Shown here: positions 1-64,000 of the stretch, in pieces | Layout of the letters: each line of letters starts with the position of its first letter | How positions within the stretch are numbered: the stretch's first letter is position 1 | NCBI RefSeq assembly: GCF_000472965.1 | Contig: NZ_AXAU01000004.1 | Coordinates: 199,414 to 263,413 of the forward strand | DNA: 64,000 nt | Direction of reading: 5' to 3' | Source of the DNA: Bradyrhizobium murdochi | GTDB taxonomy: Bacteria > Pseudomonadota > Alphaproteobacteria > Rhizobiales > Xanthobacteraceae | Position numbers and translations under genes: made by a program | The notes under the pieces: generated by a model | Databases searched by the model: none | The model's input: only the letters and a program-made list of their open reading frames with translations | Told to the model about the DNA's origin: nothing

Positions 1-1980
1 CTCGTCACCTTCAACCAGCGCTACATCGACATGCACAATCTGTCGGTAGACGTGGTCAAGCCCGGCTGTCATCTTCGCGACCTGATGCAGCATCGCAAGG
101 ATCGCGGCTCGTTCGATGGCGACATAGATGAGTTCTGCGATTCGGTCGTGCAGAACATCGCGCGCGGAGAGGCGAGTCACAGCGTCACCCAATGCGCCGA
201 CGGGCGCACATTCCTGACGGTGAGAAAGCCGCTGGTGGATGGCGGCTGGATCGCCACCATGGAAGACATCACCGAGCGGCGCAACCTCGAGCAGGAGCGC
301 GACCGCAACTACGCCTTCCTGAGCCAGATCATCGATCACATCCCCTCCCAAATCACCGTGAAGGACGTGCAAGACCGGCGCTATCTGCTGGTCAACCGCG
401 TGGCGGAAGCCCAGTTCGGCATCTCGCGCGACCTGATCATCGGCAGGACGGCCTCCGACATCTTTCCGCAGGCCGCCGCCGAGATCATCGCGGCCGACGA
501 AGAGAAAACGCTGCAGTCTCCCGACGGCCTATTCAAGGACGAACATGTCTGGGAAACCCAGGGGATGGGCCCGCGCTACGTCACCTCCAAACGGCTCGGA
601 ATCCGCAACGCGGCGGGCCAGGCCCGTTACATCATCAACGTCGTCGACGACGTTACCGAGCGCCGGCTTGCCAACGAGAAGATCGCGCATCTGGCGCATT
701 ACGACGCGCTGACCGACCTTCCGAACCGGGTGCTGTTCCGCGAGCAGATCGAGCGCGAGCTTCGCAAGGCCGCAGGCGGCGACCGATTCGCATTGCTCTA
801 TATCGACATCGACGAATTCAAGGGCATCAACGACTCGCTCGGACACCATGTCGGCGACGAACTCCTGAAGGCGGTCGCAGCCTGCCTCAAGGACTGCATC
901 AAGCCCGGCGATCTGATCGCCCGTCTCGGCGGCGACGAATTCGCTGTGATCCAGACCGCGATCGGCGGCCGCACGGAGGTCGAGGAATTCGTGGCCCGCG
1001 TTTACGAGGCAATACGGCAGCCCTATCAGTGCCTCGGCCATCATCTCTCGACTGATGCGAGCATCGGCATCGCGCTCGCGCCGGAGGACGGCATCGAACT
1101 CGACCAGTTGATCAAGCACGCCGACCTTGCCATGTACGCCGCCAAGGCCGAGGGACGCCGCACCCATCGCTTCTTCGAGCCAGCGATGGATGCGCGCGCC
1201 CAGGCACGGCTCACCATGGAGCAGGATCTGCGACAGGCATTGGCCGACGGCGGCTTCGAAATTCATTACCAGCCGCTGCTCGATCTCGCGAGCGGCGAGG
1301 TGACGGGCTGCGAGGCGCTGTTGCGTTGGCGGCATCCCGAACGCGGCATGGTCTCTCCGGCCGAATTCATCCCGATTGCCGAAGACACCGGCCTGATCAA
1401 CGAGCTCGGCGATTGGGTCATGCAGACCGCCTGCACCGAGGCGGCCGGCTGGCCGTCCCGGGTCAGGCTCGCCGTCAACGTTTCTCCGATCCAGTTGAAG
1501 TCGCCGACGCTGGCGCTGCGGATCACCGGCGCGCTGGCTGCCTCCGGCCTGCCGCCCGACCGGCTCGAGATCGAAATCACCGAGGCGGTGCTGATCCATG
1601 ACGACGAAACCGCGCTCGCCATCCTGCATCAGCTCCGCGCCATCGGCGTGCGCATCGCGCTCGACGATTTCGGCACCGGCTTCTCCTCGCTGAGCTATCT
1701 GAAGCGATTCCCGTTCGACAAGATCAAGATCGACCGCTGCTTCGTCAGCGACATCGAGGTCGACGGCTCGGCGGCGATCGTGCAGGCGGTGGTGAACATT
1801 GCAGCCGCCCGCAACATGACCACGACGGCGGAAGGCGTCGAGACCGAGCAGCAGCGCGAGCTGCTGCGCCAACTCGGCTGCACCCAGATGCAGGGCTACC
1901 TGTTCAGCGCACCGAAGCCGGCGGCCGATGCGAGGCGGTTGCTGGGCGCGCGATTGGAGACCGCTACGGCGGTTGCCTGA
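1..1980 (+). CDS. PAS-GGDEF-EAL cyclic-di-GMP turnover protein, 5' end cut by window
   Basis: Dual-domain cyclic-di-GMP signalling protein; 659 residues are visible. The reading frame is open to base 1 and the first codons (LVTFNQRYIDM) read as the interior of a PAS domain, so the true start lies upstream. Order: partial PAS, a second PAS/PAC (about residues 105-220), GGDEF domain (about 225-390) with intact GGDEF motif at 928-942, and an EAL domain (about 405-650) with EAL at 1312-1320 and the DDFGTGFSSLSYL active-site loop. Both catalytic signatures are intact, so it could make and degrade c-di-GMP; many such fusions work mainly in one direction, which the sequence cannot decide. The inhibitory-site RxxD before GGDEF reads KPGD, so product inhibition may be absent. 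No membrane segment is visible; a sensory segment could lie upstream. Its 3' end overlaps the convergent patatin gene by 85 bp. Confidence 0.93.
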   Translation, partial: LVTFNQRYIDMHNLSVDVVKPGCHLRDLMQHRKDRGSFDGDIDEFCDSVVQNIARGEASHSVTQCADGRTFLTVRKPLVDGGWIATMEDITERRNLEQERDRNYAFLSQIIDHIPSQITVKDVQDRRYLLVNRVAEAQFGISRDLIIGRTASDIFPQAAAEIIAADEEKTLQSPDGLFKDEHVWETQGMGPRYVTSKRLGIRNAAGQARYIINVVDDVTERRLANEKIAHLAHYDALTDLPNRVLFREQIERELRKAAGGDRFALLYIDIDEFKGINDSLGHHVGDELLKAVAACLKDCIKPGDLIARLGGDEFAVIQTAIGGRTEVEEFVARVYEAIRQPYQCLGHHLSTDASIGIALAPEDGIELDQLIKHADLAMYAAKAEGRRTHRFFEPAMDARAQARLTMEQDLRQALADGGFEIHYQPLLDLASGEVTGCEALLRWRHPERGMVSPAEFIPIAEDTGLINELGDWVMQTACTEAAGWPSRVRLAVNVSPIQLKSPTLALRITGALAASGLPPDRLEIEITEAVLIHDDETALAILHQLRAIGVRIALDDFGTGFSSLSYLKRFPFDKIKIDRCFVSDIEVDGSAAIVQAVVNIAAARNMTTTAEGVETEQQRELLRQLGCTQMQGYLFSAPKPAADARRLLGARLETATAVA

Positions 1981-3830
1981 CGCCGTTCCAGCGCGGCGGC
2001 GTCGAGGATGGCTGCAATGGCCGAACTGCCTCCCGCCTCCAGCGCCGCGATGGCCTCCTTGGCCCAGAGGTATGAGGCTTCGAAGATTTCCGTGTGGCGA
2101 TCGAAATCCGTTACATCGATATCGAGCGGTAGCGGCGGCCGCATCACCGTATCGAACGGCCCGACCGGCAAGGTATCGTAGCGCTGATGCGCCACGAGGC
2201 TTCGCCACAGCACGTTCACCGCGCTCGGCGCGGCCGGCAACAACTTCTTGCGGAACGGCGTCAGCATCGCGGCGATCAGTTCCAGCCGTCCCGGCAGCGA
2301 GGCATAATCGACGTCGAACATCTCCGCCGCCGGCTCGCCGAAATGCACGACCAGATTGGGGCCGCTCTTGAGCTGGTGCATCGAGGCCAGCGGCACGTTG
2401 TCGATCAGACATCCATCGACCAGCATCGCGCCCTCAGCCGTATAGAACGGCGGCAACAGCCCGGGGATCGCGCTCGATGCGCGGACCGCCTGCCAGAGCG
2501 GCCCCGTGCGGATCAGTTCGAGATTGTGCGTCGACAAATTGGTGGCGACGGCCGCGAAGGGCCGCCAGCAATCCTCGATCCGGCAGTCACGGCCGTATTG
2601 TTGCGCGAGCGCGCGATCGAACGCCTTGTGATCCAACAGCGCATAGCGCGGCCAGGTCGGCCGCCGAAAGCTTCGGCTCCTGACGAAGATTTCATGCGTG
2701 CCGTGCTCGAGATGCTCGGCTTCGAGATTTTTGGCAAAGCCGGCGACCATGGCCGAGCCGACGCTGGTGCCGACAAAGATATCGAACATCACGCCGCGTT
2801 CGCGAAAGGCCTTGTAGATTCCGACATGCGCGGTTCCAAAACTGCCGCCGCCGGCAGCGACGAAGCCGACGGCGCGGCCGCACAGAAAACGGATCAGGCT
2901 GTCGATATCGACCTGGTCTTCGAGCGCGACATGGTGGTGCATGAAGGCCGGCAGCCGGGCGAGCCAGGCCGCGGTGCCAGAGACCTCGCCGCTTCGCCGG
3001 TCATGGATGCGGACGAGACGTCGGGCCGAAATCGAATGAACCTCGCAGGCGAACGCCTCGATTTCCGTCAATGGGGCCGCAGGCGCCTCCCCGCGGCAGG
3101 CGAACACGACCATGTCGGCCTGACGGATGGCCTTGCGCGCCCAAGGCTGAGCCTCGCGGGCGCCGAGATAGACCACCAGCGGGGCTGTGTGTTCGAGCCT
3201 GTTGAGCCATTCGGTGACTTCATGCGCATCGAGGGCGCGCCCGGGAAACATCGCCTGCAGGCGGGTGGCATCGACGATCTCGGCATGGGTCGCAGCCAGC
3301 CCCTCGCGCATCCGGCGATCGAAGGTTTCCGGCAGCGGCTCCAATCCGCCGTCGATCAGCGCCACCGTTCGCGCTTTCGGCGAAGTGGGGAACGGCGCGA
3401 TGCGCGCGGTCTCCTTGGCGAACCGCCGCGCCAACGCCGCGAGCAGCGCCTCGACGATGGCGGGAGCCTCCTCGACGAGCTTCTGATAGGCCGGACGCGT
3501 CAACGCCAGCACGCTGGTGTCGCGGATGGCGATCACATCGGCGGTGCGCGGGACATCGGCGAAGAAGCCGATTTCGCCGACCAGTTCGCCGGCGCGAAGC
3601 TCGGCAATCGGTTCGAGATAGCCGGTCTTGCGCACCGCCAGCGCGCCGTGCAGCACCAGGAAGAGCGAGTCCGACGGCCCGCCTTGCGCGACCAGCATTT
3701 GCCCGCGCACCAGATCCTGGCGAACCATGGCGTTGAGGGCCTTTAGCCGCTGTTCGGAACTAAGCGTTCGAAACAGCGCGAATTCCTCCAACGCGGAGCT
3801 CCACGCAAGTACCGAGCTCGATCCACTCAT
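1896..3830 (-). CDS. Cyclic-nucleotide-binding patatin-like phospholipase (NTE family)
   Basis: 644 residues. The N-terminal third is a cNMP-binding/Crp-like fold (about residues 15-130, with GELVGEIGFFADVPRTADVIA), followed by a linker and a patatin phospholipase domain (about 310-540). The glycine-rich oxyanion loop (GGGSFG), the nucleophile elbow GTSVG (Ser about 356) and the catalytic Asp in LVDGCLIDN (about 472) are all present; the common DG[GA] motif reads DGC. This architecture matches the neuropathy-target-esterase/RssA class of lysophospholipases, in which the ligand-binding domain is thought to regulate a membrane-acting esterase. The ATG at 3830 gives a full-length cNMP domain. 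The last 85 bp overlap the 3' end of the convergent GGDEF-EAL gene. Family assignment is firm; substrate and ligand are unknown. Confidence 0.9.
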   Translation of the reverse strand: MSGSSSVLAWSSALEEFALFRTLSSEQRLKALNAMVRQDLVRGQMLVAQGGPSDSLFLVLHGALAVRKTGYLEPIAELRAGELVGEIGFFADVPRTADVIAIRDTSVLALTRPAYQKLVEEAPAIVEALLAALARRFAKETARIAPFPTSPKARTVALIDGGLEPLPETFDRRMREGLAATHAEIVDATRLQAMFPGRALDAHEVTEWLNRLEHTAPLVVYLGAREAQPWARKAIRQADMVVFACRGEAPAAPLTEIEAFACEVHSISARRLVRIHDRRSGEVSGTAAWLARLPAFMHHHVALEDQVDIDSLIRFLCGRAVGFVAAGGGSFGTAHVGIYKAFRERGVMFDIFVGTSVGSAMVAGFAKNLEAEHLEHGTHEIFVRSRSFRRPTWPRYALLDHKAFDRALAQQYGRDCRIEDCWRPFAAVATNLSTHNLELIRTGPLWQAVRASSAIPGLLPPFYTAEGAMLVDGCLIDNVPLASMHQLKSGPNLVVHFGEPAAEMFDVDYASLPGRLELIAAMLTPFRKKLLPAAPSAVNVLWRSLVAHQRYDTLPVGPFDTVMRPPLPLDIDVTDFDRHTEIFEASYLWAKEAIAALEAGGSSAIAAILDAAALERRQATAVAVSNRAPSNRLASAAGFGALNR

Positions 3831-3989
3831 TTGGCGGTACCCAGTTGAATTCGCGGCCCGACTTTAGCGCCGCCCACACATCACCGCGAGCGATATAAAG
3901 AGTGTGCCTCGGCGCGGCGCAGCAATGCGCCCGGCGTCATCTGGCATTCGGCTGCACTGCAGCATGACGGCCGGCATCCGCCGTCCGCG

Positions 3990-5069
3990 CTACGCCGCCC
4001 ACCGGCCGCGATTGTTCTCGGCGAGAATGGGCCGGATCAGCCGGCCAAAACGCTCGGCCTCCTCGTCATGCAGATAGCCGGACAGGCAGAACGAGTGGCA
4101 GCCGGCGTCGATGAATTGCTGCACCGTGTCGGCGCACTGGACCGGATTGCCGACGACGGCAATGCCGGCGCCGGGGCGGACTTTTGTGATGCCGGTCCAC
4201 AGATGCGGCAGCAGGAGATCGCCATGCTCGCGGGCGAGCTGCTGTACGCGCTGGTTCGCTTCCGATTTGTTGTAAAGCGTTTTCATTTCCTGCTTCTGCC
4301 GCTCGGTCGCATGCCGCACCAGTTGATCGGCGGCCTCCCAGGCGTCCGCCTCGTTCTCGCGGCAGATCACTTGAAGGCGCATGCCGAAGCCGATGTCGTT
4401 CTCGCGGCCATGCGCGCGCGCCATCTCCCTGATCTCGGCGATATTCGAGGCGATCTGTTCCGGCAGATCGCCCCAGAACAGATGCACGTCGGAATGTTTG
4501 GCCGACAATTCCCAGGCCTGGCGCGAGCCGCCGCCGAGATAGAATTTTGGAAACGGCTGCTGGCGCGGGCGCGGGCGGATGTGCGCGCCAGACAGTTTGT
4601 GAAACTTGCCTTCGAAATTCACCGGCCCGCGCGTCGTCCACAGAGCCTTCAGGATCGAGACTTCCTCTTCCATCAATTCGTAGCGCGCTTCCTTCGGATA
4701 ACGGACGCCCTCGCCCTCGACCTCGCTTTCGTTCTGGCCGGCGATCAGATTGATGCAGATCCGGCCGCCCGACATTTGGTCGAAGGTCGAGATCATCTTC
4801 GCCAGCAGCACCGGATTGATATAGCCGGGGCGCGCCGCGATCAGCGGCTTGATCGACGACGAACGCGCCGCCATGAACGCACCCGTGATCCAGGCTTCCC
4901 AGCACACGGAACCGACCGGGATCAGGAGATACTCGAAGCCAGCCTTCTCCGCCGCCTGCACCACGCGGTCGCACAGTTCAGGAGACCCCGGAATCTGCGC
5001 TTCCATCAGGCCATAGGCCGTGGTGTCGCCATGCGTGGGCAGATACCAGCCGAATTCGAGCGGACGCAT
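3990..5069 (-). CDS. LLM-class flavin-dependent monooxygenase, SsuD-like
   Basis: 359 residues, the usual length for FMNH2-dependent alkanesulfonate monooxygenases. The N-terminus (FGWYLPTHGDTTAYG), the segment GGRICINLIAG, FEGKFHKLSGA and the C-terminal VVGNPVQCADTVQQFIDAG / FCLSGYLHDEEAERFG follow SsuD closely along the whole TIM barrel. Known SsuD enzymes cleave the C-S bond of alkanesulfonates using reduced flavin from a separate reductase. No ssuABC transporter or ssuE reductase is nearby, so a sulfonate substrate is inferred from family only; other LLM substrates are possible. Start: ATG preceded by GGAGAAG at 8-nt spacing. Confidence 0.88.
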   Translation of the reverse strand: MRPLEFGWYLPTHGDTTAYGLMEAQIPGSPELCDRVVQAAEKAGFEYLLIPVGSVCWEAWITGAFMAARSSSIKPLIAARPGYINPVLLAKMISTFDQMSGGRICINLIAGQNESEVEGEGVRYPKEARYELMEEEVSILKALWTTRGPVNFEGKFHKLSGAHIRPRPRQQPFPKFYLGGGSRQAWELSAKHSDVHLFWGDLPEQIASNIAEIREMARAHGRENDIGFGMRLQVICRENEADAWEAADQLVRHATERQKQEMKTLYNKSEANQRVQQLAREHGDLLLPHLWTGITKVRPGAGIAVVGNPVQCADTVQQFIDAGCHSFCLSGYLHDEEAERFGRLIRPILAENNRGRWAA

Positions 5070-5213
5070 GAACGCTTCTCCGTTGACGTGCTCTTTGGCG
5101 CGCTTGTGGCTTGATCGTCGGGGGAATCAGTCTAGCGTCTGCTGGGCCTGGGGCAATTGGGTTCGCCCGCAGCGCAGTTTCGCCCGCATTGCGTCAACAC
5201 AGGGATGACAGCC

Positions 5214-5621
5214 ATGTCACCGGTTTCACTACTCCTCAACGTGATCTGGGTCGTGCTCGGCGGCGCGTGGATGGCGTTCGGCTGGCTGATCGCGTCCGTC
5301 ATCATGGCGATCACGATCATCGGCATTCCCTGGGCGCGGGCCGCATTCAATATCGCAGCCTACACCTTGTTCCCGTTCGGCTTCACCGCGGTCTCGCGCG
5401 ATGCCTATACGGGCCAAGAAGATATCGGCACCGGGCCGCTCGGGGTGATCGGCAATCTCATCTGGCTGGTGCTGGCAGGATGGTGGCTGGCGCTCGGGCA
5501 TGTGGTGACCGCCATCGTGCTGGCTGTGACCATTATCGGCATTCCCTTTGCCTGGGCACACCTGAAACTTGCCGGCATCGCGCTGTGGCCGATCGGCAAG
5601 ATCATCGTTCCCGCAAGCTAG
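5214..5621 (+). CDS. yccF: YccF domain inner-membrane protein
   Basis: 135-residue integral membrane protein of the YccF family. Two tandem YccF half-domains are visible: each has a hydrophobic helix, and they share the signatures ITIIGIPWARAAF and VTIIGIPFAWAHLKLAGIALWPIGK. About four membrane segments are expected. The ATG at 5214 has AGGG nine bases upstream and puts the N-terminus where other YccF proteins begin; the in-frame ATG at 5205 and a longer frame to 5157 lack better signals. The family has no established biochemical role. The TAG stop (5619-5621) is formed by the first bases of the palindromic repeat that follows. Confidence 0.85.
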   Translation: MSPVSLLLNVIWVVLGGAWMAFGWLIASVIMAITIIGIPWARAAFNIAAYTLFPFGFTAVSRDAYTGQEDIGTGPLGVIGNLIWLVLAGWWLALGHVVTAIVLAVTIIGIPFAWAHLKLAGIALWPIGKIIVPAS

Positions 5622-5722
5622 AACCTTTTCGGTTCTGATTGCATCAGAACCGGGCTCTAGATTCTTATTTGGACGCGTTTTCTTGACGCGAACCGGTGCC
5701 CACTTCGCTCGAAAACGCTTTT
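5618..5722. repeat. Dispersed palindromic repeat, copy 1 (CTAG family)
   Basis: A hairpin built from CTAGAACC, a TTTT bulge, CGGTTCTGAT, a 3-nt loop, then ATCAGAACCG and GGCTCTAG, followed by a conserved tail that includes ACGCGTTTTCTTGACGCG. A second copy with the same core and tail lies at 59009-59130. The left CTAG supplies the yccF stop codon. There is no T-run after the hairpin, so it is not a classical terminator, although it could act as a transcript end. Confidence 0.85.
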
Positions 5723-5742
5723 AGGTCCGGATCAGCCTCGAG

Positions 5743-6219
5743 CTATCGCGAGGCCACCGCTTCCTCCGGCTTCAGCCGTTCGAACTCGGCGTCGCTGATC
5801 TCGGTCTGGGCTACCAGCACGCTGCAGCGCAGACGTTTGACCAGATAGCTGCCGATCGAGCCGAACCAGCGCGCCAATGCCCCTTGCGGGCGGTGGCCGA
5901 CGACGACGAGATGCGCGCCGATTTCCTCGGCGACCTCGGCAATTTTCTGCCCGGCATCGCCAACCTCGAGCCGCGCGGTCGGCGAAAATCCCAGCGCCTT
6001 CAGCCGCTCGGTGCCTTCGTTCAGGATGGCCTTGTAATCCTCAGTCTGCAGCTCGATCGGGATCGTAAGCCCGGCCTCGGGCGTCATGATCGAGGAGACC
6101 TCGACGACGGCGAGCAAAAACACCTCGGAATGGCAGAGTTGTGCGAGCTTTGCGCCCTCCCGCAACGCGCGCCGCCCCTCGACCGAACCGTCATAGGCGA
6201 GAAGAACCTTCTTATACAT
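5743..6219 (-). CDS. Universal stress protein (UspA family)
   Basis: 158 residues, a single Usp domain. It begins MYKKVLLAYDGSVEGRRALREG, the canonical first strand and helix of the fold, and ends with HLVVVGHRPQGALARWFGSIGSYLVKRLRCSVLV. This corresponds to the nucleotide-binding loop region, though its glycine spacing differs from the standard G-2x-G-9x-G[ST]. The ATG at 6219 is preferred over an upstream in-frame start because the fold begins there and GGGGA precedes it. Usp proteins are cytoplasmic, often ATP-binding, and induced by starvation or stress; no partner gene is evident. Confidence 0.9.
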   Translation of the reverse strand: MYKKVLLAYDGSVEGRRALREGAKLAQLCHSEVFLLAVVEVSSIMTPEAGLTIPIELQTEDYKAILNEGTERLKALGFSPTARLEVGDAGQKIAEVAEEIGAHLVVVGHRPQGALARWFGSIGSYLVKRLRCSVLVAQTEISDAEFERLKPEEAVASR

Positions 6220-6350
6220 CGGACGTCCCCATCCATGGTAGAAGATCAACGCGTCAAGACTACCACCAATTGGCCGGAACGGATCGGAATTTTGATAGGA
6301 AACGCGGCCGGCGTCGTGCCACCTTCGTCTCAGCACCCCGGAGGGGCCGG

Positions 6351-6379
6351 TTGCCCCTGCCCGGCCAATCGGCTAAATG
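6351..6379 (+). promoter_or_regulatory. Predicted sigma-70-type promoter of tRNA-Arg
   Basis: TTGCCC (6351-6356), a 17-nt spacer and TAAATG (6374-6379) end 10 nt before the mature tRNA 5' end at 6390. This is a good position for a stable-RNA promoter. It is predicted from sequence match and spacing only. Confidence 0.45.
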
Positions 6380-6389
6380 AAGCCCTGTT

Positions 6390-6466
6390 GCACCCGTAGC
6401 TCAGCTGGATAGAGCGTTGCCCTCCGAAGGCAAAGGTCACACGTTCGAATCGTGTCGGGTGCGCCA
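6390..6466 (+). tRNA. trnR: tRNA-Arg (CCG)
   Basis: 77-nt cloverleaf. Acceptor stem GCACCCG (6390-6396) pairs with CGGGTGC (6456-6462). The D-arm is TAGCTCAGCTGGATAGAGC. The anticodon stem TTGCC/GGCAA encloses loop CTCCGAA with anticodon CCG, reading CGG arginine codons. The T-arm ACACG-TTCGAAT-CGTGT is complete, followed by discriminator G and an encoded CCA. No integrase or duplicated 3' end was seen next to it, so it is not obviously used as an integration site here. Confidence 0.97.
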
Positions 6467-6548
6467 ATCAGGCACAGTGGTTTGATTTCAGGCCAAACGC
6501 CTGAGCGCACCCCGCATCTCCTGCGCCAACTCCTTGCCATTGACCAGG

Positions 6549-6989
6549 TCAGCCGTCCGCGAGGACAGCTCCAGGGCCGCCTTCGGGCATCAAGTCGAAG
6601 ACAGGTTTGCTCCTGTCGAGCGGGGCCCAAGCTGGAGCTCGGCTGGCGTAGACGGTTATCTGCGGCTCCACCTGATCGGGATCGTCCAGGCTGGACACGC
6701 GGATGAATGTCATGCCCGGGATGCCCGTGTTCCGTGAGAAGATGGCGCATCCGCATGTAGGGCAGAAGGCGCGGATAACGATGTTGCCGCTGTCCGCCGC
6801 GCGTTCAAACGCCTTGGTTTCTCCGGCTAGGCTAAAAGCAGAATCGGGAATGGCCGCATGCGTGCCGTGGCTCGTGCCGCTGGCCTTACGACAGTCGGTG
6901 CAATAGCAATTTCCGACCATCATCGGCTCGGCCTGCGCGGAATATCGTACCGCGCCGCAGAGGCAGCCGCCCGCGAGATTCTTTGTCAT
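6549..6989 (-). CDS. GFA family protein (glutathione-dependent formaldehyde-activating-like)
   Basis: 146 residues. The zinc-binding cysteines of the GFA/CENP-V fold are present: GGCLCGAVRY near residue 10, CYCTDCRKASG near 33, and the CPTCGCAIFSRN motif near 84. These proteins are small cytosolic zinc proteins; only some relatives act on S-hydroxymethylglutathione, so the formaldehyde role should not be assumed. The ATG at 6989 has GAGGAG upstream; an upstream in-frame start would add about 41 unrelated residues. The VOC gene upstream is 19 bp away on the same strand, so the two are probably co-transcribed. Confidence 0.88.
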   Translation of the reverse strand: MTKNLAGGCLCGAVRYSAQAEPMMVGNCYCTDCRKASGTSHGTHAAIPDSAFSLAGETKAFERAADSGNIVIRAFCPTCGCAIFSRNTGIPGMTFIRVSSLDDPDQVEPQITVYASRAPAWAPLDRSKPVFDLMPEGGPGAVLADG

Positions 6990-7008
6990 ACTCGATCTCC
7001 TCTCATGC

Positions 7009-7404
7009 TCAGGTGATGCAATTGAGCATCCACTGGACGCCGAACTTATCCGTGAATTTTCCGTAGTAGCTGCCCCAAGGCTGAATACCGAGCGGGGTTG
7101 TGATCTGGCCACCCGCGGACAGCCGTTGAAACAGGCCTGTCATTTTTGCCCGATCGTCCATCGTGATGATATGTGCCGATCCGCGCATGGGTTCGGCGTC
7201 ATCGTTGTCCGAGGCATAGAAGAGCACTCCCGGCCCCTCGAATTGTGCAAGCATTACCTTGCCGCGCATCTCTTCATTGGCGACCGGCATGCCGCGATCG
7301 CCATAGCGAACGATACGATTGACGCGCCCCAAGCCGCATTCCGTGTAGAAGGCAAGCGCCTGTTCGCACGTCGTCGTAAAGAACAAGAAGTTGGAGAGTT
7401 GCAT
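7009..7404 (-). CDS. VOC (glyoxalase/PhnB-like) superfamily protein
   Basis: 131 residues with the paired beta-alpha-beta-beta-beta modules of the vicinal-oxygen-chelate fold. The segment NFLFFTTTCEQALAFYTECGLG opens the first module, and IQPWGSYYGKFTDKFGVQWMLNC is the PhnB-type C-terminus. PhnB-like members rarely have a known substrate. It sits between the GFA gene (19 bp downstream) and the oxidoreductase gene (85 bp upstream) on the same strand, suggesting one stress or detoxification operon. Confidence 0.85.
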   Translation of the reverse strand: MQLSNFLFFTTTCEQALAFYTECGLGRVNRIVRYGDRGMPVANEEMRGKVMLAQFEGPGVLFYASDNDDAEPMRGSAHIITMDDRAKMTGLFQRLSAGGQITTPLGIQPWGSYYGKFTDKFGVQWMLNCIT

Positions 7405-7489
7405 GGTGGCTCCGATCAGAGGAGGGAGGATTACTGGCCAGGTGCTGGCGCGCTAGATCAGGAGGTGCGACCGGTCGATCCGCCTGACA

Positions 7490-8494
7490 TCAGCTTAGCC
7501 TCACGAGCTGCTTGCCGAGATTCGCACCCTTCAGAACATTAATCAGTGCCGTTGGCGCGGCGTCGAGGCCCTCCGCTATTGTTTCGCGATAGACGAGCCG
7601 ACGCTCGGCGACGAGCCGCACCAGTTCAGCGCGCGCAGCAGGCCACAGATCGCGGTGATCGGATATGATGAAGCCCTGCATCACGAGGCGCGCTGTGAGA
7701 AGCATGCTGGTGTCCGCGAGCGGAAGTGGCGTCGTGTCGTAACCGCCAGAAATCTGTCCGCAGACGGCGACGCGGGCGAATGTGTTGAGCCGCCGCATGA
7801 CAGCATCAAGAACTGCACCGCCTACATTGTCGAAGTAGCCGTCGATGCCGTCGGCCGCCGCGGCCGCAAGCTGGATATCGAGATTGCCCGCCTTGTGGTC
7901 GATGCAGGCATCGAGGCCGAGATCGTCCACCACATGACGGCACTTCTCGGGGCCACCTGCGATGCCTATGACGCGGCACCCCGCCTGCTTGCTCAACTGC
8001 CCAGCCACGCTTCCAACCGCACCGCTTGCCGCAGAAACAACAATCGTTTCGCCGGATTTGGGACGAATGATGTGGCGGATGCCATACCATGCGGTCATGC
8101 CGGGCATCCCGGCGACGCCGAGATAGGCCTGGAGCGGGACCGCTGACGTCTCCACTCTCACAAAGCCAGCACCGCTGTCGATTGCATAGAGTTGCCAGCC
8201 GCCTAAACCGACAACACGATCTCCCTCCGCAAAGCATGGATGGTTGGAGGCGATGACATCGCCTGCTGTCGTGCCACCCATTACTTGGTCGAGCGGCTGC
8301 GGCGGCGCATAAGAACGCGCTTCGTTCATCCGCACCCGCATATAGGGATCGATGGACAGCCAGCGGTTCTGAACCAGGAATTCACCTGGCTGGAGATCGC
8401 GCACGGGTACGGCACGGTGACGGAAATCGTCGGCCGCGATATCGCCAAGCGGACGCCGCGCCAGAGCGATTTGCCGGTTCGTCCGCCCGGTCAT
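7490..8494 (-). CDS. NADP-dependent medium-chain oxidoreductase (MDR, CurA/LTB4-dehydrogenase type)
   Basis: 334 residues. The N-terminal GroES-like part contains SIDPYMRVRMNE and VMGGTTAGDVIASNH. The Rossmann domain carries SAASGAVGSVAGQLSKQAGCRVIGIAGGPEKC, followed by GIDGYFDNVGG and CGQISGGYD. Catalytic zinc-binding residues of true alcohol dehydrogenases are absent. This is the pattern of NADPH-dependent alkenal/one or curcumin/enone reductases. The start ATG at 8494 overlaps the tautomerase stop by ATGA, indicating translational coupling. The physiological enone is unknown. Confidence 0.9.
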   Translation of the reverse strand: MTGRTNRQIALARRPLGDIAADDFRHRAVPVRDLQPGEFLVQNRWLSIDPYMRVRMNEARSYAPPQPLDQVMGGTTAGDVIASNHPCFAEGDRVVGLGGWQLYAIDSGAGFVRVETSAVPLQAYLGVAGMPGMTAWYGIRHIIRPKSGETIVVSAASGAVGSVAGQLSKQAGCRVIGIAGGPEKCRHVVDDLGLDACIDHKAGNLDIQLAAAAADGIDGYFDNVGGAVLDAVMRRLNTFARVAVCGQISGGYDTTPLPLADTSMLLTARLVMQGFIISDHRDLWPAARAELVRLVAERRLVYRETIAEGLDAAPTALINVLKGANLGKQLVRLS

Positions 8495-8739
8495 TTTCTG
8501 CCGCCGTCGGCGTCGAGCGCGCCGAACTTCATGGCGATCATCTCCGGCGTGTAGGTTGCTCCGCCGAGGTACCAGTGCGGCGCCGGCTGCTCCTCGATCC
8601 GGACCCATACTCCTTTGCGAAACGCCTGATCGCCGCGTCCTTCGATCTCGACCATGACGTCGGCCACCCGTTCCAGCAGCCGCTTCTTCTGCTCGTTGTC
8701 CAAAATCCCTTCAATAGTCTGAACGATTACATGGGGCAT
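8491..8739 (-). CDS. 4-oxalocrotonate tautomerase family protein
   Basis: 82 residues starting Met-Pro-His-Val. The Pro exposed after Met removal is the catalytic general base of the tautomerase superfamily, which fixes the start at 8739; AGGAG stands 7-8 nt upstream. The chain (about 80 aa) is longer than classical 62-residue 4-OT and includes WVRIEEQPAPHWYLGG. The final ATGA overlaps the oxidoreductase start. The pairing suggests keto-enol tautomerisation coupled to enone or carbonyl reduction; the substrate is not deducible. Confidence 0.88.
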   Translation of the reverse strand: MPHVIVQTIEGILDNEQKKRLLERVADVMVEIEGRGDQAFRKGVWVRIEEQPAPHWYLGGATYTPEMIAMKFGALDADGGRK

Positions 8740-8834
8740 CGTTGGCTCCTGCGCTTGTTGACCAAGGCAATCTGACGCCAGGACGTGGCGATTGACAGTG
8801 GCGGATAGGACATTGTTCGGGCATAATCGGCCAC

Positions 8835-9842
8835 ATGCGGAAAAGCACGTCATCGCGCCATATCAACGTTGCCATCCTCGCCCTTCAGGACTGCATGCCA
8901 TCGGCCGTGATGGGGATTGGCGACATGCTCGCCATCGCCAACGCAGCGATCGCCCGTAACAGCAGAGCGATCAAATTCAGATGGCACGTCGTATCGACCG
9001 GTACACGAGGCGTTGCCATGGCTCGCGGAATGAACGTCGTCGCCGACGGCGTGATCAAAGCCAGCACCAGCTACGATGTCGTGCTGGTCCCCGGCCTCCT
9101 CATCGATCTCGCCGCGACAACGCAACGCCTTAATGAGATCGACCGCGTTGCAGGCTGGTTGCGCCGGCAGCACGCGAGGGGTGCGATTGTTGGCGGATTT
9201 TGCACCGGTGTTTTTGTGCTTGCGCAGGCAGGCCTGCTTGACGGACGACGCGCCACCACGACCTGGTGGCTGCAATCCGAGCTCAAGCAGCGTTACCCGA
9301 ACGTCGACTTGTCGCTCGATGCCGTCGTGACCGAAAGCGATCGTGTGATTTGCGCCGCCGGTCCGATGGCCTGGATCGATCTCACATTGCGGGTCATTGA
9401 GATTGCTGCGGATGTGGAGACTGCGCGGGCTTGCGCTGATTTCGCCGTGCTCGACACAAGCCGACGAACCCAGACGGGCTATTTGCCGCAGGGCTATCTG
9501 CTCAAGCGCAATCCCTGGCTGGTCGAAGCCGAGATGATCGTGCGGCGGTCCGGTGCGAAGCCATTGGCGGTTAGTCAGCTAGCCAAGGCTCTTGGTGTGC
9601 CCGAGCGGACGCTGCACCGGAAGATCAAAGCGCTTGCCGGCGAACCGCCACAGGCTTTCATTGTTCGAATTCGCATGGAAACAGCGCGCACCCTGCTTGA
9701 AACGACCAGGCGAGCGGTCAAGGACATTGCGCACGCGGTCGGCTATGAGGATGAGAGCAGCTTCCGCAAAGCCTTTCGTAAACTGCTCGCAATGAATCCA
9801 AAGGACTATCGGGCCCGCAGGGCGATTGCCGCCCGGATCTAG
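8835..9842 (+). CDS. GlxA-type transcriptional regulator (DJ-1/PfpI + AraC HTH)
   Basis: 335 residues. The N-terminal DJ-1/PfpI (class I glutamine-amidotransferase-like) domain spans about residues 8-190 and contains the nucleophile-elbow-like GGFCTGVFVLAQAGLL. The C-terminal AraC-type double helix-turn-helix (about 230-330) includes AKALGVPERTLHRKIKALAG and VGYEDESSFRKAFRKLLAMNPKDYR. It is divergent from the tautomerase-oxidoreductase pair with 95 bp between starts, so it is the likely local regulator of that operon. The effector is unknown. Confidence 0.92.
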   Translation: MRKSTSSRHINVAILALQDCMPSAVMGIGDMLAIANAAIARNSRAIKFRWHVVSTGTRGVAMARGMNVVADGVIKASTSYDVVLVPGLLIDLAATTQRLNEIDRVAGWLRRQHARGAIVGGFCTGVFVLAQAGLLDGRRATTTWWLQSELKQRYPNVDLSLDAVVTESDRVICAAGPMAWIDLTLRVIEIAADVETARACADFAVLDTSRRTQTGYLPQGYLLKRNPWLVEAEMIVRRSGAKPLAVSQLAKALGVPERTLHRKIKALAGEPPQAFIVRIRMETARTLLETTRRAVKDIAHAVGYEDESSFRKAFRKLLAMNPKDYRARRAIAARI

Positions 9843-9853
9843 CGCTCCGACCG

Positions 9854-10027
9854 TCAGCGCCGCGCGAGACTGCAATGCGCGCCGGATGGCGATTGGAAGC
9901 CGATAGAGCGTTGCCATCCGATCCCGACCAATACGTCGACGGGGCTCACATACTTCTGGGCCGCGAGCGTCGCCTCAGCAGCTCTGATCACGCGGTCGTT
10001 GAGTTTCTTGCGGTTGTCCGGATGCAT
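9854..10027 (-). CDS. Small hypothetical ORF, possibly truncated
   Basis: 57 codons from an ATG at 10027 with GAGGGGG about 5 nt upstream. The start MHPDNRKKLNDRVIRAAEAT and the segment YVSPVDVLVGIGW look like genuine protein, but the last 20 residues are low in character and may be out of the original frame. Seen: start, Shine-Dalgarno-like sequence and protein-like composition. Inferred: a small gene or a gene remnant filling the 261-bp gap between the GlxA-type regulator and the MFS gene. No function can be assigned. Confidence 0.4.
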   Translation of the reverse strand: MHPDNRKKLNDRVIRAAEATLAAQKYVSPVDVLVGIGWQRSIGFQSPSGAHCSLARR

Positions 10028-10103
10028 GTCCGCCCCCTCGGCGTGCCGTGGTCATCAGGACGGAGTCCGGCGCCCGATGCCGCGTCAACCGGCGAGCCCA
10101 AAG

Positions 10104-11432
10104 TCATCTCTCCGACGACGGAGTCGATCTGGCATTGGCTTGCATGGGCGTGCGCGCATAGGCCTCGGGGATAATAATCGAGGGATCGGCCGGGTCCAGC
10201 GCATCGTGCGTGACCACCGTCCCCACGAGTGCTGTCGAGGCAAGATCGAAGTCGGTTTTCTGTGGCGAAGCGAGCGAGACCTGCACCCGCGTGCGATACA
10301 AAACGTAGGCCGCGAGCAACGCCTGGACCATCGCGGTGAACAGGAACAAGGCGCGTGGCCCTTCCGCCGACATGAAGGCAGCGGCAATGAGCGGTCCGAC
10401 CACTGAACCGAGGCCGTTGGTGAGCAGGATCGTGGCGGCGATCGGTACCACATCACTCGCTGGGGTCTTGTCATAGGCATGAGCCGCAGCAAGCGAATAG
10501 CCGGGCAGCGCGAGCGCCCCGAAGAGAATACCGAACAGCAGCAGCATCATTCCGGATGCGGAGATCAGCCACGAGGCAACGCCCGCGGCGGCGGCTCCGA
10601 TCAAGAGAACGAGCAGCACCAGGCGGCGATCGACGCGGTCGGACAGACGGCCTACCGGCCACTGGACGATCGCTCCTGCCAGCACCGCCGTACTCATGAA
10701 CAGCGCCACCTGATCGATGCTGAGGCCGCTACCTGCGGCCGACAGCGGCGCAAGGCCCCAGAATGCACCGTTAGCTGCGCCAATCATGAAACTTGCGACC
10801 AGCGCGACCGGTGCCGCGCGGTATAGCTGTCCGACGCGAAAGCTGACGGTGGTAATCGGTGCTGGTTGCGCCGCACGGGTCAGGGCCACCGGAACGATGG
10901 CCAGCGAGGAAAGCATGGCGGCCACCATGAAGTTTCCAGCCTCAGCGACCGGATAAAGCGTCACCAGGGCCTGACCAAATGTAATGGCGCCATAATTGAC
11001 CACCACGTACGCTGACAGCACGAGCCCGCGAGTCTCGTTGGAGGCGCGATCGTTGAGCCAGCTCTCGACCACCAGGTAGAGACCGGCGAGGCAGAGGCCG
11101 GTTACTCCGCGGAAAACTATCCAGGCCACGACCACCGGCGCGAGCGCGTGGGCAAGCGCCACGGCAGCCGCCACCGCCACCATCGCTGTAAAAGCGCGAA
11201 TGTGTCCCGCGCGCTGGATCAGATAAGGCGCGAGCAGACAGCCGCTGACGAAGCCGACGTAATAGGCCGAGCTGATGACACCGAGCGCAAGATCGTCAAA
11301 ACCTTCCGCGCTGCCGCGTAACGGCAGCAACGTGAATTGCAGCCCGCTGCCCGCCAGCAGGAACGCGAGCCCCAGGAGCAACGACACGATCGGGCGCAGG
11401 GTCTTCGGCATCCGGATCGACCCAACAGTCAT
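10104..11432 (-). CDS. MFS transporter (YcaD-like)
   Basis: 442 residues with about 12 hydrophobic segments, e.g. LRPIVSLLLGLAFLLAGSGL, VALAHALAPVVVAWIVFRG and MMLLLFGILFGALALPGYSL. The inter-helix signature GRLSDRVDRR lies between TM8 and TM9, and the GLCLAGLYLVVESWLND segment resembles the YcaD group. A hydrophilic C-terminal tail of about 50 residues is cytoplasmic by prediction. The gene is divergent from fabA with a 206-bp gap. The substrate is unknown. Confidence 0.88.
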   Translation of the reverse strand: MTVGSIRMPKTLRPIVSLLLGLAFLLAGSGLQFTLLPLRGSAEGFDDLALGVISSAYYVGFVSGCLLAPYLIQRAGHIRAFTAMVAVAAAVALAHALAPVVVAWIVFRGVTGLCLAGLYLVVESWLNDRASNETRGLVLSAYVVVNYGAITFGQALVTLYPVAEAGNFMVAAMLSSLAIVPVALTRAAQPAPITTVSFRVGQLYRAAPVALVASFMIGAANGAFWGLAPLSAAGSGLSIDQVALFMSTAVLAGAIVQWPVGRLSDRVDRRLVLLVLLIGAAAAGVASWLISASGMMLLLFGILFGALALPGYSLAAAHAYDKTPASDVVPIAATILLTNGLGSVVGPLIAAAFMSAEGPRALFLFTAMVQALLAAYVLYRTRVQVSLASPQKTDFDLASTALVGTVVTHDALDPADPSIIIPEAYARTPMQANARSTPSSER

Positions 11433-11638
11433 CAGAGACCAGATTCATTGAACCCATAATGTGTTGATAAGACCGTAGATCATAAGAAGTTTCGCGCCCG
11501 GCGTGCCGGATGCGCTCCGCGCGGACCATTGCCGGCCATCGAGCGCGACACCGAGGGCATGCGGCGGAAACTTTGGCTTGAAGTCAGGCTACGGAAAGCA
11601 CATTTGACAACCGCCCGCTAAACATCGTCAGAGGTGAC

Positions 11639-12175
11639 ATGGCCGTGTCCAACCCGCGCGACTTTCACGCTCCGCAATCGTCCTACACAAGAGAGGATCT
11701 GCTCAAGTCGAGCGAAGGCGGCTATTTCGGCCCGGGCAATGCTCAGCTTCCGGCACCGCCCATGCTGATGATGGACCGTATCATCGAGATCAGCGTAGAC
11801 GGCGGCGAATTCGGCAAGGGCCATGTCATCGGCGAGCTCGATATCACGCCGGACCTCTGGTTTTTTGGCTGTCACTTTGACGGCGACCCTGTGATGCCGG
11901 GGTGTCTGGGTCTGGATGCCATGTGGCAGATCATCGGCTATTGGCTCGGCTGGTCGGGCTCACCAGGCAAAGGGCGCGCGGTGGGCGTCGGCGAGGTGAA
12001 ATTCCGAGGCGACATCAAGCCGGACGTCAAGCGCGTTCGCTACGAGGTCAGCATGCGCCATGTCCGGCGCGGCAAACTGGCTGTTGGAATTGCAAACGGC
12101 CGTGTCTTTGCCGACGATACATGCGTCTATATCGCCAGGGATATGCGGGTCGGACTGATAGCGCCGGCGAGCTGA
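11639..12175 (+). CDS. fabA: FabA-type 3-hydroxyacyl-ACP dehydratase, stand-alone copy
   Basis: 178 residues covering a full FabA hotdog domain: [19 protein letters not shown], the active-site block [22 protein letters not shown] (catalytic His in GCHF, Asp in LGLDAMW) and [13 protein letters not shown]. FabA dehydrates 3-hydroxydecanoyl-ACP and isomerises the double bond for unsaturated fatty acid synthesis, normally with FabB. No fabB is adjacent, and the gene is flanked by an MFS transporter and a small hypothetical. It may therefore be a second FabA with a specialised acyl substrate. The ATG at 11639 follows AGAGGTGAC. The dehydratase fold is certain; the isomerase role is inferred. Confidence 0.88.
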
Positions 12176-12336
12176 TATGCAACCCAGGAAAGAAGCCGCA
12201 AGCGGGCTGCCGTAAATTTCGATCGTATCACTGTCGAGGATGGCAGTTGGATCGATCGAGTTACCCATCTGGGACGGCGAAGGTAAATGGATCTTACCCA
12301 CGCCGCCTGAATTCGTTAACTAGGAGCGCACCGCCG

Positions 12337-12561
12337 TCAGTTCACCGCGCAGCTTGCGGAGTGGGTTGGCGTATTGCCGGAAGCGGCCTGACAGAAAGCC
12401 TCATAATAGGCTTCCAGCTCCGCTACGGCGCGATGCTCCCATTCCCTGGCTTGCGCCAGCAGGGAACCGCTATGAAGCGGCCGGAAGGCCGCGGTCTGGC
12501 GGTACAACGATGCGATTGTACGGTAGCGGCGAACGTTTTCCATGATGGCCAGCCCGTTCAT
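12337..12561 (-). CDS. Small hypothetical protein
   Basis: 74 residues, start ATG with GGGGAG nine nt upstream. The central part (MENVRRYRTIASLYRQTAAF ... LLAQAREWEHRAVAELEAYYEAF) is helical and charged and resembles short conserved hypotheticals common in Bradyrhizobium, from memory of that group. There is no signal peptide, membrane segment or known motif, and no functional assignment. It stands alone, convergent with fabA. Confidence 0.6.
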   Translation of the reverse strand: MNGLAIMENVRRYRTIASLYRQTAAFRPLHSGSLLAQAREWEHRAVAELEAYYEAFCQAASGNTPTHSASCAVN

Positions 12562-12804
12562 TGTTTGGATCTCCCCATTCCTTTCCCGGAGACGAATTTG
12601 CGGCAGAACGATTTTCGATTAGTTAGCGGGGTTGGAAGAGAGCGCGTGTGGTTTCCGAACTGTTGATGGCGGATGCGCAGGGGATGGACGCGGCTTGCCA
12701 CGGCAATGCCGCCAACACCCTCGCCTGCGGACATGCGCGCGGCCGCGCCGCGATAACGCGCAAACTATCTCGATGCCGGACACGTTGGGCCAAGCTCGAC
12801 CGGT
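12562..12804. other. Gap without a supported gene
   Basis: Between the small hypothetical (12337-12561) and the possible membrane ORF (12805-13068). Both strands have only short frames with no ribosome-binding site and no protein-like pattern. No repeat or hairpin of note. Confidence 0.5.
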
Positions 12805-13068
12805 TCACTCATTGGCGCGAGCTGCCTGCAGCGACTTGCTGCTTGAGCAGATCACACCTTGCGAACGATCGTTGGCCGAAGAGAAGGACGCGCTGCTCCC
12901 ATGCCCTGCGGCCGGGATCAGCAATATGCAGGCACAGTAGGCCAGTCCGATACCGAGAAGTGATGCGGACAAGACCGCGGCGGCGATCCGCCAAGCAGCC
13001 TGCGTTCTCTGCGGTGACGGCGGCGGTCTGCCGACGGCGACGAGCGACATTTGGCTTGAGCTGGACAC
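12805..13068 (-). CDS. Possible small single-pass membrane protein downstream of PCu(A)C gene
   Basis: 87 codons from a GTG at 13068, 30 bp downstream of the PCu(A)C gene on the same strand. One clear hydrophobic stretch (IAAAVLSASLLGIGLAYCAC, about residues 28-50) follows a Pro/Arg-rich N-terminus, and the tail is Ser-rich. The position suggests co-transcription with the copper-chaperone-like gene. Translation-start signals are weak (AGGAT 9 nt upstream), and it may be non-coding. Confidence 0.33.
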   Translation of the reverse strand: MSSSSQMSLVAVGRPPPSPQRTQAAWRIAAAVLSASLLGIGLAYCACILLIPAAGHGSSASFSSANDRSQGVICSSSKSLQAARANE

Positions 13069-13098
13069 GGCCCGGGATCCTGGCAGAGCGCGACCGCG

Positions 13099-13617
13099 TT
13101 AATGGTGCTTGTGCGCGGCACCATTGACGCCACTGACGGCGGCTCCGGCATTTTCCTCGACGTTGTAGATGATATCGACAGGCCCCGCCTTCTCGAACAC
13201 CAGCGTGCCCTTCACCTTCTGGCCGATCAGGAACGGCTCCTTGAGACCCATCAGCAGGATGCGATAGGCGCCGGGCTTGAGCTCCACGGTCTTGCCGGGC
13301 TTGATCTCGAGACCGTTCGCGAGCGGGCGCGTCTTCGCCATACCGTCCACATCGACCACCTCGTGCACCTCGATCTGGCCTGCCACGGGCGACGTGCCGC
13401 CGATCAGACGATCCGCAGTCTTTCCCTTGTTGGTGATGGTGAGATAGCCGCCCGCGATATTGGCGTCCTTCGGGGTCGGTCGCGACCAGGGATGGCCGAT
13501 GTCGAGCGCGCCGACCTTGTACTCGTGCGCGCCGGCGCTGGTCGCAATGAGCAAACTCGCTGCGACAAAAATAGCCGCGGTGACAAACACAAAGATATCT
13601 CTGACGATACTTGTCAT
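13099..13617 (-). CDS. PCu(A)C copper chaperone-like periplasmic protein with incomplete metal site
   Basis: 172 residues: signal peptide (hydrophobic to ATSAGA, about residue 30), then the DUF461/PCu(A)C cupredoxin-like domain with HPWSRPTPKDANIAGGYLTI, PVAGQIEVHEVVDVDGMAK and LKPGAYRILLMGLKEPF. PCu(A)C proteins deliver Cu(I) to the CuA centre of cytochrome oxidase through an H-M-x10-M-x21-H-x-M site. Here His and the first Met (VHEV, DGM) remain, but the H-x-M equivalent in GYHLMLMGL reads AYRILLMGL, so Arg replaces His and Leu replaces Met. The C-terminus ends in AHKHH and could bind metal. Start ATG after AGGA. Divergent from a His-rich outer-membrane protein. Confidence 0.87.
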   Translation of the reverse strand: MTSIVRDIFVFVTAAIFVAASLLIATSAGAHEYKVGALDIGHPWSRPTPKDANIAGGYLTITNKGKTADRLIGGTSPVAGQIEVHEVVDVDGMAKTRPLANGLEIKPGKTVELKPGAYRILLMGLKEPFLIGQKVKGTLVFEKAGPVDIIYNVEENAGAAVSGVNGAAHKHH

Positions 13618-13958
13618 AATTGTCCTACTCCGATACGCGCGCTGGACATCGAAGCGTGTAGAGAATCAATCGGACGCGATTACGGCTGGCGCTCGCCGTG
13701 ATTACGGCCGCTGCCGGACGTGATTGCGGCCACTGTGCTGTGACGCGAGCGACCCCGGACATACAACCAAGCAAACGATTGCGCCTCTCTCGCCATTCGC
13801 CCAACATGCGTCAGCCACACGGACGTCACGCCGGCGACGGCGCGTCCGCTTTTCCGCTTCCCTTCCGTCGCGGGCAAGCCGCGCTTCTCGCAAGATCCAG
13901 TCAATCTCGCGCCCGATTGCGATGGCTAATCGCCGGACAGTGAGTACAGGGGGCGTAT
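13618..13958. promoter_or_regulatory. Divergent intergenic region between PCu(A)C-like and outer-membrane-protein genes
   Basis: 341 bp between two divergently transcribed genes, so it must hold both promoters. No convincing -35/-10 pair or long inverted repeat was recognised, and only short low-quality frames are present. A shared metal-responsive control is inferred from gene content, not seen. Confidence 0.4.
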
Positions 13959-15107
13959 GTGTGTGCGTATCTTAGACGGCCGGCGGCCGGCATCTTTTCA
14001 TCCATGATACTTTTTTTCACCGCTCCCGCAGACGCGCATCATCCGGGCGGCGGCGGCAATACCGGCAGTGGCGGCCCCATCAACACCATCTCGGCCGACA
14101 CGCTTTCCGAAGGACTGATCGCAGCATCGATCCGCTATGAATTCATCAGGCTGGGCCAACTCAGCGATGCCGACCTGCTCGCCGCAGCAAACCGGGGCAC
14201 GCACGCGCATTCGATCCGCTCGATCGACAGTGTCTCGCTTTCGGTGGCCTACGGCATCACCAACGACCTGACCGTTGCTGTTCGCGCAGCCGGCGTGCGG
14301 CGCTCGGATATCCGCGAGCCCGGGGGGGACATGCTGAGCGGCGGCCACATGGGCATGATGAATGCGAGCGACATGAGCGGCCTGATGAGCCCCGACGGCA
14401 TCAACCGGCGCGGCAATTCGGCGGGGTTCGGCGACGTCACCATGCTCGGGCAGTATCGTTTCCACAGCAACGCGCAGAGCGGGACGTCGGCCGCCATGCT
14501 ATTCGGCTTCAAGGCGCCGACCGGCAGCACCAACCAGCGTGACGCTGCCGGCCAACTATTCCAGGCCCAGTTTCAGCCGGGCTCCGGCTCTTGGGACGGC
14601 CTGTTCGGCGCCGCCTTCACCAAGCGCACCGGCCGCTGGTCGTTCGACGTGAGCGGCCTCTATTACCTGATCAGCACGGGCACGCAGGACACCAATCTCG
14701 GCGACCGTTTTTTGTTTGGCACCGCCGTGTCGTATCGCCTGGTCGGGCCGACCGGATCCGCGAAAGAGGTGGAGCTGCACGAGTATTGCATGCAGCCGCG
14801 CAATCAATTGCAGGAGCATTGCCTCTATCACGCCAACCACGACCACAGCGACATGAAGAAGACGCCGTACACGCTCGACCTCGTGCTCGAGCTCAATGGC
14901 GAGTGGCACGACAAGCAGCGCATCGCCGGCATTCCCGACCCCAATTCGGGCGGCACCACGGTCTATCTCTCGCCCGGCGTGCGCGTCGGTTTCGATCGCT
15001 TCTCCGGTTTCGTCTCCATCGGCGTGCCGGTCATCAACCAGCACAACGGCGTTCAGTCCAAGCCGGACTATCGCGTGCTCACGGGAATCGGCGCGCGGCT
15101 GAATTGA
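13959..15107 (+). CDS. Outer-membrane beta-barrel transporter-like protein, His/Met-rich
   Basis: 382 residues. An N-terminal signal peptide with RR and a hydrophobic core ends near PADA before HHPGGGG. The rest alternates short amphipathic strands typical of the PF13557-like outer-membrane transporter (phenol/MetA degradation) family and closes with a strand ending GARLN. Metal-ligand-rich segments stand out: DMLSGGHMGMMNASDMSGLM and the His/Cys stretch around residues 275-295. Start GTG at 13959 with AGGGGG upstream; ATG at 14004 is possible. Divergence from the PCu(A)C-like gene suggests a metal (copper?) handling pair; this is inference. Confidence 0.75.
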   Translation: MCAYLRRPAAGIFSSMILFFTAPADAHHPGGGGNTGSGGPINTISADTLSEGLIAASIRYEFIRLGQLSDADLLAAANRGTHAHSIRSIDSVSLSVAYGITNDLTVAVRAAGVRRSDIREPGGDMLSGGHMGMMNASDMSGLMSPDGINRRGNSAGFGDVTMLGQYRFHSNAQSGTSAAMLFGFKAPTGSTNQRDAAGQLFQAQFQPGSGSWDGLFGAAFTKRTGRWSFDVSGLYYLISTGTQDTNLGDRFLFGTAVSYRLVGPTGSAKEVELHEYCMQPRNQLQEHCLYHANHDHSDMKKTPYTLDLVLELNGEWHDKQRIAGIPDPNSGGTTVYLSPGVRVGFDRFSGFVSIGVPVINQHNGVQSKPDYRVLTGIGARLN

Positions 15108-15219
15108 ACGCTGACGCCGCTGGCCGATTGAGGCGCGCGGCTCGGGCGCGAGCTCAATTTGCGGGTCGGCGACTGATCATCGCAAGTCCCTTCCAAACGC
15201 GGAAGGGCTGACGCGAGAG

Positions 15220-16917
15220 TCACGCCGCGCGGATGTTGCCGAGGAATTTTCCGGTTTCAGTTTTGAGCTGCTCGGATTGCGACGTCAGTTGACCGGCGGC
15301 ATTGAGCACGAGGATCGCGGCGGCGTCGACCTTGCTCGAAGCTTCGCGCACGCCCGTGATGTTTTGCATCACCTCTTGGGCGCCTTGCGCCGCCTGCTGC
15401 ACGCTGCGGGCAATCTCGTTGGTCGCAGCACCCTGCTCTTCGACGGCGGCCGCAATAGAGCCTGCGATCTCATTCATTTGCCCGATCGTGGTGCCGATCT
15501 CGCGGATTGCATTGACCGTCGAACCGGTCGCATCGCGGATTTCCTGGATCTGGCTGGTGATTTCGTCGGTAGCCTTGGCGGTCTGCGACGACAGCGCCTT
15601 CACTTCGTTGGCGACGACGGCGAAGCCTCTGCCGGCCTCGCCGGCCCGCGCAGCTTCGATGGTCGCGTTCAATGCCAGCAAATTCGTCTGTCCCGCGATG
15701 GTCTGGATCAGCGCCATGACCTCGCCGATCTTTTGCGAGGCCTCGACCAGACGGCCGACCATGGCCTCGGTCCGGTTGGCCTGCCCGACCGCATTCTGGG
15801 CAATTGACGAAGATTGGGTAACCTGCCGCGCGATCTCCTGGATCGACGACGACAGCTCCTCCGCCGACGCCGCAACGGTCTGCACGTTCGACGCCGTCTG
15901 CTCGGCCGCGGCCGCGACCTTCGCGCTCTGATCCGTCGTTCCCACCGCAATCGTGGACATCGACGAAGCGGAATTCTGCAGCTCGTCGGCGGCCGTTGCG
16001 GTGCCCCGGATCACCCCGCCGATGCTGCGCTCAAATTCGTCGGCGATGCGGGACAGAACCGCTTGCCGCTCCTCGGCGGAACGCGTCTTCATCGCTTCCT
16101 GTTCGGTGCGCAGCCGCGTGGTTTCGACCAGATGATCCCTAAAGACCTGTAGGCTTCGCGCAATCCGGCCGATCTCATTGGTGCGGTCGACGAACGGAAT
16201 CTCGGCCGCAAAATTGCCCTTGACCAGCTCGTCCATGGCCGAGCAGGTTCTGTTGAGCGGAACGACCATGCCGCGGCCGAGCCAGAATGCCGAGAAAGCC
16301 GCAATTGCCAGCCCGGCCAGCCCAGCGATCCCGGCCCAGATCATCCGACTGAAGACCACCGCGTCGATGTCGTCGACATAAACGCCGGCCTGGATCGCGA
16401 GAGGCTTGTCGCCTGTGCCAAACGCCCCGACATAGGCAATCTTGCGAAGTTCGGCGCCGCCGGCGGAGCGGGGCGCCAGATACTCGACAAAGCCGCCGCC
16501 GGCGCGCGCGGCCCGCACGATGTCCTGGATCAACAGCTTGCCGCTCTTGTCCTTGAACTCCCAACGGTTGACGTTGATGTATTTCGGATTGACGTGCACA
16601 TAGGTGACGCCGGCATCTGCGCTTCCCGTGCCGTACACGCCGATGTAGTCGGCGTGTTCGCCCCAACGCATCGCGCCGATCGAAGCAAAGGCCATCTGAC
16701 GCGCCCGGTCAGGCTCGATCTTGCCGGCCTTGGCCTCACCCTCGTACTGGGCAAGGATCTTCGTCGCGGCCTCGACAAGATTGCGGACCGTGGTGCGCCG
16801 CTCGGCCAGGACCGCATCGCGCAGCACCAGGATCTGCAAGGCGGAGACGGCCAGCAGCACGATCGTCAGCGCCACAATGACCATCGCAAAGCGCTGATAG
16901 ACGGTGAGGTTACGCAT
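15220..16917 (-). CDS. Methyl-accepting chemotaxis protein with single Cache sensor
   Basis: 565 residues. TM1 (about 11-36), a periplasmic single-Cache-type domain (about 37-188, with [14 protein letters not shown] and [21 protein letters not shown]), TM2 (about 192-214), HAMP (about 215-270) and a long coiled-coil signalling domain. The signalling tip is intact ([45 protein letters not shown]). It relays ligand binding to CheA/CheW. No che genes are nearby, so it is an orphan receptor. No C-terminal CheR-binding pentapeptide is present. The start at 16917 has AGGAAGGA upstream and places TM1 at the N-terminus. Confidence 0.95.
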
Positions 16918-17177
16918 CCGCTTGTCCTTCCTGTCGGTTGCGAATGCGTAGCAATACAACGTTAACCGACGGTTATCGGCGGATCCTTCCGGCACGACGC
17001 CCGGCTTTGCGCGTCAGCTTCAAGGTTGAGCAAGCCGTCACGCCGCACCGCTGCCAAATCGCGCTTGAAATCATCACGCCAGGGCGACACAATGCTGCCT
17101 GTTCCTTCATCAACCGTAAAGCGCCAATGTATCAGCGCACCCTGACCGGTGGCATGGTGCGGCAAGAGTGACTCATA

Positions 17178-17486
17178 ATGGCTGAAGCCGATCTCGACGT
17201 CGTCATCCGGCAAATCGCAAAAGCGCAGAACAAGAGCCTGATGGCAGCCGTGAAGAAGCGGCGAGACCAGATCATGGCCCGCGCGGCCAAGGCAAAGGAC
17301 AAGGAAACGCGGGACCAATTCCGGCTGATCGCCAAAAGCACGATGGAGCTCGGCACGGCCGCGGCCAAGCGACTCCAAAACTCGGCGCAAAACACCGCCG
17401 ACAGCTATGCGCGGGCGATCAGGAACGCGGCCGAGGAAGCGGCTGCGAAGAAGCCCTCAAAAAAGGTTCCGAAGAAAGACGCCTAG
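17178..17486 (+). CDS. Hypothetical Lys/Ala-rich helical protein
   Basis: 102 residues, almost all helix-forming and highly charged (VKKRRDQIMARAAKAKDKETRDQF), ending in a lysine-rich tail (KKPSKKVPKKDA). The composition resembles small nucleic-acid-associated or histone-like proteins, but no known domain was recognised. No signal peptide or membrane segment. It is divergent from the chemoreceptor with a 260-bp gap. Function unknown. Confidence 0.65.
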   Translation: MAEADLDVVIRQIAKAQNKSLMAAVKKRRDQIMARAAKAKDKETRDQFRLIAKSTMELGTAAAKRLQNSAQNTADSYARAIRNAAEEAAAKKPSKKVPKKDA

Positions 17487-17606
17487 CCGCGATCGGCGCC
17501 AAGCATCGCTTTCCGAAGCGGCTGTCGCAGCAGTCACAATGGCGAGTTTGGCAGCAGGAGCGCTCAAGGGCCTGCTCTTTATTCGCGCTACCCGCCGTGA
17601 AAATAT

Positions 17607-18425
17607 CTAACCGATCGCGCGGTAGGTACTCGGCGTTGTGCCGATCAATCGGCGAAATCGCCGGTTAAAAGTGGCGAGATCCTCGAAGCCAGCCTTGAAA
17701 GCGATCCTGGAAATCGGATCCGAGCTCTCGCGGAGCCGCCTCGCAGCACGGTGGAGCCGCATATGCAGAATGTACTGATGCGGCGTCATTCCGGCTACTT
17801 GCCGGAACGTGCGCAGAAAATGATAGGGGCTCATTGCAGCTTCGCGGGCAAGCGCGTTGAGCCCTAGCCTTCCATCCGGTTGTGCATCGATACGGCGGAC
17901 GGCCCGGGTGATCCGCCGCTCATCGTGCGCGCTTGGAGACCGAGTAGGCGCGACTTTGTCGGCCGTCATCATCAGAACGGCGCCGGCAAGTCGGGTCGCA
18001 ATTTCCTCGAGAGCTGCTCCGTCGCGCTGGTCGCGGGCGAGTTCAGCAGCGGCGAATAGACCAATGAGTTTGTTTGTCGGAGGCAAGCCGGCATGAACGA
18101 ATGTAGTCCTGCGTGCGCCCGGCACGCCTGCGGCAATGCTCTCGAAGAATGCTGGCGCGAAATGAAACGCGAGACACCGGTCGCCCTGCGCATGCTCATG
18201 CCCGCACTCGAAGCTGCTACCGGCATTGCCGAGCAGAAGCGATCCCGGCACGAGCGTCGCGGCTCCAGCCTGCGTCCGGTACTGAAAGCTTCCTTGCGTC
18301 ACTGGCGAAATTGCCGTTTCGGCATGCCGCTCGACGAAAGCGTGGTCGTGCGGCCCGTAGTCGCAGACCACGTCACGCACGCTCCAACCGGGACCAGACG
18401 CCAATACCTGAATCTTCAGTGCCAT
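17607..18425 (-). CDS. AraC family transcriptional regulator
   Basis: 272 residues. A cupin-like N-terminal domain (about 1-150) precedes a C-terminal AraC DNA-binding domain (about 170-270). The first helix-turn-helix is LNALAREAAMSPYHFLRTFRQVAGMTPHQYI and the second ISRIAFKAGFEDLATFNRRFRRLIGTTPSTYR, both complete. It faces the DUF1579-like/MFS pair across 278 bp and is the probable regulator of that pair. Confidence 0.92.
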   Translation of the reverse strand: MALKIQVLASGPGWSVRDVVCDYGPHDHAFVERHAETAISPVTQGSFQYRTQAGAATLVPGSLLLGNAGSSFECGHEHAQGDRCLAFHFAPAFFESIAAGVPGARRTTFVHAGLPPTNKLIGLFAAAELARDQRDGAALEEIATRLAGAVLMMTADKVAPTRSPSAHDERRITRAVRRIDAQPDGRLGLNALAREAAMSPYHFLRTFRQVAGMTPHQYILHMRLHRAARRLRESSDPISRIAFKAGFEDLATFNRRFRRLIGTTPSTYRAIG

Positions 18426-18703
18426 AACACTAGAACGCCTAACCAGGTTTCAGGTTCTCCAGCCGAGGCAACAGGCTGTTCCGGTCAGCCCGACCAGATT
18501 TAGCAATTTTTCCCAAGCGAAAACCGGCGCCGCGCCACATCTGCAGGCCAACCGGTCGATCCGGATGTCGCCTCAGGCTTGCACTTCAGTTTCGCGGCAC
18601 CGGCCCGTGACAGTGAGCAAGTTCCATGCGGCGACTTGATCCCCGATGGATATCGGATCGAGGCCCGCTGTGAGGCCAATCGTTAGAGTCGGAGGAGGCT
18701 ACG

Positions 18704-19273
18704 ATGACATCTGCGCGCACCAGAAGTGCTCAAGCGCCAAGCTCGCTTACCACATCATTTCCTCGCGTGCTCCACGCTGATGCCCCGGATCCAGAGCGCA
18801 AGGCCAAGCTAGAACTGTATTCATGGCTCGTCGGTCAGTGGGAGATGGACGTCACCACAATACTTGAGGACGGGTCCAGCTACGCCGGTCGCGGCGAGAT
18901 TCACGCAGGCTGGATATTGCAGGGCCGCGCCATACAGGACGTTTGGATGATCCCGCGCCTCGAGCAACGACACCCGGGTATTGAACAGCTCCCCGGGGCA
19001 GGAAATTGGTACGGAACGACGCTGCGCATCTACGATCCGAATCTCGATGCTTGGCGCATTCTATGGAATGACCCCGCGACCGACGTTTTCACGCAACAGA
19101 CCGGCCGCGCACGAGACCGAGATATTGTGCAGGAAGGTCCGGATCCACGAGGCGGCTCGATGCGCTGGACCTTTTCCGAAATTGAACCGGCGTCTTTTCA
19201 TTGGACGGCGGAGCGGAGTTTGGACAACGAAAACTGGCGGAAGGAAGTCGATATTCGTGCGCGCCGCATGTGA
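18704..19273 (+). CDS. DUF1579-like hypothetical protein
   Basis: 189 residues, cytoplasmic by composition. YSWLVGQWEMDVTTILEDGSSYAGRGEIHAGWILQGRAI and WTFSEIEPASFHWTAERSLD follow the pattern of lipocalin-like DUF1579/THAP4-like proteins, which begin with a G-x-W motif. GGAGGAGG lies 5-6 nt before the ATG, a strong ribosome-binding site. It is followed after 12 bp by the MFS gene on the same strand, so they form a likely operon controlled by the divergent AraC regulator. The ligand is unknown. Confidence 0.75.
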   Translation: MTSARTRSAQAPSSLTTSFPRVLHADAPDPERKAKLELYSWLVGQWEMDVTTILEDGSSYAGRGEIHAGWILQGRAIQDVWMIPRLEQRHPGIEQLPGAGNWYGTTLRIYDPNLDAWRILWNDPATDVFTQQTGRARDRDIVQEGPDPRGGSMRWTFSEIEPASFHWTAERSLDNENWRKEVDIRARRM

Positions 19274-19285
19274 GCGGCTGCCGGC

Positions 19286-20494
19286 GTGTCCAGCGACCAC
19301 ATCTGGAGCTCACGTGCGATCGTGTGCGCAGAACCAAAATCCACCGCAGCTCTTGCATTCGGCTACTTCGTTGTGGGGATCGGCGCTTTCGCGGTGACCG
19401 GTCTTCTCAACGAGATAGCGCGGGAGCTTGGGACGTCAATCGCAGGCGCGGGACAGTTGATGTCCGCCTATTCGCTTGCGCTCGCGGTCGGGGCGCCGCT
19501 GCTTATGTCTCTCACGAGGCGATTTGGACGGCGGGACTTGATTGTGGCGGGACTTGCCTTGTTTGGATTCCTGCAGTTTGCCGCGGCGGTGGCGCCGAGC
19601 TACAGCACGCTTGTAGCGGCGCGCATATTTGCAGGCCTTGCTGCCGCGGTCGTCACTCCGCACTCGATCGCTGCCGCCGGTCTTGCAGCTCCGCCCGGAC
19701 AGAGCGGCAGAGCCATCGCCACGATGTTTCTCGGATTCACGCTCTCGATCGTGATTGGGATACCTGCAGGAAACGCGCTCGGAGCGGTCCTTGGCTGGCG
19801 CGTAACGCTCGGCCTTGTCGGCGCAATGTCGTTCGCGAGCGCAGTGTGGGTCGCGCTCACGGTTTCAGCCAGACTGCCGAATGCGCCGGTAGACTGGAAC
19901 GCATGGCGGTCTTTGGCGGGCAATGCAGTCATTCTATGGTTGTTGCTGACCACGGCTCTCCAGTGTGCCGGTCAATTTACACTCTATACCTACCTGGCTC
20001 CCGTCTTCAGGGACAGCCTGGGCATCGATGCGGGGGGAATTGGCCTTCTGTTCGGCTGGTTCGGAGTAGCGGGGCTTGCTGGCAATTACTTCGCGAGCCG
20101 CGTGATTGATCGCATTGGCGCCGGACGTGTGGTTGGCGCTTGTCTTGCCCTTATGATTGCAGCGTTTGCGATGTGGCCAATGGCATACGGCTCGCTGGTG
20201 ACTACGATGCTGGCGATCTCGATTTGGGGGCTTGGCGGCTTCGCTATTCATCCGTCTCAGCAGGCACGGCTGGTGCTCCTGGCGCCAGAACTGGCTTCAG
20301 CCTCGGCGGCATTGAATCTGTCCGCCACGTATTTCGGGCAAATGTTCGGCAGCGCCTTCGGTGGCGGCCTGATCACTTGGTCCGGTGCGGATGCGCTCGC
20401 TTGGGGAGGAGCTGCTCTGCTTGTTGCTGCGATTGGAGCAGCATTTGCCGCTGGCCCACGGCCCGCGGCAAGAGATAACGTTGAACAAGCCTAG
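19286..20494 (+). CDS. MFS efflux transporter (AraJ/drug-exporter type)
   Basis: 402 residues with 12 predicted membrane segments. The TM2-3 loop carries LLMSLTRRFGRRDLIVAG and TM5 the antiporter-type GFTLSIVIGIPAGNALGAVLGWR. This pattern is typical of sugar or drug exporters of the AraJ/YdhP group. The GTG at 19286 is used; a GTG at 19322 is an alternative, as neither has a strong ribosome-binding site. Twelve bp downstream of the DUF1579-like gene. Substrate unknown. Confidence 0.88.
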   Translation: MSSDHIWSSRAIVCAEPKSTAALAFGYFVVGIGAFAVTGLLNEIARELGTSIAGAGQLMSAYSLALAVGAPLLMSLTRRFGRRDLIVAGLALFGFLQFAAAVAPSYSTLVAARIFAGLAAAVVTPHSIAAAGLAAPPGQSGRAIATMFLGFTLSIVIGIPAGNALGAVLGWRVTLGLVGAMSFASAVWVALTVSARLPNAPVDWNAWRSLAGNAVILWLLLTTALQCAGQFTLYTYLAPVFRDSLGIDAGGIGLLFGWFGVAGLAGNYFASRVIDRIGAGRVVGACLALMIAAFAMWPMAYGSLVTTMLAISIWGLGGFAIHPSQQARLVLLAPELASASAALNLSATYFGQMFGSAFGGGLITWSGADALAWGGAALLVAAIGAAFAAGPRPAARDNVEQA

Positions 20495-20524
20495 CCGAAA
20501 AAGGCGCCAAACGAGGAAAGAAGT

Positions 20525-21166
20525 CTAGGCATCTTCGACGCCAAGCATTTTCTTCAGCTTCAGTACCGCGCTGTCGGGCGTGGTCAGCACCGGCCGTCCC
20601 GTTGCCTCGGCGACCGCGTCTGCGGCCGGCGCCAGGCTGTACTGGGCGAGCGCGATCAGATCGCAGTCGCCCAAGCTCCTCGATGCTTCCACCACCAGCC
20701 GGTCATGGGTCGCGCGATCGCCGCGATCGAGCGCGGCTAACGCGCCTTCCGCCAGTTTGGGCACCAGCTCGACCCGCGACGGAAACTCCGGCGGCATCGA
20801 GGCGAGCGTCGGCGGAAACGTCGACAACAGCCCGATCCTGCGGCCACGCGCGACGGCCTGCTCGATCATCGCTTCATTGGGCTTGAGCACCGGCATCGGG
20901 GCGTGGGCCCGCGCGACGGCTTCGATGCAGGGGCCGAACGCCGAGCAGGTGAACAGGATCGCATCCGATCCGGTGCCGACGGCGTAACGTCCGAGCCCGA
21001 GGAATCGCACGGTCATGGCATCGGTGAGCCTGCCGTCACGCGCCAGATCGGCCGACAGGCTGTCGTCAAGCAGATTCATCAGGCGGGCCTCCGGCCAAAG
21101 CCTGGCGAAGGAGGCCTCGATCGGCGCAATCGAGTGTTTCAGGGCGTGGATCAGGGTAATGCGCAT
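20525..21166 (-). CDS. Asp/Glu/hydantoin racemase superfamily protein
   Basis: 213 residues with the duplicated fold of cofactor-independent racemases. The first-half nucleophile is present in ILFTCSAFGP (Cys about 74). The second-half position that holds a Cys in true two-base racemases reads LIALAQYSLAP, with Gln. Such one-Cys members include decarboxylase- or isomerase-like enzymes as well as racemases. It is the last gene of a minus-strand set (rpiR, aminotransferase, aapJ, then this, 57 bp after aapJ). This points to handling of an amino or hydroxy acid brought in by the transporter. Confidence 0.8.
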   Translation of the reverse strand: MRITLIHALKHSIAPIEASFARLWPEARLMNLLDDSLSADLARDGRLTDAMTVRFLGLGRYAVGTGSDAILFTCSAFGPCIEAVARAHAPMPVLKPNEAMIEQAVARGRRIGLLSTFPPTLASMPPEFPSRVELVPKLAEGALAALDRGDRATHDRLVVEASRSLGDCDLIALAQYSLAPAADAVAEATGRPVLTTPDSAVLKLKKMLGVEDA

Positions 21167-21223
21167 ATGGGTCAGTCTGGCTGCGGCGCGACTTGTGTCA
21201 ACCCGCCGCGCCGCAACATCTCA

Positions 21224-22234
21224 CTACTTGAACGGCAGAGCGTACATCAGGCCGCCCTTGGCCCAGGTCGCGTTGAGGCCGCGATCGAGTTTTAGCGGAC
21301 TCGCCTTGCCGACATTGCGCTCAAAGATCTCGCCGTAATTGCCGCTCGCCTTGATCGCCTGCAGCATCCATTTGTTGTCGAGGCCTAATCGCGAGCCGAG
21401 CTCGCCCGAAGTACCGAGCAGCCGCTGGATGGCCGGCACATTGGATTTTGCCATTTGTTCGGCGTTGGCTGCGGTGACACCAAGCTCTTCCGCGTCGATC
21501 AGGCCATAGTGCAGCCAGGCGATGATGTCGGTCCACGCATCGTCGCCGTTGCGGGTGAACGGCCCGAGCGGCTCCTTGCTGATAGTCTGCGGCAGCACGG
21601 TGTAATCGGCCGGATTGGAAGCCGCGGTGGTGATCGCGCCGGCAAGCGCAGACGCATCCTGGGTCATGGCATCGCAGCGCCCGCCAAAAAACGTCTGGTA
21701 CATGGTATCGGTGCGGTCGAACACCAGCGGCTTCCATTCGATGCCGTTGGCGCGACCGTAATCGCCGAGCGTCACTTCATGGGTCGTGCCCTGCGCGACG
21801 CAGACGGTGGCCCCATTGAGGCTCTTGAGGTCCTTTACGCCGGCATCGGCCCTTACAACAAAACCCTGACCATCATAGAAATTGACCGGCCCCTGCCGCA
21901 GCCCCAGCGTCGCGCCGCGCAGATAGGTCTGCGTCGAATTGCGGTAGAGCACGTCGATCTCGCCCGACTGCAAAGCCGTGAAGCGGTTCTGCGCCGTGAG
22001 CGCGACATAGCGCACCTTGCTGGCGTCGCCGAGCACACCGGCGGCCAAGGCGCGGCAATAGTCGACGTCGAGCCCTTTGTAATTGCCCTGCGAATCCGGC
22101 GTGGAGAACCCGGCGAAGCCGATGCTGACGCCGCACACCAGCATGCCGCGCTGCTTGACCGTATCGAGCGTTGCGGCTTGCGCCATCAAGCCCGATATGG
22201 CGAGCACGCCTGTAGCGATGATGATTCTCTTCAT
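21224..22234 (-). CDS. aapJ: AapJ-type general amino-acid ABC transporter substrate-binding protein
   Basis: 336 residues. Signal peptide (MKRIIIATGVLAISGLMAQA), then a class II-like periplasmic binding protein. DTVKQRGMLVCGVSIGFAGFSTPDSQGNYKGLDVDYCRA, FTALQSGEIDVLYRNS, NGATVCVAQGTTHE and GNYGEIFERNVG match AapJ of the general L-amino-acid transporter. The ATG at 22234 has AGGAGG six nt upstream. The matching permeases lie on the opposite strand at 24606-26916, with the RpiR regulator and aminotransferase between them. Solute specificity may differ from the broad Rhizobium AapJ because the operon carries racemase and aminotransferase genes. Confidence 0.9.
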   Translation of the reverse strand: MKRIIIATGVLAISGLMAQAATLDTVKQRGMLVCGVSIGFAGFSTPDSQGNYKGLDVDYCRALAAGVLGDASKVRYVALTAQNRFTALQSGEIDVLYRNSTQTYLRGATLGLRQGPVNFYDGQGFVVRADAGVKDLKSLNGATVCVAQGTTHEVTLGDYGRANGIEWKPLVFDRTDTMYQTFFGGRCDAMTQDASALAGAITTAASNPADYTVLPQTISKEPLGPFTRNGDDAWTDIIAWLHYGLIDAEELGVTAANAEQMAKSNVPAIQRLLGTSGELGSRLGLDNKWMLQAIKASGNYGEIFERNVGKASPLKLDRGLNATWAKGGLMYALPFK

Positions 22235-22244
22235 TCTGCTCCTC

Positions 22245-23594
22245 CTAATGACCAACACTCTTCAAGGCCAAGTCGACGGCGTGACCCAGCCGGTCGACGA
22301 TCATGTCGATGTCGTCGGATGTCGCGATATAGGGCGGCGCCAGCAGGACATGGTCGCCGCTGCGGCCATCCACCGTTCCGCCCGAGGGATAACAGGCAAG
22401 ACCGCCTTCCAACGCGGCGGCCTTGATCCGCTGGTGGAGTTTGAGCGCGGGATCGAACGGCGCGCGGGTGGCGCGATCGGCGACGAGCTCAATGGCCTGG
22501 AACAGGCCTCGCCCCCTGATATCGCCAACATGACGGTGATTGCCGAAACGCTCGGTCAGGTGCCGTTCGAGCTGGCGGCCAAGATCCTTGACCCTGTCGA
22601 GCAGTTGCTCGTCATCGATCACCCGCTGCACTTCGAGCGCTGCAGCACAGGCGAGTGGATGCGCCAGATAGGTGTGGCCGTGCAGGAATGCGCCCGAGCC
22701 CTCCCGGATCGTATCGATGATGCGCCCGCCGGCGAGCATCGCACCGATCGGTTGATAGCCGCCGCCGAGGCCCTTGGCGATCGCCTGGATATCGGGCGCG
22801 ATGCCCTCCTGCTCCCAGGCGTGGCGCGTGCCGGTGCGACCCATGCCGCACATCACCTCGTCCAGAATCAAGAGCGCGCCGTGCCGGTCGCAGATCTCGC
22901 GGACAGCGCGGAAATATCCCTCCGGCGCCGGCACGCATCCGGCGGTGGCGCCCACCACCGGCTCGGCGATGAATGCCGCCACCGTATCCGGACCAAGGCG
23001 CTGGAATTCGGCCTCCAGCTCGGCCGCCAGTCGCGTCACGAAATCCGCCTCAGATTCGCTGTCGCGTTTTTCGTGATAGGCGAACGCCGGCGTCACGTGG
23101 CTGAAGGCCGCCGACAGTAACGGCGCGTAGGGCTCGCGCCGCCAGGCGTTGCCGCCAGCGGCGAGCGCGCCCAGCGTATTGCCGTGATAGCTCTGGCGGC
23201 GCGCGATGAAGCGCTGGCGTTGCGGCTGGCCGCTTTCGACAAAATATTGCCGCGCCAGCTTGATGCTGGCCTCGATCGCTTCCGACCCGCCGCTGACGAG
23301 ATAGGCATAGGCCAGACCGCCGGGCTCGTCGCCAACGAGCGCCTCAGCCAACGCTTCGGCGGGCTCCGACGAGAAGAACCCGGTATGGGCAAAGGCCAGC
23401 TTCGACGCCTGCCGCGTTATGGCCTCGAGCACGCGAGGGTGCTGGTGACCGAGGCAGGAGACGGCCGCGCCGCCGGAAGCATCCAGAATCCGTCTGCTAT
23501 CCTCGGCGATCAGCCAGACGCCATCGCCGCCGATGGCCTTCGGCGGCGTTTCACGCAGGCTTCGGTGCAGCAACCGGCTTTTGCTGGCTCCCAT
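22245..23594 (-). CDS. Class III PLP-dependent aminotransferase
   Basis: 449 residues, full-length class III (omega-amino acid:pyruvate / ornithine aminotransferase type). LVSGGSEAIEASIKLARQYF binds the cofactor phosphate, YHGNT is the conserved arginine-region motif, LLILDEVMCGMGRTG carries the PLP-contacting Asp, and AIAKGLGGGYQPIGAM holds the catalytic Lys. These enzymes move an amino group from omega-, beta- or D-amino acids to an oxo acid. ATG at 23594 is preferred; a TTG at 23603 would overlap the rpiR stop. Tight spacing with rpiR (5 bp) and aapJ (10 bp) shows one operon. The exact substrate is not deducible. Confidence 0.92.
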   Translation of the reverse strand: MGASKSRLLHRSLRETPPKAIGGDGVWLIAEDSRRILDASGGAAVSCLGHQHPRVLEAITRQASKLAFAHTGFFSSEPAEALAEALVGDEPGGLAYAYLVSGGSEAIEASIKLARQYFVESGQPQRQRFIARRQSYHGNTLGALAAGGNAWRREPYAPLLSAAFSHVTPAFAYHEKRDSESEADFVTRLAAELEAEFQRLGPDTVAAFIAEPVVGATAGCVPAPEGYFRAVREICDRHGALLILDEVMCGMGRTGTRHAWEQEGIAPDIQAIAKGLGGGYQPIGAMLAGGRIIDTIREGSGAFLHGHTYLAHPLACAAALEVQRVIDDEQLLDRVKDLGRQLERHLTERFGNHRHVGDIRGRGLFQAIELVADRATRAPFDPALKLHQRIKAAALEGGLACYPSGGTVDGRSGDHVLLAPPYIATSDDIDMIVDRLGHAVDLALKSVGH

Positions 23595-23599
23595 GACGA

Positions 23600-24475
23600 T
23601 CAACCTTTCTCCGCGACATATTGCGACAGCGCGGCCAACCGGCCTTCAGTCTCTTCGAGGCGCCGCTTGGCGCCGGTGCCGCCCAGCACGAAGGTCACGG
23701 CGGCCAGCGACTGTGCGATGGCAATGGCGCCGGTCAGGCTCGGGAAGAATCCGGGCGACGCGGCGGCCTCATAGAGCAACAGATGGTCGGCCCCCTCCGC
23801 CATCGGCGCCGTAATCGTATCGGCAATCGCAACCAGCGTGGCGCCGGAATCATGAGCCGCCCGCGCCGACAAAACGCTTGCCCTCGAATAGGGCGCAAAC
23901 CCGATAACGACGACGGCGTCGCCCCTATGGAACGCGCCGAGATCGAGATCTTCGGGCCCCGAGCCGCCGACCAGATGCACCGCGTCCGGCCGGAACAGAC
24001 GGAGCTGATAATTGAGCAATTCCGCAACGCTGCGGCAGCTCCGAAAGCCGGCAATCCAGATACGCCGCGCGGCGTGCAGAGCCTTGGCGGCATTGGCCAC
24101 CGAGCCGGCCGAAATGCGCGCAAGACCTGCCGCCTCGGCTTCCAGCTTGTCGGAGACCAGCGATATCTCGGCGTCGGGCCCTTTCCGGCCGCCTTTGGCG
24201 CGACCCGAAAACGGCGAAGATTGCGCGGGCCGGCGAGCCTCGGTCAGCGCGGCGCGCAATTCGTCCCATCCGGAATAGCCAAGCGCTTTTGCAAGCCGGG
24301 TGAAAGCGGCGGGATCGGCGCCGGCCTCGGCGGCAAGATCACGCATCGAGCGCGTGGTGGCGTCATAGTCATTGGCGGCAACGAACCGGCCGACTTGCTG
24401 CAGCCGCATCGGCAACGATGGCAGCGCACTGCACAAATCGTTCAGCGGCGAGGATTTCGGCCGGGACTGCGCCAT
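23600..24475 (-). CDS. MurR/RpiR family transcriptional regulator (HTH + SIS)
   Basis: 291 residues. The N-terminal RpiR helix-turn-helix (about 15-90) includes RSMRDLAAEAGADPAAFTRLAKALGYSGWDELRAAL. The C-terminal SIS domain (about 130-270) includes RRIWIAGFRSCRSVAELLNYQL and DAVVVIGFAPYSRASVLSARAAHDSG. SIS domains usually bind phosphosugars or related acids. It begins the minus-strand operon and faces aapQ across 130 bp that contains a perfect inverted repeat suited to be its operator. ATG at 24475 chosen because the HTH begins shortly after; an upstream frame would cross the inverted repeat. Confidence 0.9.
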   Translation of the reverse strand: MAQSRPKSSPLNDLCSALPSLPMRLQQVGRFVAANDYDATTRSMRDLAAEAGADPAAFTRLAKALGYSGWDELRAALTEARRPAQSSPFSGRAKGGRKGPDAEISLVSDKLEAEAAGLARISAGSVANAAKALHAARRIWIAGFRSCRSVAELLNYQLRLFRPDAVHLVGGSGPEDLDLGAFHRGDAVVVIGFAPYSRASVLSARAAHDSGATLVAIADTITAPMAEGADHLLLYEAAASPGFFPSLTGAIAIAQSLAAVTFVLGGTGAKRRLEETEGRLAALSQYVAEKG

Positions 24476-24482
24476 GAAACAT

Positions 24483-24513
24483 ATGTTGCATAGGATTCGT
24501 TTTGGTGCAACAT
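24483..24513. promoter_or_regulatory. Candidate operator: perfect 8-bp inverted repeat
   Basis: ATGTTGCA (24483-24490), a 15-nt spacer and TGCAACAT (24506-24513). The half-sites are exact reverse complements and their centres are 23 bp apart, about two helical turns. It lies 8 bp upstream of the rpiR start and about 92 bp before aapQ. That placement suits a dimeric RpiR-family repressor controlling both directions. Binding is inferred. Confidence 0.6.
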
Positions 24514-24542
24514 TTGAAATGCACCTCTCGGACGCATGGCCG

Positions 24543-24570
24543 AAGATCGCTGCTGCAAGATCGCTGCTGC
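24543..24570. repeat. 14-bp perfect tandem repeat
   Basis: AAGATCGCTGCTGC is present twice head to tail (24543-24556 and 24557-24570), followed by a degenerate third unit (AAGACATCGTTGC). It lies between the candidate operator and aapQ. Confidence 0.8.
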
Positions 24571-24605
24571 AAGACATCGTTGCTTAAGTCGAGGATCCTT
24601 GTGCT

Positions 24606-25793
24606 GTGACAACATCCACGCCCGAACTCCCTCGCCGCCGGCGGATGCACCTCCGCCTGAATCGCCAGCAGATCAACGGCCTCATCTGGCAGATCGTGGT
24701 GGTCGCCATTGCGGTCGCGATCTTTGGCTGGCTCTGGTCCAACGCCCTGCACAATTTGTCGGTACGCCGGATTTCGACCGGCTTCGCCTTTCTCGGCCGC
24801 GAGGCCGGAATGCCGATCGCGGATAGCTGGCTTGCCTACAGCCCTAGGGATCCTTACGCCCGCGCCTTCATCGTCGGCATCGTCAATACGCTCCGCGTCG
24901 CGGTCATCGGCATCGTGCTCGCGACCGTACTTGGCACGCTGATCGGCATCGCGCGGCTGTCGTCGAACTGGCTGTTGTCGCGACTGGCTGCGGTCTACGT
25001 CGAAGTGCTCCGCGACGTTCCGCTGCTGCTGCAGTTGTTGTTCTGGTACGTGCTGATGCAGGGACTTCCGGCGGCCCGCGCGGCCTGGAAGCCGATCGAG
25101 GGCGTCTTTCTGTCGAACAGAGGCCTGGTGTTGCCACTGATTCCGATCGAGGAAGCAAATCTGTGGGTCATCGCTGCGGCCGCTGCCGGCCTGGGCGCGC
25201 TGTATCTATTGCGGCAGCAGTTAGTGGCGCGGCAAATGGCGGACGGCAAGGCGCGTCCACTCTGGCCCTATGCGCTAGCCCTTCTCGTAGGCCTGCCGGC
25301 GCTGGCGTCGTTCGGTCTCGGCGCGTCATGGACCATCACGTTGCCCGAACTGCGCGGCTTCAATTTTGTCGGCGGACTGACGCTCGCACCGGAATATTTT
25401 GCGCTGCTGATCGCGCTCGTCACCTACACCTCGGCCTTCATCGCCGAAATCGTACGCAGCGGCATTCAGGCTGTTCCAAGGGGCCAATGGGACGCCGCCA
25501 ACGCGCTCGGCCTGCGCCGTAGCTTTGTGCTTCAGCGCATCGTGCTGCCGCAGGCGCTCCGCGTCATCATTCCGCCGATGACCAGCCAGTATCTGAACTT
25601 GACCAAGAATTCCTCGCTTGCGGTTGCGGTCGGATACCAGGACGTGGTGTCGATCGCGAATACCACGCTGAACCAGACCGGACAGGCGATCGAAGCCATC
25701 GCGCTCATCATGGCCGTGTTCCTCACCATCAGCCTTGGCATCAGCCTGTTCATGAACTGGTACAATGCGCGCATCGCGCTGGTGGAGCGCTGA
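24606..25793 (+). CDS. aapQ: AapQ-type amino-acid ABC transporter permease
   Basis: 395 residues, the characteristic long length of AapQ. A first membrane helix (IVVVAIAVAIFGWLWSNAL) and a periplasmic insert precede the BPD_transp_1 core. The EAA loop with EIVRSGIQAVPRGQWDAANALGLRRSFVLQRIVLPQALRVIIPPMTSQYLNL is complete. GTG start at 24606 with GAGG about 11 nt upstream; the ATG at 24645 is an alternative. The gene is followed after 4 bp by aapM. No ATP-binding subunit gene follows. Confidence 0.9.
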   Translation: MTTSTPELPRRRRMHLRLNRQQINGLIWQIVVVAIAVAIFGWLWSNALHNLSVRRISTGFAFLGREAGMPIADSWLAYSPRDPYARAFIVGIVNTLRVAVIGIVLATVLGTLIGIARLSSNWLLSRLAAVYVEVLRDVPLLLQLLFWYVLMQGLPAARAAWKPIEGVFLSNRGLVLPLIPIEEANLWVIAAAAAGLGALYLLRQQLVARQMADGKARPLWPYALALLVGLPALASFGLGASWTITLPELRGFNFVGGLTLAPEYFALLIALVTYTSAFIAEIVRSGIQAVPRGQWDAANALGLRRSFVLQRIVLPQALRVIIPPMTSQYLNLTKNSSLAVAVGYQDVVSIANTTLNQTGQAIEAIALIMAVFLTISLGISLFMNWYNARIALVER

Positions 25794-25797
25794 TGCC

Positions 25798-26916
25798 ATG
25801 ACGTCGATCACGGACGCTCCGCAAAGTCCGCTTCCCTTCGACGCGCGACCCCGCAGGACTCCGGCCGGCCGCGCCATCCGGTGGCTGCGCACGAATCTGT
25901 TCGCCTCGGTCACGTCGAGCATCATCTCCGTGGTCCTGATCGCGCTGCTCGCCAAGGCGTTCGTCAGCCTGGTGCAGTGGGGCTACTGGAATGCGATCTG
26001 GATCGTTTCCGGCAACCAGACCGGTCCCTGCCGATCGATCCGCGGGCTCGGCGCCTGCTGGGCTGTGATCCCTGAAAAGTATCGCTTCATCCTGTTCGGC
26101 ACTTACCCCTTTAATGAGCAGTGGCGGCCGGCGCTGGTGTGCCTCATCTTCATTACGCTGTTCTGGGTGTCGAGCCGGCGCAATTGGTGGCGCAAGGAAT
26201 TGGTATTGGTGTGGGCGGCGGCGCTGATCCTGATCGGCGTCTTGATGTGGGGCGGCGTCTTCGGGCTGTCCTACGTTTCACAGGATCGCTGGGGCGGGCT
26301 GCCGGTGACGCTGATACTGGCGACGTTCGGACTGGCCTTCGGCTTCCCGCTCGGGATAGTGGTGGCGCTGGGCCGCCGTTCAAAATTGCCCGCGATCCGG
26401 TCGCTCTGCGTGCTGTATGTCGAGTTGATCCGCGGCGTTCCTCTGATCAGCCTGTTGTTCATGGCGAGCGTGATGTTTCCGCTGTTCCTGCCCGACGGCG
26501 TCAACATCGACAAACTGCTTCGGGCGCAGATCGCGTTCATACTGTACGCTGGCGCCTATCTTGCCGAAGTCATCCGCGGCGGCCTCCAGGCCATTCCGAG
26601 AGGACAGCACGATGCCGCCGACGCGCTCGGGCTCACCTATTGGAAGAAGAACGGCCTGATCATCCTGCCGCAAGCGATTCGCCATGTGATCCCGCCACTG
26701 GTGAACACGTTCATCGCCTTCTTCAAGGACACCAGCCTGGTGCTGATCATCGGTATCTTCGACCTGCTGACGACGGCGAAGACCTCCATCATCGATCCCG
26801 CCTGGCAACAGTTCAGCGTCGAAGTCTACGTGTTCGTCGGGGTGATCTATTTCGTGTTCTGCTTTGCGATGTCGCGCTACAGCCGGCAGTTGGAGGCGCA
26901 GTCCCGGCCGGGCTGA
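25798..26916 (+). CDS. aapM: AapM-type amino-acid ABC transporter permease
   Basis: 372 residues, typical AapM length. The long N-terminal part contains several membrane helices and the insert GPCRSIRGLGACWAVIPEKYRFILFGTYP. The C-terminal permease core has YAGAYLAEVIRGGLQAIPRGQHDAADALG and the EAA-loop continuation LPQAIRHVIPPLVNTFIAFFKDTSLVLIIG. It begins 4 bp after aapQ. In characterised Aap systems aapP (ATPase) follows directly; here the next gene is a convergent metallophosphoesterase, so the ATPase must come from elsewhere. Confidence 0.9.
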   Translation: MTSITDAPQSPLPFDARPRRTPAGRAIRWLRTNLFASVTSSIISVVLIALLAKAFVSLVQWGYWNAIWIVSGNQTGPCRSIRGLGACWAVIPEKYRFILFGTYPFNEQWRPALVCLIFITLFWVSSRRNWWRKELVLVWAAALILIGVLMWGGVFGLSYVSQDRWGGLPVTLILATFGLAFGFPLGIVVALGRRSKLPAIRSLCVLYVELIRGVPLISLLFMASVMFPLFLPDGVNIDKLLRAQIAFILYAGAYLAEVIRGGLQAIPRGQHDAADALGLTYWKKNGLIILPQAIRHVIPPLVNTFIAFFKDTSLVLIIGIFDLLTTAKTSIIDPAWQQFSVEVYVFVGVIYFVFCFAMSRYSRQLEAQSRPG

Positions 26917-26950
26917 CGGCCGATCGCGGCATGCCTGGCGTTGTCAGGCG

Positions 26951-27775
26951 TTATCGGTCGGTCCATTCAATTGCGGCGCGGTCCTGCAACGAAAACAGCG
27001 GTCCATCGTAGAGGAACGAGCATTGGTGAATCACCACCTGCCCGGCGCTGACGGCCACGTGCGAATAGTCAGGCAGCTCGTGCGACCCGGGAATGTGATC
27101 CGCCGTATCGAGGTCGAACGCCACCTGATGGGATAGCGCGCGCTGGATGTGGAAGGGGATGCCGCGCCACATGCCCGAGATCGGCCGGTGCAGATGGCCC
27201 ATGAATAGATAGTCCGGCTTTCGCGTGCGTGCGATCACGTCCCATTCGGCCTCGGGATTGGCGAGCTTGATGTCGTCCATGTAGCGCAGCCCGGTGTCGA
27301 ACGGCGGATGGTGCTGAAACAGCAGAAGCGGGCGATCGGCTGGTGCCGAGCCGAGCGCGTGTTCGAGGAAAGCGAGCCGCGCCTCGCACAGCAATCCGGC
27401 ATGGTCAGGCGCGGCCTCGTTCAGCGTGTCGAGCGTGACGACCGTCGCAGCATCGAACGAATGAATGGACTGCACAAAGCCGGATTCATCACGCGGCACG
27501 CCGGGGAAGAAATGGCCAAACGGACCGCGCTTATCGTGGTTGCCCATCAAGAGGATGGTCGGCGCCTTCAGCCGCGCCAGGACCGAGGCGAGATTTTCGT
27601 AAGCGGCGTCCTCACCCCAATGGGCAAGGTCACCGGTCACGATCACAAAGGAAATATCCGGATGATCGCGATTGATCCGCTCGACCGCCGCGCCAAGCCG
27701 CTCGGTGGGATCCAGGCCGTAGAGCCTACGGCCACGGGCGACGAAATGAGTGTCGGTGAGGATGACGAATTTCAT
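26951..27775 (-). CDS. Metallophosphoesterase (GpdQ/CpdA-like class III phosphodiesterase)
   Basis: 274 residues with every metal-site motif of the calcineurin-like superfamily: DTHF (residue 8 on), GDLAHWGE (about 48), GNHD (about 78), HHPP (about 155) and GHLH (about 194). Known class III enzymes hydrolyse cyclic nucleotides (CpdA) or glycerophosphodiesters (GpdQ). It is the last gene of the ABC operon beginning at 32094, which favours a diester taken up by that transporter. That substrate link is inference. Start ATG at 27775. Confidence 0.9.
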   Translation of the reverse strand: MKFVILTDTHFVARGRRLYGLDPTERLGAAVERINRDHPDISFVIVTGDLAHWGEDAAYENLASVLARLKAPTILLMGNHDKRGPFGHFFPGVPRDESGFVQSIHSFDAATVVTLDTLNEAAPDHAGLLCEARLAFLEHALGSAPADRPLLLFQHHPPFDTGLRYMDDIKLANPEAEWDVIARTRKPDYLFMGHLHRPISGMWRGIPFHIQRALSHQVAFDLDTADHIPGSHELPDYSHVAVSAGQVVIHQCSFLYDGPLFSLQDRAAIEWTDR

Positions 27776-27852
27776 CGAACCATGGTCTCCCTGTTAGCGA
27801 CCGCCGCGGCGTGGCGTGGTAGCCGCAGCGGCTCCTGGTAAGGCGGTTGTCG

Positions 27853-29130
27853 TCAACGCACCGAACCTACCGTCTTCTTCGGCAGCAGCTTCTGCACGTC
27901 GCTCGTCATGTCGGCGAGCACGGCTTCCGGCTCCTTGGTGCGTGCACCCGTCACGATGGAGTTGAGGTGATCCTTGATCACGTCGGTGATCTTGAGACCG
28001 TTGTCGCCGGGGAACGCGTACCATTTGGTCAGCAGCGCGAGCTGGCTGACCGCAGTGTAGTTATTCGGATTCTTGACGTAGAAATCCTTCAGGTGGACGT
28101 CGTTGGCGACCTTGTTCGGCGGCATGTAGCCGGTGGTCTCCGCCATGATCGCAGCGCCCTTCGGGCCGGTCCAGAACTTCACGACCTCCCAGGCCGCGTC
28201 ACGTTTGGCCTTGTCCTTGGCCAGAATCATCACGACATTCCCGCCGGCCGGCAACCGGCCGTTCGGCGACACCACGTCCGGGAAGGTGTGGGTCTTCAGT
28301 TCGAACTTGCCGCCGATCATCTGCGTGGTCTTGTTGAGGTCGGAGGTCGAGGTAACGTGAATGCCGGTCTTGCCGGCAGCAAAGGTCGCGCGCATCGCCG
28401 GCTGGTCGAGATTGGGCATGCCGGCTTCACTGACAAGGCGCGCCAGCGTCCTGATCGCGAACTGACCTTCCGGCCCGTTGAACGCCACTTTGTTTTCCTC
28501 GGCGTTCAACATGGTGCCGCCGCGCGAAAACACCGGTGCCTGCCACAACCAGTTGCCGGTGATGTCCCAGGCATAGGTGATACCGTTGATATCAGGGCCC
28601 AGCGCCTTGATCTTCTTGGCGAGATCGATCAGCCCGTCCCAGGTCTTCGGCAGATTGGCCGGGTCAGCGCCGGCCTTCTTCGCCAGATCGAGATTGACGT
28701 AGACGATCGGCAGCGAAATCGCGAACGGCAGCGCATAGACCTTGCCGCTCGCCGTGCCGATATCGAACATCGCCTGATGGAAGCCCTGCTTGTCGAAATC
28801 CTTCTCGGCCGCGATATAGCCATCGAGTTCGGCCGGAATGTTCTTGTCCACCAGCACGCGGATGCGGTTGAGGCCCTGGAAGCTCACGTCGGGCATCTGG
28901 TTGGTCACCGCCTCGCGCAGCACTTTCTGGGTACCTTCCTCGTAGGAATCATAGGGCGCACGCAGCGTGACCTTGATGTCCGGCCGCACCTTGGCAAACT
29001 CCTCGATGATGCGCTTGTGCGTGCCTTCGAACAATTCGGCATAGGGGTATTGAACGACGACTTCGGTCTGCGCATGCGCGAGGCCGGCGGCGAGCGAAAA
29101 GGCGGCTGCGGCAATCCATGTTCTGAACAT
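27853..29130 (-). CDS. Family 1 extracellular solute-binding protein of ABC transporter
   Basis: 425 residues. Signal peptide (MFRTWIAAAAFSLAAGLAHA) followed by a MalE/UgpB-type fold: TEVVVQYPYAELFEGTHKRIIEEFAKVRPDIKV, ALPFAISLPIVYVNLDLAKKAG and FWTGPKGAAIMAETTGYMPP. ATG at 29130 has AGGAGA upstream. It lies 30 bp after the second permease gene and 77 bp before the phosphoesterase in one minus-strand operon. The cluster composition resembles Ugp (glycerol-3-phosphate / glycerophosphodiester) systems, but sequence alone does not fix the ligand. Confidence 0.9.
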   Translation of the reverse strand: MFRTWIAAAAFSLAAGLAHAQTEVVVQYPYAELFEGTHKRIIEEFAKVRPDIKVTLRAPYDSYEEGTQKVLREAVTNQMPDVSFQGLNRIRVLVDKNIPAELDGYIAAEKDFDKQGFHQAMFDIGTASGKVYALPFAISLPIVYVNLDLAKKAGADPANLPKTWDGLIDLAKKIKALGPDINGITYAWDITGNWLWQAPVFSRGGTMLNAEENKVAFNGPEGQFAIRTLARLVSEAGMPNLDQPAMRATFAAGKTGIHVTSTSDLNKTTQMIGGKFELKTHTFPDVVSPNGRLPAGGNVVMILAKDKAKRDAAWEVVKFWTGPKGAAIMAETTGYMPPNKVANDVHLKDFYVKNPNNYTAVSQLALLTKWYAFPGDNGLKITDVIKDHLNSIVTGARTKEPEAVLADMTSDVQKLLPKKTVGSVR

Positions 29131-29160
29131 TGTCGTCTCCTGAGGTTTGAAAAAACTCGG

Positions 29161-29997
29161 TTACTTGATGCCGGTGAGCGTGATGCCTTCGATGAAGCGT
29201 CGCTGGGCGAACAGGAAGGCGATGACGAGCGGGGCGATGATGACCATCGCTGCCGCCATCAGAGGGCCGTAATTGGTTCCGGCCTCATTGTTGCGGAAGT
29301 GCGCGACCGCAAGCGGCGGCGTCTGCAAATGCTCGCTGTTCAGCACGATCAGCGGCCAGAAATAGTCGTTCCAGTGCGCGACTACCGAGAAGATGCCGAA
29401 CGCGGTCACCGCCGGAATCGCGGTCGGAAGCATCACGCGCCAGACGATGCCGAACTCGGAAATCCCGTCCATTCGCGCGGCGTCGATCAGGTCGTCGGGC
29501 ACAGTCTTGAAAAACTGGCGCATCAGGAAAATGCCGAACACCGAGATGGTGAACGGCAGCACCAGCGCCGCATAAGTATCGAGAACACCCAGTTTATGCA
29601 GCAGTAGGAAGACCGGGATCGCGGTCGCCTGCGGCGGAATAAGGATGCAGAACACGACGAGCGCAAACAGCACGTCACGGCCGAGAAAGCGCAATTTGGC
29701 GAGGGCGTAGGCGGCAGGCAGGGCAACCAGCACCTGAAGACCGAAGATCGAGGCCGTGACGATCAAACCGTTGAGCAGATAGCGCCATAGATCGGCCTTG
29801 ACGAAGGCGATCAGGAGATTATCCCACAGCGCGAACTGGTAGGGGATCAGGTGCAGATCGGATGAAAAAATCTCGGTTTGAGGTTTTGACGCGGTCGACA
29901 CCATCCAGATGAACGGCGTCAACATCACCCCCGCTCCCGCAAGCAGCACGATGTGCCGGATCGCAGACCACAGAAGCATGCGGGCCCGCGGCGTCAT
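29161..29997 (-). CDS. ABC transporter permease, UgpE/MalG-like
   Basis: 278 residues, about six membrane helices (first: IVLLAGAGVMLTPFIWMVSTASKP). The EAA loop is present in DAARMDGISEFGIVWRVMLPTAIPAVTAFGIF. The ATG at 29997 overlaps the stop of the upstream permease by ATGA, which fixes the start and implies coupled translation. It pairs with the UgpA-like permease to form the channel of the carbohydrate-uptake-type transporter. Confidence 0.92.
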   Translation of the reverse strand: MTPRARMLLWSAIRHIVLLAGAGVMLTPFIWMVSTASKPQTEIFSSDLHLIPYQFALWDNLLIAFVKADLWRYLLNGLIVTASIFGLQVLVALPAAYALAKLRFLGRDVLFALVVFCILIPPQATAIPVFLLLHKLGVLDTYAALVLPFTISVFGIFLMRQFFKTVPDDLIDAARMDGISEFGIVWRVMLPTAIPAVTAFGIFSVVAHWNDYFWPLIVLNSEHLQTPPLAVAHFRNNEAGTNYGPLMAAAMVIIAPLVIAFLFAQRRFIEGITLTGIK

Positions 29998-30908
29998 GCG
30001 TAGTGCACTTCCCGGTTGCCGAGCGCCGATTTGAGCAGGGTGAGCAGCAGCACGAAGGCCAGGAACACGACGGTAACGGCCGCACCGTAACCGGAGCGGA
30101 AGAACTCGAATCCTTCGGTATACATCGTGTAGATCAGCACTTCCGACGATTTCGAAGGGCCGCCCTTGGTCAAGACCTGAACGGTGTCGAACACCTGGAA
30201 CGAGCGGATGGCCGAGATCGCCACCACGAACAGGGTGACCGGCCCGAGCATCGGCCACGTCACCAGGCGGAAACGCGACCACGCGCCTTCGGCGCCGTCG
30301 ATCTCGGCCGCGTCGTAGAGATGCTTCGGGATCGAGACGAGGCCGGCGAGAAACAGCACCATGTTAAAGCCAGTGGCCTGCCAGATACCGATCACGCACA
30401 GCGAATAAAGCGCGGTGCCGCGATCCTGGAGCCAGCTATGGCCCTGCACGCCGGCGGCGCGCAAAAGTCCATTCACCAGGCCGAACTGCGGGTGCAGCAT
30501 GAATTCCCAGACGATCGCCATCGCAATCAACGTCGCCATGACAGGAAGGAAGTAGACGGTGCGATACCAGCTCTTGAGCCCGGCGCCGCTCTGGATCAGG
30601 AGCGCAACGCCGAGCCCGAGCGCCACCGCGCCGGGCACAACGATCGCGACATAGGTCAGCGTGTTCTTCAGTGAAATCCAGAACACCCGATCGGCGAACA
30701 TCTCCCGGTAATTCGAGAGGCCGATCCAGGAGAACGCCGGCGCGCCAAGCTGATAGTCGGTAAACGAGAGCGCGATCACTCCGGCGAGCGGGCCGATCAG
30801 CATCAGCAGCATCAGCACGAAGGCCGGCGCGGCCAGCGCGTAGGCTGCCTGCGATCGCCCTGTCCAGCCGAAACTGGCCAACACCCACGCAGGGTCGCGT
30901 GGCGCCAT
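29994..30908 (-). CDS. ABC transporter permease, UgpA/MalF-like
   Basis: 304 residues with about six membrane helices (AAYALAAPAFVLMLLMLIGPLAG first) and the EAA motif DAAEIDGAEGAWSRFRLVTWPMLGPVTLFV. The ATG at 30908 has AGGGAG five nt upstream and is preferred. A TTG at 30944 would extend the protein by 12 residues and overlap the ATPase stop by 8 bp. It is the second gene of the operon, after the ATPase. Confidence 0.9.
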   Translation of the reverse strand: MAPRDPAWVLASFGWTGRSQAAYALAAPAFVLMLLMLIGPLAGVIALSFTDYQLGAPAFSWIGLSNYREMFADRVFWISLKNTLTYVAIVVPGAVALGLGVALLIQSGAGLKSWYRTVYFLPVMATLIAMAIVWEFMLHPQFGLVNGLLRAAGVQGHSWLQDRGTALYSLCVIGIWQATGFNMVLFLAGLVSIPKHLYDAAEIDGAEGAWSRFRLVTWPMLGPVTLFVVAISAIRSFQVFDTVQVLTKGGPSKSSEVLIYTMYTEGFEFFRSGYGAAVTVVFLAFVLLLTLLKSALGNREVHYA

Positions 30909-30936
30909 CGCCACTCCCTGCAGCGCGGTGGCAGCG

Positions 30937-32094
30937 TCAGACAACGGCCATCCCCCGCGGCCGCTCGACGCGCGACGGGACCGAAGTCACGATGCGCTTA
31001 CCATCAGCGTCGAAGGCGCGAACCGCCTCCGGCGCAAAGCCGTAGCCGACTGTGGCTCCGATCGCGGGCAACTGGCCGGGGTCGTTGACGCGCGCCACCA
31101 CCGGCGCGTCCGTGCCCGCGCTGCCGATATGGACGAAGGCTTCCGATCCCAGATTTTCCAGATGCACGACGGTGCCGGAAAGCAGTCCGTGCGAAGCCAG
31201 CTCGATCCGCTCCGGCCTGACGCAGATGCGGCACTCTCCTTCCGGCGCCAGTGTTGCCGCATGGAGAACATGTCCGAGCATCTCCAGCCGGCCATCGCTG
31301 CGGATACGACCGGGAAATGCGTTTATCTTCGGCGTGCCGACGAATTCGGCGACGCGGATATCGCAGGGGTCCTCATAGACGGCGGCGGGCGTGCCGACCT
31401 GAATGAGCTCGCCGCCGATCATGACGGCAATCCGGCCCGACATGGTCATGGCTTCGGCCTGGTCATGGGTGACATAGATGAAGGTCGTCTTGAGCTGACG
31501 GTGCAACTGGGCAATCTCGGCGCGCATGTGCACGCGAAGCTTGGCGTCGAGATTGGATAGCGGCTCGTCGAACAGAAACGCGCGCGGTTGACGCACGATG
31601 GCGCGGCCGACGGCAACGCGCTGGCGCTGGCCGCCGGACAATTGCCCGGGCTTGCGCTTCAGCAGCGGCGAAATTTCGAGCTGCTCGGCCACCCTTTCGA
31701 CATCGTCGCGAATGACGCGTTCGGCGCGGCGGCGACCAGGCATCAGCCGGCCCACGAACGGCGCCCGCTCCAGCGCAGACAGGCGCTTCATCCGCAGCGG
31801 GACGGCGATATTGTCAAACACGCTGAGGTGCGGATAAAGCGCGTAGGACTGGAACACCATTGCCAGATTGCGCGCGCTTGGCCTGATGCCGTCGGCACCG
31901 GCACCATCAATCCGAACTTCGCCGGAAGACTGCGGTTCGAGACCGGCGATGACGCGCAGAAGCGTGGATTTGCCGCACCCCGACGGACCGACGAGGGAGA
32001 TGAACTCCCCGTCGTGAATCGTGAGATCGACGCCTTTCAGAACCTCGGCGCCGTCAAAAGCCTTGCGAAGCGCCCGAATCTCGATCTCGGCCAT
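30937..32094 (-). CDS. ABC transporter ATP-binding protein, UgpC/MalK-like
   Basis: 385 residues. Walker A (GPSGCGKST, about 37-45), Q-loop (AMVFQSYALYPH), signature LSGGQRQRVAVGRA, Walker B (AFLFDEPLSNLDAKLR) and the H-loop (YVTHDQAEAMT) are complete. The C-terminal TOBE/OB region (about 250-370) is typical of carbohydrate-uptake ATPases and can carry regulatory contacts. It is the first gene of the five-gene minus-strand operon. An extra Arg-rich insert (APFVGRLMPGRRRAERVIRDDV) lies in the helical subdomain. Confidence 0.94.
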   Translation of the reverse strand: MAEIEIRALRKAFDGAEVLKGVDLTIHDGEFISLVGPSGCGKSTLLRVIAGLEPQSSGEVRIDGAGADGIRPSARNLAMVFQSYALYPHLSVFDNIAVPLRMKRLSALERAPFVGRLMPGRRRAERVIRDDVERVAEQLEISPLLKRKPGQLSGGQRQRVAVGRAIVRQPRAFLFDEPLSNLDAKLRVHMRAEIAQLHRQLKTTFIYVTHDQAEAMTMSGRIAVMIGGELIQVGTPAAVYEDPCDIRVAEFVGTPKINAFPGRIRSDGRLEMLGHVLHAATLAPEGECRICVRPERIELASHGLLSGTVVHLENLGSEAFVHIGSAGTDAPVVARVNDPGQLPAIGATVGYGFAPEAVRAFDADGKRIVTSVPSRVERPRGMAVV

Positions 32095-32241
32095 TTCAAT
32101 CCGGTATCCGTGGCTGCGGTACCGGATGTCCTAAAGGGCTTGTTTGACAGTTATATCACAATGCAACGAACCGCCGGGCTTGGCCCCCAGCTTTCCACCG
32201 GCCGCCCCCGGAACATGGCTGATGCACAGGCGGAGCTCCGC

Positions 32242-32604
32242 CTACACCTTCACCAGGCTCTCGAATCCACCATAGATCATCCGCTTGCCGTCGAACGGCG
32301 GCTTCGACTTCGGATCCATCATTTCGCTAAGCCGCGGGTCCGCCATCACCTTGGCGTTGATCTTGTCGCGCTGGGCGCGCGACTTGTAGGTGATCCAGGC
32401 GAACACGACGGTCTCGCCCGGCTTGAGCTTCACGGCGCGCGGAAACGACGTGACCTTGCCGACCTTGACGTCCTCAGCGACCCATTCGCGATAATCCAGT
32501 GCGCCGTATTCGCGCCAGATCTTGCCGGCTTTTTTCGACAGGCGGGAGTAGGCCTCGAGGTTTTTCTTCGGCACGGCGACGATGAAGCCATCGACGTAAG
32601 GCAT
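32242..32604 (-). CDS. DUF1428 family protein
   Basis: 120 residues starting MPYVDGFIVAVPKKNLEAY, the hallmark opening of DUF1428 (dimeric alpha-beta barrel, YciI/EthD-like). It continues with DVKVGKVTSFPRAVKLKPGETVVFAWI and ends DGKRMIYGGFESLVKV. Function unknown; such proteins often neighbour DUF899 and AHSA1/ArsR genes, as here. A palindromic repeat separates it from the DUF899 gene upstream. Start ATG with GGAGAA about 10 nt before. Confidence 0.85.
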   Translation of the reverse strand: MPYVDGFIVAVPKKNLEAYSRLSKKAGKIWREYGALDYREWVAEDVKVGKVTSFPRAVKLKPGETVVFAWITYKSRAQRDKINAKVMADPRLSEMMDPKSKPPFDGKRMIYGGFESLVKV

Positions 32605-32645
32605 GCGGATTGTTCTCCGTTGTTTTTTTAAGAGCAAGGTGCCCC

Positions 32646-32728
32646 CGTCATTCCGGGGCGATGCGAAGCATCGAACCCGGAATCTCGAGATTCCGGGTCT
32701 GGTGCTGACGCACCATCCCGGAATGACG
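32646..32728. repeat. REP-like palindromic element, copy A
   Basis: 83 bp. The termini CGTCATTCCGGG and CCCGGAATGACG are inverted. Inside are three hairpins: GATGC-gaa-GCATC, a perfect 24-bp palindrome of ACCCGGAATCTC with its reverse complement, and TGGTGC-tgac-GCACCA. A near-identical copy lies at 43182-43263 and a short derivative at 38204-38246. Confidence 0.9.
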
Positions 32729-32743
32729 AGAGCAACCGCTCAC

Positions 32744-33481
32744 TCAACTATGACAACAAGATGCCTGAACTGACGCCGGCTGGTATTGGTCACGTAGCCG
32801 CACCCAGTCCATTGGATAGGGCAGGCCTTGTTCGTGACGCCCGAGCGGGGTCAGATCGAGATAGTGGTAGGCGGCGTTCATCATGTCGAGGCCGCGCGAG
32901 AAGCAGGAATAGGTGTGGAAGACGTTCCCGCCCTCGTCGCGGTAGAACACGCTGATGCCCGGCGCCTCTTCGCCGCCGAAGGGAGTGGTGCCGAAATTGT
33001 AGAGCGTGGCGCCTGACTTGAGCTGCTCGGGCGTGAACGAGACACCGTAATCGTAGTTGAACTCATTTGCACCCGACGACAGCCAATCGAAGGTCCAGCC
33101 CATCCGCTGCTTGAATGCGGTAAGCTTTTGCAGCGGCGCGCGCGAGATCGCGACCATCGTGGTGTCGCGGGCGGCCAGATGCGGGATCATGCGCTCGAAC
33201 CCGTCTGCCCAGAACGAGCAGCTCTTGCAGGCCTCGCTCCAGTCGGGCGCGAACATCACATGCTGCACCACGAGCTGGCTCCGCCCCTTGAACAGGTCGC
33301 CGAGCGAGACCTTTCCGCCGGGCCCATCGAATACGTAGTTCTTTTCGACCCTGACCCAGGGCAGCGCGCGCCGTTCTTCGTTCAGACGCTCGCGCGCTCG
33401 GGTGTATTCCTTCTCACGCGCAAGGTGCGCCTTGCGGGCGGCGATCCATTCTTCGCGGGAGACGACGGGATGCGGCTGCAT
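32744..33481 (-). CDS. DUF899 thioredoxin-fold protein
   Basis: 245 residues. The DUF899 pattern is clear: REEWIAARKAHLAREKEYTRARERLNEERRALPWVRVEKNYVFDG, LVVQHVMFAPDWSEACKSCSFWADGF (with a Cys pair) and GISVFYRDEGGNVFHTYSCFSRGLDMMNAAYHYLDLTPLGR. These thioredoxin-like proteins have no proven activity. The ATG at 33481 follows AGAGGAG. It lies 16 bp after the AHSA1-like gene, so ArsR-AHSA1-DUF899 look like one operon. Confidence 0.9.
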   Translation of the reverse strand: MQPHPVVSREEWIAARKAHLAREKEYTRARERLNEERRALPWVRVEKNYVFDGPGGKVSLGDLFKGRSQLVVQHVMFAPDWSEACKSCSFWADGFERMIPHLAARDTTMVAISRAPLQKLTAFKQRMGWTFDWLSSGANEFNYDYGVSFTPEQLKSGATLYNFGTTPFGGEEAPGISVFYRDEGGNVFHTYSCFSRGLDMMNAAYHYLDLTPLGRHEQGLPYPMDWVRLRDQYQPASVQASCCHS

Positions 33482-33497
33482 GATGGGCTCCTCTTGT

Positions 33498-33980
33498 TCA
33501 GGCCAGGTAGACTTCAAGCTTGCCGAGGAATTCGGTCCAGCCGCGCTGGTGATTGTCGCGCGCTTTCTCGTCGACGAACTGCGCGTGGTTGAAGACGAGC
33601 AGCGAACCGCTTCCTTCCGGCCTGATCGAAATGGTCACCAGCGATTCGCGCTCCGGCGTCGAATGCCATGCCCAGCTAAACACCAAGCGCTCGTTCGGAA
33701 CGACCTCGCGATAGACGCCGCCGACCTCGTTGTAATCGCCATTGGCGCGGAAGCTGATGCGGTAGCGCCCGCCGACGCGCAAATCGATGTCGGCCCTGAC
33801 CGAGCCCTCCTCGACGGAGGTCGGCCCGAACCATTGCACTAGCTTTTGCGGGTCGGCCCACGCGGCGTAGACTTTTTCGGGCGCCGCGCTGAACCGGCGC
33901 GTGAGCGTGAGACTGGGACGCGCGGCGAGTTCGGCGTCGCGGGCAGTATCGTGCTTGGCAAGACTTGACTGGGTGGCCAT
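33498..33980 (-). CDS. SRPBCC/AHSA1 family protein
   Basis: 160 residues with the START-like AHSA1 fold: LTRRFSAAPEKVYAAWADPQKLVQWFGPTSV near the N-terminus, then GGRYRISFRANGDYNEVGGVYREVVPNERLVFSW and QRGWTEFLGKLEVYLA at the end. Such proteins bind hydrophobic ligands. Start ATG at 33980 with AGGAAG upstream. Its first 142 bp overlap the ArsR-type gene in another frame. The pair is the usual regulator-plus-AHSA1 arrangement. Confidence 0.88.
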   Translation of the reverse strand: MATQSSLAKHDTARDAELAARPSLTLTRRFSAAPEKVYAAWADPQKLVQWFGPTSVEEGSVRADIDLRVGGRYRISFRANGDYNEVGGVYREVVPNERLVFSWAWHSTPERESLVTISIRPEGSGSLLVFNHAQFVDEKARDNHQRGWTEFLGKLEVYLA

Positions 33981-34309
33981 GGGTCTTCCTCCACAAAAGC
34001 GGCAAGGCGGTCGAGCGCGTCGGACCAGAAGCGCCGGTAGCGGTTGAGCCAGTCCATCGCCTGCTCCATCGGCTCGGCGGTCAACCGGCACGCGACCGTG
34101 CGGCCGGTCTTTTCGCGCGCGATCAGGCCGGCATCGGACAGTACATCGAGATGCTTGATGATCGCGGGCAGCGACATCGAAAATGGCTTCGCCAGCTCGC
34201 TGACCGACAGGCTGTCTCGATCGCCAAGCCGCGCCAGCAGCGCGCGCCGGGTTGGGTCGGACAGCGCGGCAAAGGTGCGGTCCAGAACGTCTTCCTGATA
34301 CTTAACCAT
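33839..34309 (-). CDS. ArsR-family winged-helix repressor with out-of-frame C-terminal extension
   Basis: 156 residues. The winged helix (about 8-100) is typical: DRTFAALSDPTRRALLARLG, SVSELAKPFSMSLPAIIKHLDVLSDAGLIAREKTGRTV. It has no Cys metal site, so it belongs to the non-metal ArsR class found next to AHSA1 genes. Relatives normally stop near residue 110; here the frame runs on for 47 codons inside the AHSA1-like gene, giving a Pro/Arg/Ser-rich tail. This could be a lost stop or a frameshift. ATG at 34309. Confidence 0.85.
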   Translation of the reverse strand: MVKYQEDVLDRTFAALSDPTRRALLARLGDRDSLSVSELAKPFSMSLPAIIKHLDVLSDAGLIAREKTGRTVACRLTAEPMEQAMDWLNRYRRFWSDALDRLAAFVEEDPWPPSQVLPSTILPATPNSPRVPVSRSRAGSARRPKKSTPRGPTRKS

Positions 34310-34455
34310 GTGGTTTAGTATAGATGCAAACAAAACGCCGTCAAGCCGGCGTGTGCATCACGAAGTCGGGAGTGGCGGAGAGGCACCGATGGCCGGATCG
34401 TTCAGCGCGAACAGCGCTCTCGTCCGGCCATCATGCGAAAGGGTTGCGAGATGGG

Positions 34456-34713
34456 TCAATAGTCCCGGTAGATGCGAACCCGCCGCTGCTGTTGCCCAAA
34501 GGCGAAGCGCGGATTGACGTTGCAGTAGAGCCCGCGACCCGACGCCGATGCCATGCACTGACCATAGCTGCTGTAGGAGCAGTCGCCAGGAATGCCGATG
34601 GTCCGACCCTGGAGGCAATAGGGATAGTCATACGCCGCCGCGGGTGAACTGCCCGCGACGGTGGCAACTGTCGCCACCGTCAGCGCCAATGTCGCTAGTA
34701 TTGCACTGCGCAT
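34456..34713 (-). CDS. DUF3551 secreted small protein
   Basis: 85 residues: signal peptide (MRSAILATLALTVATVATVAGSSPAAA), then the Cys-rich DUF3551 domain YPYCLQGRTIGIPGDCSYSSYGQCMASASGRGLYCNVNPRF with four cysteines likely forming disulfides. DUF3551 is abundant in Bradyrhizobium and relatives and is of unknown function. It stands alone between the ArsR gene and a transporter-binding protein. Confidence 0.88.
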   Translation of the reverse strand: MRSAILATLALTVATVATVAGSSPAAAYDYPYCLQGRTIGIPGDCSYSSYGQCMASASGRGLYCNVNPRFAFGQQQRRVRIYRDY

Positions 34714-34795
34714 CTTCGATCTCCTTCACATGACGCAAGGCCGCGTCGCCTTTGCCATAAAACACCGCGGCTGCGCCTCTGTTCCGTGACGTAGA

Positions 34796-35773
34796 TCACT
34801 GCACTTTTTCAACCTTGGCTTCCTCGATCACCTTCTTCCACTTTTCGGTTTCGGCCACGATCATCTTGCCGAATACCTCCGGCGGTCCGATCAGCGGCTC
34901 GCCGCCAAGCTCGGTCAGGCGGGCCTTGATCGCCGGCTCGGCGAGGATCTCGTTGATCTCCTTGTTCAGCTTGGCGATGACTTCCTTCGGCGTGTTCTTC
35001 GGTGCACCGACGCCGAACAGCGCGCTCGCCTCATAGCCGGGGATAGTGTCGGCAAGCACCGGCACATCAGGCAACAGCGGCGACTTTGTCGTGCTGGTGA
35101 CGGCTAGCGCCCGCACCGAGCCGGCGCGGACATGCTGGAGGATGGAAGGCATATTGTCGAAGATCAGTTGGACCTGGCCGCCGAGCAGATCGGTGATCGC
35201 GGGCGCGGCACCGCGATAGGGCACGTGCTGCATCTTGGCGCCGGACATTGCCATGAACATTTCGCCCGACAGATGCACGGACGTGCCGTTGCCGGACGAG
35301 GCCAGGTTCACTTTGCCGGGATTGGCCTTCACATAGGCGATGAACTCGGCGGCCGTCTTGGCCGGCACGTCCTTGTTGACCGTCATCACGTTCGGCACGC
35401 GATTGAACGCCGCGATCGGCGCAAGATCGCGGACCACGTTGAACTTCAAATTGGCGTAGAGCGTGGCATTGATGTAGTTCGCGGGATTGACCAGCAGCAA
35501 TGTATAGCCGTCCGGCTCGGCGTTGATGACGGATTCGGTCGCGATATTGTTGCCGGCGCCGGGCTTGTTCTCGATCACGAATTGCTGGCCGAGCCGTTCG
35601 GAAAGCCGCTGCCCGATCAGCCGCGCGATGATGTCGGTCGCGCCGCCCGGCGGATATCCGACGACCCATTTCACCGGCCGGGTCGGATAATCCGCCGCCG
35701 AAACGCTGCCGATCGAAGCGGCAGTGGAAAGGCCGATGACGGCCAGGCAAATCGCGGTACGGCGTGAAATCAT
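34796..35773 (-). CDS. Tripartite tricarboxylate transporter substrate-binding protein (Bug family)
   Basis: 325 residues. Signal peptide to SVSA (about residue 26), then the Bug/TctC fold: YPTRPVKWVVGYPPGGATDIIARLIGQ, FVIENKPGAGNNIATE, PDGYTLLLVNPAN, MQHVPYRGAAPAITDLLGGQVQLIFDNMPS. These capture carboxylates in the periplasm for TctAB permeases. No tctAB genes are in the window, so it is an orphan receptor, common in this lineage. AAGGAGAAG precedes the ATG. Confidence 0.92.
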   Translation of the reverse strand: MISRRTAICLAVIGLSTAASIGSVSAADYPTRPVKWVVGYPPGGATDIIARLIGQRLSERLGQQFVIENKPGAGNNIATESVINAEPDGYTLLLVNPANYINATLYANLKFNVVRDLAPIAAFNRVPNVMTVNKDVPAKTAAEFIAYVKANPGKVNLASSGNGTSVHLSGEMFMAMSGAKMQHVPYRGAAPAITDLLGGQVQLIFDNMPSILQHVRAGSVRALAVTSTTKSPLLPDVPVLADTIPGYEASALFGVGAPKNTPKEVIAKLNKEINEILAEPAIKARLTELGGEPLIGPPEVFGKMIVAETEKWKKVIEEAKVEKVQ

Positions 35774-35923
35774 AAAACTTCTCCTTGGAGGCCGGGGTTC
35801 AGGCCCGGTCCGTTTCTATTGAGGCGCGGTTCCATTGAACCGAACGCGGCGCGCGTTGTAACAAACAAACCCGGGTGCGGCCAGTGGGGCGCAGCGTCTG
35901 CGACCGCGACGAAAGGATAAGGC

Positions 35924-36343
35924 ATGTCTGTCAAGGTTAACGCTCTCGACCATCTCGTCATCAATGTGTCGGACGTCGCGCGTTCCGCCGAGTGGTATCG
36001 GAAGATCCTCGGCATGGAGGTCAAGGTGTTCGATCCGGGTCCGGGCAAAACGCCACGGACCTCGCTGGTGTTTGGTAACCAGAAGATCAACGTGCGGCCG
36101 CGCGACGCCGACAAGGTCGAGTGGTTCACGGCCGATCACGAAACCGCCGGCAGCGACGATCTGTGTTTCCTGACGTCGAGCACGCCGGACGAAGTCGTGG
36201 CGCACCTGAAGGCCAACGGCGTCGCGATCGAGGAAGGCCCGGTCGCAAAGCAAGGCGCCCGCGGCACGCTGCGCTCGGTCTATTGCCGGGATCCGGACGG
36301 GAGCTTGATCGAGATTTCGTCGTATGAAGGGGATGAGGGTTAG
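35924..36343 (+). CDS. VOC family (glyoxalase/dioxygenase-like) protein
   Basis: 139 residues with two glyoxalase modules: ALDHLVINVSDVARSAEWYRKILGMEV at the N-terminus and RGTLRSVYCRDPDGSLIEISSYEG at the C-terminus. The His (LDHLVI), a mid-chain His/Glu pair and the C-terminal Glu (LIEIS) fit a metal site. Substrate unknown; this subgroup is often annotated as fosfomycin-resistance- or extradiol-dioxygenase-like without proof. It is divergent from the Bug-type gene and followed by a palindromic repeat. Confidence 0.85.
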   Translation: MSVKVNALDHLVINVSDVARSAEWYRKILGMEVKVFDPGPGKTPRTSLVFGNQKINVRPRDADKVEWFTADHETAGSDDLCFLTSSTPDEVVAHLKANGVAIEEGPVAKQGARGTLRSVYCRDPDGSLIEISSYEGDEG

Positions 36344-36358
36344 GGCGCTCCGACCGAT

Positions 36359-36514
36359 CCCCGTCATTGCGAAGCGAAGCAATCCATCGCGCGGCATAAC
36401 GGATGGATGGATTGCTTCCGCCTTCGTGCTACGGCGCTTCGGCGGACCCAAACCCGGCGTAGCTTGCGCAGCAAGCGTAGACGGGTCGTCGCTGCGCTCC
36501 TCGCAATGACGGGG
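36359..36514. repeat. Long palindromic repeat with inner hairpins
   Basis: Outer ends CCCCGTCATTGCGA (36359-36372) and TCGCAATGACGGGG (36501-36514) are exact inverted repeats. Inside, GAAGCAATCCATC pairs with GATGGATTGCTTC and GCTTGC-GCA-GCAAGC forms another hairpin. It fills most of the gap between the VOC and acyl-CoA ligase genes. The structure resembles the REP family here but the sequence differs (TCATTGCG instead of TCATTCCG). Confidence 0.85.
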
Positions 36515-36614
36515 GAGAGACCTGCAGAATCCCGATTTGCGCCCTGCGCCGTCCGATGGCAGAACTGCTTCCAAGCAAAAACCAAGGCGGCCGTAGAGCC
36601 GCGCGGGAGGAATC

Positions 36615-38195
36615 ATGCCACTTTCGCAGGCCGCACCAGGTATTGTCGGACCGTTCGCAGGGCTCGACGTACCGTGGCTGCTGCGCATGCGCGCCGAAAG
36701 CCGCCGCAACCATCCATTCCTGATCTGGGCGCCGTTCGAGGGGCCGGCGCGGAGTTGGTCTTACGGGGAATTCCACGAGCGCGTCGGCGCGCTTTCCGCT
36801 GGCCTCGCCAAGCGCGGCGTCAAGCCCGGCGAATATGTCCTGATCCATCTCGACAATTGCATCGAGGCCATGCTGGCCTGGTTCGCCTGCGTCGAGCTCG
36901 GCGCGATCGCCGTTACCACCAACACCCGTTCGGCGGCAGCCGAGATGGAATATTTCGCCGGTCATTGCGGCGCGGTCGCCGCCATCACCCAGCCGGCCTA
37001 TGCCGAGCTGATCTCGGCCAATTGCCGCGGCCTGCGCTGGATCGCCGTGATCTCGCACGATGCTGGCAGTACGCCGGCGCAAGTTGCGCCGCGCGGCGAC
37101 AGTTTTGAGCAGCTCTTCGCCGACAGCGCCGACCGGCCACGCCGCGCCACCGATCCGTTCGCGCCGTGCAGCGTTCAATATACCTCCGGCACCACGTCGC
37201 GGCCAAAGGCGGTGCTGTGGACGCATGCCAACGCATTGTGGGGCGCTAAGATCAACGCCGCGCATGAGGACCTGCATGCTGGCGACGTGCACCAGACCTA
37301 TCTGCCGCTGTTTCACACCAACGCGCTGGCCTATTCGATGCTGGCATCGCTGTGGGTCGGCGCGACCTGCGTGATCCAGCCGCGGTTTTCGGCGAGCCGC
37401 TTCTGGGGCGTGGCGCTCGAGCACAACTGCACCTGGACCTCGACGATTCCTTTCTGCATGAAGGCGTTGCTGGAACACGAGATCCCGAAGAACCACAAGT
37501 TCCGGCTCTGGGGTACCGCGGTATCCGAGCCGCCGCCGTTTGCCGCCTTCGGCGTCAAGACGATCGGCTGGTGGGGCATGACGGAGACCATCACCCATGG
37601 CATCGTCGGCGAAGTCGACCAGCCCAATACGCCGATGTCGATCGGCCGCGCGGCGCCGGAATACCAGATCCGCACCGTCGAGGACGACGGCACGCCGACA
37701 CAGGTCGGCGGCACCGGCAATCTCCTGATCAAAGGCATTCCCGGCTTGTCGCTGTTTTCAGAGTATCTCCACAACGAAAAAGCCACGCGCGAGAGTTTCG
37801 ACGAGCACGGCTATTTCATCACCGGCGACCGCGTCACGCTGCTCGAGAACGGTTTCATCCGGTTCGGCGACCGCACCAAGGACATGCTGAAGGTCGGCGG
37901 CGAGAACGTCGCGGCCTCCGAGATCGAACAGGTGATCGCTGTCGTGCCCGGCGTGCGCGAGGCCGCGGTGGTGGCAAAGAAGCACCCGATGCTGGATGAA
38001 GTGCCCGTTGTCTTCATCATTCCGCAAGCCGGCGTCGCGGGCGCACCTCGCGATCTGCACGACACCGTGATGGCCGCCTGCAGAACCGCGCTCGCCGACT
38101 TCAAGGTCCCGCGCGAAATTCACTTCGTCGACGACATGCCGCGCTCGACGCTGGAGAAGGTGGCAAAGGCGGAATTGCGGAAAATGCTGGGGTGA
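36615..38195 (+). CDS. AMP-dependent acyl-CoA synthetase/ligase (CaiC-like)
   Basis: 526 residues, full ANL-superfamily length. The phosphate-binding motif reads YTSGTTSRPKAVLWTH, with Ser where Gly is usual. Others: GWWGMTET (A5), GYFITGDRVTL (A7), FIRFGDRTKDMLKVGGENVAASEIE (hinge) and the C-terminal Lys in RSTLEKVAKAEL. It activates a carboxylic acid to its acyl-AMP and then acyl-CoA; the chain type is unclear, with crotonobetaine/carnitine- or medium-chain-like relatives. GGGAGGAATC precedes the ATG, an excellent ribosome-binding site. Confidence 0.92.
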   Translation: MPLSQAAPGIVGPFAGLDVPWLLRMRAESRRNHPFLIWAPFEGPARSWSYGEFHERVGALSAGLAKRGVKPGEYVLIHLDNCIEAMLAWFACVELGAIAVTTNTRSAAAEMEYFAGHCGAVAAITQPAYAELISANCRGLRWIAVISHDAGSTPAQVAPRGDSFEQLFADSADRPRRATDPFAPCSVQYTSGTTSRPKAVLWTHANALWGAKINAAHEDLHAGDVHQTYLPLFHTNALAYSMLASLWVGATCVIQPRFSASRFWGVALEHNCTWTSTIPFCMKALLEHEIPKNHKFRLWGTAVSEPPPFAAFGVKTIGWWGMTETITHGIVGEVDQPNTPMSIGRAAPEYQIRTVEDDGTPTQVGGTGNLLIKGIPGLSLFSEYLHNEKATRESFDEHGYFITGDRVTLLENGFIRFGDRTKDMLKVGGENVAASEIEQVIAVVPGVREAAVVAKKHPMLDEVPVVFIIPQAGVAGAPRDLHDTVMAACRTALADFKVPREIHFVDDMPRSTLEKVAKAELRKMLG

Positions 38196-38203
38196 GGTGA
38201 TGA

Positions 38204-38246
38204 TGTCATTTTGGGATGGTGCGTGAGCACTAGACCCGGAATGACG
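38204..38246. repeat. Short derivative of the REP-like element
   Basis: 43 bp reading, on the minus strand, CGTCATTCCGGG followed by a single hairpin arm pair and a degenerate right end. It keeps the outer ends and the last hairpin of the elements at 32646 and 43182 but lacks the central 24-bp palindrome. It lies between the ligase and HD-GYP genes, which converge. Confidence 0.75.
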
Positions 38247-38253
38247 TGGAGAA

Positions 38254-39351
38254 TCAATAATACCCGAACGCCACCGGGCGGAAGGCGTGCAGCAGATGCT
38301 GGTCGAGCTTGTCGCCCATTTCTTCCATCATGCCGTAGGCCCGGGCGTGGGTGAACTGCAGCCGGTAAGCGCGCTTCTCGACGAGGGCCGCGTAGATGTC
38401 CACGATCGTGATCAGCCTCACGATGTCGCTGATCTCCTTGCCGCTCAGTCCGTCGGGATAGCCCGTGCCGTCGAGGAATTCGTGGTGGTGCAGCACCACG
38501 TCGAGCATTTCCGGCGGGAAGCCGCCTTGCGCGGACAGCGCGTCGTAGCCGCGGCGCGGATGCTGGCGCATCTCTTCCATCTCTTCCAGCGTCAACGGGC
38601 CCGGCTTGTCCAGGATCGCCACCGGAATGAACGCTTTGCCGACATCGTGTAGCAGGGCGGCGCGGGCGAGACGGCGCTGGTCGTCGTCGCGCATGCCGAG
38701 ATGCTGCGCATAGGCCACCGCAAAGCCGGTAACGAAGAGACAATGGCGATAGCTGCCGGTGTGGTGGCAGCCGACCGCCGTCAACCATTCCCGCAAGGAC
38801 GAATGCTTGATCGCCTTGAGAATCTTGTTCTCGGCCTCGACGATGTCGCTGAACTTTAGGGGGATGCCGGCTGGAAGCTTTTCGAAGATCTTGACCATCA
38901 CGGCATGCGCCGCCTCGACGCCCCTGTTGAGGGCCTTGCCGCGATTGGTCTCGTCATATCCGTCGCTGTCGGGAAACGCGGCGCGGATCCGCTGCAGGAT
39001 GCCTTGTGCATCGAACGGCCGCGCGATCGTGTCGGTGGCGCCGAGCGCCCAGGCCTGCATCGATCCGTGGTGTAGCGAATCCGCCAGCACGAACAGCCGC
39101 GGCATCTCGCGATAGGCCTCGGCCCGCAGCTTGGTGCGCACCAGTTGCACGCTCTCGGCGGAGCGCAGGTTGATGTCGACCACGATGCCCGCCAAATCCC
39201 GTTCCGGGCTGTCGGGAATGTCGGAAGTCGCGATGGTGTCGACCTGACCGACGGACCGCAAAATGCTGGCGAGTTCGCTGCTCTGATCGCTCCGATCCGA
39301 AGCGAGCAACAGCCGGCGCCTAGTCGAAGTCTTGTTGGTTGCGGATGTCAT
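38254..39351 (-). CDS. Response-regulator-like protein with HD-GYP output domain
   Basis: 365 residues. The N-terminal receiver-like domain (about 12-130) keeps the phospho-acceptor-like Asp in GIVVDINLR. It is degenerate at the acidic pocket (LLLASDRSD) and has Arg for the conserved Lys (IARPFDA). The HD-GYP domain (about 190-350) is intact: LLHDVGKAFIP, HHEFLDGTGYPDGLSGKEI. HD-GYP enzymes hydrolyse cyclic-di-GMP, opposing the GGDEF domain at the start of the window. No histidine kinase is adjacent. ATG at 39351. Confidence 0.9.
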   Translation of the reverse strand: MTSATNKTSTRRRLLLASDRSDQSSELASILRSVGQVDTIATSDIPDSPERDLAGIVVDINLRSAESVQLVRTKLRAEAYREMPRLFVLADSLHHGSMQAWALGATDTIARPFDAQGILQRIRAAFPDSDGYDETNRGKALNRGVEAAHAVMVKIFEKLPAGIPLKFSDIVEAENKILKAIKHSSLREWLTAVGCHHTGSYRHCLFVTGFAVAYAQHLGMRDDDQRRLARAALLHDVGKAFIPVAILDKPGPLTLEEMEEMRQHPRRGYDALSAQGGFPPEMLDVVLHHHEFLDGTGYPDGLSGKEISDIVRLITIVDIYAALVEKRAYRLQFTHARAYGMMEEMGDKLDQHLLHAFRPVAFGYY

Positions 39352-39450
39352 GAAACCCCAGACCCCTAGCGATGATGACTTGCAACCGAGGCTAGCGGAT
39401 AAGGGGTTCCCCGAGGCTTAAGAGGCGTCGTGAATATAGGCTAATGTGGA

Positions 39451-39466
39451 CGCTAAAATTTTAGCG
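39451..39466. promoter_or_regulatory. Perfect 16-bp AT-rich palindrome
   Basis: CGCTAAAATTTTAGCG is its own reverse complement and contrasts with the GC-rich surroundings. It lies in the 250-bp gap between the start of the HD-GYP gene and the end of the SDR gene, about 100 bp upstream of the HD-GYP start. It may be a regulator-binding site; no protein can be named. Confidence 0.45.
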
Positions 39467-39601
39467 ATCTGGTTCGCGATGCGCCGCACCGCGACGTCAT
39501 CATCCGCGAAAAGCGGATGTGTTGCGGAGCATTGGCTTGCGATTGCCCACGTCGGCGCGCGTAAGCCGCGCCGTTGGGTCTGGAGATGGCGCGTGAAGCG
39601 A

Positions 39602-40414
39602 CTATACCGGCAGCCCCATTTGCTTACGAAGGCTCTTGTCGAACATGCTCTCAGGAACAAAGCGGCGCAGCACGCTCACCCGGCCAGCCATCTTACCGCA
39701 CGTGTATCGGTGACGAGGCGATGCTGCAGTCGCGGCCTCAACCACTCTCGTGGCGACGACTTCGGGCCTATCCGCCGCCTTCATCACTTCCTGCAGAACC
39801 GCGACCGCGCGTGTTCGCGCCGAGCGGTATGCATCCAGTGTCTGATCCGGAAGCACCATGTTCTGTTCGAAGGAAGTGCTGGTATACGCCGGCTCCAGCA
39901 AGCAAACGCGGATGCCGAAGCTCCGCACCTCGTGGTCGAGAGATTCCGAGTAACCTTCGAGAGCATGCTTTGTGGAGGCGTAGAGCGCCGAGAACGGCGC
40001 CGGTATCAGGCCAAGCACCGAACTTATATTGATGATCCTTCCACCCTGCCGAGCTCGCATGTGCGGCAGCACCGCATTGCTCATGCGCATGACTCCGAAC
40101 AGGTTTACGTCGAACAGGGCCTGGGCTTGACCGATTGACGATTCCTCGGCTCCGCCCATCAGGCCGGTCCCGGCGTTATTGACCAGAACGTCGATCCTGC
40201 CCGTCGTATCGAGCACCTTGTCGACGGCAAGCTTCACTGAACCGTCATTGGTCACGTCGCAGGCGACCATCGTAATGCCGTTGGGGCCGCTTGCGGCCAT
40301 CCGTCGGCTGGTGCCGAACACGCGAAATCCGGCCTCGCGCAAGGCCTTTGCTGAAGCCAACCCAATGCCCGTGGAAGCCCCGGTCACAATCGCCACTTTA
40401 CCGTCTTGCCGCAT
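39602..40414 (-). CDS. Short-chain dehydrogenase/reductase (SDR)
   Basis: 270 residues. Cofactor motif TGASTGIG (about residues 11-18), NNAG (about 84-87), catalytic Ser in NISSVLGLIP and the YASTK active site are all present. GTSRR after beta-2 favours NADP(H). The C-terminus (RRFVPESMFDKSLRKQMGLPV) is of the type found in lipid- or ketone-acting SDRs. It is divergent from a TetR regulator with 89 bp between starts and is probably its target. Substrate unknown. Confidence 0.92.
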   Translation of the reverse strand: MRQDGKVAIVTGASTGIGLASAKALREAGFRVFGTSRRMAASGPNGITMVACDVTNDGSVKLAVDKVLDTTGRIDVLVNNAGTGLMGGAEESSIGQAQALFDVNLFGVMRMSNAVLPHMRARQGGRIINISSVLGLIPAPFSALYASTKHALEGYSESLDHEVRSFGIRVCLLEPAYTSTSFEQNMVLPDQTLDAYRSARTRAVAVLQEVMKAADRPEVVATRVVEAATAASPRHRYTCGKMAGRVSVLRRFVPESMFDKSLRKQMGLPV

Positions 40415-40503
40415 GAGGACCTCCGTCGACGCATTGAACGACAGCTTAGATTAAGGCATAAATATCACATGATGATCGTAATTCAATAGGTGTTCGGACC
40501 GCG

Positions 40504-41115
40504 ATGCGCTACGCCAAGCGACAAAAAGAGATCTCGCACGAGCGAATCGTGAAGGCTGCAGCGAAAAGGTTCAGACGGAACGGCATTGCCGCCGCCGGAA
40601 TGACCGGGATCATGGCGGAGGCAGGACTGACTAACGGCGGGTTCTACTCGCACTTCCGCTCGAAGAGTGACCTGGTCAGAGAAGGCCTTGAGCGAGCGCT
40701 CGCCGACCAACTACAAAGCCTGGCCGAACCCGACCCCAAGCCGGGCGCATTGGCTCACCTGATCCGTTCTTATTTGTCTCAGCATCATCGTGACCGTCCC
40801 GGCACGGGGTGTGCCTCCGCGGCGCTACTGCCCGAAATTGCCCGCCAGCCCCTCTCCGTCCGGAAGGCTTACACCGCTCGGTTACGCACGCTTATCGAGC
40901 AGATGGCGCGACGGTTGCCGCAGGAGAACTCCATCCCCGAAGCCCAGGGTACAGCGATCGCGATCCTTGCCGTCTTCATCGGCACGCTTCAGCTTTCGCG
41001 CGCCGTCGATGACCCGGAGTTGTCAGACGCCATGCTTGCTGCGGGCATTCGTGCGGCAACTGCGCTTGCCGGCTTGGCCGACGGCTCGGCCGAACATGAA
41101 GGCGTACAAGGATGA
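40504..41115 (+). CDS. TetR family transcriptional regulator
   Basis: 203 residues. The N-terminal TetR helix-turn-helix is complete (ISHERIVKAAAKRFRRNGIAAAGMTGIMAEAGLTNGGFYSHFRSKSDLVREGLERAL), followed by an all-helical ligand domain with CASAALLPEIARQP, the pattern of the TetR_C_29-like/YxaF group. The divergent SDR gene is the obvious candidate target. No clear palindromic operator was recognised in the 89-bp gap. Confidence 0.9.
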   Translation: MRYAKRQKEISHERIVKAAAKRFRRNGIAAAGMTGIMAEAGLTNGGFYSHFRSKSDLVREGLERALADQLQSLAEPDPKPGALAHLIRSYLSQHHRDRPGTGCASAALLPEIARQPLSVRKAYTARLRTLIEQMARRLPQENSIPEAQGTAIAILAVFIGTLQLSRAVDDPELSDAMLAAGIRAATALAGLADGSAEHEGVQG

Positions 41116-41317
41116 AATATTAAAGCGGTAGAGATCGCGAGCCGATGCGCGCCGCTGCTTTGCTCATCGTTCGCTGGAGTAATTCGGGCTGTCGTCAACA
41201 AGCGGTCATGGCCTTGTCAATGCGCTGATAGGCTCCTCGCTTTCCGCATTTCCCATTCGCGATCAGATCGCGCTAGGATGCCGCCGACTGTTGCATGGGA
41301 ACTCCTAGGGAGCCGCA

Positions 41318-42106
41318 ATGCCGACGATCGATCGCGACGGGGTCCGCATCTATTACGAGGTTCACGGCTCCGGCCCACCGTTGCTCTTGACCCACGGCTA
41401 TTCATCGACCAGTAGGATGTGGCAGGGCCAGATCGCGGCCTTGTCGAAGCATCACAAGCTCGTGTTGTGGGACATGCGCGGCCACGGCCAATCCGATTAT
41501 CCCAGTGATCCGGCAGCCTATAGCGAAGCGCTGACGGTTGCCGACATGGCGGCGCTGCTTGACGCCGTCGGCACCGAGAACGCGATCGTCGGCGGGCTCT
41601 CGCTGGGCGGCTACATGTCGCTGGCGTTCTACCGCGCTCATCCAAACCGCGTCCGCGCGCTGCTGATCATTGATACCGGCCCAGGATTCAAAAAGGACGA
41701 GGCGCGCGAGGTCTGGAACAAGCGCGCGTACGATACCGGCGAGCGCTTCGAGCGCGAGGGCCTGAAGGTTTTGAAATCGGCCAGCCGCGAACGCTCCAGC
41801 GTCACCCATCGCGATGCCTCGGGACTGGCGCGCGCCGCGCGCGGCATGCTGACCCAGCGCGATGCCCGCGTGATCGAATCGCTACCCGATATCAAAGTGC
41901 CGTCGCTGATCGTGGTCGGCGCCGACGACACCCCGTTCCTCGCCGCTTCCGACTACATGGCGGCCAAGATTCCGGGTGCGCAGAAGGTGGTGATCTCAGC
42001 TGCCGGCCATGCCGTCAACATCGACCAGCCGCAGGCCTTCATCGATGCCGTGCTGCCGTTCCTCGACAGCCTCGATGCCAATGCACCACGGAAGGCCGCG
42101 TCATGA
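41318..42106 (+). CDS. Alpha/beta-fold hydrolase
   Basis: 262 residues. The classic serine hydrolase set is visible: oxyanion region LLLTHGYSSTSRMW, nucleophile elbow GGLSLGGYMS (Ser about 94), acid residue in VVGADDTPF and His in ISAAGHAVNIDQP. DMRGHGQSDYP is the usual conserved loop. Esterase, epoxide-hydrolase-like or lactonase activity cannot be told apart. GGGAG precedes the ATG at 41318. Its stop overlaps the next gene by ATGA. Confidence 0.9.
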   Translation: MPTIDRDGVRIYYEVHGSGPPLLLTHGYSSTSRMWQGQIAALSKHHKLVLWDMRGHGQSDYPSDPAAYSEALTVADMAALLDAVGTENAIVGGLSLGGYMSLAFYRAHPNRVRALLIIDTGPGFKKDEAREVWNKRAYDTGERFEREGLKVLKSASRERSSVTHRDASGLARAARGMLTQRDARVIESLPDIKVPSLIVVGADDTPFLAASDYMAAKIPGAQKVVISAAGHAVNIDQPQAFIDAVLPFLDSLDANAPRKAAS

Positions 42107-42447
42107 AGGCAGCCGCGGTGGCCCTCGCCCTTATCGCAAGCAGCTTCACGCAAGCTGCCGCGCAGCACTTGCCGCCGATCGGCGGCCCCTACCCGCCACC
42201 GTTCACCGAGACGCTGTCGAACAACGTCCCGCTGGCGTTCGGCATGGAGGCCGATGAAGCCGCACGCGCGCTCGGCGTCCCGCTCAACTACATCAGGGGC
42301 CGTCCGGGCGATGAAATCTTTCTCGCGTTCCGCAACGTCGGCGGCAGCGGGCTGTTCTACAAGAAGGACCGGCTCTATCTGCAATTTCGCAAGGGCAGGT
42401 TGGCCGGCTGGAAGGGCGACTGGGGTCACAATTGGATGTGGCAGTAG
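42103..42447 (+). CDS. Secreted hypothetical protein
   Basis: 114 residues. Signal peptide MKAAAVALALIASSFTQAAA, then a compact domain (ETLSNNVPLAFGMEADEAARALGVPLNYIRGRPGDEIFLAFRN ... LYLQFRKGRLAGWKGDWGHNWMWQ). This resembles a small SmpA/OmlA-like or periplasmic lipocalin-like module but no family was recognised with confidence. ATGA overlap with the hydrolase gene indicates translational coupling, so it probably works with or near that hydrolase's product or export route. Confidence 0.75.
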   Translation: MKAAAVALALIASSFTQAAAQHLPPIGGPYPPPFTETLSNNVPLAFGMEADEAARALGVPLNYIRGRPGDEIFLAFRNVGGSGLFYKKDRLYLQFRKGRLAGWKGDWGHNWMWQ

Positions 42448-42497
42448 CCGACCCCAGAACATCGATCTCGTGCAACTCAAACGCAAATGGATGATCC

Positions 42498-43169
42498 GTG
42501 GGACAAGATATCGAACTGACGGCTTCGGACGGTTTCAAACTGGGCGGCTATCGCGCCGATCCCGCAGGTCGGCCGGAAGCGGCCATCGTGGTGATCCAGG
42601 AGATTTTTGGCGTCAACCACCACATCCGCTCGGTGTGCGACCGATTGGCGGGCGAAGGCTATGTCGCGATTGCGCCGTCGATTTTCGATCGCACGCAACC
42701 GAACTTCCAATGCGGCTATTCGCCTGACGAGATTGCAAACGCACGAAAGTTCATCGCCAATCCGGATTGGGCCGCGATGCTGCGCGATACCCAGGCCGCG
42801 ATCGACGCCGTGAAGGATGTCGGCCCGGTCGGCATCATTGGCTTCTGCCTCGGCGGCAGCGTCGCCTATGCGGCAGCGACCAAGCTGTCGGGCTTGTCTG
42901 CCGCGGTCGGCTATTACGGCGGCGCCGTCGTCCGCTTTGCCGACGACAAGCCGCAAGTGCCGACGCAATTGCATTTCGGCGAAAAGGATGCGGGCATTCC
43001 GCTAACCGACGTCGAAACCATCAAGGCCAAGCGGCCGGAGGTCGAAGTCCATCTCTATCCCGGCGCGCAGCATGGCTTTCACTGCGACGAACGCGCCAGC
43101 TACGACAAGGCCAGCGCCGATATCGCCTGGCCGCGCAGTCTGGCGTTCTTTGAGAAGCATTTGAAGTGA
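42498..43169 (+). CDS. Dienelactone hydrolase family protein
   Basis: 223 residues. The Cys nucleophile elbow IGFCLGGSVAY, the Asp in HFGEKDAGIP and the His in GAQHGFHCDERASYD give the full Cys-Asp-His triad of dienelactone hydrolase. VIQEIFGVNHHIRSVCDRLA is the conserved N-terminal motif. Classical members open dienelactones in chlorocatechol breakdown; no catechol genes are nearby, so a broader esterase/carboxymethylenebutenolidase role is possible. GTG start at 42498, with a weak ribosome-binding site. Confidence 0.9.
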   Translation: MGQDIELTASDGFKLGGYRADPAGRPEAAIVVIQEIFGVNHHIRSVCDRLAGEGYVAIAPSIFDRTQPNFQCGYSPDEIANARKFIANPDWAAMLRDTQAAIDAVKDVGPVGIIGFCLGGSVAYAAATKLSGLSAAVGYYGGAVVRFADDKPQVPTQLHFGEKDAGIPLTDVETIKAKRPEVEVHLYPGAQHGFHCDERASYDKASADIAWPRSLAFFEKHLK

Positions 43170-43181
43170 CGCCCCGAAGGG

Positions 43182-43263
43182 CGTCATTCCGGGGCGATGC
43201 GTAGCATCGAACCCGGAATCTCGAGATTCCGGGTCTGGTCCTTCGGACCATCCCGGAATGACG
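43182..43263. repeat. REP-like palindromic element, copy B
   Basis: 82 bp, nearly identical to 32646-32728. One change is in the first loop (gaa to gta). The third hairpin differs on both arms together, GGTCC-ttc-GGACC here versus GGTGC-tgac-GCACC in copy A, so pairing is kept. Confidence 0.9.
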
Positions 43264-43278
43264 GAGAGAGCTCCCGCC

Positions 43279-44286
43279 TCACTCGCCCTTGACGCCGGTA
43301 GCCTTCACGACATCGGCCCATTTCGCGTGGTCGCGGCGCAGGACTTTCTCGAACGTTTCCGCCGATCCGCCCACCGGCACGAGGCTGAGCGTCTCGATCC
43401 CGGCGACGCCCTCGGGCGAAGCGATGATGCGGGCGAGTTCGTCGGAAAGCTTCTTCACGATCTCCTTGGGCGTTGCGGCGGGCACGAACACGCCAAGCCA
43501 GCCTTCGATTTCAAACCCGGGATAACCGAGTTCGCCCATCGTCGGCACGTCGGGCAACGCGGTCCTGCGCTTTTCGCCGCCAACTGCCAACGCCCTGAGC
43601 TTGCCCGCCTTGATTTGCGCGCTGGCCGTGGTCAGGTCCTGGAACGCCGAAGTAACCGTGTTGGCGAGCAAGTCGTTCGTGAGAGGCGCCGAGCCGCGAT
43701 AGGGGACATGGGTCATGTCGATATTGGCGGTCTTCTTGAGCAATTCGCCGTAGAGGTGAGACGTCGTGGCGTTGCCGAAGGTGCCGTAAGGCTTGCCGGG
43801 GTTCGCCTTGGCATATTCGATCAGTTCCTTGACGGACTTGATCGGCTGCTGCTCGGGGACCACCAGAACGATGGTCGACAAGGCGATCTGGGTAACGGGC
43901 GCGAGATCCTTGAAGACATCGTACGGCAGCTTCGTAACGAGGCTCGGCGCCTGAATGATCTGCGTGATGCCGACCAGCACGGTGTAACCGTCGGGCTGTG
44001 CCTTGGCCACGTAGTCGTTGCCGACCACGCCGCCGCCGCCCGACTTGTTCTCCACGAGGACGGTCTGCTTCCACGACTCCTGCAATTTGTTGGCGAGCAA
44101 GCGGGCCAAGACGTCGGTGGCGCCGCCCGCAGGATAGGGCACCACGAAGGTGATGCGCCGGCTCGGATAGGGATCCGCCGCCGATGCTTGATGCGAAGAG
44201 GCGCACAAAGCTGTCAGGGCGATGGACGCGAGCAACGCTACAGCAGTCGCTGCGCGCACCACGCGGACCGGCAAATGATGGTTCAT
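43279..44286 (-). CDS. Tripartite tricarboxylate transporter substrate-binding protein (Bug family)
   Basis: 335 residues. Signal peptide with a cleavage region near HQASA (about residue 37), then the Bug fold: YPSRRITFVVPYPAGGATDVLARLLANKL, VLVENKSGGGGVVGNDYVA, PDGYTVLVG, MTHVPYRGSAPLTNDLLANTV. ATG at 44286 with GGAG six nt upstream; a TTG two codons earlier is less likely. Like the gene at 34796 it has no tctAB partners here, and the two are only distantly similar, so separate ligands are expected. Confidence 0.92.
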   Translation of the reverse strand: MNHHLPVRVVRAATAVALLASIALTALCASSHQASAADPYPSRRITFVVPYPAGGATDVLARLLANKLQESWKQTVLVENKSGGGGVVGNDYVAKAQPDGYTVLVGITQIIQAPSLVTKLPYDVFKDLAPVTQIALSTIVLVVPEQQPIKSVKELIEYAKANPGKPYGTFGNATTSHLYGELLKKTANIDMTHVPYRGSAPLTNDLLANTVTSAFQDLTTASAQIKAGKLRALAVGGEKRRTALPDVPTMGELGYPGFEIEGWLGVFVPAATPKEIVKKLSDELARIIASPEGVAGIETLSLVPVGGSAETFEKVLRRDHAKWADVVKATGVKGE

Positions 44287-44570
44287 AGTCAACTCCGGAT
44301 TGCGGGCACTCTACCGACAAGCCGGGGCGCCTCGATTGAACGGCGGCTTTCTACATCGCTGCAGCGCAAGATGGAACATGGTTTCGAGCGCATTCAGCGC
44401 ATAGCGCCAATTCATCGCACCGAAGCGGCCCGAAGTGATGCGGAACGCAGCGTTCGCGCTCACGCCCAACGGATGGTGAATTTTCTTGGTCAAATGCGAG
44501 GCATTTGCCTGACACAAATGCTCAGGAAACAAGCGCGGTCGAGATGATAGCTCGATGATGGCTTGGCGCT

Positions 44571-45323
44571 CTAGAACCAGCGCTCGCTGACCAGCACGGT
44601 GTCGCCGGGGCCGATCGGGCTGCCGGGCGGGACCACGAAGCGCGACGTGCCGGACGCATCGGTGTGGGTGACCGTGACGCTGTCGCGGCGGGCGCGCGGC
44701 GAAAAGCCGCCGGCGATCGCCACCGCGCTCTCGACCGTCATGTTCGGGACGTAGGGATATTGCCCGGGTGCTGCGACCTCGCCGAGGATGAAGAACGGCC
44801 GATAGGCTTCGATCTCAACGGCAACCGATGGTTCCCTGATAAAGCCAGCGCGCAGTTTCGCTGAAATCTCCGCCGCCAGTCCCGCCGTGGTGCGGCCGCG
44901 CGCCCGCACCGAACCGATCAGCGGCATCGTGATCGCGCCGCCGGCGTCGATCGCGTAGGTGTTGGTCAGGCCCTCCTGGCCATAGACGACGACGCGCAGC
45001 TTGTCGCCGGCATCGAGATGATAGGCCGCGTCGTATCGCATGGGCGCGGGTTCGGCATAGGCGGCAGGCGCGGCAACAACGGCGGGTGCCGGTGCCGTTC
45101 GTGGCGCCGCAGCAAAGGCGGCGCGGAGCGCGCCAATGGCGCCGCCACCGGAATCGACCGAGGCCGTCCGCGGCGGCGGACTGTTGGGCTGACCATAGGC
45201 CATCTGGTCGAGATCGCCCTGCGGCGCGACCGCAACCGGCCCGGTCGTGCGCATGCAGCCCGACAGCGCGAGCGCGGTGATGATCGCAGTGATCGGTATT
45301 CGAAACGCGCGTACAACCCGCAC
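44571..45323 (-). CDS. Polysaccharide biosynthesis/export lipoprotein (Wza/GumB-like)
   Basis: 250 residues. The GTG at 45323, with GAGGGA upstream, gives a lipoprotein signal peptide ending in the lipobox LSGC (about residue 23). An Ala/Pro-rich linker follows, then the Poly_export (PES) motif YHLDAGDKLRVVVYGQEGLTNTYAIDAGGAITMPLIGSVRARG and SLBB-like segments (FFILGEVAAPGQYPYVPNMTVESAVAIAGGF). Such proteins form outer-membrane export channels for exopolysaccharide. No glycosyltransferases, wzc or wzx/wzy are nearby. The open frame continues upstream into a palindromic repeat, which is not part of the protein. Confidence 0.85.
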   Translation of the reverse strand: MRVVRAFRIPITAIITALALSGCMRTTGPVAVAPQGDLDQMAYGQPNSPPPRTASVDSGGGAIGALRAAFAAAPRTAPAPAVVAAPAAYAEPAPMRYDAAYHLDAGDKLRVVVYGQEGLTNTYAIDAGGAITMPLIGSVRARGRTTAGLAAEISAKLRAGFIREPSVAVEIEAYRPFFILGEVAAPGQYPYVPNMTVESAVAIAGGFSPRARRDSVTVTHTDASGTSRFVVPPGSPIGPGDTVLVSERWF

Positions 45324-45421
45324 CGGAGCCCATCCCTCAAAGCGAGACAGCTCTAGTCTTGCATCGGGTATGGTTAATAAACGGTTTTTTGGAAGGTCGA
45401 GTGCGACGACGGCACTCAAAG

Positions 45422-45451
45422 CTCCCTCTCCCCGTTCACGGGGAGAGGGAG
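45422..45451. repeat. 13-bp-stem hairpin, core of the CCCTCTCCCC repeat family
   Basis: CTCCCTCTCCCCG, loop TTCA, CGGGGAGAGGGAG: a perfect 13-bp inverted repeat 14 bp downstream of the msrA stop. The core matches the end hairpins of the elements at 51433-51872 and 62198-62362. It may also end msrA transcription, but no T-run follows. Confidence 0.8.
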
Positions 45452-45464
45452 AGAGAAGCAAGCA

Positions 45465-46121
45465 TCAAGCGCTCACGCCGACGCCGATCGGGCAGGACAC
45501 GCCAGTGCCGCCTAGCCCGCAATAGCCCGCTGGGTTCTTGGCGAGATATTGCTGATGATAGTCCTCGGCGAAATAGAATTCGCCCGCCGCCGCAATCTCG
45601 GTGGTGATGGCGCCAAGGCCCTTCGCCGCCAGCGCCTTCTGGTACATAGCCTTCGACGCGTCGGCGGTTTGACGCTGCGCGTCCCCAAACGTGTAGATCG
45701 CCGAGCGATACTGGGTACCGACATCGTTGCCCTGGCGCATGCCCTGCGTCGGGTTGTGATTTTCCCAGAACGTCTTCAGGAGCTGCTCGTAGGCGATCTT
45801 CTTCGGATCGAACACGACCAGCACCACTTCGGTGTGACCGGTGCGGCCCGAGCAAACCTCTTCATAGGTCGGATTGGGCGTATGCCCGCCGGCATAACCG
45901 ACGGCGGTCGCATGGATGCCGTCGCCGAGCTCCCAGAACTTGCGCTCTGCGCCCCAGAAGCAGCCTAATCCAAAAACCGCCTGTTCGAGGCCGGCGGGAT
46001 AGGGCGGCTGAAGCTTGCGGCCGTTGACGAAGTGCGTGGTTGCGGTCGGTATCGGGGTGGCACGGCCCGGCAGCGCTTCGGCTGCGCTCGGCAACACGGT
46101 GGTCTTGCGCATGAACAACAT
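45465..46121 (-). CDS. msrA: Peptide-methionine (S)-S-oxide reductase
   Basis: 218 residues. Catalytic [12 protein letters not shown] (Cys about 54), then [58 protein letters not shown] and a C-terminal recycling region with two further Cys ([15 protein letters not shown]). The N-terminal 45-residue extension is usual in alphaproteobacterial MsrA and has no signal peptide. It repairs oxidised methionine using thioredoxin. GGAGGTG precedes the ATG at 46121. No msrB is adjacent. Confidence 0.95.
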
Positions 46122-46245
46122 GGAGCACCTCCAGGCGGGACATCGGCGGACGTGACGACGGCATCGTCCGGTCGGACTTCTATATATGTCTTTACGCCTG
46201 TTACCGCAGCCCTGTTACCTGGCCCGAGGCGGGCGGCCGGCCAGG

Positions 46246-46563
46246 TTAGTCCCGCGAATAGCCGATCAACGGCTTGCGGGGCCGAAACAGGATCATGAGC
46301 AGAATGCCGACCACGCCCAGGACGGCGAAAACCGGCTGGTCCAGCAGGACCTTCATGACACTGTCCCAGAGCCAGGGTGCGTTAGCCTCGATCCAGGTCC
46401 GGAACGCAAGCTGGCTGGACTGATGGACATCGTTCCAGAACTGGCCGAACCGGGTAAACCGCAGGGTCTGGTCGGCAACAAAACGGGCCCCGTCATAGAC
46501 CATGAAGATGAATCCGCCGGCCAGAAGGAGCAGGCCGATAAGCCGGAAAAAACCGCGGATCAT
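46246..46563 (-). CDS. Small membrane protein, unknown function
   Basis: 105 residues with two hydrophobic segments: [21 protein letters not shown] near the N-terminus and [18 protein letters not shown] near the C-terminus. A charged soluble loop rich in aromatic residues ([39 protein letters not shown]) lies between them. Resembles conserved alphaproteobacterial membrane hypotheticals found near rpsT/dnaA; no function is known. It is divergent from rpsT. Confidence 0.75.
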
Positions 46564-46694
46564 GCGTCACCTTATATCTGTCGCCCCCAAAAGGCCGTCA
46601 GCCAATACCGGGGGCACCCCGGAAATTCAACCTCGTCAGCACCTTACGCGCCCCGTTCCGCCGCTTTTCCAGCCTTTCGGGAGGCCGGAAAGCG

Positions 46695-46723
46695 TTGACG
46701 GTGCAGGATGCGCCCTCTATAAG
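46695..46723 (+). promoter_or_regulatory. Predicted sigma-70-type promoter of rpsT
   Basis: TTGACG (46695-46700), a 17-nt spacer, TATAAG (46718-46723). This is the best-matching promoter in the window. It lies in the 371-bp divergent gap and would give an rpsT leader of about 205 nt. Confidence 0.6.
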
Positions 46724-46934
46724 ACCCCCAATGGCGGCGGGCGCAATCCCGCCGCCGCTGTTCTTTGAGCAGCGCCGCTTGCGGGAGCATTTTGGCTTCC
46801 GTCCATGGCATCCTCAAGAACGGCTTAGGTTACGAACACCCTGGAAAATACAACCAGCGATCACGCGATTTGAACGGCCGGCGCGCTCAAGGGCCGACCA
46901 CCCGAGCGATGACAGCCGAAGGATAGTTGAGAAC

Positions 46935-47201
46935 ATGGCCAATACGACTTCCGCCAAAAAGGCGACCCGCAAGATTGCCCGCCGCACCATCGTCAACAAG
47001 TCGCGTCGCACCCAGATGCGCGGCGCGGTCCGGACCGTCGAGGAAGCGATCAAGAGCGGCGACCGCAATGCGGCGCTGGAAGCGATGAAGCGCGCGGAGC
47101 CGGAACTGATGCAGGCGGCGCAGCGCAACATCATTCACAAGAACAATGCGAGCCGGAAGGTGTCGCGCCTGACGCATGCGATCGCCAAGCTCGCGAAGTG
47201 A
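46935..47201 (+). CDS. rpsT: 30S ribosomal protein S20
   Basis: 88 residues, the standard length. [39 protein letters not shown] and the C-terminal [22 protein letters not shown] are diagnostic of S20, which binds 16S rRNA early in 30S assembly. The frame is open further upstream but the S20 start at 46935 is unambiguous. A strong terminator follows 23 bp after the stop. rpsT upstream of dnaA is the usual order in this group. Confidence 0.98.
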
Positions 47202-47224
47202 GCTGACAGAAGTAAGTATTCGTC

Positions 47225-47257
47225 AAAAGCCCGGCGTCGCCGGGCTTTTTCTTTTTC
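47225..47257 (+). terminator. Rho-independent terminator of rpsT
   Basis: AAAAGCCCGGC, loop GTC, GCCGGGCTTTT, then TTCTTTTTC: an 11-bp perfect stem with GC core and T-rich tail, 23 bp after the rpsT stop. Confidence 0.92.
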
Positions 47258-47586
47258 TGCCATACCGGCGCATGAGCACGAGCCCGAAATTCATTTTCGT
47301 CACGGACGTGCACCCTGTTGGATTTCGGACACACACCAAAGGCTGCGCGCCGGATCGACCGTGACAATTCGATTGTCTCGTTGCTGAGCGCCGGCTTGCG
47401 TGTCATATTTCGGGCACCCGTAGTTTTACGAGGTGCAACTTATTGCACCAGCGTTGTCGTGCGCATTTGCGAGAAGTGCGATCGCGGCGGCTGACCTGAT
47501 CAGACAACACCCGCCTCCTCTGCCGGCATCGCTCGCGCGAGTTACCCTGCGAAAACAATTCCGAAAAGCTTCGTCTCGCTAATCAC

Positions 47587-47595
47587 TTATCCACA
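47587..47595 (+). promoter_or_regulatory. DnaA box (perfect consensus)
   Basis: TTATCCACA, the high-affinity DnaA-ATP/ADP binding nonamer, about 930 bp upstream of the dnaA start and next to an AT-rich run. Confidence 0.75.
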
Positions 47596-47703
47596 TAGCG
47601 AGGACAAGCGTTTTGAAAATTGGTCCCGGTAACCAAGATTGTAACGGTTTCTTAAAAAATTTTGCGCGTGCGGCGAAAATTGTCACGCTCGTTCGCGCCG
47701 CGG

Positions 47704-47793
47704 GATTCTGTGCGCTGATTCAAAAACTTGGTGTGGAGTGTCGCATTTGCAGTGTTGCAACACAGCCGAAGAGTCACGCGACATCGTCGAATC
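47704..47793. promoter_or_regulatory. Cluster of four GANTC (CcrM methylation) sites
   Basis: GATTC at 47704, GATTC at 47717, GAGTC at 47771 and GAATC at 47789. GANTC is the target of the cell-cycle methylase CcrM in Alphaproteobacteria, and clusters occur at cell-cycle-controlled promoters and origins. Methylation itself is inferred. Confidence 0.55.
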
Positions 47794-48526
47794 ACGGATT
47801 GTCAGAAATCACGCTTGGTGTATTTGTTACTCGTTCGCGACGCTCAAGGCTCTCCTGACCAGCGCGGTATGAGACCCAAGAGCGACGTGCAAATCGGCGG
47901 CGGTGTGCGCGTTAGCGACGCTTTCCAAGCGAAGCTGAGTTGGTAACTCATAGCAATATGAGGACGGTTGTTCTGTGTCTAAATTTCCCGGCGTGGCGCT
48001 CACGTTTGAAGCGCGCTCCGGACAAGGGGAATAAGATGCTTGCCGACCATGCAGCGATTGGGAACGCGGAGCTCGTGAACGTGTTGAAGACGACAGACTG
48101 AGGTACGCGGCGGACGCAGCGGTCGAACAAGCGGATGTTCGGTAGCAGCAGACTGGCTTTGAAACACTGGTGATGTGGTTACTCGTCGCGCGCTCTCGCG
48201 GCGAGAGGGGGAGGTACTATGCTTTACGGAATCAACGCGACATTCAGCACGCTTATTTCCATCGAGACCGCTTCAGAATTCCTGAACAACGTTTTTGGCC
48301 GTCCCCCTACGCGAGCTCCACACCGAGCGTCGAGTACCCGCTGACCTCGCGGCAGCCTTCCACTCCATCCAGCCTTTGATCTGTGCAACGGCGATTCCGC
48401 CGAACGTTAGATCTGTGTCTGGTGGTTGAAGCGCCGCGCCGAGGTCACGTCTGGCAGGAGACCTGCAAGGCTACCGCCAGCCGATTTCACAAGACACCAT
48501 TACTCATTCAGAAAAGTTCTCAGGCA

Positions 48527-49957
48527 ATGACAAATATGGAACAGGATCGCTGGTCGCGCGTGAAGGGGCGGTTGCGGACGAGTGTGGGCGAAGACGTCTA
48601 CACGAGCTGGTTTGCGCGCATGGACCTCGAAGGCGTGCAGGACGAAAGCGTCCATCTGTCGGTGCCGACCCGCTTTCTCAAGAGCTGGATCCAGGCGCAT
48701 TACGCCGATCGTGTCCTGACCTGCTGGCAGGCCGAGATGCCGGAAGTGCACCGGATCGACCTCACCGTGCGCACGGCGATGCGATCCGCCGCGCCCGTCA
48801 AGGAACCGACCGCGCCAGCCGATCAACGCCGTACCGAGCAGGCTAATGGCCGGCCCGCGCCTGAACTGCGCGCGACCGCCACTGCGCCGGTGTCCGCCAG
48901 CCATGATGCGCTCGGCGGCTCGCCGCTCGACCCGCGCCTGACCTTTGCAAGTTTTGTCATCGGCCGCTCGAATACCCTCGCCCATGCGGCGGCGCGCCAG
49001 GTTGCAGAAGGCCGCCGCGGCGATCCCGTGATGTTCAACCCGCTCTACATTCACGCCGGCGTCGGCCTCGGCAAAACCCATTTGCTGCAGGCCGTGACAT
49101 GGGCCGGCAATTCGGGGAACGAGCGCAAGGTGCTCTATCTCACCGCCGAGAAATTCATGTACGGCTTTGTCGCTGCGCTGAAGACGCAGACGGCGCTGGC
49201 GTTCAAGGAGGCTCTGCGCGGCATCGACGTGCTCGTGATCGACGACCTGCAGTTCCTGCAGGGCAAGTCGACCCAGGCCGAGTTCTGCCACACGCTGAAC
49301 GCGCTGATCGATGCCGGACGACAGGTGGTGATCGCCGCCGACCGCCCGCCGTCCGACCTCGAGAGCCTCGACGACCGCGTGCGCTCGCGGCTGGCCGGCG
49401 GTCTCGTTGTCGAGATGGGCTCGCTCGGCGAGGAGCTGCGGCTCGGCATCCTGAAATCGCGCGTGGCGGCGGCGCGCGCGCATCATGCGAGCTTCGATGT
49501 GCCCGAGGCAGTGCTGGATTATCTGGCGCGCACCATCACCCACAACGGCCGCGACCTCGAAGGCGCCATCAACCGCCTGCTCGCCCATTCCAAGCTCAAC
49601 GCCCAGCCGGTGACGCTGGAAATGGCCGAGCGCGAAGTGCGCGACCTGATCCGTCCGCAGGAACCGAAGCGGATCAAGATCGAGGACATCCAGCGGGTTG
49701 TCGCCCGGCAGTACAATGTCAGCCGTTCGGATCTCTTGTCGTCGCGGCGGACCGCGAACGTGGTTCGCCCACGCCAGGTGGCGATGTATCTGGCAAAGAC
49801 GCTGACACTGCGCTCGCTGCCCGAGATCGGCCGACGGTTCGGCGGTCGCGACCACACCACGGTGCTGCACGCCGTACGCAAGATAGAGGCACTGGTGGCC
49901 CGGGATATCGCGCTGTCCGAAGAGGTCGAGTCTCTGAAGCGGCAATTGCAGGAATAA
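48527..49957 (+). CDS. dnaA: Chromosomal replication initiator protein DnaA
   Basis: 476 residues. Domain I (about 1-85, [30 protein letters not shown]), a short linker, AAA+ domain with Walker [14 protein letters not shown] and Walker [14 protein letters not shown], and domain IV with the DnaA signature [16 protein letters not shown] that reads DnaA boxes. It melts the origin and loads the helicase. The ATG at 48527 gives the N-terminus expected for relatives ([11 protein letters not shown]); the frame is open upstream but that part is not DnaA-like. The segment [20 protein letters not shown] is the flexible domain II. Confidence 0.98.
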
Positions 49958-50011
49958 TGCTCTAAGGGAACAGGATCTAGCTCCTCCCCAGCCTCTCCCG
50001 CCCTGATCAAA

Positions 50012-50074
50012 TCGAAGTCGGATTTATCCGACTTCGATAATTATGATGCCCAACTCGGGTAAACCCGAGTTGGG
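50012..50074. repeat. Two tandem perfect 12-bp hairpins between dnaA and dnaN
   Basis: TCGAAGTCGGAT-tt-ATCCGACTTCGA (50012-50037) and CCCAACTCGGGT-aa-ACCCGAGTTGGG (50049-50074), 11 bp apart. Both have 12-bp perfect stems and 2-nt centres. The dnaA-dnaN gap (327 bp) otherwise holds only a 10-bp direct repeat TGATCAAATC (50004-50013 and 50188-50197) and GC-rich sequence. They may act as dnaA transcript end or as a regulatory element. Confidence 0.75.
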
Positions 50075-50284
50075 GGGCGGGAGAATTTTCTTCTGCCGCC
50101 ATTTTTCGCCGCAAAAGTGGGGGAACGGCGGCCTGCTCCCTTGCACCGGCGCCCCATCCGCGCCACCTTGCGGTCCCCCCGGGGGTTTGATCAAATCCGG
50201 TCGTGATCCGGCTTTTCGGGTTTCCAATGCCGCGGCGCTGCCTTGACGGGCCGCCCGGCTTTTCCATCTCTGGCGGATATTGCA

Positions 50285-51403
50285 ATGAAGGTCACCGTCG
50301 AACGCGCGCAACTGCTGAAATCGCTGGGTCACGTCCATCGCGTGGTCGAGCGCCGCAATACCATCCCGATCCTCGGCAATGTGCTGGTCCGCGCCGAAAA
50401 CGCCAGGCTGTCGCTGAAGGCGACGGACCTCGATCTCGAGGTGACCGAAACGCTGGCGGCGGAGACCGGAACCGCCGGCTCCACCACCGTGCCGGCGCAT
50501 ATGTTCTATGACATCGTCCGCAAACTGCCCGACGGCGCGCAGATCGTGCTGGAGGCCGACGGCGACCGCTCGGTAATGGCCATCCGCGCCGGCCGCTCGC
50601 GCTTCACCCTGCAGACCCTGCCCGAAAGCGATTTCCCCGATCTCGCCGCCGGCGACATGACGCATTCGTTCTCGCTCACGGCTGCCGACGTCAAGCGCCT
50701 GATCGACCGTACGCAGTTTGCGATCTCGACCGAAGAGACCCGCTATTACCTCAACGGCATCTACCTGCACACGGCCGGCAGCGCCAAGGCCACGACGCTG
50801 CGCGGGGTTGCGACTGACGGCCATCGGCTGGCGCAGATCGATCTGGCGCTGCCCTCCGGCGCCACCGGCATGCCCGGCGTGATCGTGCCGCGCAAGACGG
50901 TGGGCGAGGTGCTGCGGCTGATCGAGGACAATGAAGCCGAAGTCAAAATCGAACTGTCGCAGGGCAAAATCCGCTTCACCCTCGGCAATGTCGTGCTGAC
51001 CTCAAAGCTGATCGATGGAACCTTCCCGGATTATGGCCGCGTCATCCCGCAGAACAACGACAAGGAACTGATCGTCGACAAGAAGGATTTCGAGGCGGCG
51101 GTAGATCGCGTCTCGACAATTTCGAGCGAGCGCGGCCGTGCCGTGAAGCTGGCGCTGTCCGTCGGCAAACTCGTGCTGTCGGTGACCAATCCGGATTCCG
51201 GCAGCGCCACCGAAGAGCTCGAAGTCGAATACGCCTCCGACGCGCTCGATATCGGCTTCAACTCGCGCTACCTGCTCGACATCGCCGCTCAGATCGAAGG
51301 CGAAGTCGCCGTCCTCCGCCTCGCCGACCCCGGCTCGCCGACCCTGGTGCAGGATAAGGACAACAAGGGCGCACTCTACGTGCTGATGCCGATGCGGGTG
51401 TGA
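50285..51403 (+). CDS. dnaN: DNA polymerase III beta subunit (sliding clamp)
   Basis: 372 residues with the three clamp repeats. It starts MKVTVERAQLLKSLGHVHRVVERRNTIPILGNVLVRAEN, contains FTLQTLPESDFPDL, RYYLNGIYLHT, GVATDGHRLAQIDL and ends GALYVLMPMRV, the classic clamp C-terminus. It forms the ring that tethers polymerase III to DNA. The ATG at 50285 matches known N-termini. Downstream, where recF normally follows directly, a DUF559 element is inserted; the DUF559 frame can start at a GTG overlapping the dnaN TGA. Confidence 0.98.
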   Translation: MKVTVERAQLLKSLGHVHRVVERRNTIPILGNVLVRAENARLSLKATDLDLEVTETLAAETGTAGSTTVPAHMFYDIVRKLPDGAQIVLEADGDRSVMAIRAGRSRFTLQTLPESDFPDLAAGDMTHSFSLTAADVKRLIDRTQFAISTEETRYYLNGIYLHTAGSAKATTLRGVATDGHRLAQIDLALPSGATGMPGVIVPRKTVGEVLRLIEDNEAEVKIELSQGKIRFTLGNVVLTSKLIDGTFPDYGRVIPQNNDKELIVDKKDFEAAVDRVSTISSERGRAVKLALSVGKLVLSVTNPDSGSATEELEVEYASDALDIGFNSRYLLDIAAQIEGEVAVLRLADPGSPTLVQDKDNKGALYVLMPMRV

Positions 51404-51891
51404 CTGCGCCTCGTGAAACGGACACCGACCTTCCCTCTCCCCTTGTGGGAGAGGGTGGCGCCGAACAAAGTTCGGCGACGGGTGAGGGGTTCGCGCCGCA
51501 TACACCAAGCCATAGGTCTGTTGCCAAGCGCATCCGCAGCTTCGCCAAGAAGATGCGTCATGAGCCCACCGATGCGGAATTAGCTATTTGGCGACTGCTT
51601 CGCGACCGGCGCCTCGCACGCTTCAAATTTCGACGGCAAGTTCCGTTCGGAAACTATATTCTCGATTTTGTTTGTTTCGAGAAGCGGCTGGTCATCGAAG
51701 TCGATGGAAGTCAGCACGTATCATCGACGCGTGACGAAGCGAGGGAAGCGGTGTTGATCGCTGAAGGATTTCGAATTGCGCGCTACTGGAACAATGACGT
51801 GCTGCAACACCCCTCTGCCGTGCTGGAGGACTCACTTCATGAGGCGCCACCCTCTCCCACAAGGGGAGAGGGTAAGAAAGGCCGACGCTAA
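51400..51891 (+). CDS. DUF559 endonuclease-domain protein inside an inverted-repeat element
   Basis: 163 codons from a GTG at 51400 that overlaps the dnaN stop (GTGA). The DUF559 core (about residues 50-145) reads MRHEPTDAELAIWRLLRDRRLARFKFRRQVPFGNYILDFVCFEKRLVIEVDGSQH. It keeps the Asp (YILDF) and Glu-x-Asp (IEVDG) of the VSR/PD-(D/E)XK-like nuclease fold. Residues 11-19 (LPSPLVGEG) and 151-159 (PSPTRGEGK) are translations of the flanking repeat arms. The real protein may therefore start at the ATG at 51553 (112 residues). It probably nicks or cleaves DNA; this is inferred from the fold. The product and any role in mobility are untested. recF follows 6 bp after the stop. Confidence 0.8.
   Translation: MTAPRETDTDLPSPLVGEGGAEQSSATGEGFAPHTPSHRSVAKRIRSFAKKMRHEPTDAELAIWRLLRDRRLARFKFRRQVPFGNYILDFVCFEKRLVIEVDGSQHVSSTRDEAREAVLIAEGFRIARYWNNDVLQHPSAVLEDSLHEAPPSPTRGEGKKGRR
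51433..51872. mobile_element. Palindromic-end element carrying the DUF559 gene
   Basis: A 440-bp unit bounded by perfect 30-bp inverted repeats (51433-51462 and 51843-51872). Each arm folds into its own hairpin (CCCTCTCCC / GGGAGAGGG, 9-bp stem). Inside the left end a second hairpin (CGCCGAAC-aaa-GTTCGGCG, 51459-51477) is followed by CGGGTGAGGGGT (51479-51490). The unit lies between dnaN and recF, normally adjacent. No target-site duplication was recognised. Mobility is inferred from the inverted repeats, the nuclease cargo and a related unit at 62198. Confidence 0.6.
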
Positions 51892-51897
51892 CTCGCC

Positions 51898-53034
51898 ATG
51901 ACCCCCTCCCGCATCCACCGCCTGTCACTCACGCACTTCCGCAATTATCGCGCGGCGAGCGTGCAGGTGCGCGGCGATATGGTGGTGCTGGTGGGGCCGA
52001 ACGGCGCCGGCAAGACCAATTGCCTGGAGGCGATCTCGTTTCTGTCGCCGGGACGCGGCCTGCGGCGCGCGACGCTGGAGGATGTCGCCGACAATCAGGG
52101 CGACGGCTCCTGGGCGGTGTCGGCCGAGGTCGAGGGCGCGCTGGGCTTGGCTACGCTTGGCACCGGCATCGATGCGCCGGCCGCGGACGGCGGCTCCAGC
52201 CGGCGCTGCCGGATCGATCGCGAGCCGGTGGGTTCGGCAGCCGCGTTCGGCGATCATTTGCGCATGGTGTGGCTGACGCCGGCGATGGACGGCCTGTTCC
52301 TTGGCGCTGCCTCGGAGCGGCGGCGCTTCTTCGACCGCCTGGTACTGGCGATCGACAGCGAGCATTCCAGCCGCGTTTCCGCGCTGGAGCGTTCGCTGCG
52401 CTCGCGCAACCGCCTGCTCGAAGTGCGCAATTATGACGATCATTGGTGTGACGCGATCGAGCGCGAAACTGCCGAGCTGGCGGTCGCGGTTGCCGCCACG
52501 CGCGGCCAGACGGTGACGAAACTGGCGGCGATGCTGCGCGAACGCGGCGCAGCTTCGGCCTTTCCGTCGGCGCAGATCATGCTCGACGGCTGGATGGAGA
52601 ATGCGCTGGTCAATGAATCCGCAACCGCCGTGGAGGACCGCTACCGCGATATCCTGCGCGCCAGCCGCGCCCGTGACGCCGCCGCTGGCCGCACGCTGGA
52701 CGGTCCCCATCTCACGGACTTGCAGGTGATCTATGCACCAAAAAACATGCCGGCCCGCGACGCCTCCACCGGCGAGCAGAAGGCGCTGCTGATCGGGCTG
52801 GTGCTGGCCCATGCCACGCTGGTCGCCGAGATGACCGGGATCGTGCCGCTGCTGCTGCTCGACGAAGTCGTCGCGCATCTTGATCCCGTCAGGCGCAAGG
52901 CACTGTTCGATGAACTAGCAAAGCTCGGCGCGCAGGTCTGGATGACCGGCGCCGATCCGGCAGCGTTCGTCGACATCGGAGCGACCGGCGAGATTTTTGA
53001 CGTCGAGTCTGGCCAGGTGAGCCGCCGCGCCTAG
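51898..53034 (+). CDS. recF: DNA replication/repair ATPase RecF
   Basis: 378 residues. Walker A GPNGAGKTN (about 35-43), FLSPGRGLRRATLEDVA, LTPAMDGLFLGAASERRRFFDRLV, the ABC-type signature region DASTGEQKALLIGLVLAHA and Walker B LLLLDEVVAHLD are all present. RecF loads RecA with RecO and RecR at gaps. The ribosome-binding site is weak (AAGG about 13 nt before the ATG) and the upstream region is supplied by the DUF559 element, so expression may depend on read-through from that ORF. Confidence 0.97.
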   Translation: MTPSRIHRLSLTHFRNYRAASVQVRGDMVVLVGPNGAGKTNCLEAISFLSPGRGLRRATLEDVADNQGDGSWAVSAEVEGALGLATLGTGIDAPAADGGSSRRCRIDREPVGSAAAFGDHLRMVWLTPAMDGLFLGAASERRRFFDRLVLAIDSEHSSRVSALERSLRSRNRLLEVRNYDDHWCDAIERETAELAVAVAATRGQTVTKLAAMLRERGAASAFPSAQIMLDGWMENALVNESATAVEDRYRDILRASRARDAAAGRTLDGPHLTDLQVIYAPKNMPARDASTGEQKALLIGLVLAHATLVAEMTGIVPLLLLDEVVAHLDPVRRKALFDELAKLGAQVWMTGADPAAFVDIGATGEIFDVESGQVSRRA

Positions 53035-53040
53035 AACTCT

Positions 53041-54927
53041 TCAACGCCCATTACGACCTGACGCCTCGCTGCCGAGCAAGCGGTCGATGATCGATGCGAT
53101 CAGGAATACCGACGCCTTTTCGGTCAGGTGGACCTGATCGCTCGCGGTCAAATCGCCGACCGCATCGCCAATGCGCGTCAGGCAACCCTGTGCGTTGCAA
53201 AGGACGTCCGACGCCGAGATGAATTCTGCTCCGAGCGGCTCGAGCCTGGCGCGCATGATGGCATCGTAGGCGGTGGGCGGGATGCCGTTGGGCGAACGCT
53301 GCGGGATCAGCGTGCGATGGAGCATGAAGTATCGGAGCACTTCGGACGGAAGCCCGCGCCGCCACATCGGCACCCCACCGAGAACAACGACGCGGGCATT
53401 TGTCTCCTTCTTCAGCGCGGCCACCGTCTCGGCCACGTTGTCGAGATGTTTTTCCCAGGTTCCGTGCAGCAATATGACGTCGGGCTTGATCTGCCGAACG
53501 AGCGACAAGACCTTGTCGTTCATCGCCCGGCAATTGGGCATGCTCGCGATGTCGGCATTCAGCGCCGGAATGCAGGAACTGGAGGTGAGCTGCGCAATGC
53601 CGAAGTCTCGCTTCTCCTGCGCTTTGCGCAGGCCCGGTAACAACGCGCCGGCGGTCGAATCGCCCCATATCAGAAGCAGCGGACGCCGATCGCGCTCGAC
53701 GCAGGTGTCGGCAAACGTCATTTCGCGGCTGAGATCAAGTAGGCATTCGCGAAACCGCCACTTGAAGCTCTCGGTCGTCACATTGGCCATCGCGCGGATT
53801 TCCGGCGGCAGGCGGAAGTCGAAGCCGCGCCCCCAGACGAGCGTGCCGCCTGCGACCGCGATCATCGCCATGCCCGCCCCAAGCCCGAACATTTTGCGTC
53901 GGCTTGGGACGCCGAACCGGATCGGCATCTCGACAAACCGGTAAGTTGCCCAGGCCAGCAGCGCGCTCGCAAGCAATATCAATTCGCGTTCCGGCAAGGT
54001 CAGCGGACCGAATTTGATCATCCCGCCGAACACCAATAGTGGCCAGTGCCAGAGATAAAGCGGGTAGCTGATCAGCCCGATCCATACCATTGGCGGGCTC
54101 GCAAGCAAGGCGCGGTTCACCCAGGCCGCAGGCGATGACAGCAGAAGTGCGGTGCCTGCAACCGGCAGCACCGCCCACCAGCCCGGAAAGGCGCGATGGC
54201 TGTCGAGGATCACGGCTGCCGTCGCGATCAGCGCCACGCCGATCCAGGCGCGCCAATCACTCGCTTTGACGCTGTGGCTGACCCTGTTCCAGCCGTACGC
54301 CAGCGCCGCCCCGGTGAGCAATTCGAAGGCGCGCGTAAGCGGCAGATAGAAGGTCGCAACGGGATACGAGCCGATCAGCGCGACGTTGAGCAGGAAAGAC
54401 CCGATGCCGAGCACCACGGCCATCGCCATGATGCTCATTCGCAGCCGGGCTGCGAGCATCAGCAGCAACGGCCAGAACAGATAAAACTGCTCCTCGATGC
54501 CGAGCGACCACAGGTGCAGCAGCGGCTTCTTGGCGGATTCGACGTCGAAATACCCGGACTGCAGCAACAGCGCGATATTGGCCAAAAACGCCACGCTGGC
54601 GAAACTGTCGCTGCCGAGCTGCGCGAAGGCTGAGGGCAGCATCCAGAACCAGCCCAGTACCAATGTCGCAGAGAGCACCACGATCAGCGCCGGGAAGATG
54701 CGCCGGATCCGCCGGTTGTAGAATTCGATCAGACTGAAGCGACCGAATTCCAGTTCGCGCGCGATGATTCCCGTGATCAGAAAGCCCGAGATCACGAAGA
54801 ACACGTCGACGCCGATGAAGCCGCCCGGCATGGCGTCCGGGAATGCATGGAAATTCAGGACCAGCATCACGGCGATGGCCCGGAGGCCGTCGACATCCGG
54901 CCGATATTTTGGTGAAGGCGAGGTCAA
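53041..54927 (-). CDS. Acyltransferase 3 (OafA/YrhL) with C-terminal SGNH domain
   Basis: 628 residues. The N-terminal acyltransferase-3 domain (about 8-340, ten membrane helices) has YRPDVDGLRAIAVMLVLNFHAF, FIGVDVFFVISGFLITGII, the RRIRRIFPALI motif and LLHLWSLGIEEQFYLFWPL. The C-terminal SGNH-like domain (about 400-620) starts LLIWGDSTAGALLPGL, has LLHGTWEKHL, and ends SDQVHLTEKASVF with the catalytic Asp-x-x-His. These enzymes O-acetylate cell-surface polysaccharides or lipids. The start is a TTG without a clear ribosome-binding site, so the N-terminus is uncertain. It is inserted between recF and gyrB, on the opposite strand. Confidence 0.9.
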   Translation of the reverse strand: MTSPSPKYRPDVDGLRAIAVMLVLNFHAFPDAMPGGFIGVDVFFVISGFLITGIIARELEFGRFSLIEFYNRRIRRIFPALIVVLSATLVLGWFWMLPSAFAQLGSDSFASVAFLANIALLLQSGYFDVESAKKPLLHLWSLGIEEQFYLFWPLLLMLAARLRMSIMAMAVVLGIGSFLLNVALIGSYPVATFYLPLTRAFELLTGAALAYGWNRVSHSVKASDWRAWIGVALIATAAVILDSHRAFPGWWAVLPVAGTALLLSSPAAWVNRALLASPPMVWIGLISYPLYLWHWPLLVFGGMIKFGPLTLPERELILLASALLAWATYRFVEMPIRFGVPSRRKMFGLGAGMAMIAVAGGTLVWGRGFDFRLPPEIRAMANVTTESFKWRFRECLLDLSREMTFADTCVERDRRPLLLIWGDSTAGALLPGLRKAQEKRDFGIAQLTSSSCIPALNADIASMPNCRAMNDKVLSLVRQIKPDVILLHGTWEKHLDNVAETVAALKKETNARVVVLGGVPMWRRGLPSEVLRYFMLHRTLIPQRSPNGIPPTAYDAIMRARLEPLGAEFISASDVLCNAQGCLTRIGDAVGDLTASDQVHLTEKASVFLIASIIDRLLGSEASGRNGR

Positions 54928-55118
54928 TTGGAGGGCTAACCCGGGATCGCTGTGGACGGCGGACGACGACTACAAGCTGCCGCGCCGCCTTCTCTAGCAG
55001 GTCCGCAGCAGACTGCCATTTCCGCGTCGCGCGGCGTCCAAAAATCCGGCGATCGAGAGCGCAGAATCTGTCCCCGAATCGCGCTTTTCGGGGCCTTCAG
55101 AATCGGCCCTTGGAGACC

Positions 55119-55147
55119 TTGAAAAAGGGCAAAAAACCACCATTTAT
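55119..55147 (+). promoter_or_regulatory. Candidate gyrB promoter
   Basis: TTGAAA (55119-55124), 17-nt spacer, ATTTAT (55142-55147) in the 336-bp divergent gap between the acyltransferase and gyrB genes. The gap holds no other gene-like frame apart from the short ORF at 55196. Moderate sequence match only. Confidence 0.35.
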
Positions 55148-55179
55148 TCAACAACTTGCGTACAGAGAGATTGCGCTAG

Positions 55180-57699
<2,520 letters not shown>

Positions 57700-57713
57700 G
57701 GCAGGACGCGCCT

Positions 57714-59012
57714 ATGCCGCCCATTCAGTATATCGTTGAAGGCGGCCACCGGCTGGCGGGAACAATCGAGCCATCCGGCAACAAGAATTCTGCGCTGCCG
57801 ATTATCGCGGCCGCCCTGCTCACCGAGCATCCGGTCACGCTGGAAAACGTGCCGCGGATCCGCGACACCGAGACGCTGGTCGAATTGATCCGCTCGGTCG
57901 GCGCTTCCGCCGAGTGGCAGGCGCGCAATACGCTTGCGATCCACGCCAAGGAGGTCCGCGCCGCCGATCTCGATCCTGAGCTATGCGCGCGGATCCGCGC
58001 CTCGATCCTGCTGGCCGGGCCGCTATTGGCCCGCTGCGGCGAGGTGGCGCTGCCGCCGCCCGGCGGCGACGTCATCGGACGCCGTCGTCTCGATACGCAT
58101 TTCCTCGCCTTCGAGCAGTTAGGCGCCACCGTCACCGCCACCCACCGGCTGGAATTCCGCGCCTCCCGCCTCGAGGGTGCCGACGTCTTTCTCGACGAGC
58201 CGAGCGTTACGGCCACCGAGAACGCGCTGGTCGCGGCGGTCGCCGCTCGTGGCACCACATTCTTGCGCAACGCGGCCTCCGAGCCGCATGTGCAGGATCT
58301 CGCGCATTTCCTGGTCGCGCTCGGCGCCAAGATCGAGGGCATTGGCACTAACACCATCATCGTGCACGGCCCGGCGACGCTTGGCGGCGCAAGCTATTCG
58401 ATCCAGCCCGACCATATCGAGGTCGGCTCGCTGATCGGACTTGCCGCAGTGACGCGCTCACCGCTGCGCATCGCCAAGGCCGGCGTCGAGCATCTGCGCT
58501 CCATCCGGATGGGATTTGAACGGCTCGGCATCGTCTGCGGCGTCGAGGGCGACGATCTCGTGGTGCCCTCGGGCCAGACCATGAAGATCCATGACGATTT
58601 CGGCGGCCATGTGCCGAAGCTCGAGGACCAGCCGTGGCCGGCCTTCCCGGCCGACCTGATGTCGATTGCGATCGTGACCGCGACGCAATGCGACGGCGTC
58701 ATCCTGATGTTCGAGAAAATGTTCGAGTCGCGAATGTTCTTCGTCGACAAGCTGATCTCGATGGGCGCCCGTATCGTGCTGTGCGACCCGCATCGCGCGA
58801 TCGTGGCCGGCCCGAGCCGGCTGCGCGGCGCGCCGATGACCTCGCCCGACATCCGCGCCGGCATGGCGATGCTGCTGGCGGCGGTCGCCGCCGAAGGCAC
58901 CTCAACGATCAACAACGCCGACCAGATCGAGCGCGGCTATGAGCGCATCGAGCAGCGGCTCAATGCGTTGGGCGCGCGAATCACCCGAGTTCCGGCACGC
59001 GACGGCCACTAG
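57714..59012 (+). CDS. murA: UDP-GlcNAc 1-carboxyvinyltransferase-like (MurA) with Asp at catalytic Cys
   Basis: 432 residues, EPSP-synthase-fold protein of the MurA family. It starts MPPIQYIVEGGHRLAGTIEPSGNKNSALPIIAAALL and ends INNADQIERGYERIEQRLNALGARI, both typical. The loop that carries the fosfomycin target Cys in most MurA (GGCTIGARPVDLH) reads PPGGDVIGRRRLDTH here, with Asp at the Cys position. MurA makes UDP-GlcNAc-enolpyruvate for peptidoglycan. Asp-type MurA is active but fosfomycin-insensitive in other bacteria. It may also be a second, divergent paralog. ATG at 57714 with AGGA upstream; a GTG overlapping gyrB's stop adds six residues. Confidence 0.88.
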   Translation: MPPIQYIVEGGHRLAGTIEPSGNKNSALPIIAAALLTEHPVTLENVPRIRDTETLVELIRSVGASAEWQARNTLAIHAKEVRAADLDPELCARIRASILLAGPLLARCGEVALPPPGGDVIGRRRLDTHFLAFEQLGATVTATHRLEFRASRLEGADVFLDEPSVTATENALVAAVAARGTTFLRNAASEPHVQDLAHFLVALGAKIEGIGTNTIIVHGPATLGGASYSIQPDHIEVGSLIGLAAVTRSPLRIAKAGVEHLRSIRMGFERLGIVCGVEGDDLVVPSGQTMKIHDDFGGHVPKLEDQPWPAFPADLMSIAIVTATQCDGVILMFEKMFESRMFFVDKLISMGARIVLCDPHRAIVAGPSRLRGAPMTSPDIRAGMAMLLAAVAAEGTSTINNADQIERGYERIEQRLNALGARITRVPARDGH

Positions 59013-59130
59013 AGCCTTTTCGGTTCTGATTAAATCAGAACCGGGCTCTAGATTCTTGTTTTGACGCGTTTTCTTGACGCGAACCGGTGTCCGCCCCGGA
59101 TCAAGTCCGAGGCAAGCTTTCGCTGGAGAA
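59009..59130. repeat. Dispersed palindromic repeat, copy 2 (CTAG family)
   Basis: CTAGAGCC, TTTT bulge, CGGTTCTGAT, loop TAA, ATCAGAACCG, GGCTCTAG: an 18-bp imperfect palindrome followed by the conserved tail with ACGCGTTTTCTTGACGCG and a longer 3' part than copy 1 (5618-5722). Its CTAG provides the murA TAG stop (59010-59012). Confidence 0.88.
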
Positions 59131-59191
59131 CGCTCCGGGCCGCGAACGCCGCCGTCACTTTTTCGACCTTCGCCGGTGCTAGTCTGTTGCA

Positions 59192-60604
59192 ATGACCTCG
59201 CTCGATAAAGTTGAAAGCGCAGCGATTGCGCCGCCCGCCTCTGCAGCCGTGCCCGGCCGTCATCTCGCGATTGAGCTTGCCGAGACGCTAAAACTCGCGG
59301 TGCCGATCGCGCTGACCCAACTCGGGCAGATCGCGATGATGACGACCGACATTGCCCTGATCGGTCGGCTCGGCAGCGAGGCCATGGCTGCGGCCGCGCT
59401 GGCGCATACCGTGTTCTTTGTCAGCTTCACCTTCGGCATGGGGCTGGTGTCTGCCGTAGCACCCTTGGCGGCGCAGGCATTTGGCGCACGCAATCCGCAT
59501 TTGATCCGGCGGTCGCTCCGCGTTGGCATGTGGGCTGCGTTCCTGATGTCGCTGCCGATGATGGCGCTGTCGTTCTACGGCGAGCCGATCCTGTTGATGC
59601 TCGGCCAGGCGCCGACGGCTGCGCGCCTTGCGCAGGAATATCTGCTCGGCCTGACCTGGAGCGTCCTGCCCGCGCTGTGGTTCATGGCAATTCGCGGCTT
59701 CATGAGCGCGGTCAATCGGCCCGAGCCGATCCTGTGGATCACGCTCGCTGCGATCCCGGCCAATGCGCTACTGGTCTATCTCTTGCTGTATGGCGCCTTC
59801 GGCCTGCCGCAGCTTGGCCTGTTCGGCGCGGGATTGGCGACCTCGATCGTCAATCTCGGCACGTTCTTGGCGGGCGTGTGGTTTGCCGCACGCCGCCGCC
59901 CATTTCGCAAATTTCACATACTCGGACATTTCTGGCGCGTCGACTGGAAGCTGATGCGGCAGCTCGTTGTGATCGGTGCGCCGATCTCGCTCTCCTTCCT
60001 GCTCGAATACGGCCTGTTCGGCGCTGCGGGCTTGCTAATGGGCATCATCAGCACCACCGCGCTGGCGGCGCATCAGATCGCGCTGCAGGTCGCGGCCATC
60101 CTGTTCATGGTGCCGTTCGGCATCGGCATGGCCGCCACCGTGCGGGTGGGACACGCCGTCGGCCGCGGCGACGCCGGCGCGGTACGGCGGGCCGGCTACG
60201 TCGCAACCTGGCTCGGCATCGTACTGGCGGCGATTCTGACGCTCGCGGTGGTGATCAGCCGCTTTGGCATTGCGGAGATCTTTCTCGGCGAGAACACCGA
60301 CGCGACAGCCGAACTTTCGGCAACGCTGCTGCTGGTCGGATCGACCTTCTTCATCGCCGACGCCATCCAGACGATTGCCGCCGGCTCGCTGCGCGGCATG
60401 AACGACACGCGCGTGCCGCTATTGTTCGCGATCCTCAGCTACTGGCTGATCGGGTTCGCCTTCGCCTGCTGGCTTGGCTTCTGGACCTCGCTGGGCGCCG
60501 TCGGCGTGTGGGGCGGGCTCTCGGTCGGGACCGCTGTATACGCTACGCTTCTGCTCTTCCGCTTCCGGCTACTGGCGAGCAAGCCGCGGCGATGGCGGGC
60601 CTGA
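59192..60604 (+). CDS. MATE family efflux transporter (NorM-like)
   Basis: 470 residues with 12 hydrophobic segments in two similar halves. ETLKLAVPIALTQLGQIAMMTTDIALIGRLGSEAMAAAALAHTV begins the first half and IGAPISLSFLLEYGLFGAAGLLMG the second; AAHQIALQVAAILFMVPFGIGMAATVRVGHAVGRGD is the conserved MATE segment. It exports cationic drugs or metabolites using Na+ or H+. Start ATG at 59192, weak ribosome-binding site. Substrate unknown. Confidence 0.92.
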   Translation: MTSLDKVESAAIAPPASAAVPGRHLAIELAETLKLAVPIALTQLGQIAMMTTDIALIGRLGSEAMAAAALAHTVFFVSFTFGMGLVSAVAPLAAQAFGARNPHLIRRSLRVGMWAAFLMSLPMMALSFYGEPILLMLGQAPTAARLAQEYLLGLTWSVLPALWFMAIRGFMSAVNRPEPILWITLAAIPANALLVYLLLYGAFGLPQLGLFGAGLATSIVNLGTFLAGVWFAARRRPFRKFHILGHFWRVDWKLMRQLVVIGAPISLSFLLEYGLFGAAGLLMGIISTTALAAHQIALQVAAILFMVPFGIGMAATVRVGHAVGRGDAGAVRRAGYVATWLGIVLAAILTLAVVISRFGIAEIFLGENTDATAELSATLLLVGSTFFIADAIQTIAAGSLRGMNDTRVPLLFAILSYWLIGFAFACWLGFWTSLGAVGVWGGLSVGTAVYATLLLFRFRLLASKPRRWRA

Positions 60605-60800
60605 CCGCGAGCGCCAATTGCGTCTTCGCCGGCGCGATCCAAGCATGCGTTTTGCGAAGGCCATCATGCGCCACACTCCGGAATCTGCACAGCGCGCCTG
60701 TGCTAGAGGACGTCAAGCACGGCTGGTGCCCGCGACGGGGAGGCGGCTTGAAAGGTCAAATCGGCCCGCCTACCCTTATCAGGCAGAACGAGGAAACACG

Positions 60801-62171
60801 ATGGCCCACGAAACCGCAACGCTCGCAGCCTATGTCGCCGACCTGAAATTTACGGATATTCCGCCAGAGGTGCTGGAGCGCGCCAAGGTGCTGACGCTGG
60901 ATTTCCTCGGCAGCACGATCCGGGCGCGGCGCGATGCGGAATCCACGCCCTCGCTGCTGAAGATGCTGGAAGCGCTGGCGCTCGACGGCAAGGGCGAGGC
61001 CACCGTGTTCGGCGATGCGAAGACCTGGACGCCCGCGGTCGCCGCGCTGCTCAATGGCGCGCTCGGCCATTCGCTCGATTTCGACGACACGCATGCCGAC
61101 TCCTCGCTGCACCCGAGCGCACCCGTGGTGCCGGCGGCGTTTGCGGTGGGCGAAATGGTCGGCGCATCCGGGCGCGACGTGCTGACGGCGATCGTGGCCG
61201 GCTATGAAGTGTGCTGCCGGCTCGGCAACGCGCTCGATCCGACCTCGCATTATGCGCGCGGCTTCCATCCGACCGCGACGGCGGGAACCTATGGCGCGGC
61301 AGCCACGGCGGGGAAGCTGTTCGGCCTCTCGAAGGACCAAATCATCTCAGCCTTCGGCGTTTCCGGCAGCCAGGCCGCGGGCTCGCTGCAGTTCCTCGTC
61401 AACGGCGCCTGGAACAAGCGCTACCAGGTCGGCGCCGCTGCGATGAACGGCGTGATTGCCGCGACGCTGGCACGCAACAATTTTGTCGGCTCGACCGAGT
61501 CGGTCGAGGGCAAGCACGGGCTCCTCGCCGGCTACAGCGACGACGCCCATCCCGACAAGGCGACAGCCGGCCTCGGCAAAACCTACGAGACGCTGCGGAT
61601 CGGCGTGAAGCCGTATCCGAGCTGCCGCTATACCCATGCCGCGCTGGATGCGCTGATCGCAATGCGCCGCGAGCATAATCTGACGCCGGATCAGATCAAG
61701 CGGGTCGAGATTGGCCTGCACCGCAACGGCATCACGCTGACCGGCGATGCCGCCACCAAGCGGCATCCGACCTCGATCGTCGGCGGGCAATTCTCGATGT
61801 TCTTCACCGGCGCGCTGGCGCTCGACCAGGGCCGTTTCGGCTGGGACGATTACGAGCGGCTCGGTGATGCCGCCGTCAATGCGCTGGCCGACAAATTCGA
61901 TGTGGTGCAGGACGATCGCCTCGAGATCGGCCGCACCCACCCCTTCGGCGCGCGCGTCTCGATCACCACCGACGATGGCGTGCATGAGCGTCTTTACGCC
62001 GATCCCTCCGGCGAGCCGAACACGTTTCCGGACGCGCAAGCGATGCAGCAAAAATTCCTCACGCTCGCCCGCCCCGTGCTGAACGGCCGCGCCGACCAGT
62101 TCGCCGACGCGATCCTGTCGCTGGAGCGGTTCGACCGCGTCGAGAAAGCCACGCAATTGGGGCGGCAGTAG
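60801..62171 (+). CDS. MmgE/PrpD family protein
   Basis: 456 residues. MAHETATLAAYVADLKFTDIPPEVLERAKVLTLDFLGSTI opens the family domain. LNGALGHSLDFDDTHADSSLHPSAPVVPAAFAVGE is the diagnostic PrpD/MmgE block with the active-site Asp/His cluster, and GVKPYPSCRYTHAALDA another conserved stretch. Members include 2-methylcitrate dehydratase and related dehydratases/isomerases (aconitate decarboxylase fold). No prpB/prpC genes are adjacent, so the substrate is open. GAGGAA precedes the ATG; upstream codons are not family-like. Confidence 0.92.
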   Translation: MAHETATLAAYVADLKFTDIPPEVLERAKVLTLDFLGSTIRARRDAESTPSLLKMLEALALDGKGEATVFGDAKTWTPAVAALLNGALGHSLDFDDTHADSSLHPSAPVVPAAFAVGEMVGASGRDVLTAIVAGYEVCCRLGNALDPTSHYARGFHPTATAGTYGAAATAGKLFGLSKDQIISAFGVSGSQAAGSLQFLVNGAWNKRYQVGAAAMNGVIAATLARNNFVGSTESVEGKHGLLAGYSDDAHPDKATAGLGKTYETLRIGVKPYPSCRYTHAALDALIAMRREHNLTPDQIKRVEIGLHRNGITLTGDAATKRHPTSIVGGQFSMFFTGALALDQGRFGWDDYERLGDAAVNALADKFDVVQDDRLEIGRTHPFGARVSITTDDGVHERLYADPSGEPNTFPDAQAMQQKFLTLARPVLNGRADQFADAILSLERFDRVEKATQLGRQ

Positions 62172-62197
62172 ATAGAGCTAGCACCGCATCGACGATG

Positions 62198-62362
62198 CAC
62201 CCTCTCCCCTTGAGAGGGTGGATCAATCGCGCGGAAAGCGCGATTGAGACGGGTGAGGGGTCCCTCTCCGCGGGTGAACCTCTCGCATTTGTATTCGCGG
62301 ATCGAACCCCTCATCCGGCGAACTACGTCCGCCACCTTCTCCCACAAGGGGAGAAGGGAAGG
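62198..62362. mobile_element. Non-coding palindromic element related to the DUF559 element
   Basis: Left end: hairpin CACCCTCTC-ccctt-GAGAGGGTG (62198-62220), second hairpin TCAATCGCGC-ggaaa-GCGCGATTGA (62223-62247), then CGGGTGAGGGGT (62250-62261). Right end in inverted order: ACCCCTCATCCG (62306-62317) and a hairpin CCTTCTCC / GGAGAAGG. The end architecture matches the left end of the 51433-51872 element, but there is no coding frame, as in a MITE-like derivative. Confidence 0.6.
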
Positions 62363-62377
62363 TTTGCCGCGTAACGT

Positions 62378-63808
62378 TCAGTTCGCTCCCGCCAGCTTTC
62401 CCTTGCTACCGGTTGCCGCGATCAGATCTCGCACGAGCTCGAACACGCCGTCGCCTTCCGGCGGCCAGTTCGGCGAGCGCCCGAGCCGCACGATAACCAA
62501 CTGTTCGGAGGGCACGATGATCACATATTGCCCGAGCGTGCCCTTGGCGAAAATGGCATCGCGCGGCCAGCCGCGCTCGCTGCGGTAGGTTGCGCCGAAA
62601 CTGTCGCCGAGATTGGTCCAGAAGCCGGCGCCCTGGCCGACCCAGGCGTTCGGCGTCGGCGTCGCCGTATATTTCACCCAGCCTTCGGGTAGAATGCGTT
62701 TTCCACCCGCCATGCCGTCGTCGAGATAGAGCTGGCCGAAGCGCGCCCAGTCGCGCGCACTCGCCAGCATCTGGCTCGATCCTTCCGCATTGCCCGACGC
62801 ATCGAATTCAAGCGTCACATCGCGCATGCCGAGCGGCTCGAACAATTCCTGCCGCGCGAAACTCATCATGCCGGCCGCGCTGCCGCCGGTGGCCTGGCGG
62901 ATCAGATGCGCGAGGATGACGGTGTTGCCGTCGTGGTAGTTCCATGCCGCGCCCGGTGCCGATTCCAGCGGCATGCTCGCCGCATAGGCGGCCATATCGG
63001 GCTCCATGAACTTCATCCGATTGACCGGCTCGAGCGCGGACGCCAGCGAGGCCTGCAGCGAACTGCCGAGCTTTAGCCCCGCGGTGTGCCGCAGCAGATG
63101 ATCGAGCGTGATGGCGCGCCTTGGATCACCAGGCTGTTGCCACGCGGCGATCGACACCGGCTCATGCAGCTTCAGCGCGCGCTTGCGCACGAGGATGCCG
63201 GCCAGCGCCGACATGACCGACTTGGTGGCGGAGAAGCCGAGCAGCGGCGTGTCGATGCCGATGCCCTCGGCATAGCGTTCGGCGACGACGCGCCCGTTCT
63301 TCAGGATCACCACCGCGTGGGTGTTGCGCGGCGTCGACTTGTCCGGCTCGGCGAAGGCGCGGTCGAGTGCGAGAGCCAGTTGCGGCGTTTGCGGTTCGAC
63401 AACGGCGCGGCCAGCGGTGTCGGACAGCAGCGCCGGTTTGGCCTCCGACGGCGGCAACACAATCTCGGCCACGGCACCATCATGATCGAGATAACAGCCG
63501 AGCCCTTCGCCACGGTAGACGGCGCGGCTCCGGCCGAGGCCGAACAGCGTCACGGTGACGCCCTTGCGCGCGCGGTCGAGGCGATAGTCGAGCGCCCAGG
63601 CGATCAGCCCGGCGCCCGGCATCGCGGACGTAGTCTCGGCGAATACCCGCGCCGGGTCGAGGCCGGAGACGAAGGTCTCGGTGCAGAGCACGCTGGCGAC
63701 GAACCCCGTCGCGACCTTCGGCACGTCGCGGGCGCGGGCAACTGAGAGCGCGAGCGCGCTGAGCGCCGTGGTGGCGGCGAGGATGAGGATGAGATTTCGT
63801 CTGGTCAC
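62378..63808 (-). CDS. Serine hydrolase, beta-lactamase class C-like
   Basis: 476 residues. Signal peptide/anchor LILILAATTALSALALSVARA, a ~120-residue N-terminal extension, then the beta-lactamase/esterase fold. The Ser-x-x-Lys nucleophile is in GFSATKSVMSALAG, the Tyr motif in AAWNYHDGNTVILAHL, and HTAGLKLGS and DWARFGQLYLDDGMAGGKRILPEGWV are family-typical. Relatives are esterases and D-aminopeptidases as often as beta-lactamases, so resistance should not be assumed. GTG start at 63808 with GGAGG four nt upstream. Confidence 0.88.
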   Translation of the reverse strand: MTRRNLILILAATTALSALALSVARARDVPKVATGFVASVLCTETFVSGLDPARVFAETTSAMPGAGLIAWALDYRLDRARKGVTVTLFGLGRSRAVYRGEGLGCYLDHDGAVAEIVLPPSEAKPALLSDTAGRAVVEPQTPQLALALDRAFAEPDKSTPRNTHAVVILKNGRVVAERYAEGIGIDTPLLGFSATKSVMSALAGILVRKRALKLHEPVSIAAWQQPGDPRRAITLDHLLRHTAGLKLGSSLQASLASALEPVNRMKFMEPDMAAYAASMPLESAPGAAWNYHDGNTVILAHLIRQATGGSAAGMMSFARQELFEPLGMRDVTLEFDASGNAEGSSQMLASARDWARFGQLYLDDGMAGGKRILPEGWVKYTATPTPNAWVGQGAGFWTNLGDSFGATYRSERGWPRDAIFAKGTLGQYVIIVPSEQLVIVRLGRSPNWPPEGDGVFELVRDLIAATGSKGKLAGAN

Positions 63809-63955
63809 GGAGCCTCCGGCATGAGCGTCAGCGCATGCCGGGGATGTTGATGAGGCCGCCGCCGGCCGCTCGCCGGATTTGGAATGCGCGCTGGCCGAAT
63901 GTTCAGCACGCCTCGCCGATTCTGAAATTACACAGTAATAGCAATACGAAGCGGC

Positions 63956-64000
63956 CTAGGCTGCGCTCGCCTTCAGCCGGCGATATTCGGTCGGCGTGAC
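63956..64000 (-). CDS. C-terminal end of an AraC-family regulator, cut by window
   Basis: The last 14 residues (VTPTEYRRLKASAA) and a TAG stop. GVTPTEYRR is the standard closing motif of AraC/XylS DNA-binding domains. The gene extends beyond base 64000 on the minus strand. Family call rests on this short motif only. Confidence 0.6.
   Translation of the reverse strand, partial: VTPTEYRRLKASAA

Follow-up and report, generated by a model that had tools for sequence, protein, structure and literature searches.

A short non-coding element of Bradyrhizobium murdochi as a near-certain gene-less member of a DUF559-linked repeat family with triplex-type ends

What kind of sequence is the short non-coding element near 62 kb of the window (the whole 64-kb stretch of Bradyrhizobium murdochi DNA analysed here), and which enzyme might serve its ends? 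The initial annotation had seen at its left end the pieces that also form the left end of a DUF559 unit near 51 kb, and had proposed that the 62-kb copy is a non-autonomous derivative that lacks a gene. All shared left-end pieces are present at both places and in the same order. An inverted right end exists in the 62-kb copy as well (62306-62357, with CCTTCTCC in place of CCCTCTCC), giving it the terminal inverted repeats that are a feature of MITEs. The proposed kinship of the two units also holds among orthologs: two orthologous DUF559 units (L173 and L175) have a right end of the 62-kb type, CCCCTCATCCGGCGCTTCGCGCCACCTTCTCCCACAAGGGGAGAAGG, and a similar right end occurs without DUF559 at L205. 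That the 62-kb element belongs, as a member without a gene, to a DUF559-linked repeat family with triplex-type ends is in our view near certain. A search of its interior for a trace of DUF559 gave none (best score 18), its 45 bp being too short to decide whether they are a deletion remnant. Among known RNA families, the gathering score was reached within the window by a tRNA alone. The features of both units are listed in Table 1; dnaN, recF and the other neighbour gene names are our assumption, based on the sequence.

Table 1. Features of the DUF559 unit near 51 kb and of the non-coding element near 62 kb (window positions)
Feature	Position	Strand	Remark
DUF559 unit, dnaN-recF intergenic stretch	51432..51873	+	
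51-kb left hairpin 1	51433..51455	+	
51-kb left hairpin 2	51458..51477	+	8 bp
51-kb left third strand	51479..51490	+	
DUF559 domain (PF04480)	51529..51837	+	in ORF 51400-51891
51-kb right end, inner part	51810..51846	-	degenerate; intact third strand of relatives missing
51-kb right hairpin 1	51850..51872	-	same letters encode protein tail PPSPTRGEG
Whole 62-kb non-coding element	62199..62359	.	DNA fold z -6.7; between 3' ends of two convergent reading frames
62-kb left hairpin 1	62200..62218	+	CCCTCTCCCCTTGAGAGGG; pyrimidine/purine stem; usual form 4 bases longer
62-kb left hairpin 2	62222..62247	+	free sequence; 10 bp stem
62-kb left third strand	62250..62261	+	CGGGTGAGGGGT; mirror, G-rich
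62-kb interior	62262..62305	.	without DUF559 trace
62-kb right third strand	62306..62318	-	ACCCCTCATCCGG on +
62-kb right hairpin 2	62319..62331	-	
62-kb right hairpin 1	62335..62357	-	CCTTCTCCCACAAGGGGAGAAGG on +

The ends of both units follow one order: a hairpin with a pyrimidine/purine stem (hairpin 1), a hairpin of free sequence (hairpin 2) and a G-rich strand that mirrors hairpin 1. With its letters GGGTGAGGGG, the third segment mirrors the purine strand, GGGAGAGGG, and therefore hairpin 1 and the third segment together make up an intrastrand-triplex motif. A hairpin stem with a mirrored third strand, the defining trait of BoxC, PIT and intrastrand triplex repeats, is thus what the window ends display. 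Since the 10-mer CCCTCTCCCC on its own is only mildly enriched in the window (10 matches with at most 1 mismatch vs 4.6 expected; 1 of 100 shuffles reaches 10), the ordered layout was tested. The detector, designed after the elements had been seen, combines a pyrimidine 8-mer, a loop, the complementary purine 8-mer, a spacer of up to 40 nt and a mirrored G-rich 8-mer. In the window it returned four ends only (51432+, 51812-, 62199+ and 62309-), which all face inward and belong to the two units, and it returned none in any of 30 dinucleotide shuffles; the 51812- end was detected only through its degenerate third strand. A lone hairpin, CCCTCTCCCC..GGGGAGAGGG, stands at 45424-45449 without a third strand and resembles solo remnants found at both sites in other species.

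Beyond the window, the left-end pattern CCCTCTCCCCN{4,20}GGGTGG has 13 matches in the 7.95-Mb genome and its reversed control has 0. The 51-kb unit accounts for two matches with its two ends; the remaining 11 are non-coding, and each of them runs in full through left end, interior and right end, so that the genome-wide scan yields ordered units and not the loose 12-mers that would have spoken against such an element. Copies that have these ends and no gene are thus found scattered over the genome. Two further end types, taken from other DUF559 units of this genome, gave 18 and 16 matches (some at DUF559 loci themselves), with 0 in the reversed control. Five of the six PF04480 genes of the genome lie between inverted ends, each with a sequence of its own, as judged by reading and alignment; given the flanks alone, the detector finds both sides for 3 of these 5 units, and it finds the right end of the 51-kb unit when given the whole stretch. 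No inverted ends were seen at the sixth gene, which lies in a 402-codon frame. In 91 loci that had not been fetched for DUF559, 63 inward pairs of ends were counted vs 9 outward pairs; 59 of the inward pairs enclose less than 150 bp and 4 enclose 379 bp with DUF559 in all four, figures that are no independent census, as many pairs are orthologs of one site and the four DUF559 pairs come from loci picked by an end of this family. Copy number is weakly higher where a 51-kb-type unit is present (median 9 vs 4, one-sided p 0.036, phylogeny not controlled).

The 51-kb unit has inward ends of one family around a PF04480 gene: ORF 51400-51891 matches this profile (1.2e-34), the sole family above its cut-off. 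A Y1/HUH transposase, the hallmark of a REPIN/RAYT coding unit, was not found in it, and the profile of the Vsr mismatch endonuclease (TIGR00632) scored below its cut-off (16.8 bits vs 97.85). An alignment of 22 DUF559 proteins contains 12 invariant columns (E, W, Q, D, F, E, D, G, D, R, R, N). The predicted structure of the DUF559 protein (pLDDT 77.5) matches 3hrl (Z 15.1), I-Bth0305I (Z 11.2), Vsr (Z 9.8) and, at lower scores, Hjc and TnsA, in a match list from which the absence of a family excludes nothing. While 3hrl is itself a DUF559 protein, the next-best match is the catalytic domain of the homing endonuclease I-Bth0305I, and the model has the Vsr-like catalytic fold that is typical of EDxHD homing endonucleases. 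The available part of a study of Caulobacter names VsrA, a DUF559 protein, as responsible for SOS induction in a methylase mutant (PMC12907096), so the family appears able to affect DNA in vivo. The right end of the 51-kb unit is shortened, the dnaN-recF intergenic stretch measuring 494 bp vs 539 in L160 and L161; two near relatives exceed the unit by about 45 bp at 51810-51891. With the intact right third strand gone and the reading frame crossing the right hairpin, the protein probably has an altered tail.

Flanks of DUF559 genes were then compared across bacteria, with an inward end counted if it lay within 350 bp of the gene. In the discovery set, 46 of 63 loci had inward ends on both sides; the figure was 48 of 77 in a named set drawn separately and 14 of 21 in a phylum sample. 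The named set, which comprises the top 80 of at least 581, leans to close relatives of the query and has some records that may share species with the discovery set. Across the discovery, named and phylum sets, at least one side had an inward end at 59, 70 and 20 loci, and neither side had one at 4, 7 and 1, respectively; left out of the three sets were 2 of 65 and 3 of 80 loci with no flank and 1 of 22 of odd length. Nine named loci fall outside the Proteobacteria (Nitrospirae, Chloroflexi, Planctomycetota, Omnitrophota, Methylomirabilota and Spirochaetes; mostly MAGs), and all nine have at least one inward end, seven of them on both sides. Far flanks (>600 bp away) served as a control and gave 0.008-0.024 ends per flank and strand, a value that the true intergenic background exceeds, perhaps severalfold, because the far stretches are mostly coding. 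At GIY-YIG genes of the same genus, the detector found an end on either side in 0 of 29 cases (1 of 30 left out). Wrong-way ends occur near DUF559 on 39 of 126 discovery, 65 of 154 named and 23 of 42 phylum-sample flanks, and are raised there because arrays of ends are frequent. Inward triplex-type ends enclose DUF559 genes far beyond background.

Some units depart from the common form. At L077, DUF559 lies within an AT-rich stretch and between long inverted ends, AATCCCCCTTT..AAAGGGGG, that the detector missed; counts may therefore be low for genomes with ends of this type. Two DUF559 units of one genome (L225 and L226) have hairpin 1 loops that are themselves paired, and they differ in hairpin 2 (ACCAGCCAAAGGCTGGT and ACCATGCGCAGCATGGT).

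The ends also match the unit to which they belong. In five genomes, 21 of 26 units have a left end that scores higher against the right end of the same unit than against any other (mean 63.7 vs 29.6), the 26 being drawn from the stronger of the 38 PF04480 matches listed (5/6, 8/10, 5/7, 4/8 and 4/7 per genome). Among paralogs of the same genome, protein similarity goes with end similarity (rho 0.41, 56 non-independent pairs). As both comparisons are made within genomes, shared host ancestry does not explain the pairing. Particular end sequences tend to accompany particular DUF559 lineages, and since the pairing is unit-specific, DUF559 likely acts on its own ends. An earlier left/right test (64 of 65 loci) was discarded: its null was unusable (99th percentile 485), the mismatched pairs having included orthologous loci.

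Between the conserved strands, hairpin 2 retains its pairing (8 bp vs 10 bp) while its sequence differs, a pattern that the initial annotation had ascribed to selection on structure, as expected if an enzyme recognises hairpin ends. Hairpin 2 was scored by counts of arm pairing, since MAFFT would misalign it. Segments between hairpin 1 and the third strand pair over at least 5 bp in 65 of 69 distinct cases, vs 46% of chimaeras and 17% of shuffles. With one segment kept per 5' arm, 24 arms are paired to 0.91, vs 0.53 when 3' arms are re-dealt; in a second family, 9 arms are paired to 1.00 vs 0.60, and in each family the observed pairing was reached by 0 of 2000 re-deals. The retention of pairing across differing sequences is thereby borne out in both families. 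Selection as its sole cause is not accepted, because template-switch (quasipalindrome) mutation fits too. Quasipalindrome correction is a mutation mechanism in which one arm is copied onto the other, and it would keep the pairing with neither selection nor recognition by an enzyme. Many stems are perfect (12 of 24 and 9 of 9 outer arms) and changed wholesale, as such copying would leave them, and the commonest loop, GCGAAGC (26 of 69), which forms an unusually stable DNA mini-hairpin, is likewise in its favour. The place of hairpin 2, on the other hand, is fixed between the second and third strand, and template switching has no bearing on the DUF559 link; we hold it to be a rather doubtful account of the pairing, and one that is compatible with the explanation of the units favoured below.

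How have the two sites come to hold these units? Of the 30 loci of the genus that best match the 62-kb site, counting our own, 29 have at least one end by the detector and 23 have both, and the site is therefore old; at L085, L086 and L088-L090, the ends are of other families by reading. Twenty further loci were fetched for their split match. Here, L141 holds a single hairpin, L139 one short hairpin in 57 bp, and loci that lack the copy altogether, which the initial annotation had recommended looking for, were found in L140 and L144, with 9 and 11 bp at the site and no element. At six loci from six species (L145-L149 and L152), a GTAG-type repeat, GTAGCCCGGATGGAGCG..CGCTCCATCCGGGCTAC, replaces the element by reading; we take it to be of the GTAG-tagged REP class from its looks. 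Between dnaN and recF, DUF559 is present in 30 of the 30 loci that best match a query including the gene and in none of 20 further loci. Of the latter, L194 has a hairpin by itself, L189-L193 and L199 have a left end that is joined to a further repeat, and L195 has a GIY-YIG gene between inverted ends of a different class (Pfam PF01541, 8.6e-16). The GIY-YIG protein string recurs in L200, L202, L203, L206 and L207 and is absent from L198; L196, L197, L201 and L208 hold a non-coding form of this unit by reading, L204 not being readable. Given such varied content across species, both sites are hot spots of gain, exchange and loss.

GIY-YIG genes between inverted hairpin ends of the GTCATTGCCGGGCTTGACCCGGCAATCCA or GTCGTCCCTGCGAACGCAGGGACCCATA type were also seen in L409-L411, L413, L415, L418, L419 and L423. 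With its hairpin ends and apparent non-coding forms, the GIY-YIG gene is possibly a second nuclease-and-repeat system of the same kind. In different species, L081 (62-kb site) and L205 (51-kb site) carry an extra hairpin of the GAGCGAAGCTC type inside hairpin 1.

Two copies of the own genome are polymorphic among relatives. One (L012) is missing from G269, present as a single hairpin in G359 and full in G302 and G001; the other (L001) is absent in G001, a remnant in G053 and full in G302. As the copies are full in other genomes, loss is likelier than gain at both. Neither an insertion event nor a target duplication was seen at these two copies, both of which are better explained by loss; in the search for empty sites across the genus, four of seven loci were not readable across both flanks.

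On balance, we favour the reading that the 62-kb element is a non-autonomous member of a family with coding DUF559 units, the folded ends of which the DUF559 nuclease would serve. Each unit end is an intrastrand-triplex motif built of hairpin 1, an optional hairpin 2 as spacer and a mirroring G-rich third strand, the two ends facing each other. The DUF559 protein, a small nuclease of predicted Vsr/EDxHD type, may bind its own folded ends, probably while they are single-stranded at replication or transcription, and may nick or cut there. Repair or re-insertion could then spread, exchange or delete copies, with non-coding copies served in trans. Such a scheme would account for end swaps, hairpin 2 swaps, solo-hairpin remnants and the different families at one site. 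Mobilisation of triplex-ended units by DUF559 is plausible. More tentatively still, we put forward as a possibility that falls short of our preferred reading that these units represent a new class of bacterial mobile element. In this class DUF559, as a Vsr/EDxHD-type nuclease that stands alone, would mobilise units with intrastrand-triplex hairpins at their ends, and no known transposase would take part; each nuclease lineage would have its own end code, and the BoxC/PIT/triplex repeats of hundreds of genomes would be the non-autonomous forms.

The E. coli genomes bear on what else could have produced the arrangement. Here ycjD, the DUF559 gene, lies between sapF and fabI, and a BoxC-type repeat downstream of it, a 43-mer, is of triplex type by reading. 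Around ycjD of MG1655, the detector reported one wrong-way end, to the right of the gene, and neither flank gave an inward one. In strain KE47, an inward end that is degenerate can be read. E. coli is therefore a weak example of the enclosed layout. The 43-base repeat occurs in 5375 of 5426 E. coli genomes (median 17 places) and the ycjD query is covered to ≥80% in 3362 of 5426; the repeat thus outlives the gene. A clean insertion as the source of ycjD presence and absence was rejected, since three strains without ycjD have an efflux operon beside fabI; ycjD is reported, in the accessible part of PMC12817139, where the eef operon is absent. A genome that is 89% complete (G016) has 10 ends and no DUF559. 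DUF559 genes like the 51-kb one are present in 33 of 72,556 plasmid records and 1 of 50,697 phage records; in contrast to many mobile genes, they are rare there. Together with the lack of an observed insertion, the weak excess in copy number, the loci with an inward end on neither side and the frequent wrong-way ends, these observations count against the preferred reading.

Repeats without the gene, as in G016 and E. coli, would suit an alternative in which the repeats owe nothing to DUF559 and were spread by a different enzyme or through accidents of replication, with DUF559 as a guest of homing type that took up its place between repeat copies and cuts the triplex repeat. That the best fold match after the DUF559 protein 3hrl is a homing endonuclease, I-Bth0305I, points the same way. 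We nevertheless judge this unlikely, as within genomes the end sequence goes with the DUF559 unit, both in the own-pair comparison and among paralogs. Less probable again is a structure at convergent gene ends that benefits the host, such as a bidirectional terminator or mRNA-end hairpins, with DUF559 incidental. The position of the 62-kb site between convergent frames and the persistence of at least one end, from different families, in 29 of the 30 best-matching loci would fit it; yet PIT/BoxC repeats showed neither promoter nor terminator activity in earlier work, according to the available text of PMC4666352, the site is empty in L140 and L144 and reduced to one short hairpin in L139, and the DUF559 link is left unexplained. 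A chance likeness of G/C-rich hairpins is virtually impossible and is refuted by the counts, for the merely about twofold excess of the single 10-mer stands against four detector ends vs none in 30 shuffles and against reversed-pattern controls with 0 matches throughout.

The preferred reading, of a DUF559 nuclease that serves the folded ends of its family, gives these repeats a context. A nuclease that lies between matching copies, lineage by lineage, is a candidate maker and maintainer of the long-unexplained BoxC-type repeats. If true, this would suggest a job for a domain of unknown function, DUF559, and a structural rule for enzyme-recognised folded DNA, namely a free hairpin 2 at a fixed place. 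The idea is directly testable because these DUF559 proteins, at about 110-160 residues, are easy to purify.

Several known systems resemble the units in part. MITEs are short, non-coding sequences with inverted ends that they have in common with a coding unit, as is the 62-kb element, which differs in having no transposase of a known class; no target duplication was seen at the two polymorphic copies read. REPIN/RAYT systems consist of small palindromes in inverted pairs, include a coding unit flanked by the same palindromes and persist for long. The present units are alike in all three respects, whereas their enzyme is a PD-(D/E)XK/Vsr-like nuclease and not an HUH Y1 transposase. The GTAG/CGTC tag at the palindrome foot, which the available text of PMC3733652 gives as a REPIN/RAYT feature, was not found by reading at the foot of the 51-kb, 62-kb and own-genome ends. 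With the EDxHD homing endonuclease I-Bth0305I, the DUF559 model shares the predicted fold of the catalytic domain (Foldseek 2.2e-4, Z 11.2); unlike I-Bth0305I, DUF559 consists of one small domain, lacks the DNA-binding extension reported for that enzyme and, unlike EDxHD homing endonucleases, it is found between hairpin ends at unrelated sites with no intron seen. The 51-kb protein is a DUF559 protein like YcjD of E. coli and VsrA of Caulobacter, for which the sources, as far as available, describe no mobility role; unlike the 51-kb unit, ycjD of MG1655 has no detectable inward ends.

Closest of all are the BoxC repeats of E. coli, known since the 1990s, rediscovered as PIT elements and as the intrastrand triplex motif TM-ECO, and present in >260 genomes, with 23 triplex-motif copies in MG1655 (Holder et al. 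2015, PMC4666352, available in part). According to the accessible text of that study, triplex repeats are not associated with plasmids, phages or transposons, and neither a mobility gene nor remnants of a transposase or integrase were found in their vicinity. Among open-licence PMC papers, as far as these were available, none was found that links DUF559 to these repeats. Like BoxC/PIT/TM-ECO, the present ends join a pyrimidine hairpin to a mirrored G-rich third strand and are intergenic, multicopy and also arranged as inverted pairs. The triplex search of that study (ITxF) allowed loops of 1-6 nt; the spacer of the window ends, at 18-30 nt, exceeds this because hairpin 2 occupies the stretch that separates the second strand from the third. 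Unlike BoxC/PIT/TM-ECO as described in the available part of PMC4666352, the ends reported here are linked to a nuclease gene.
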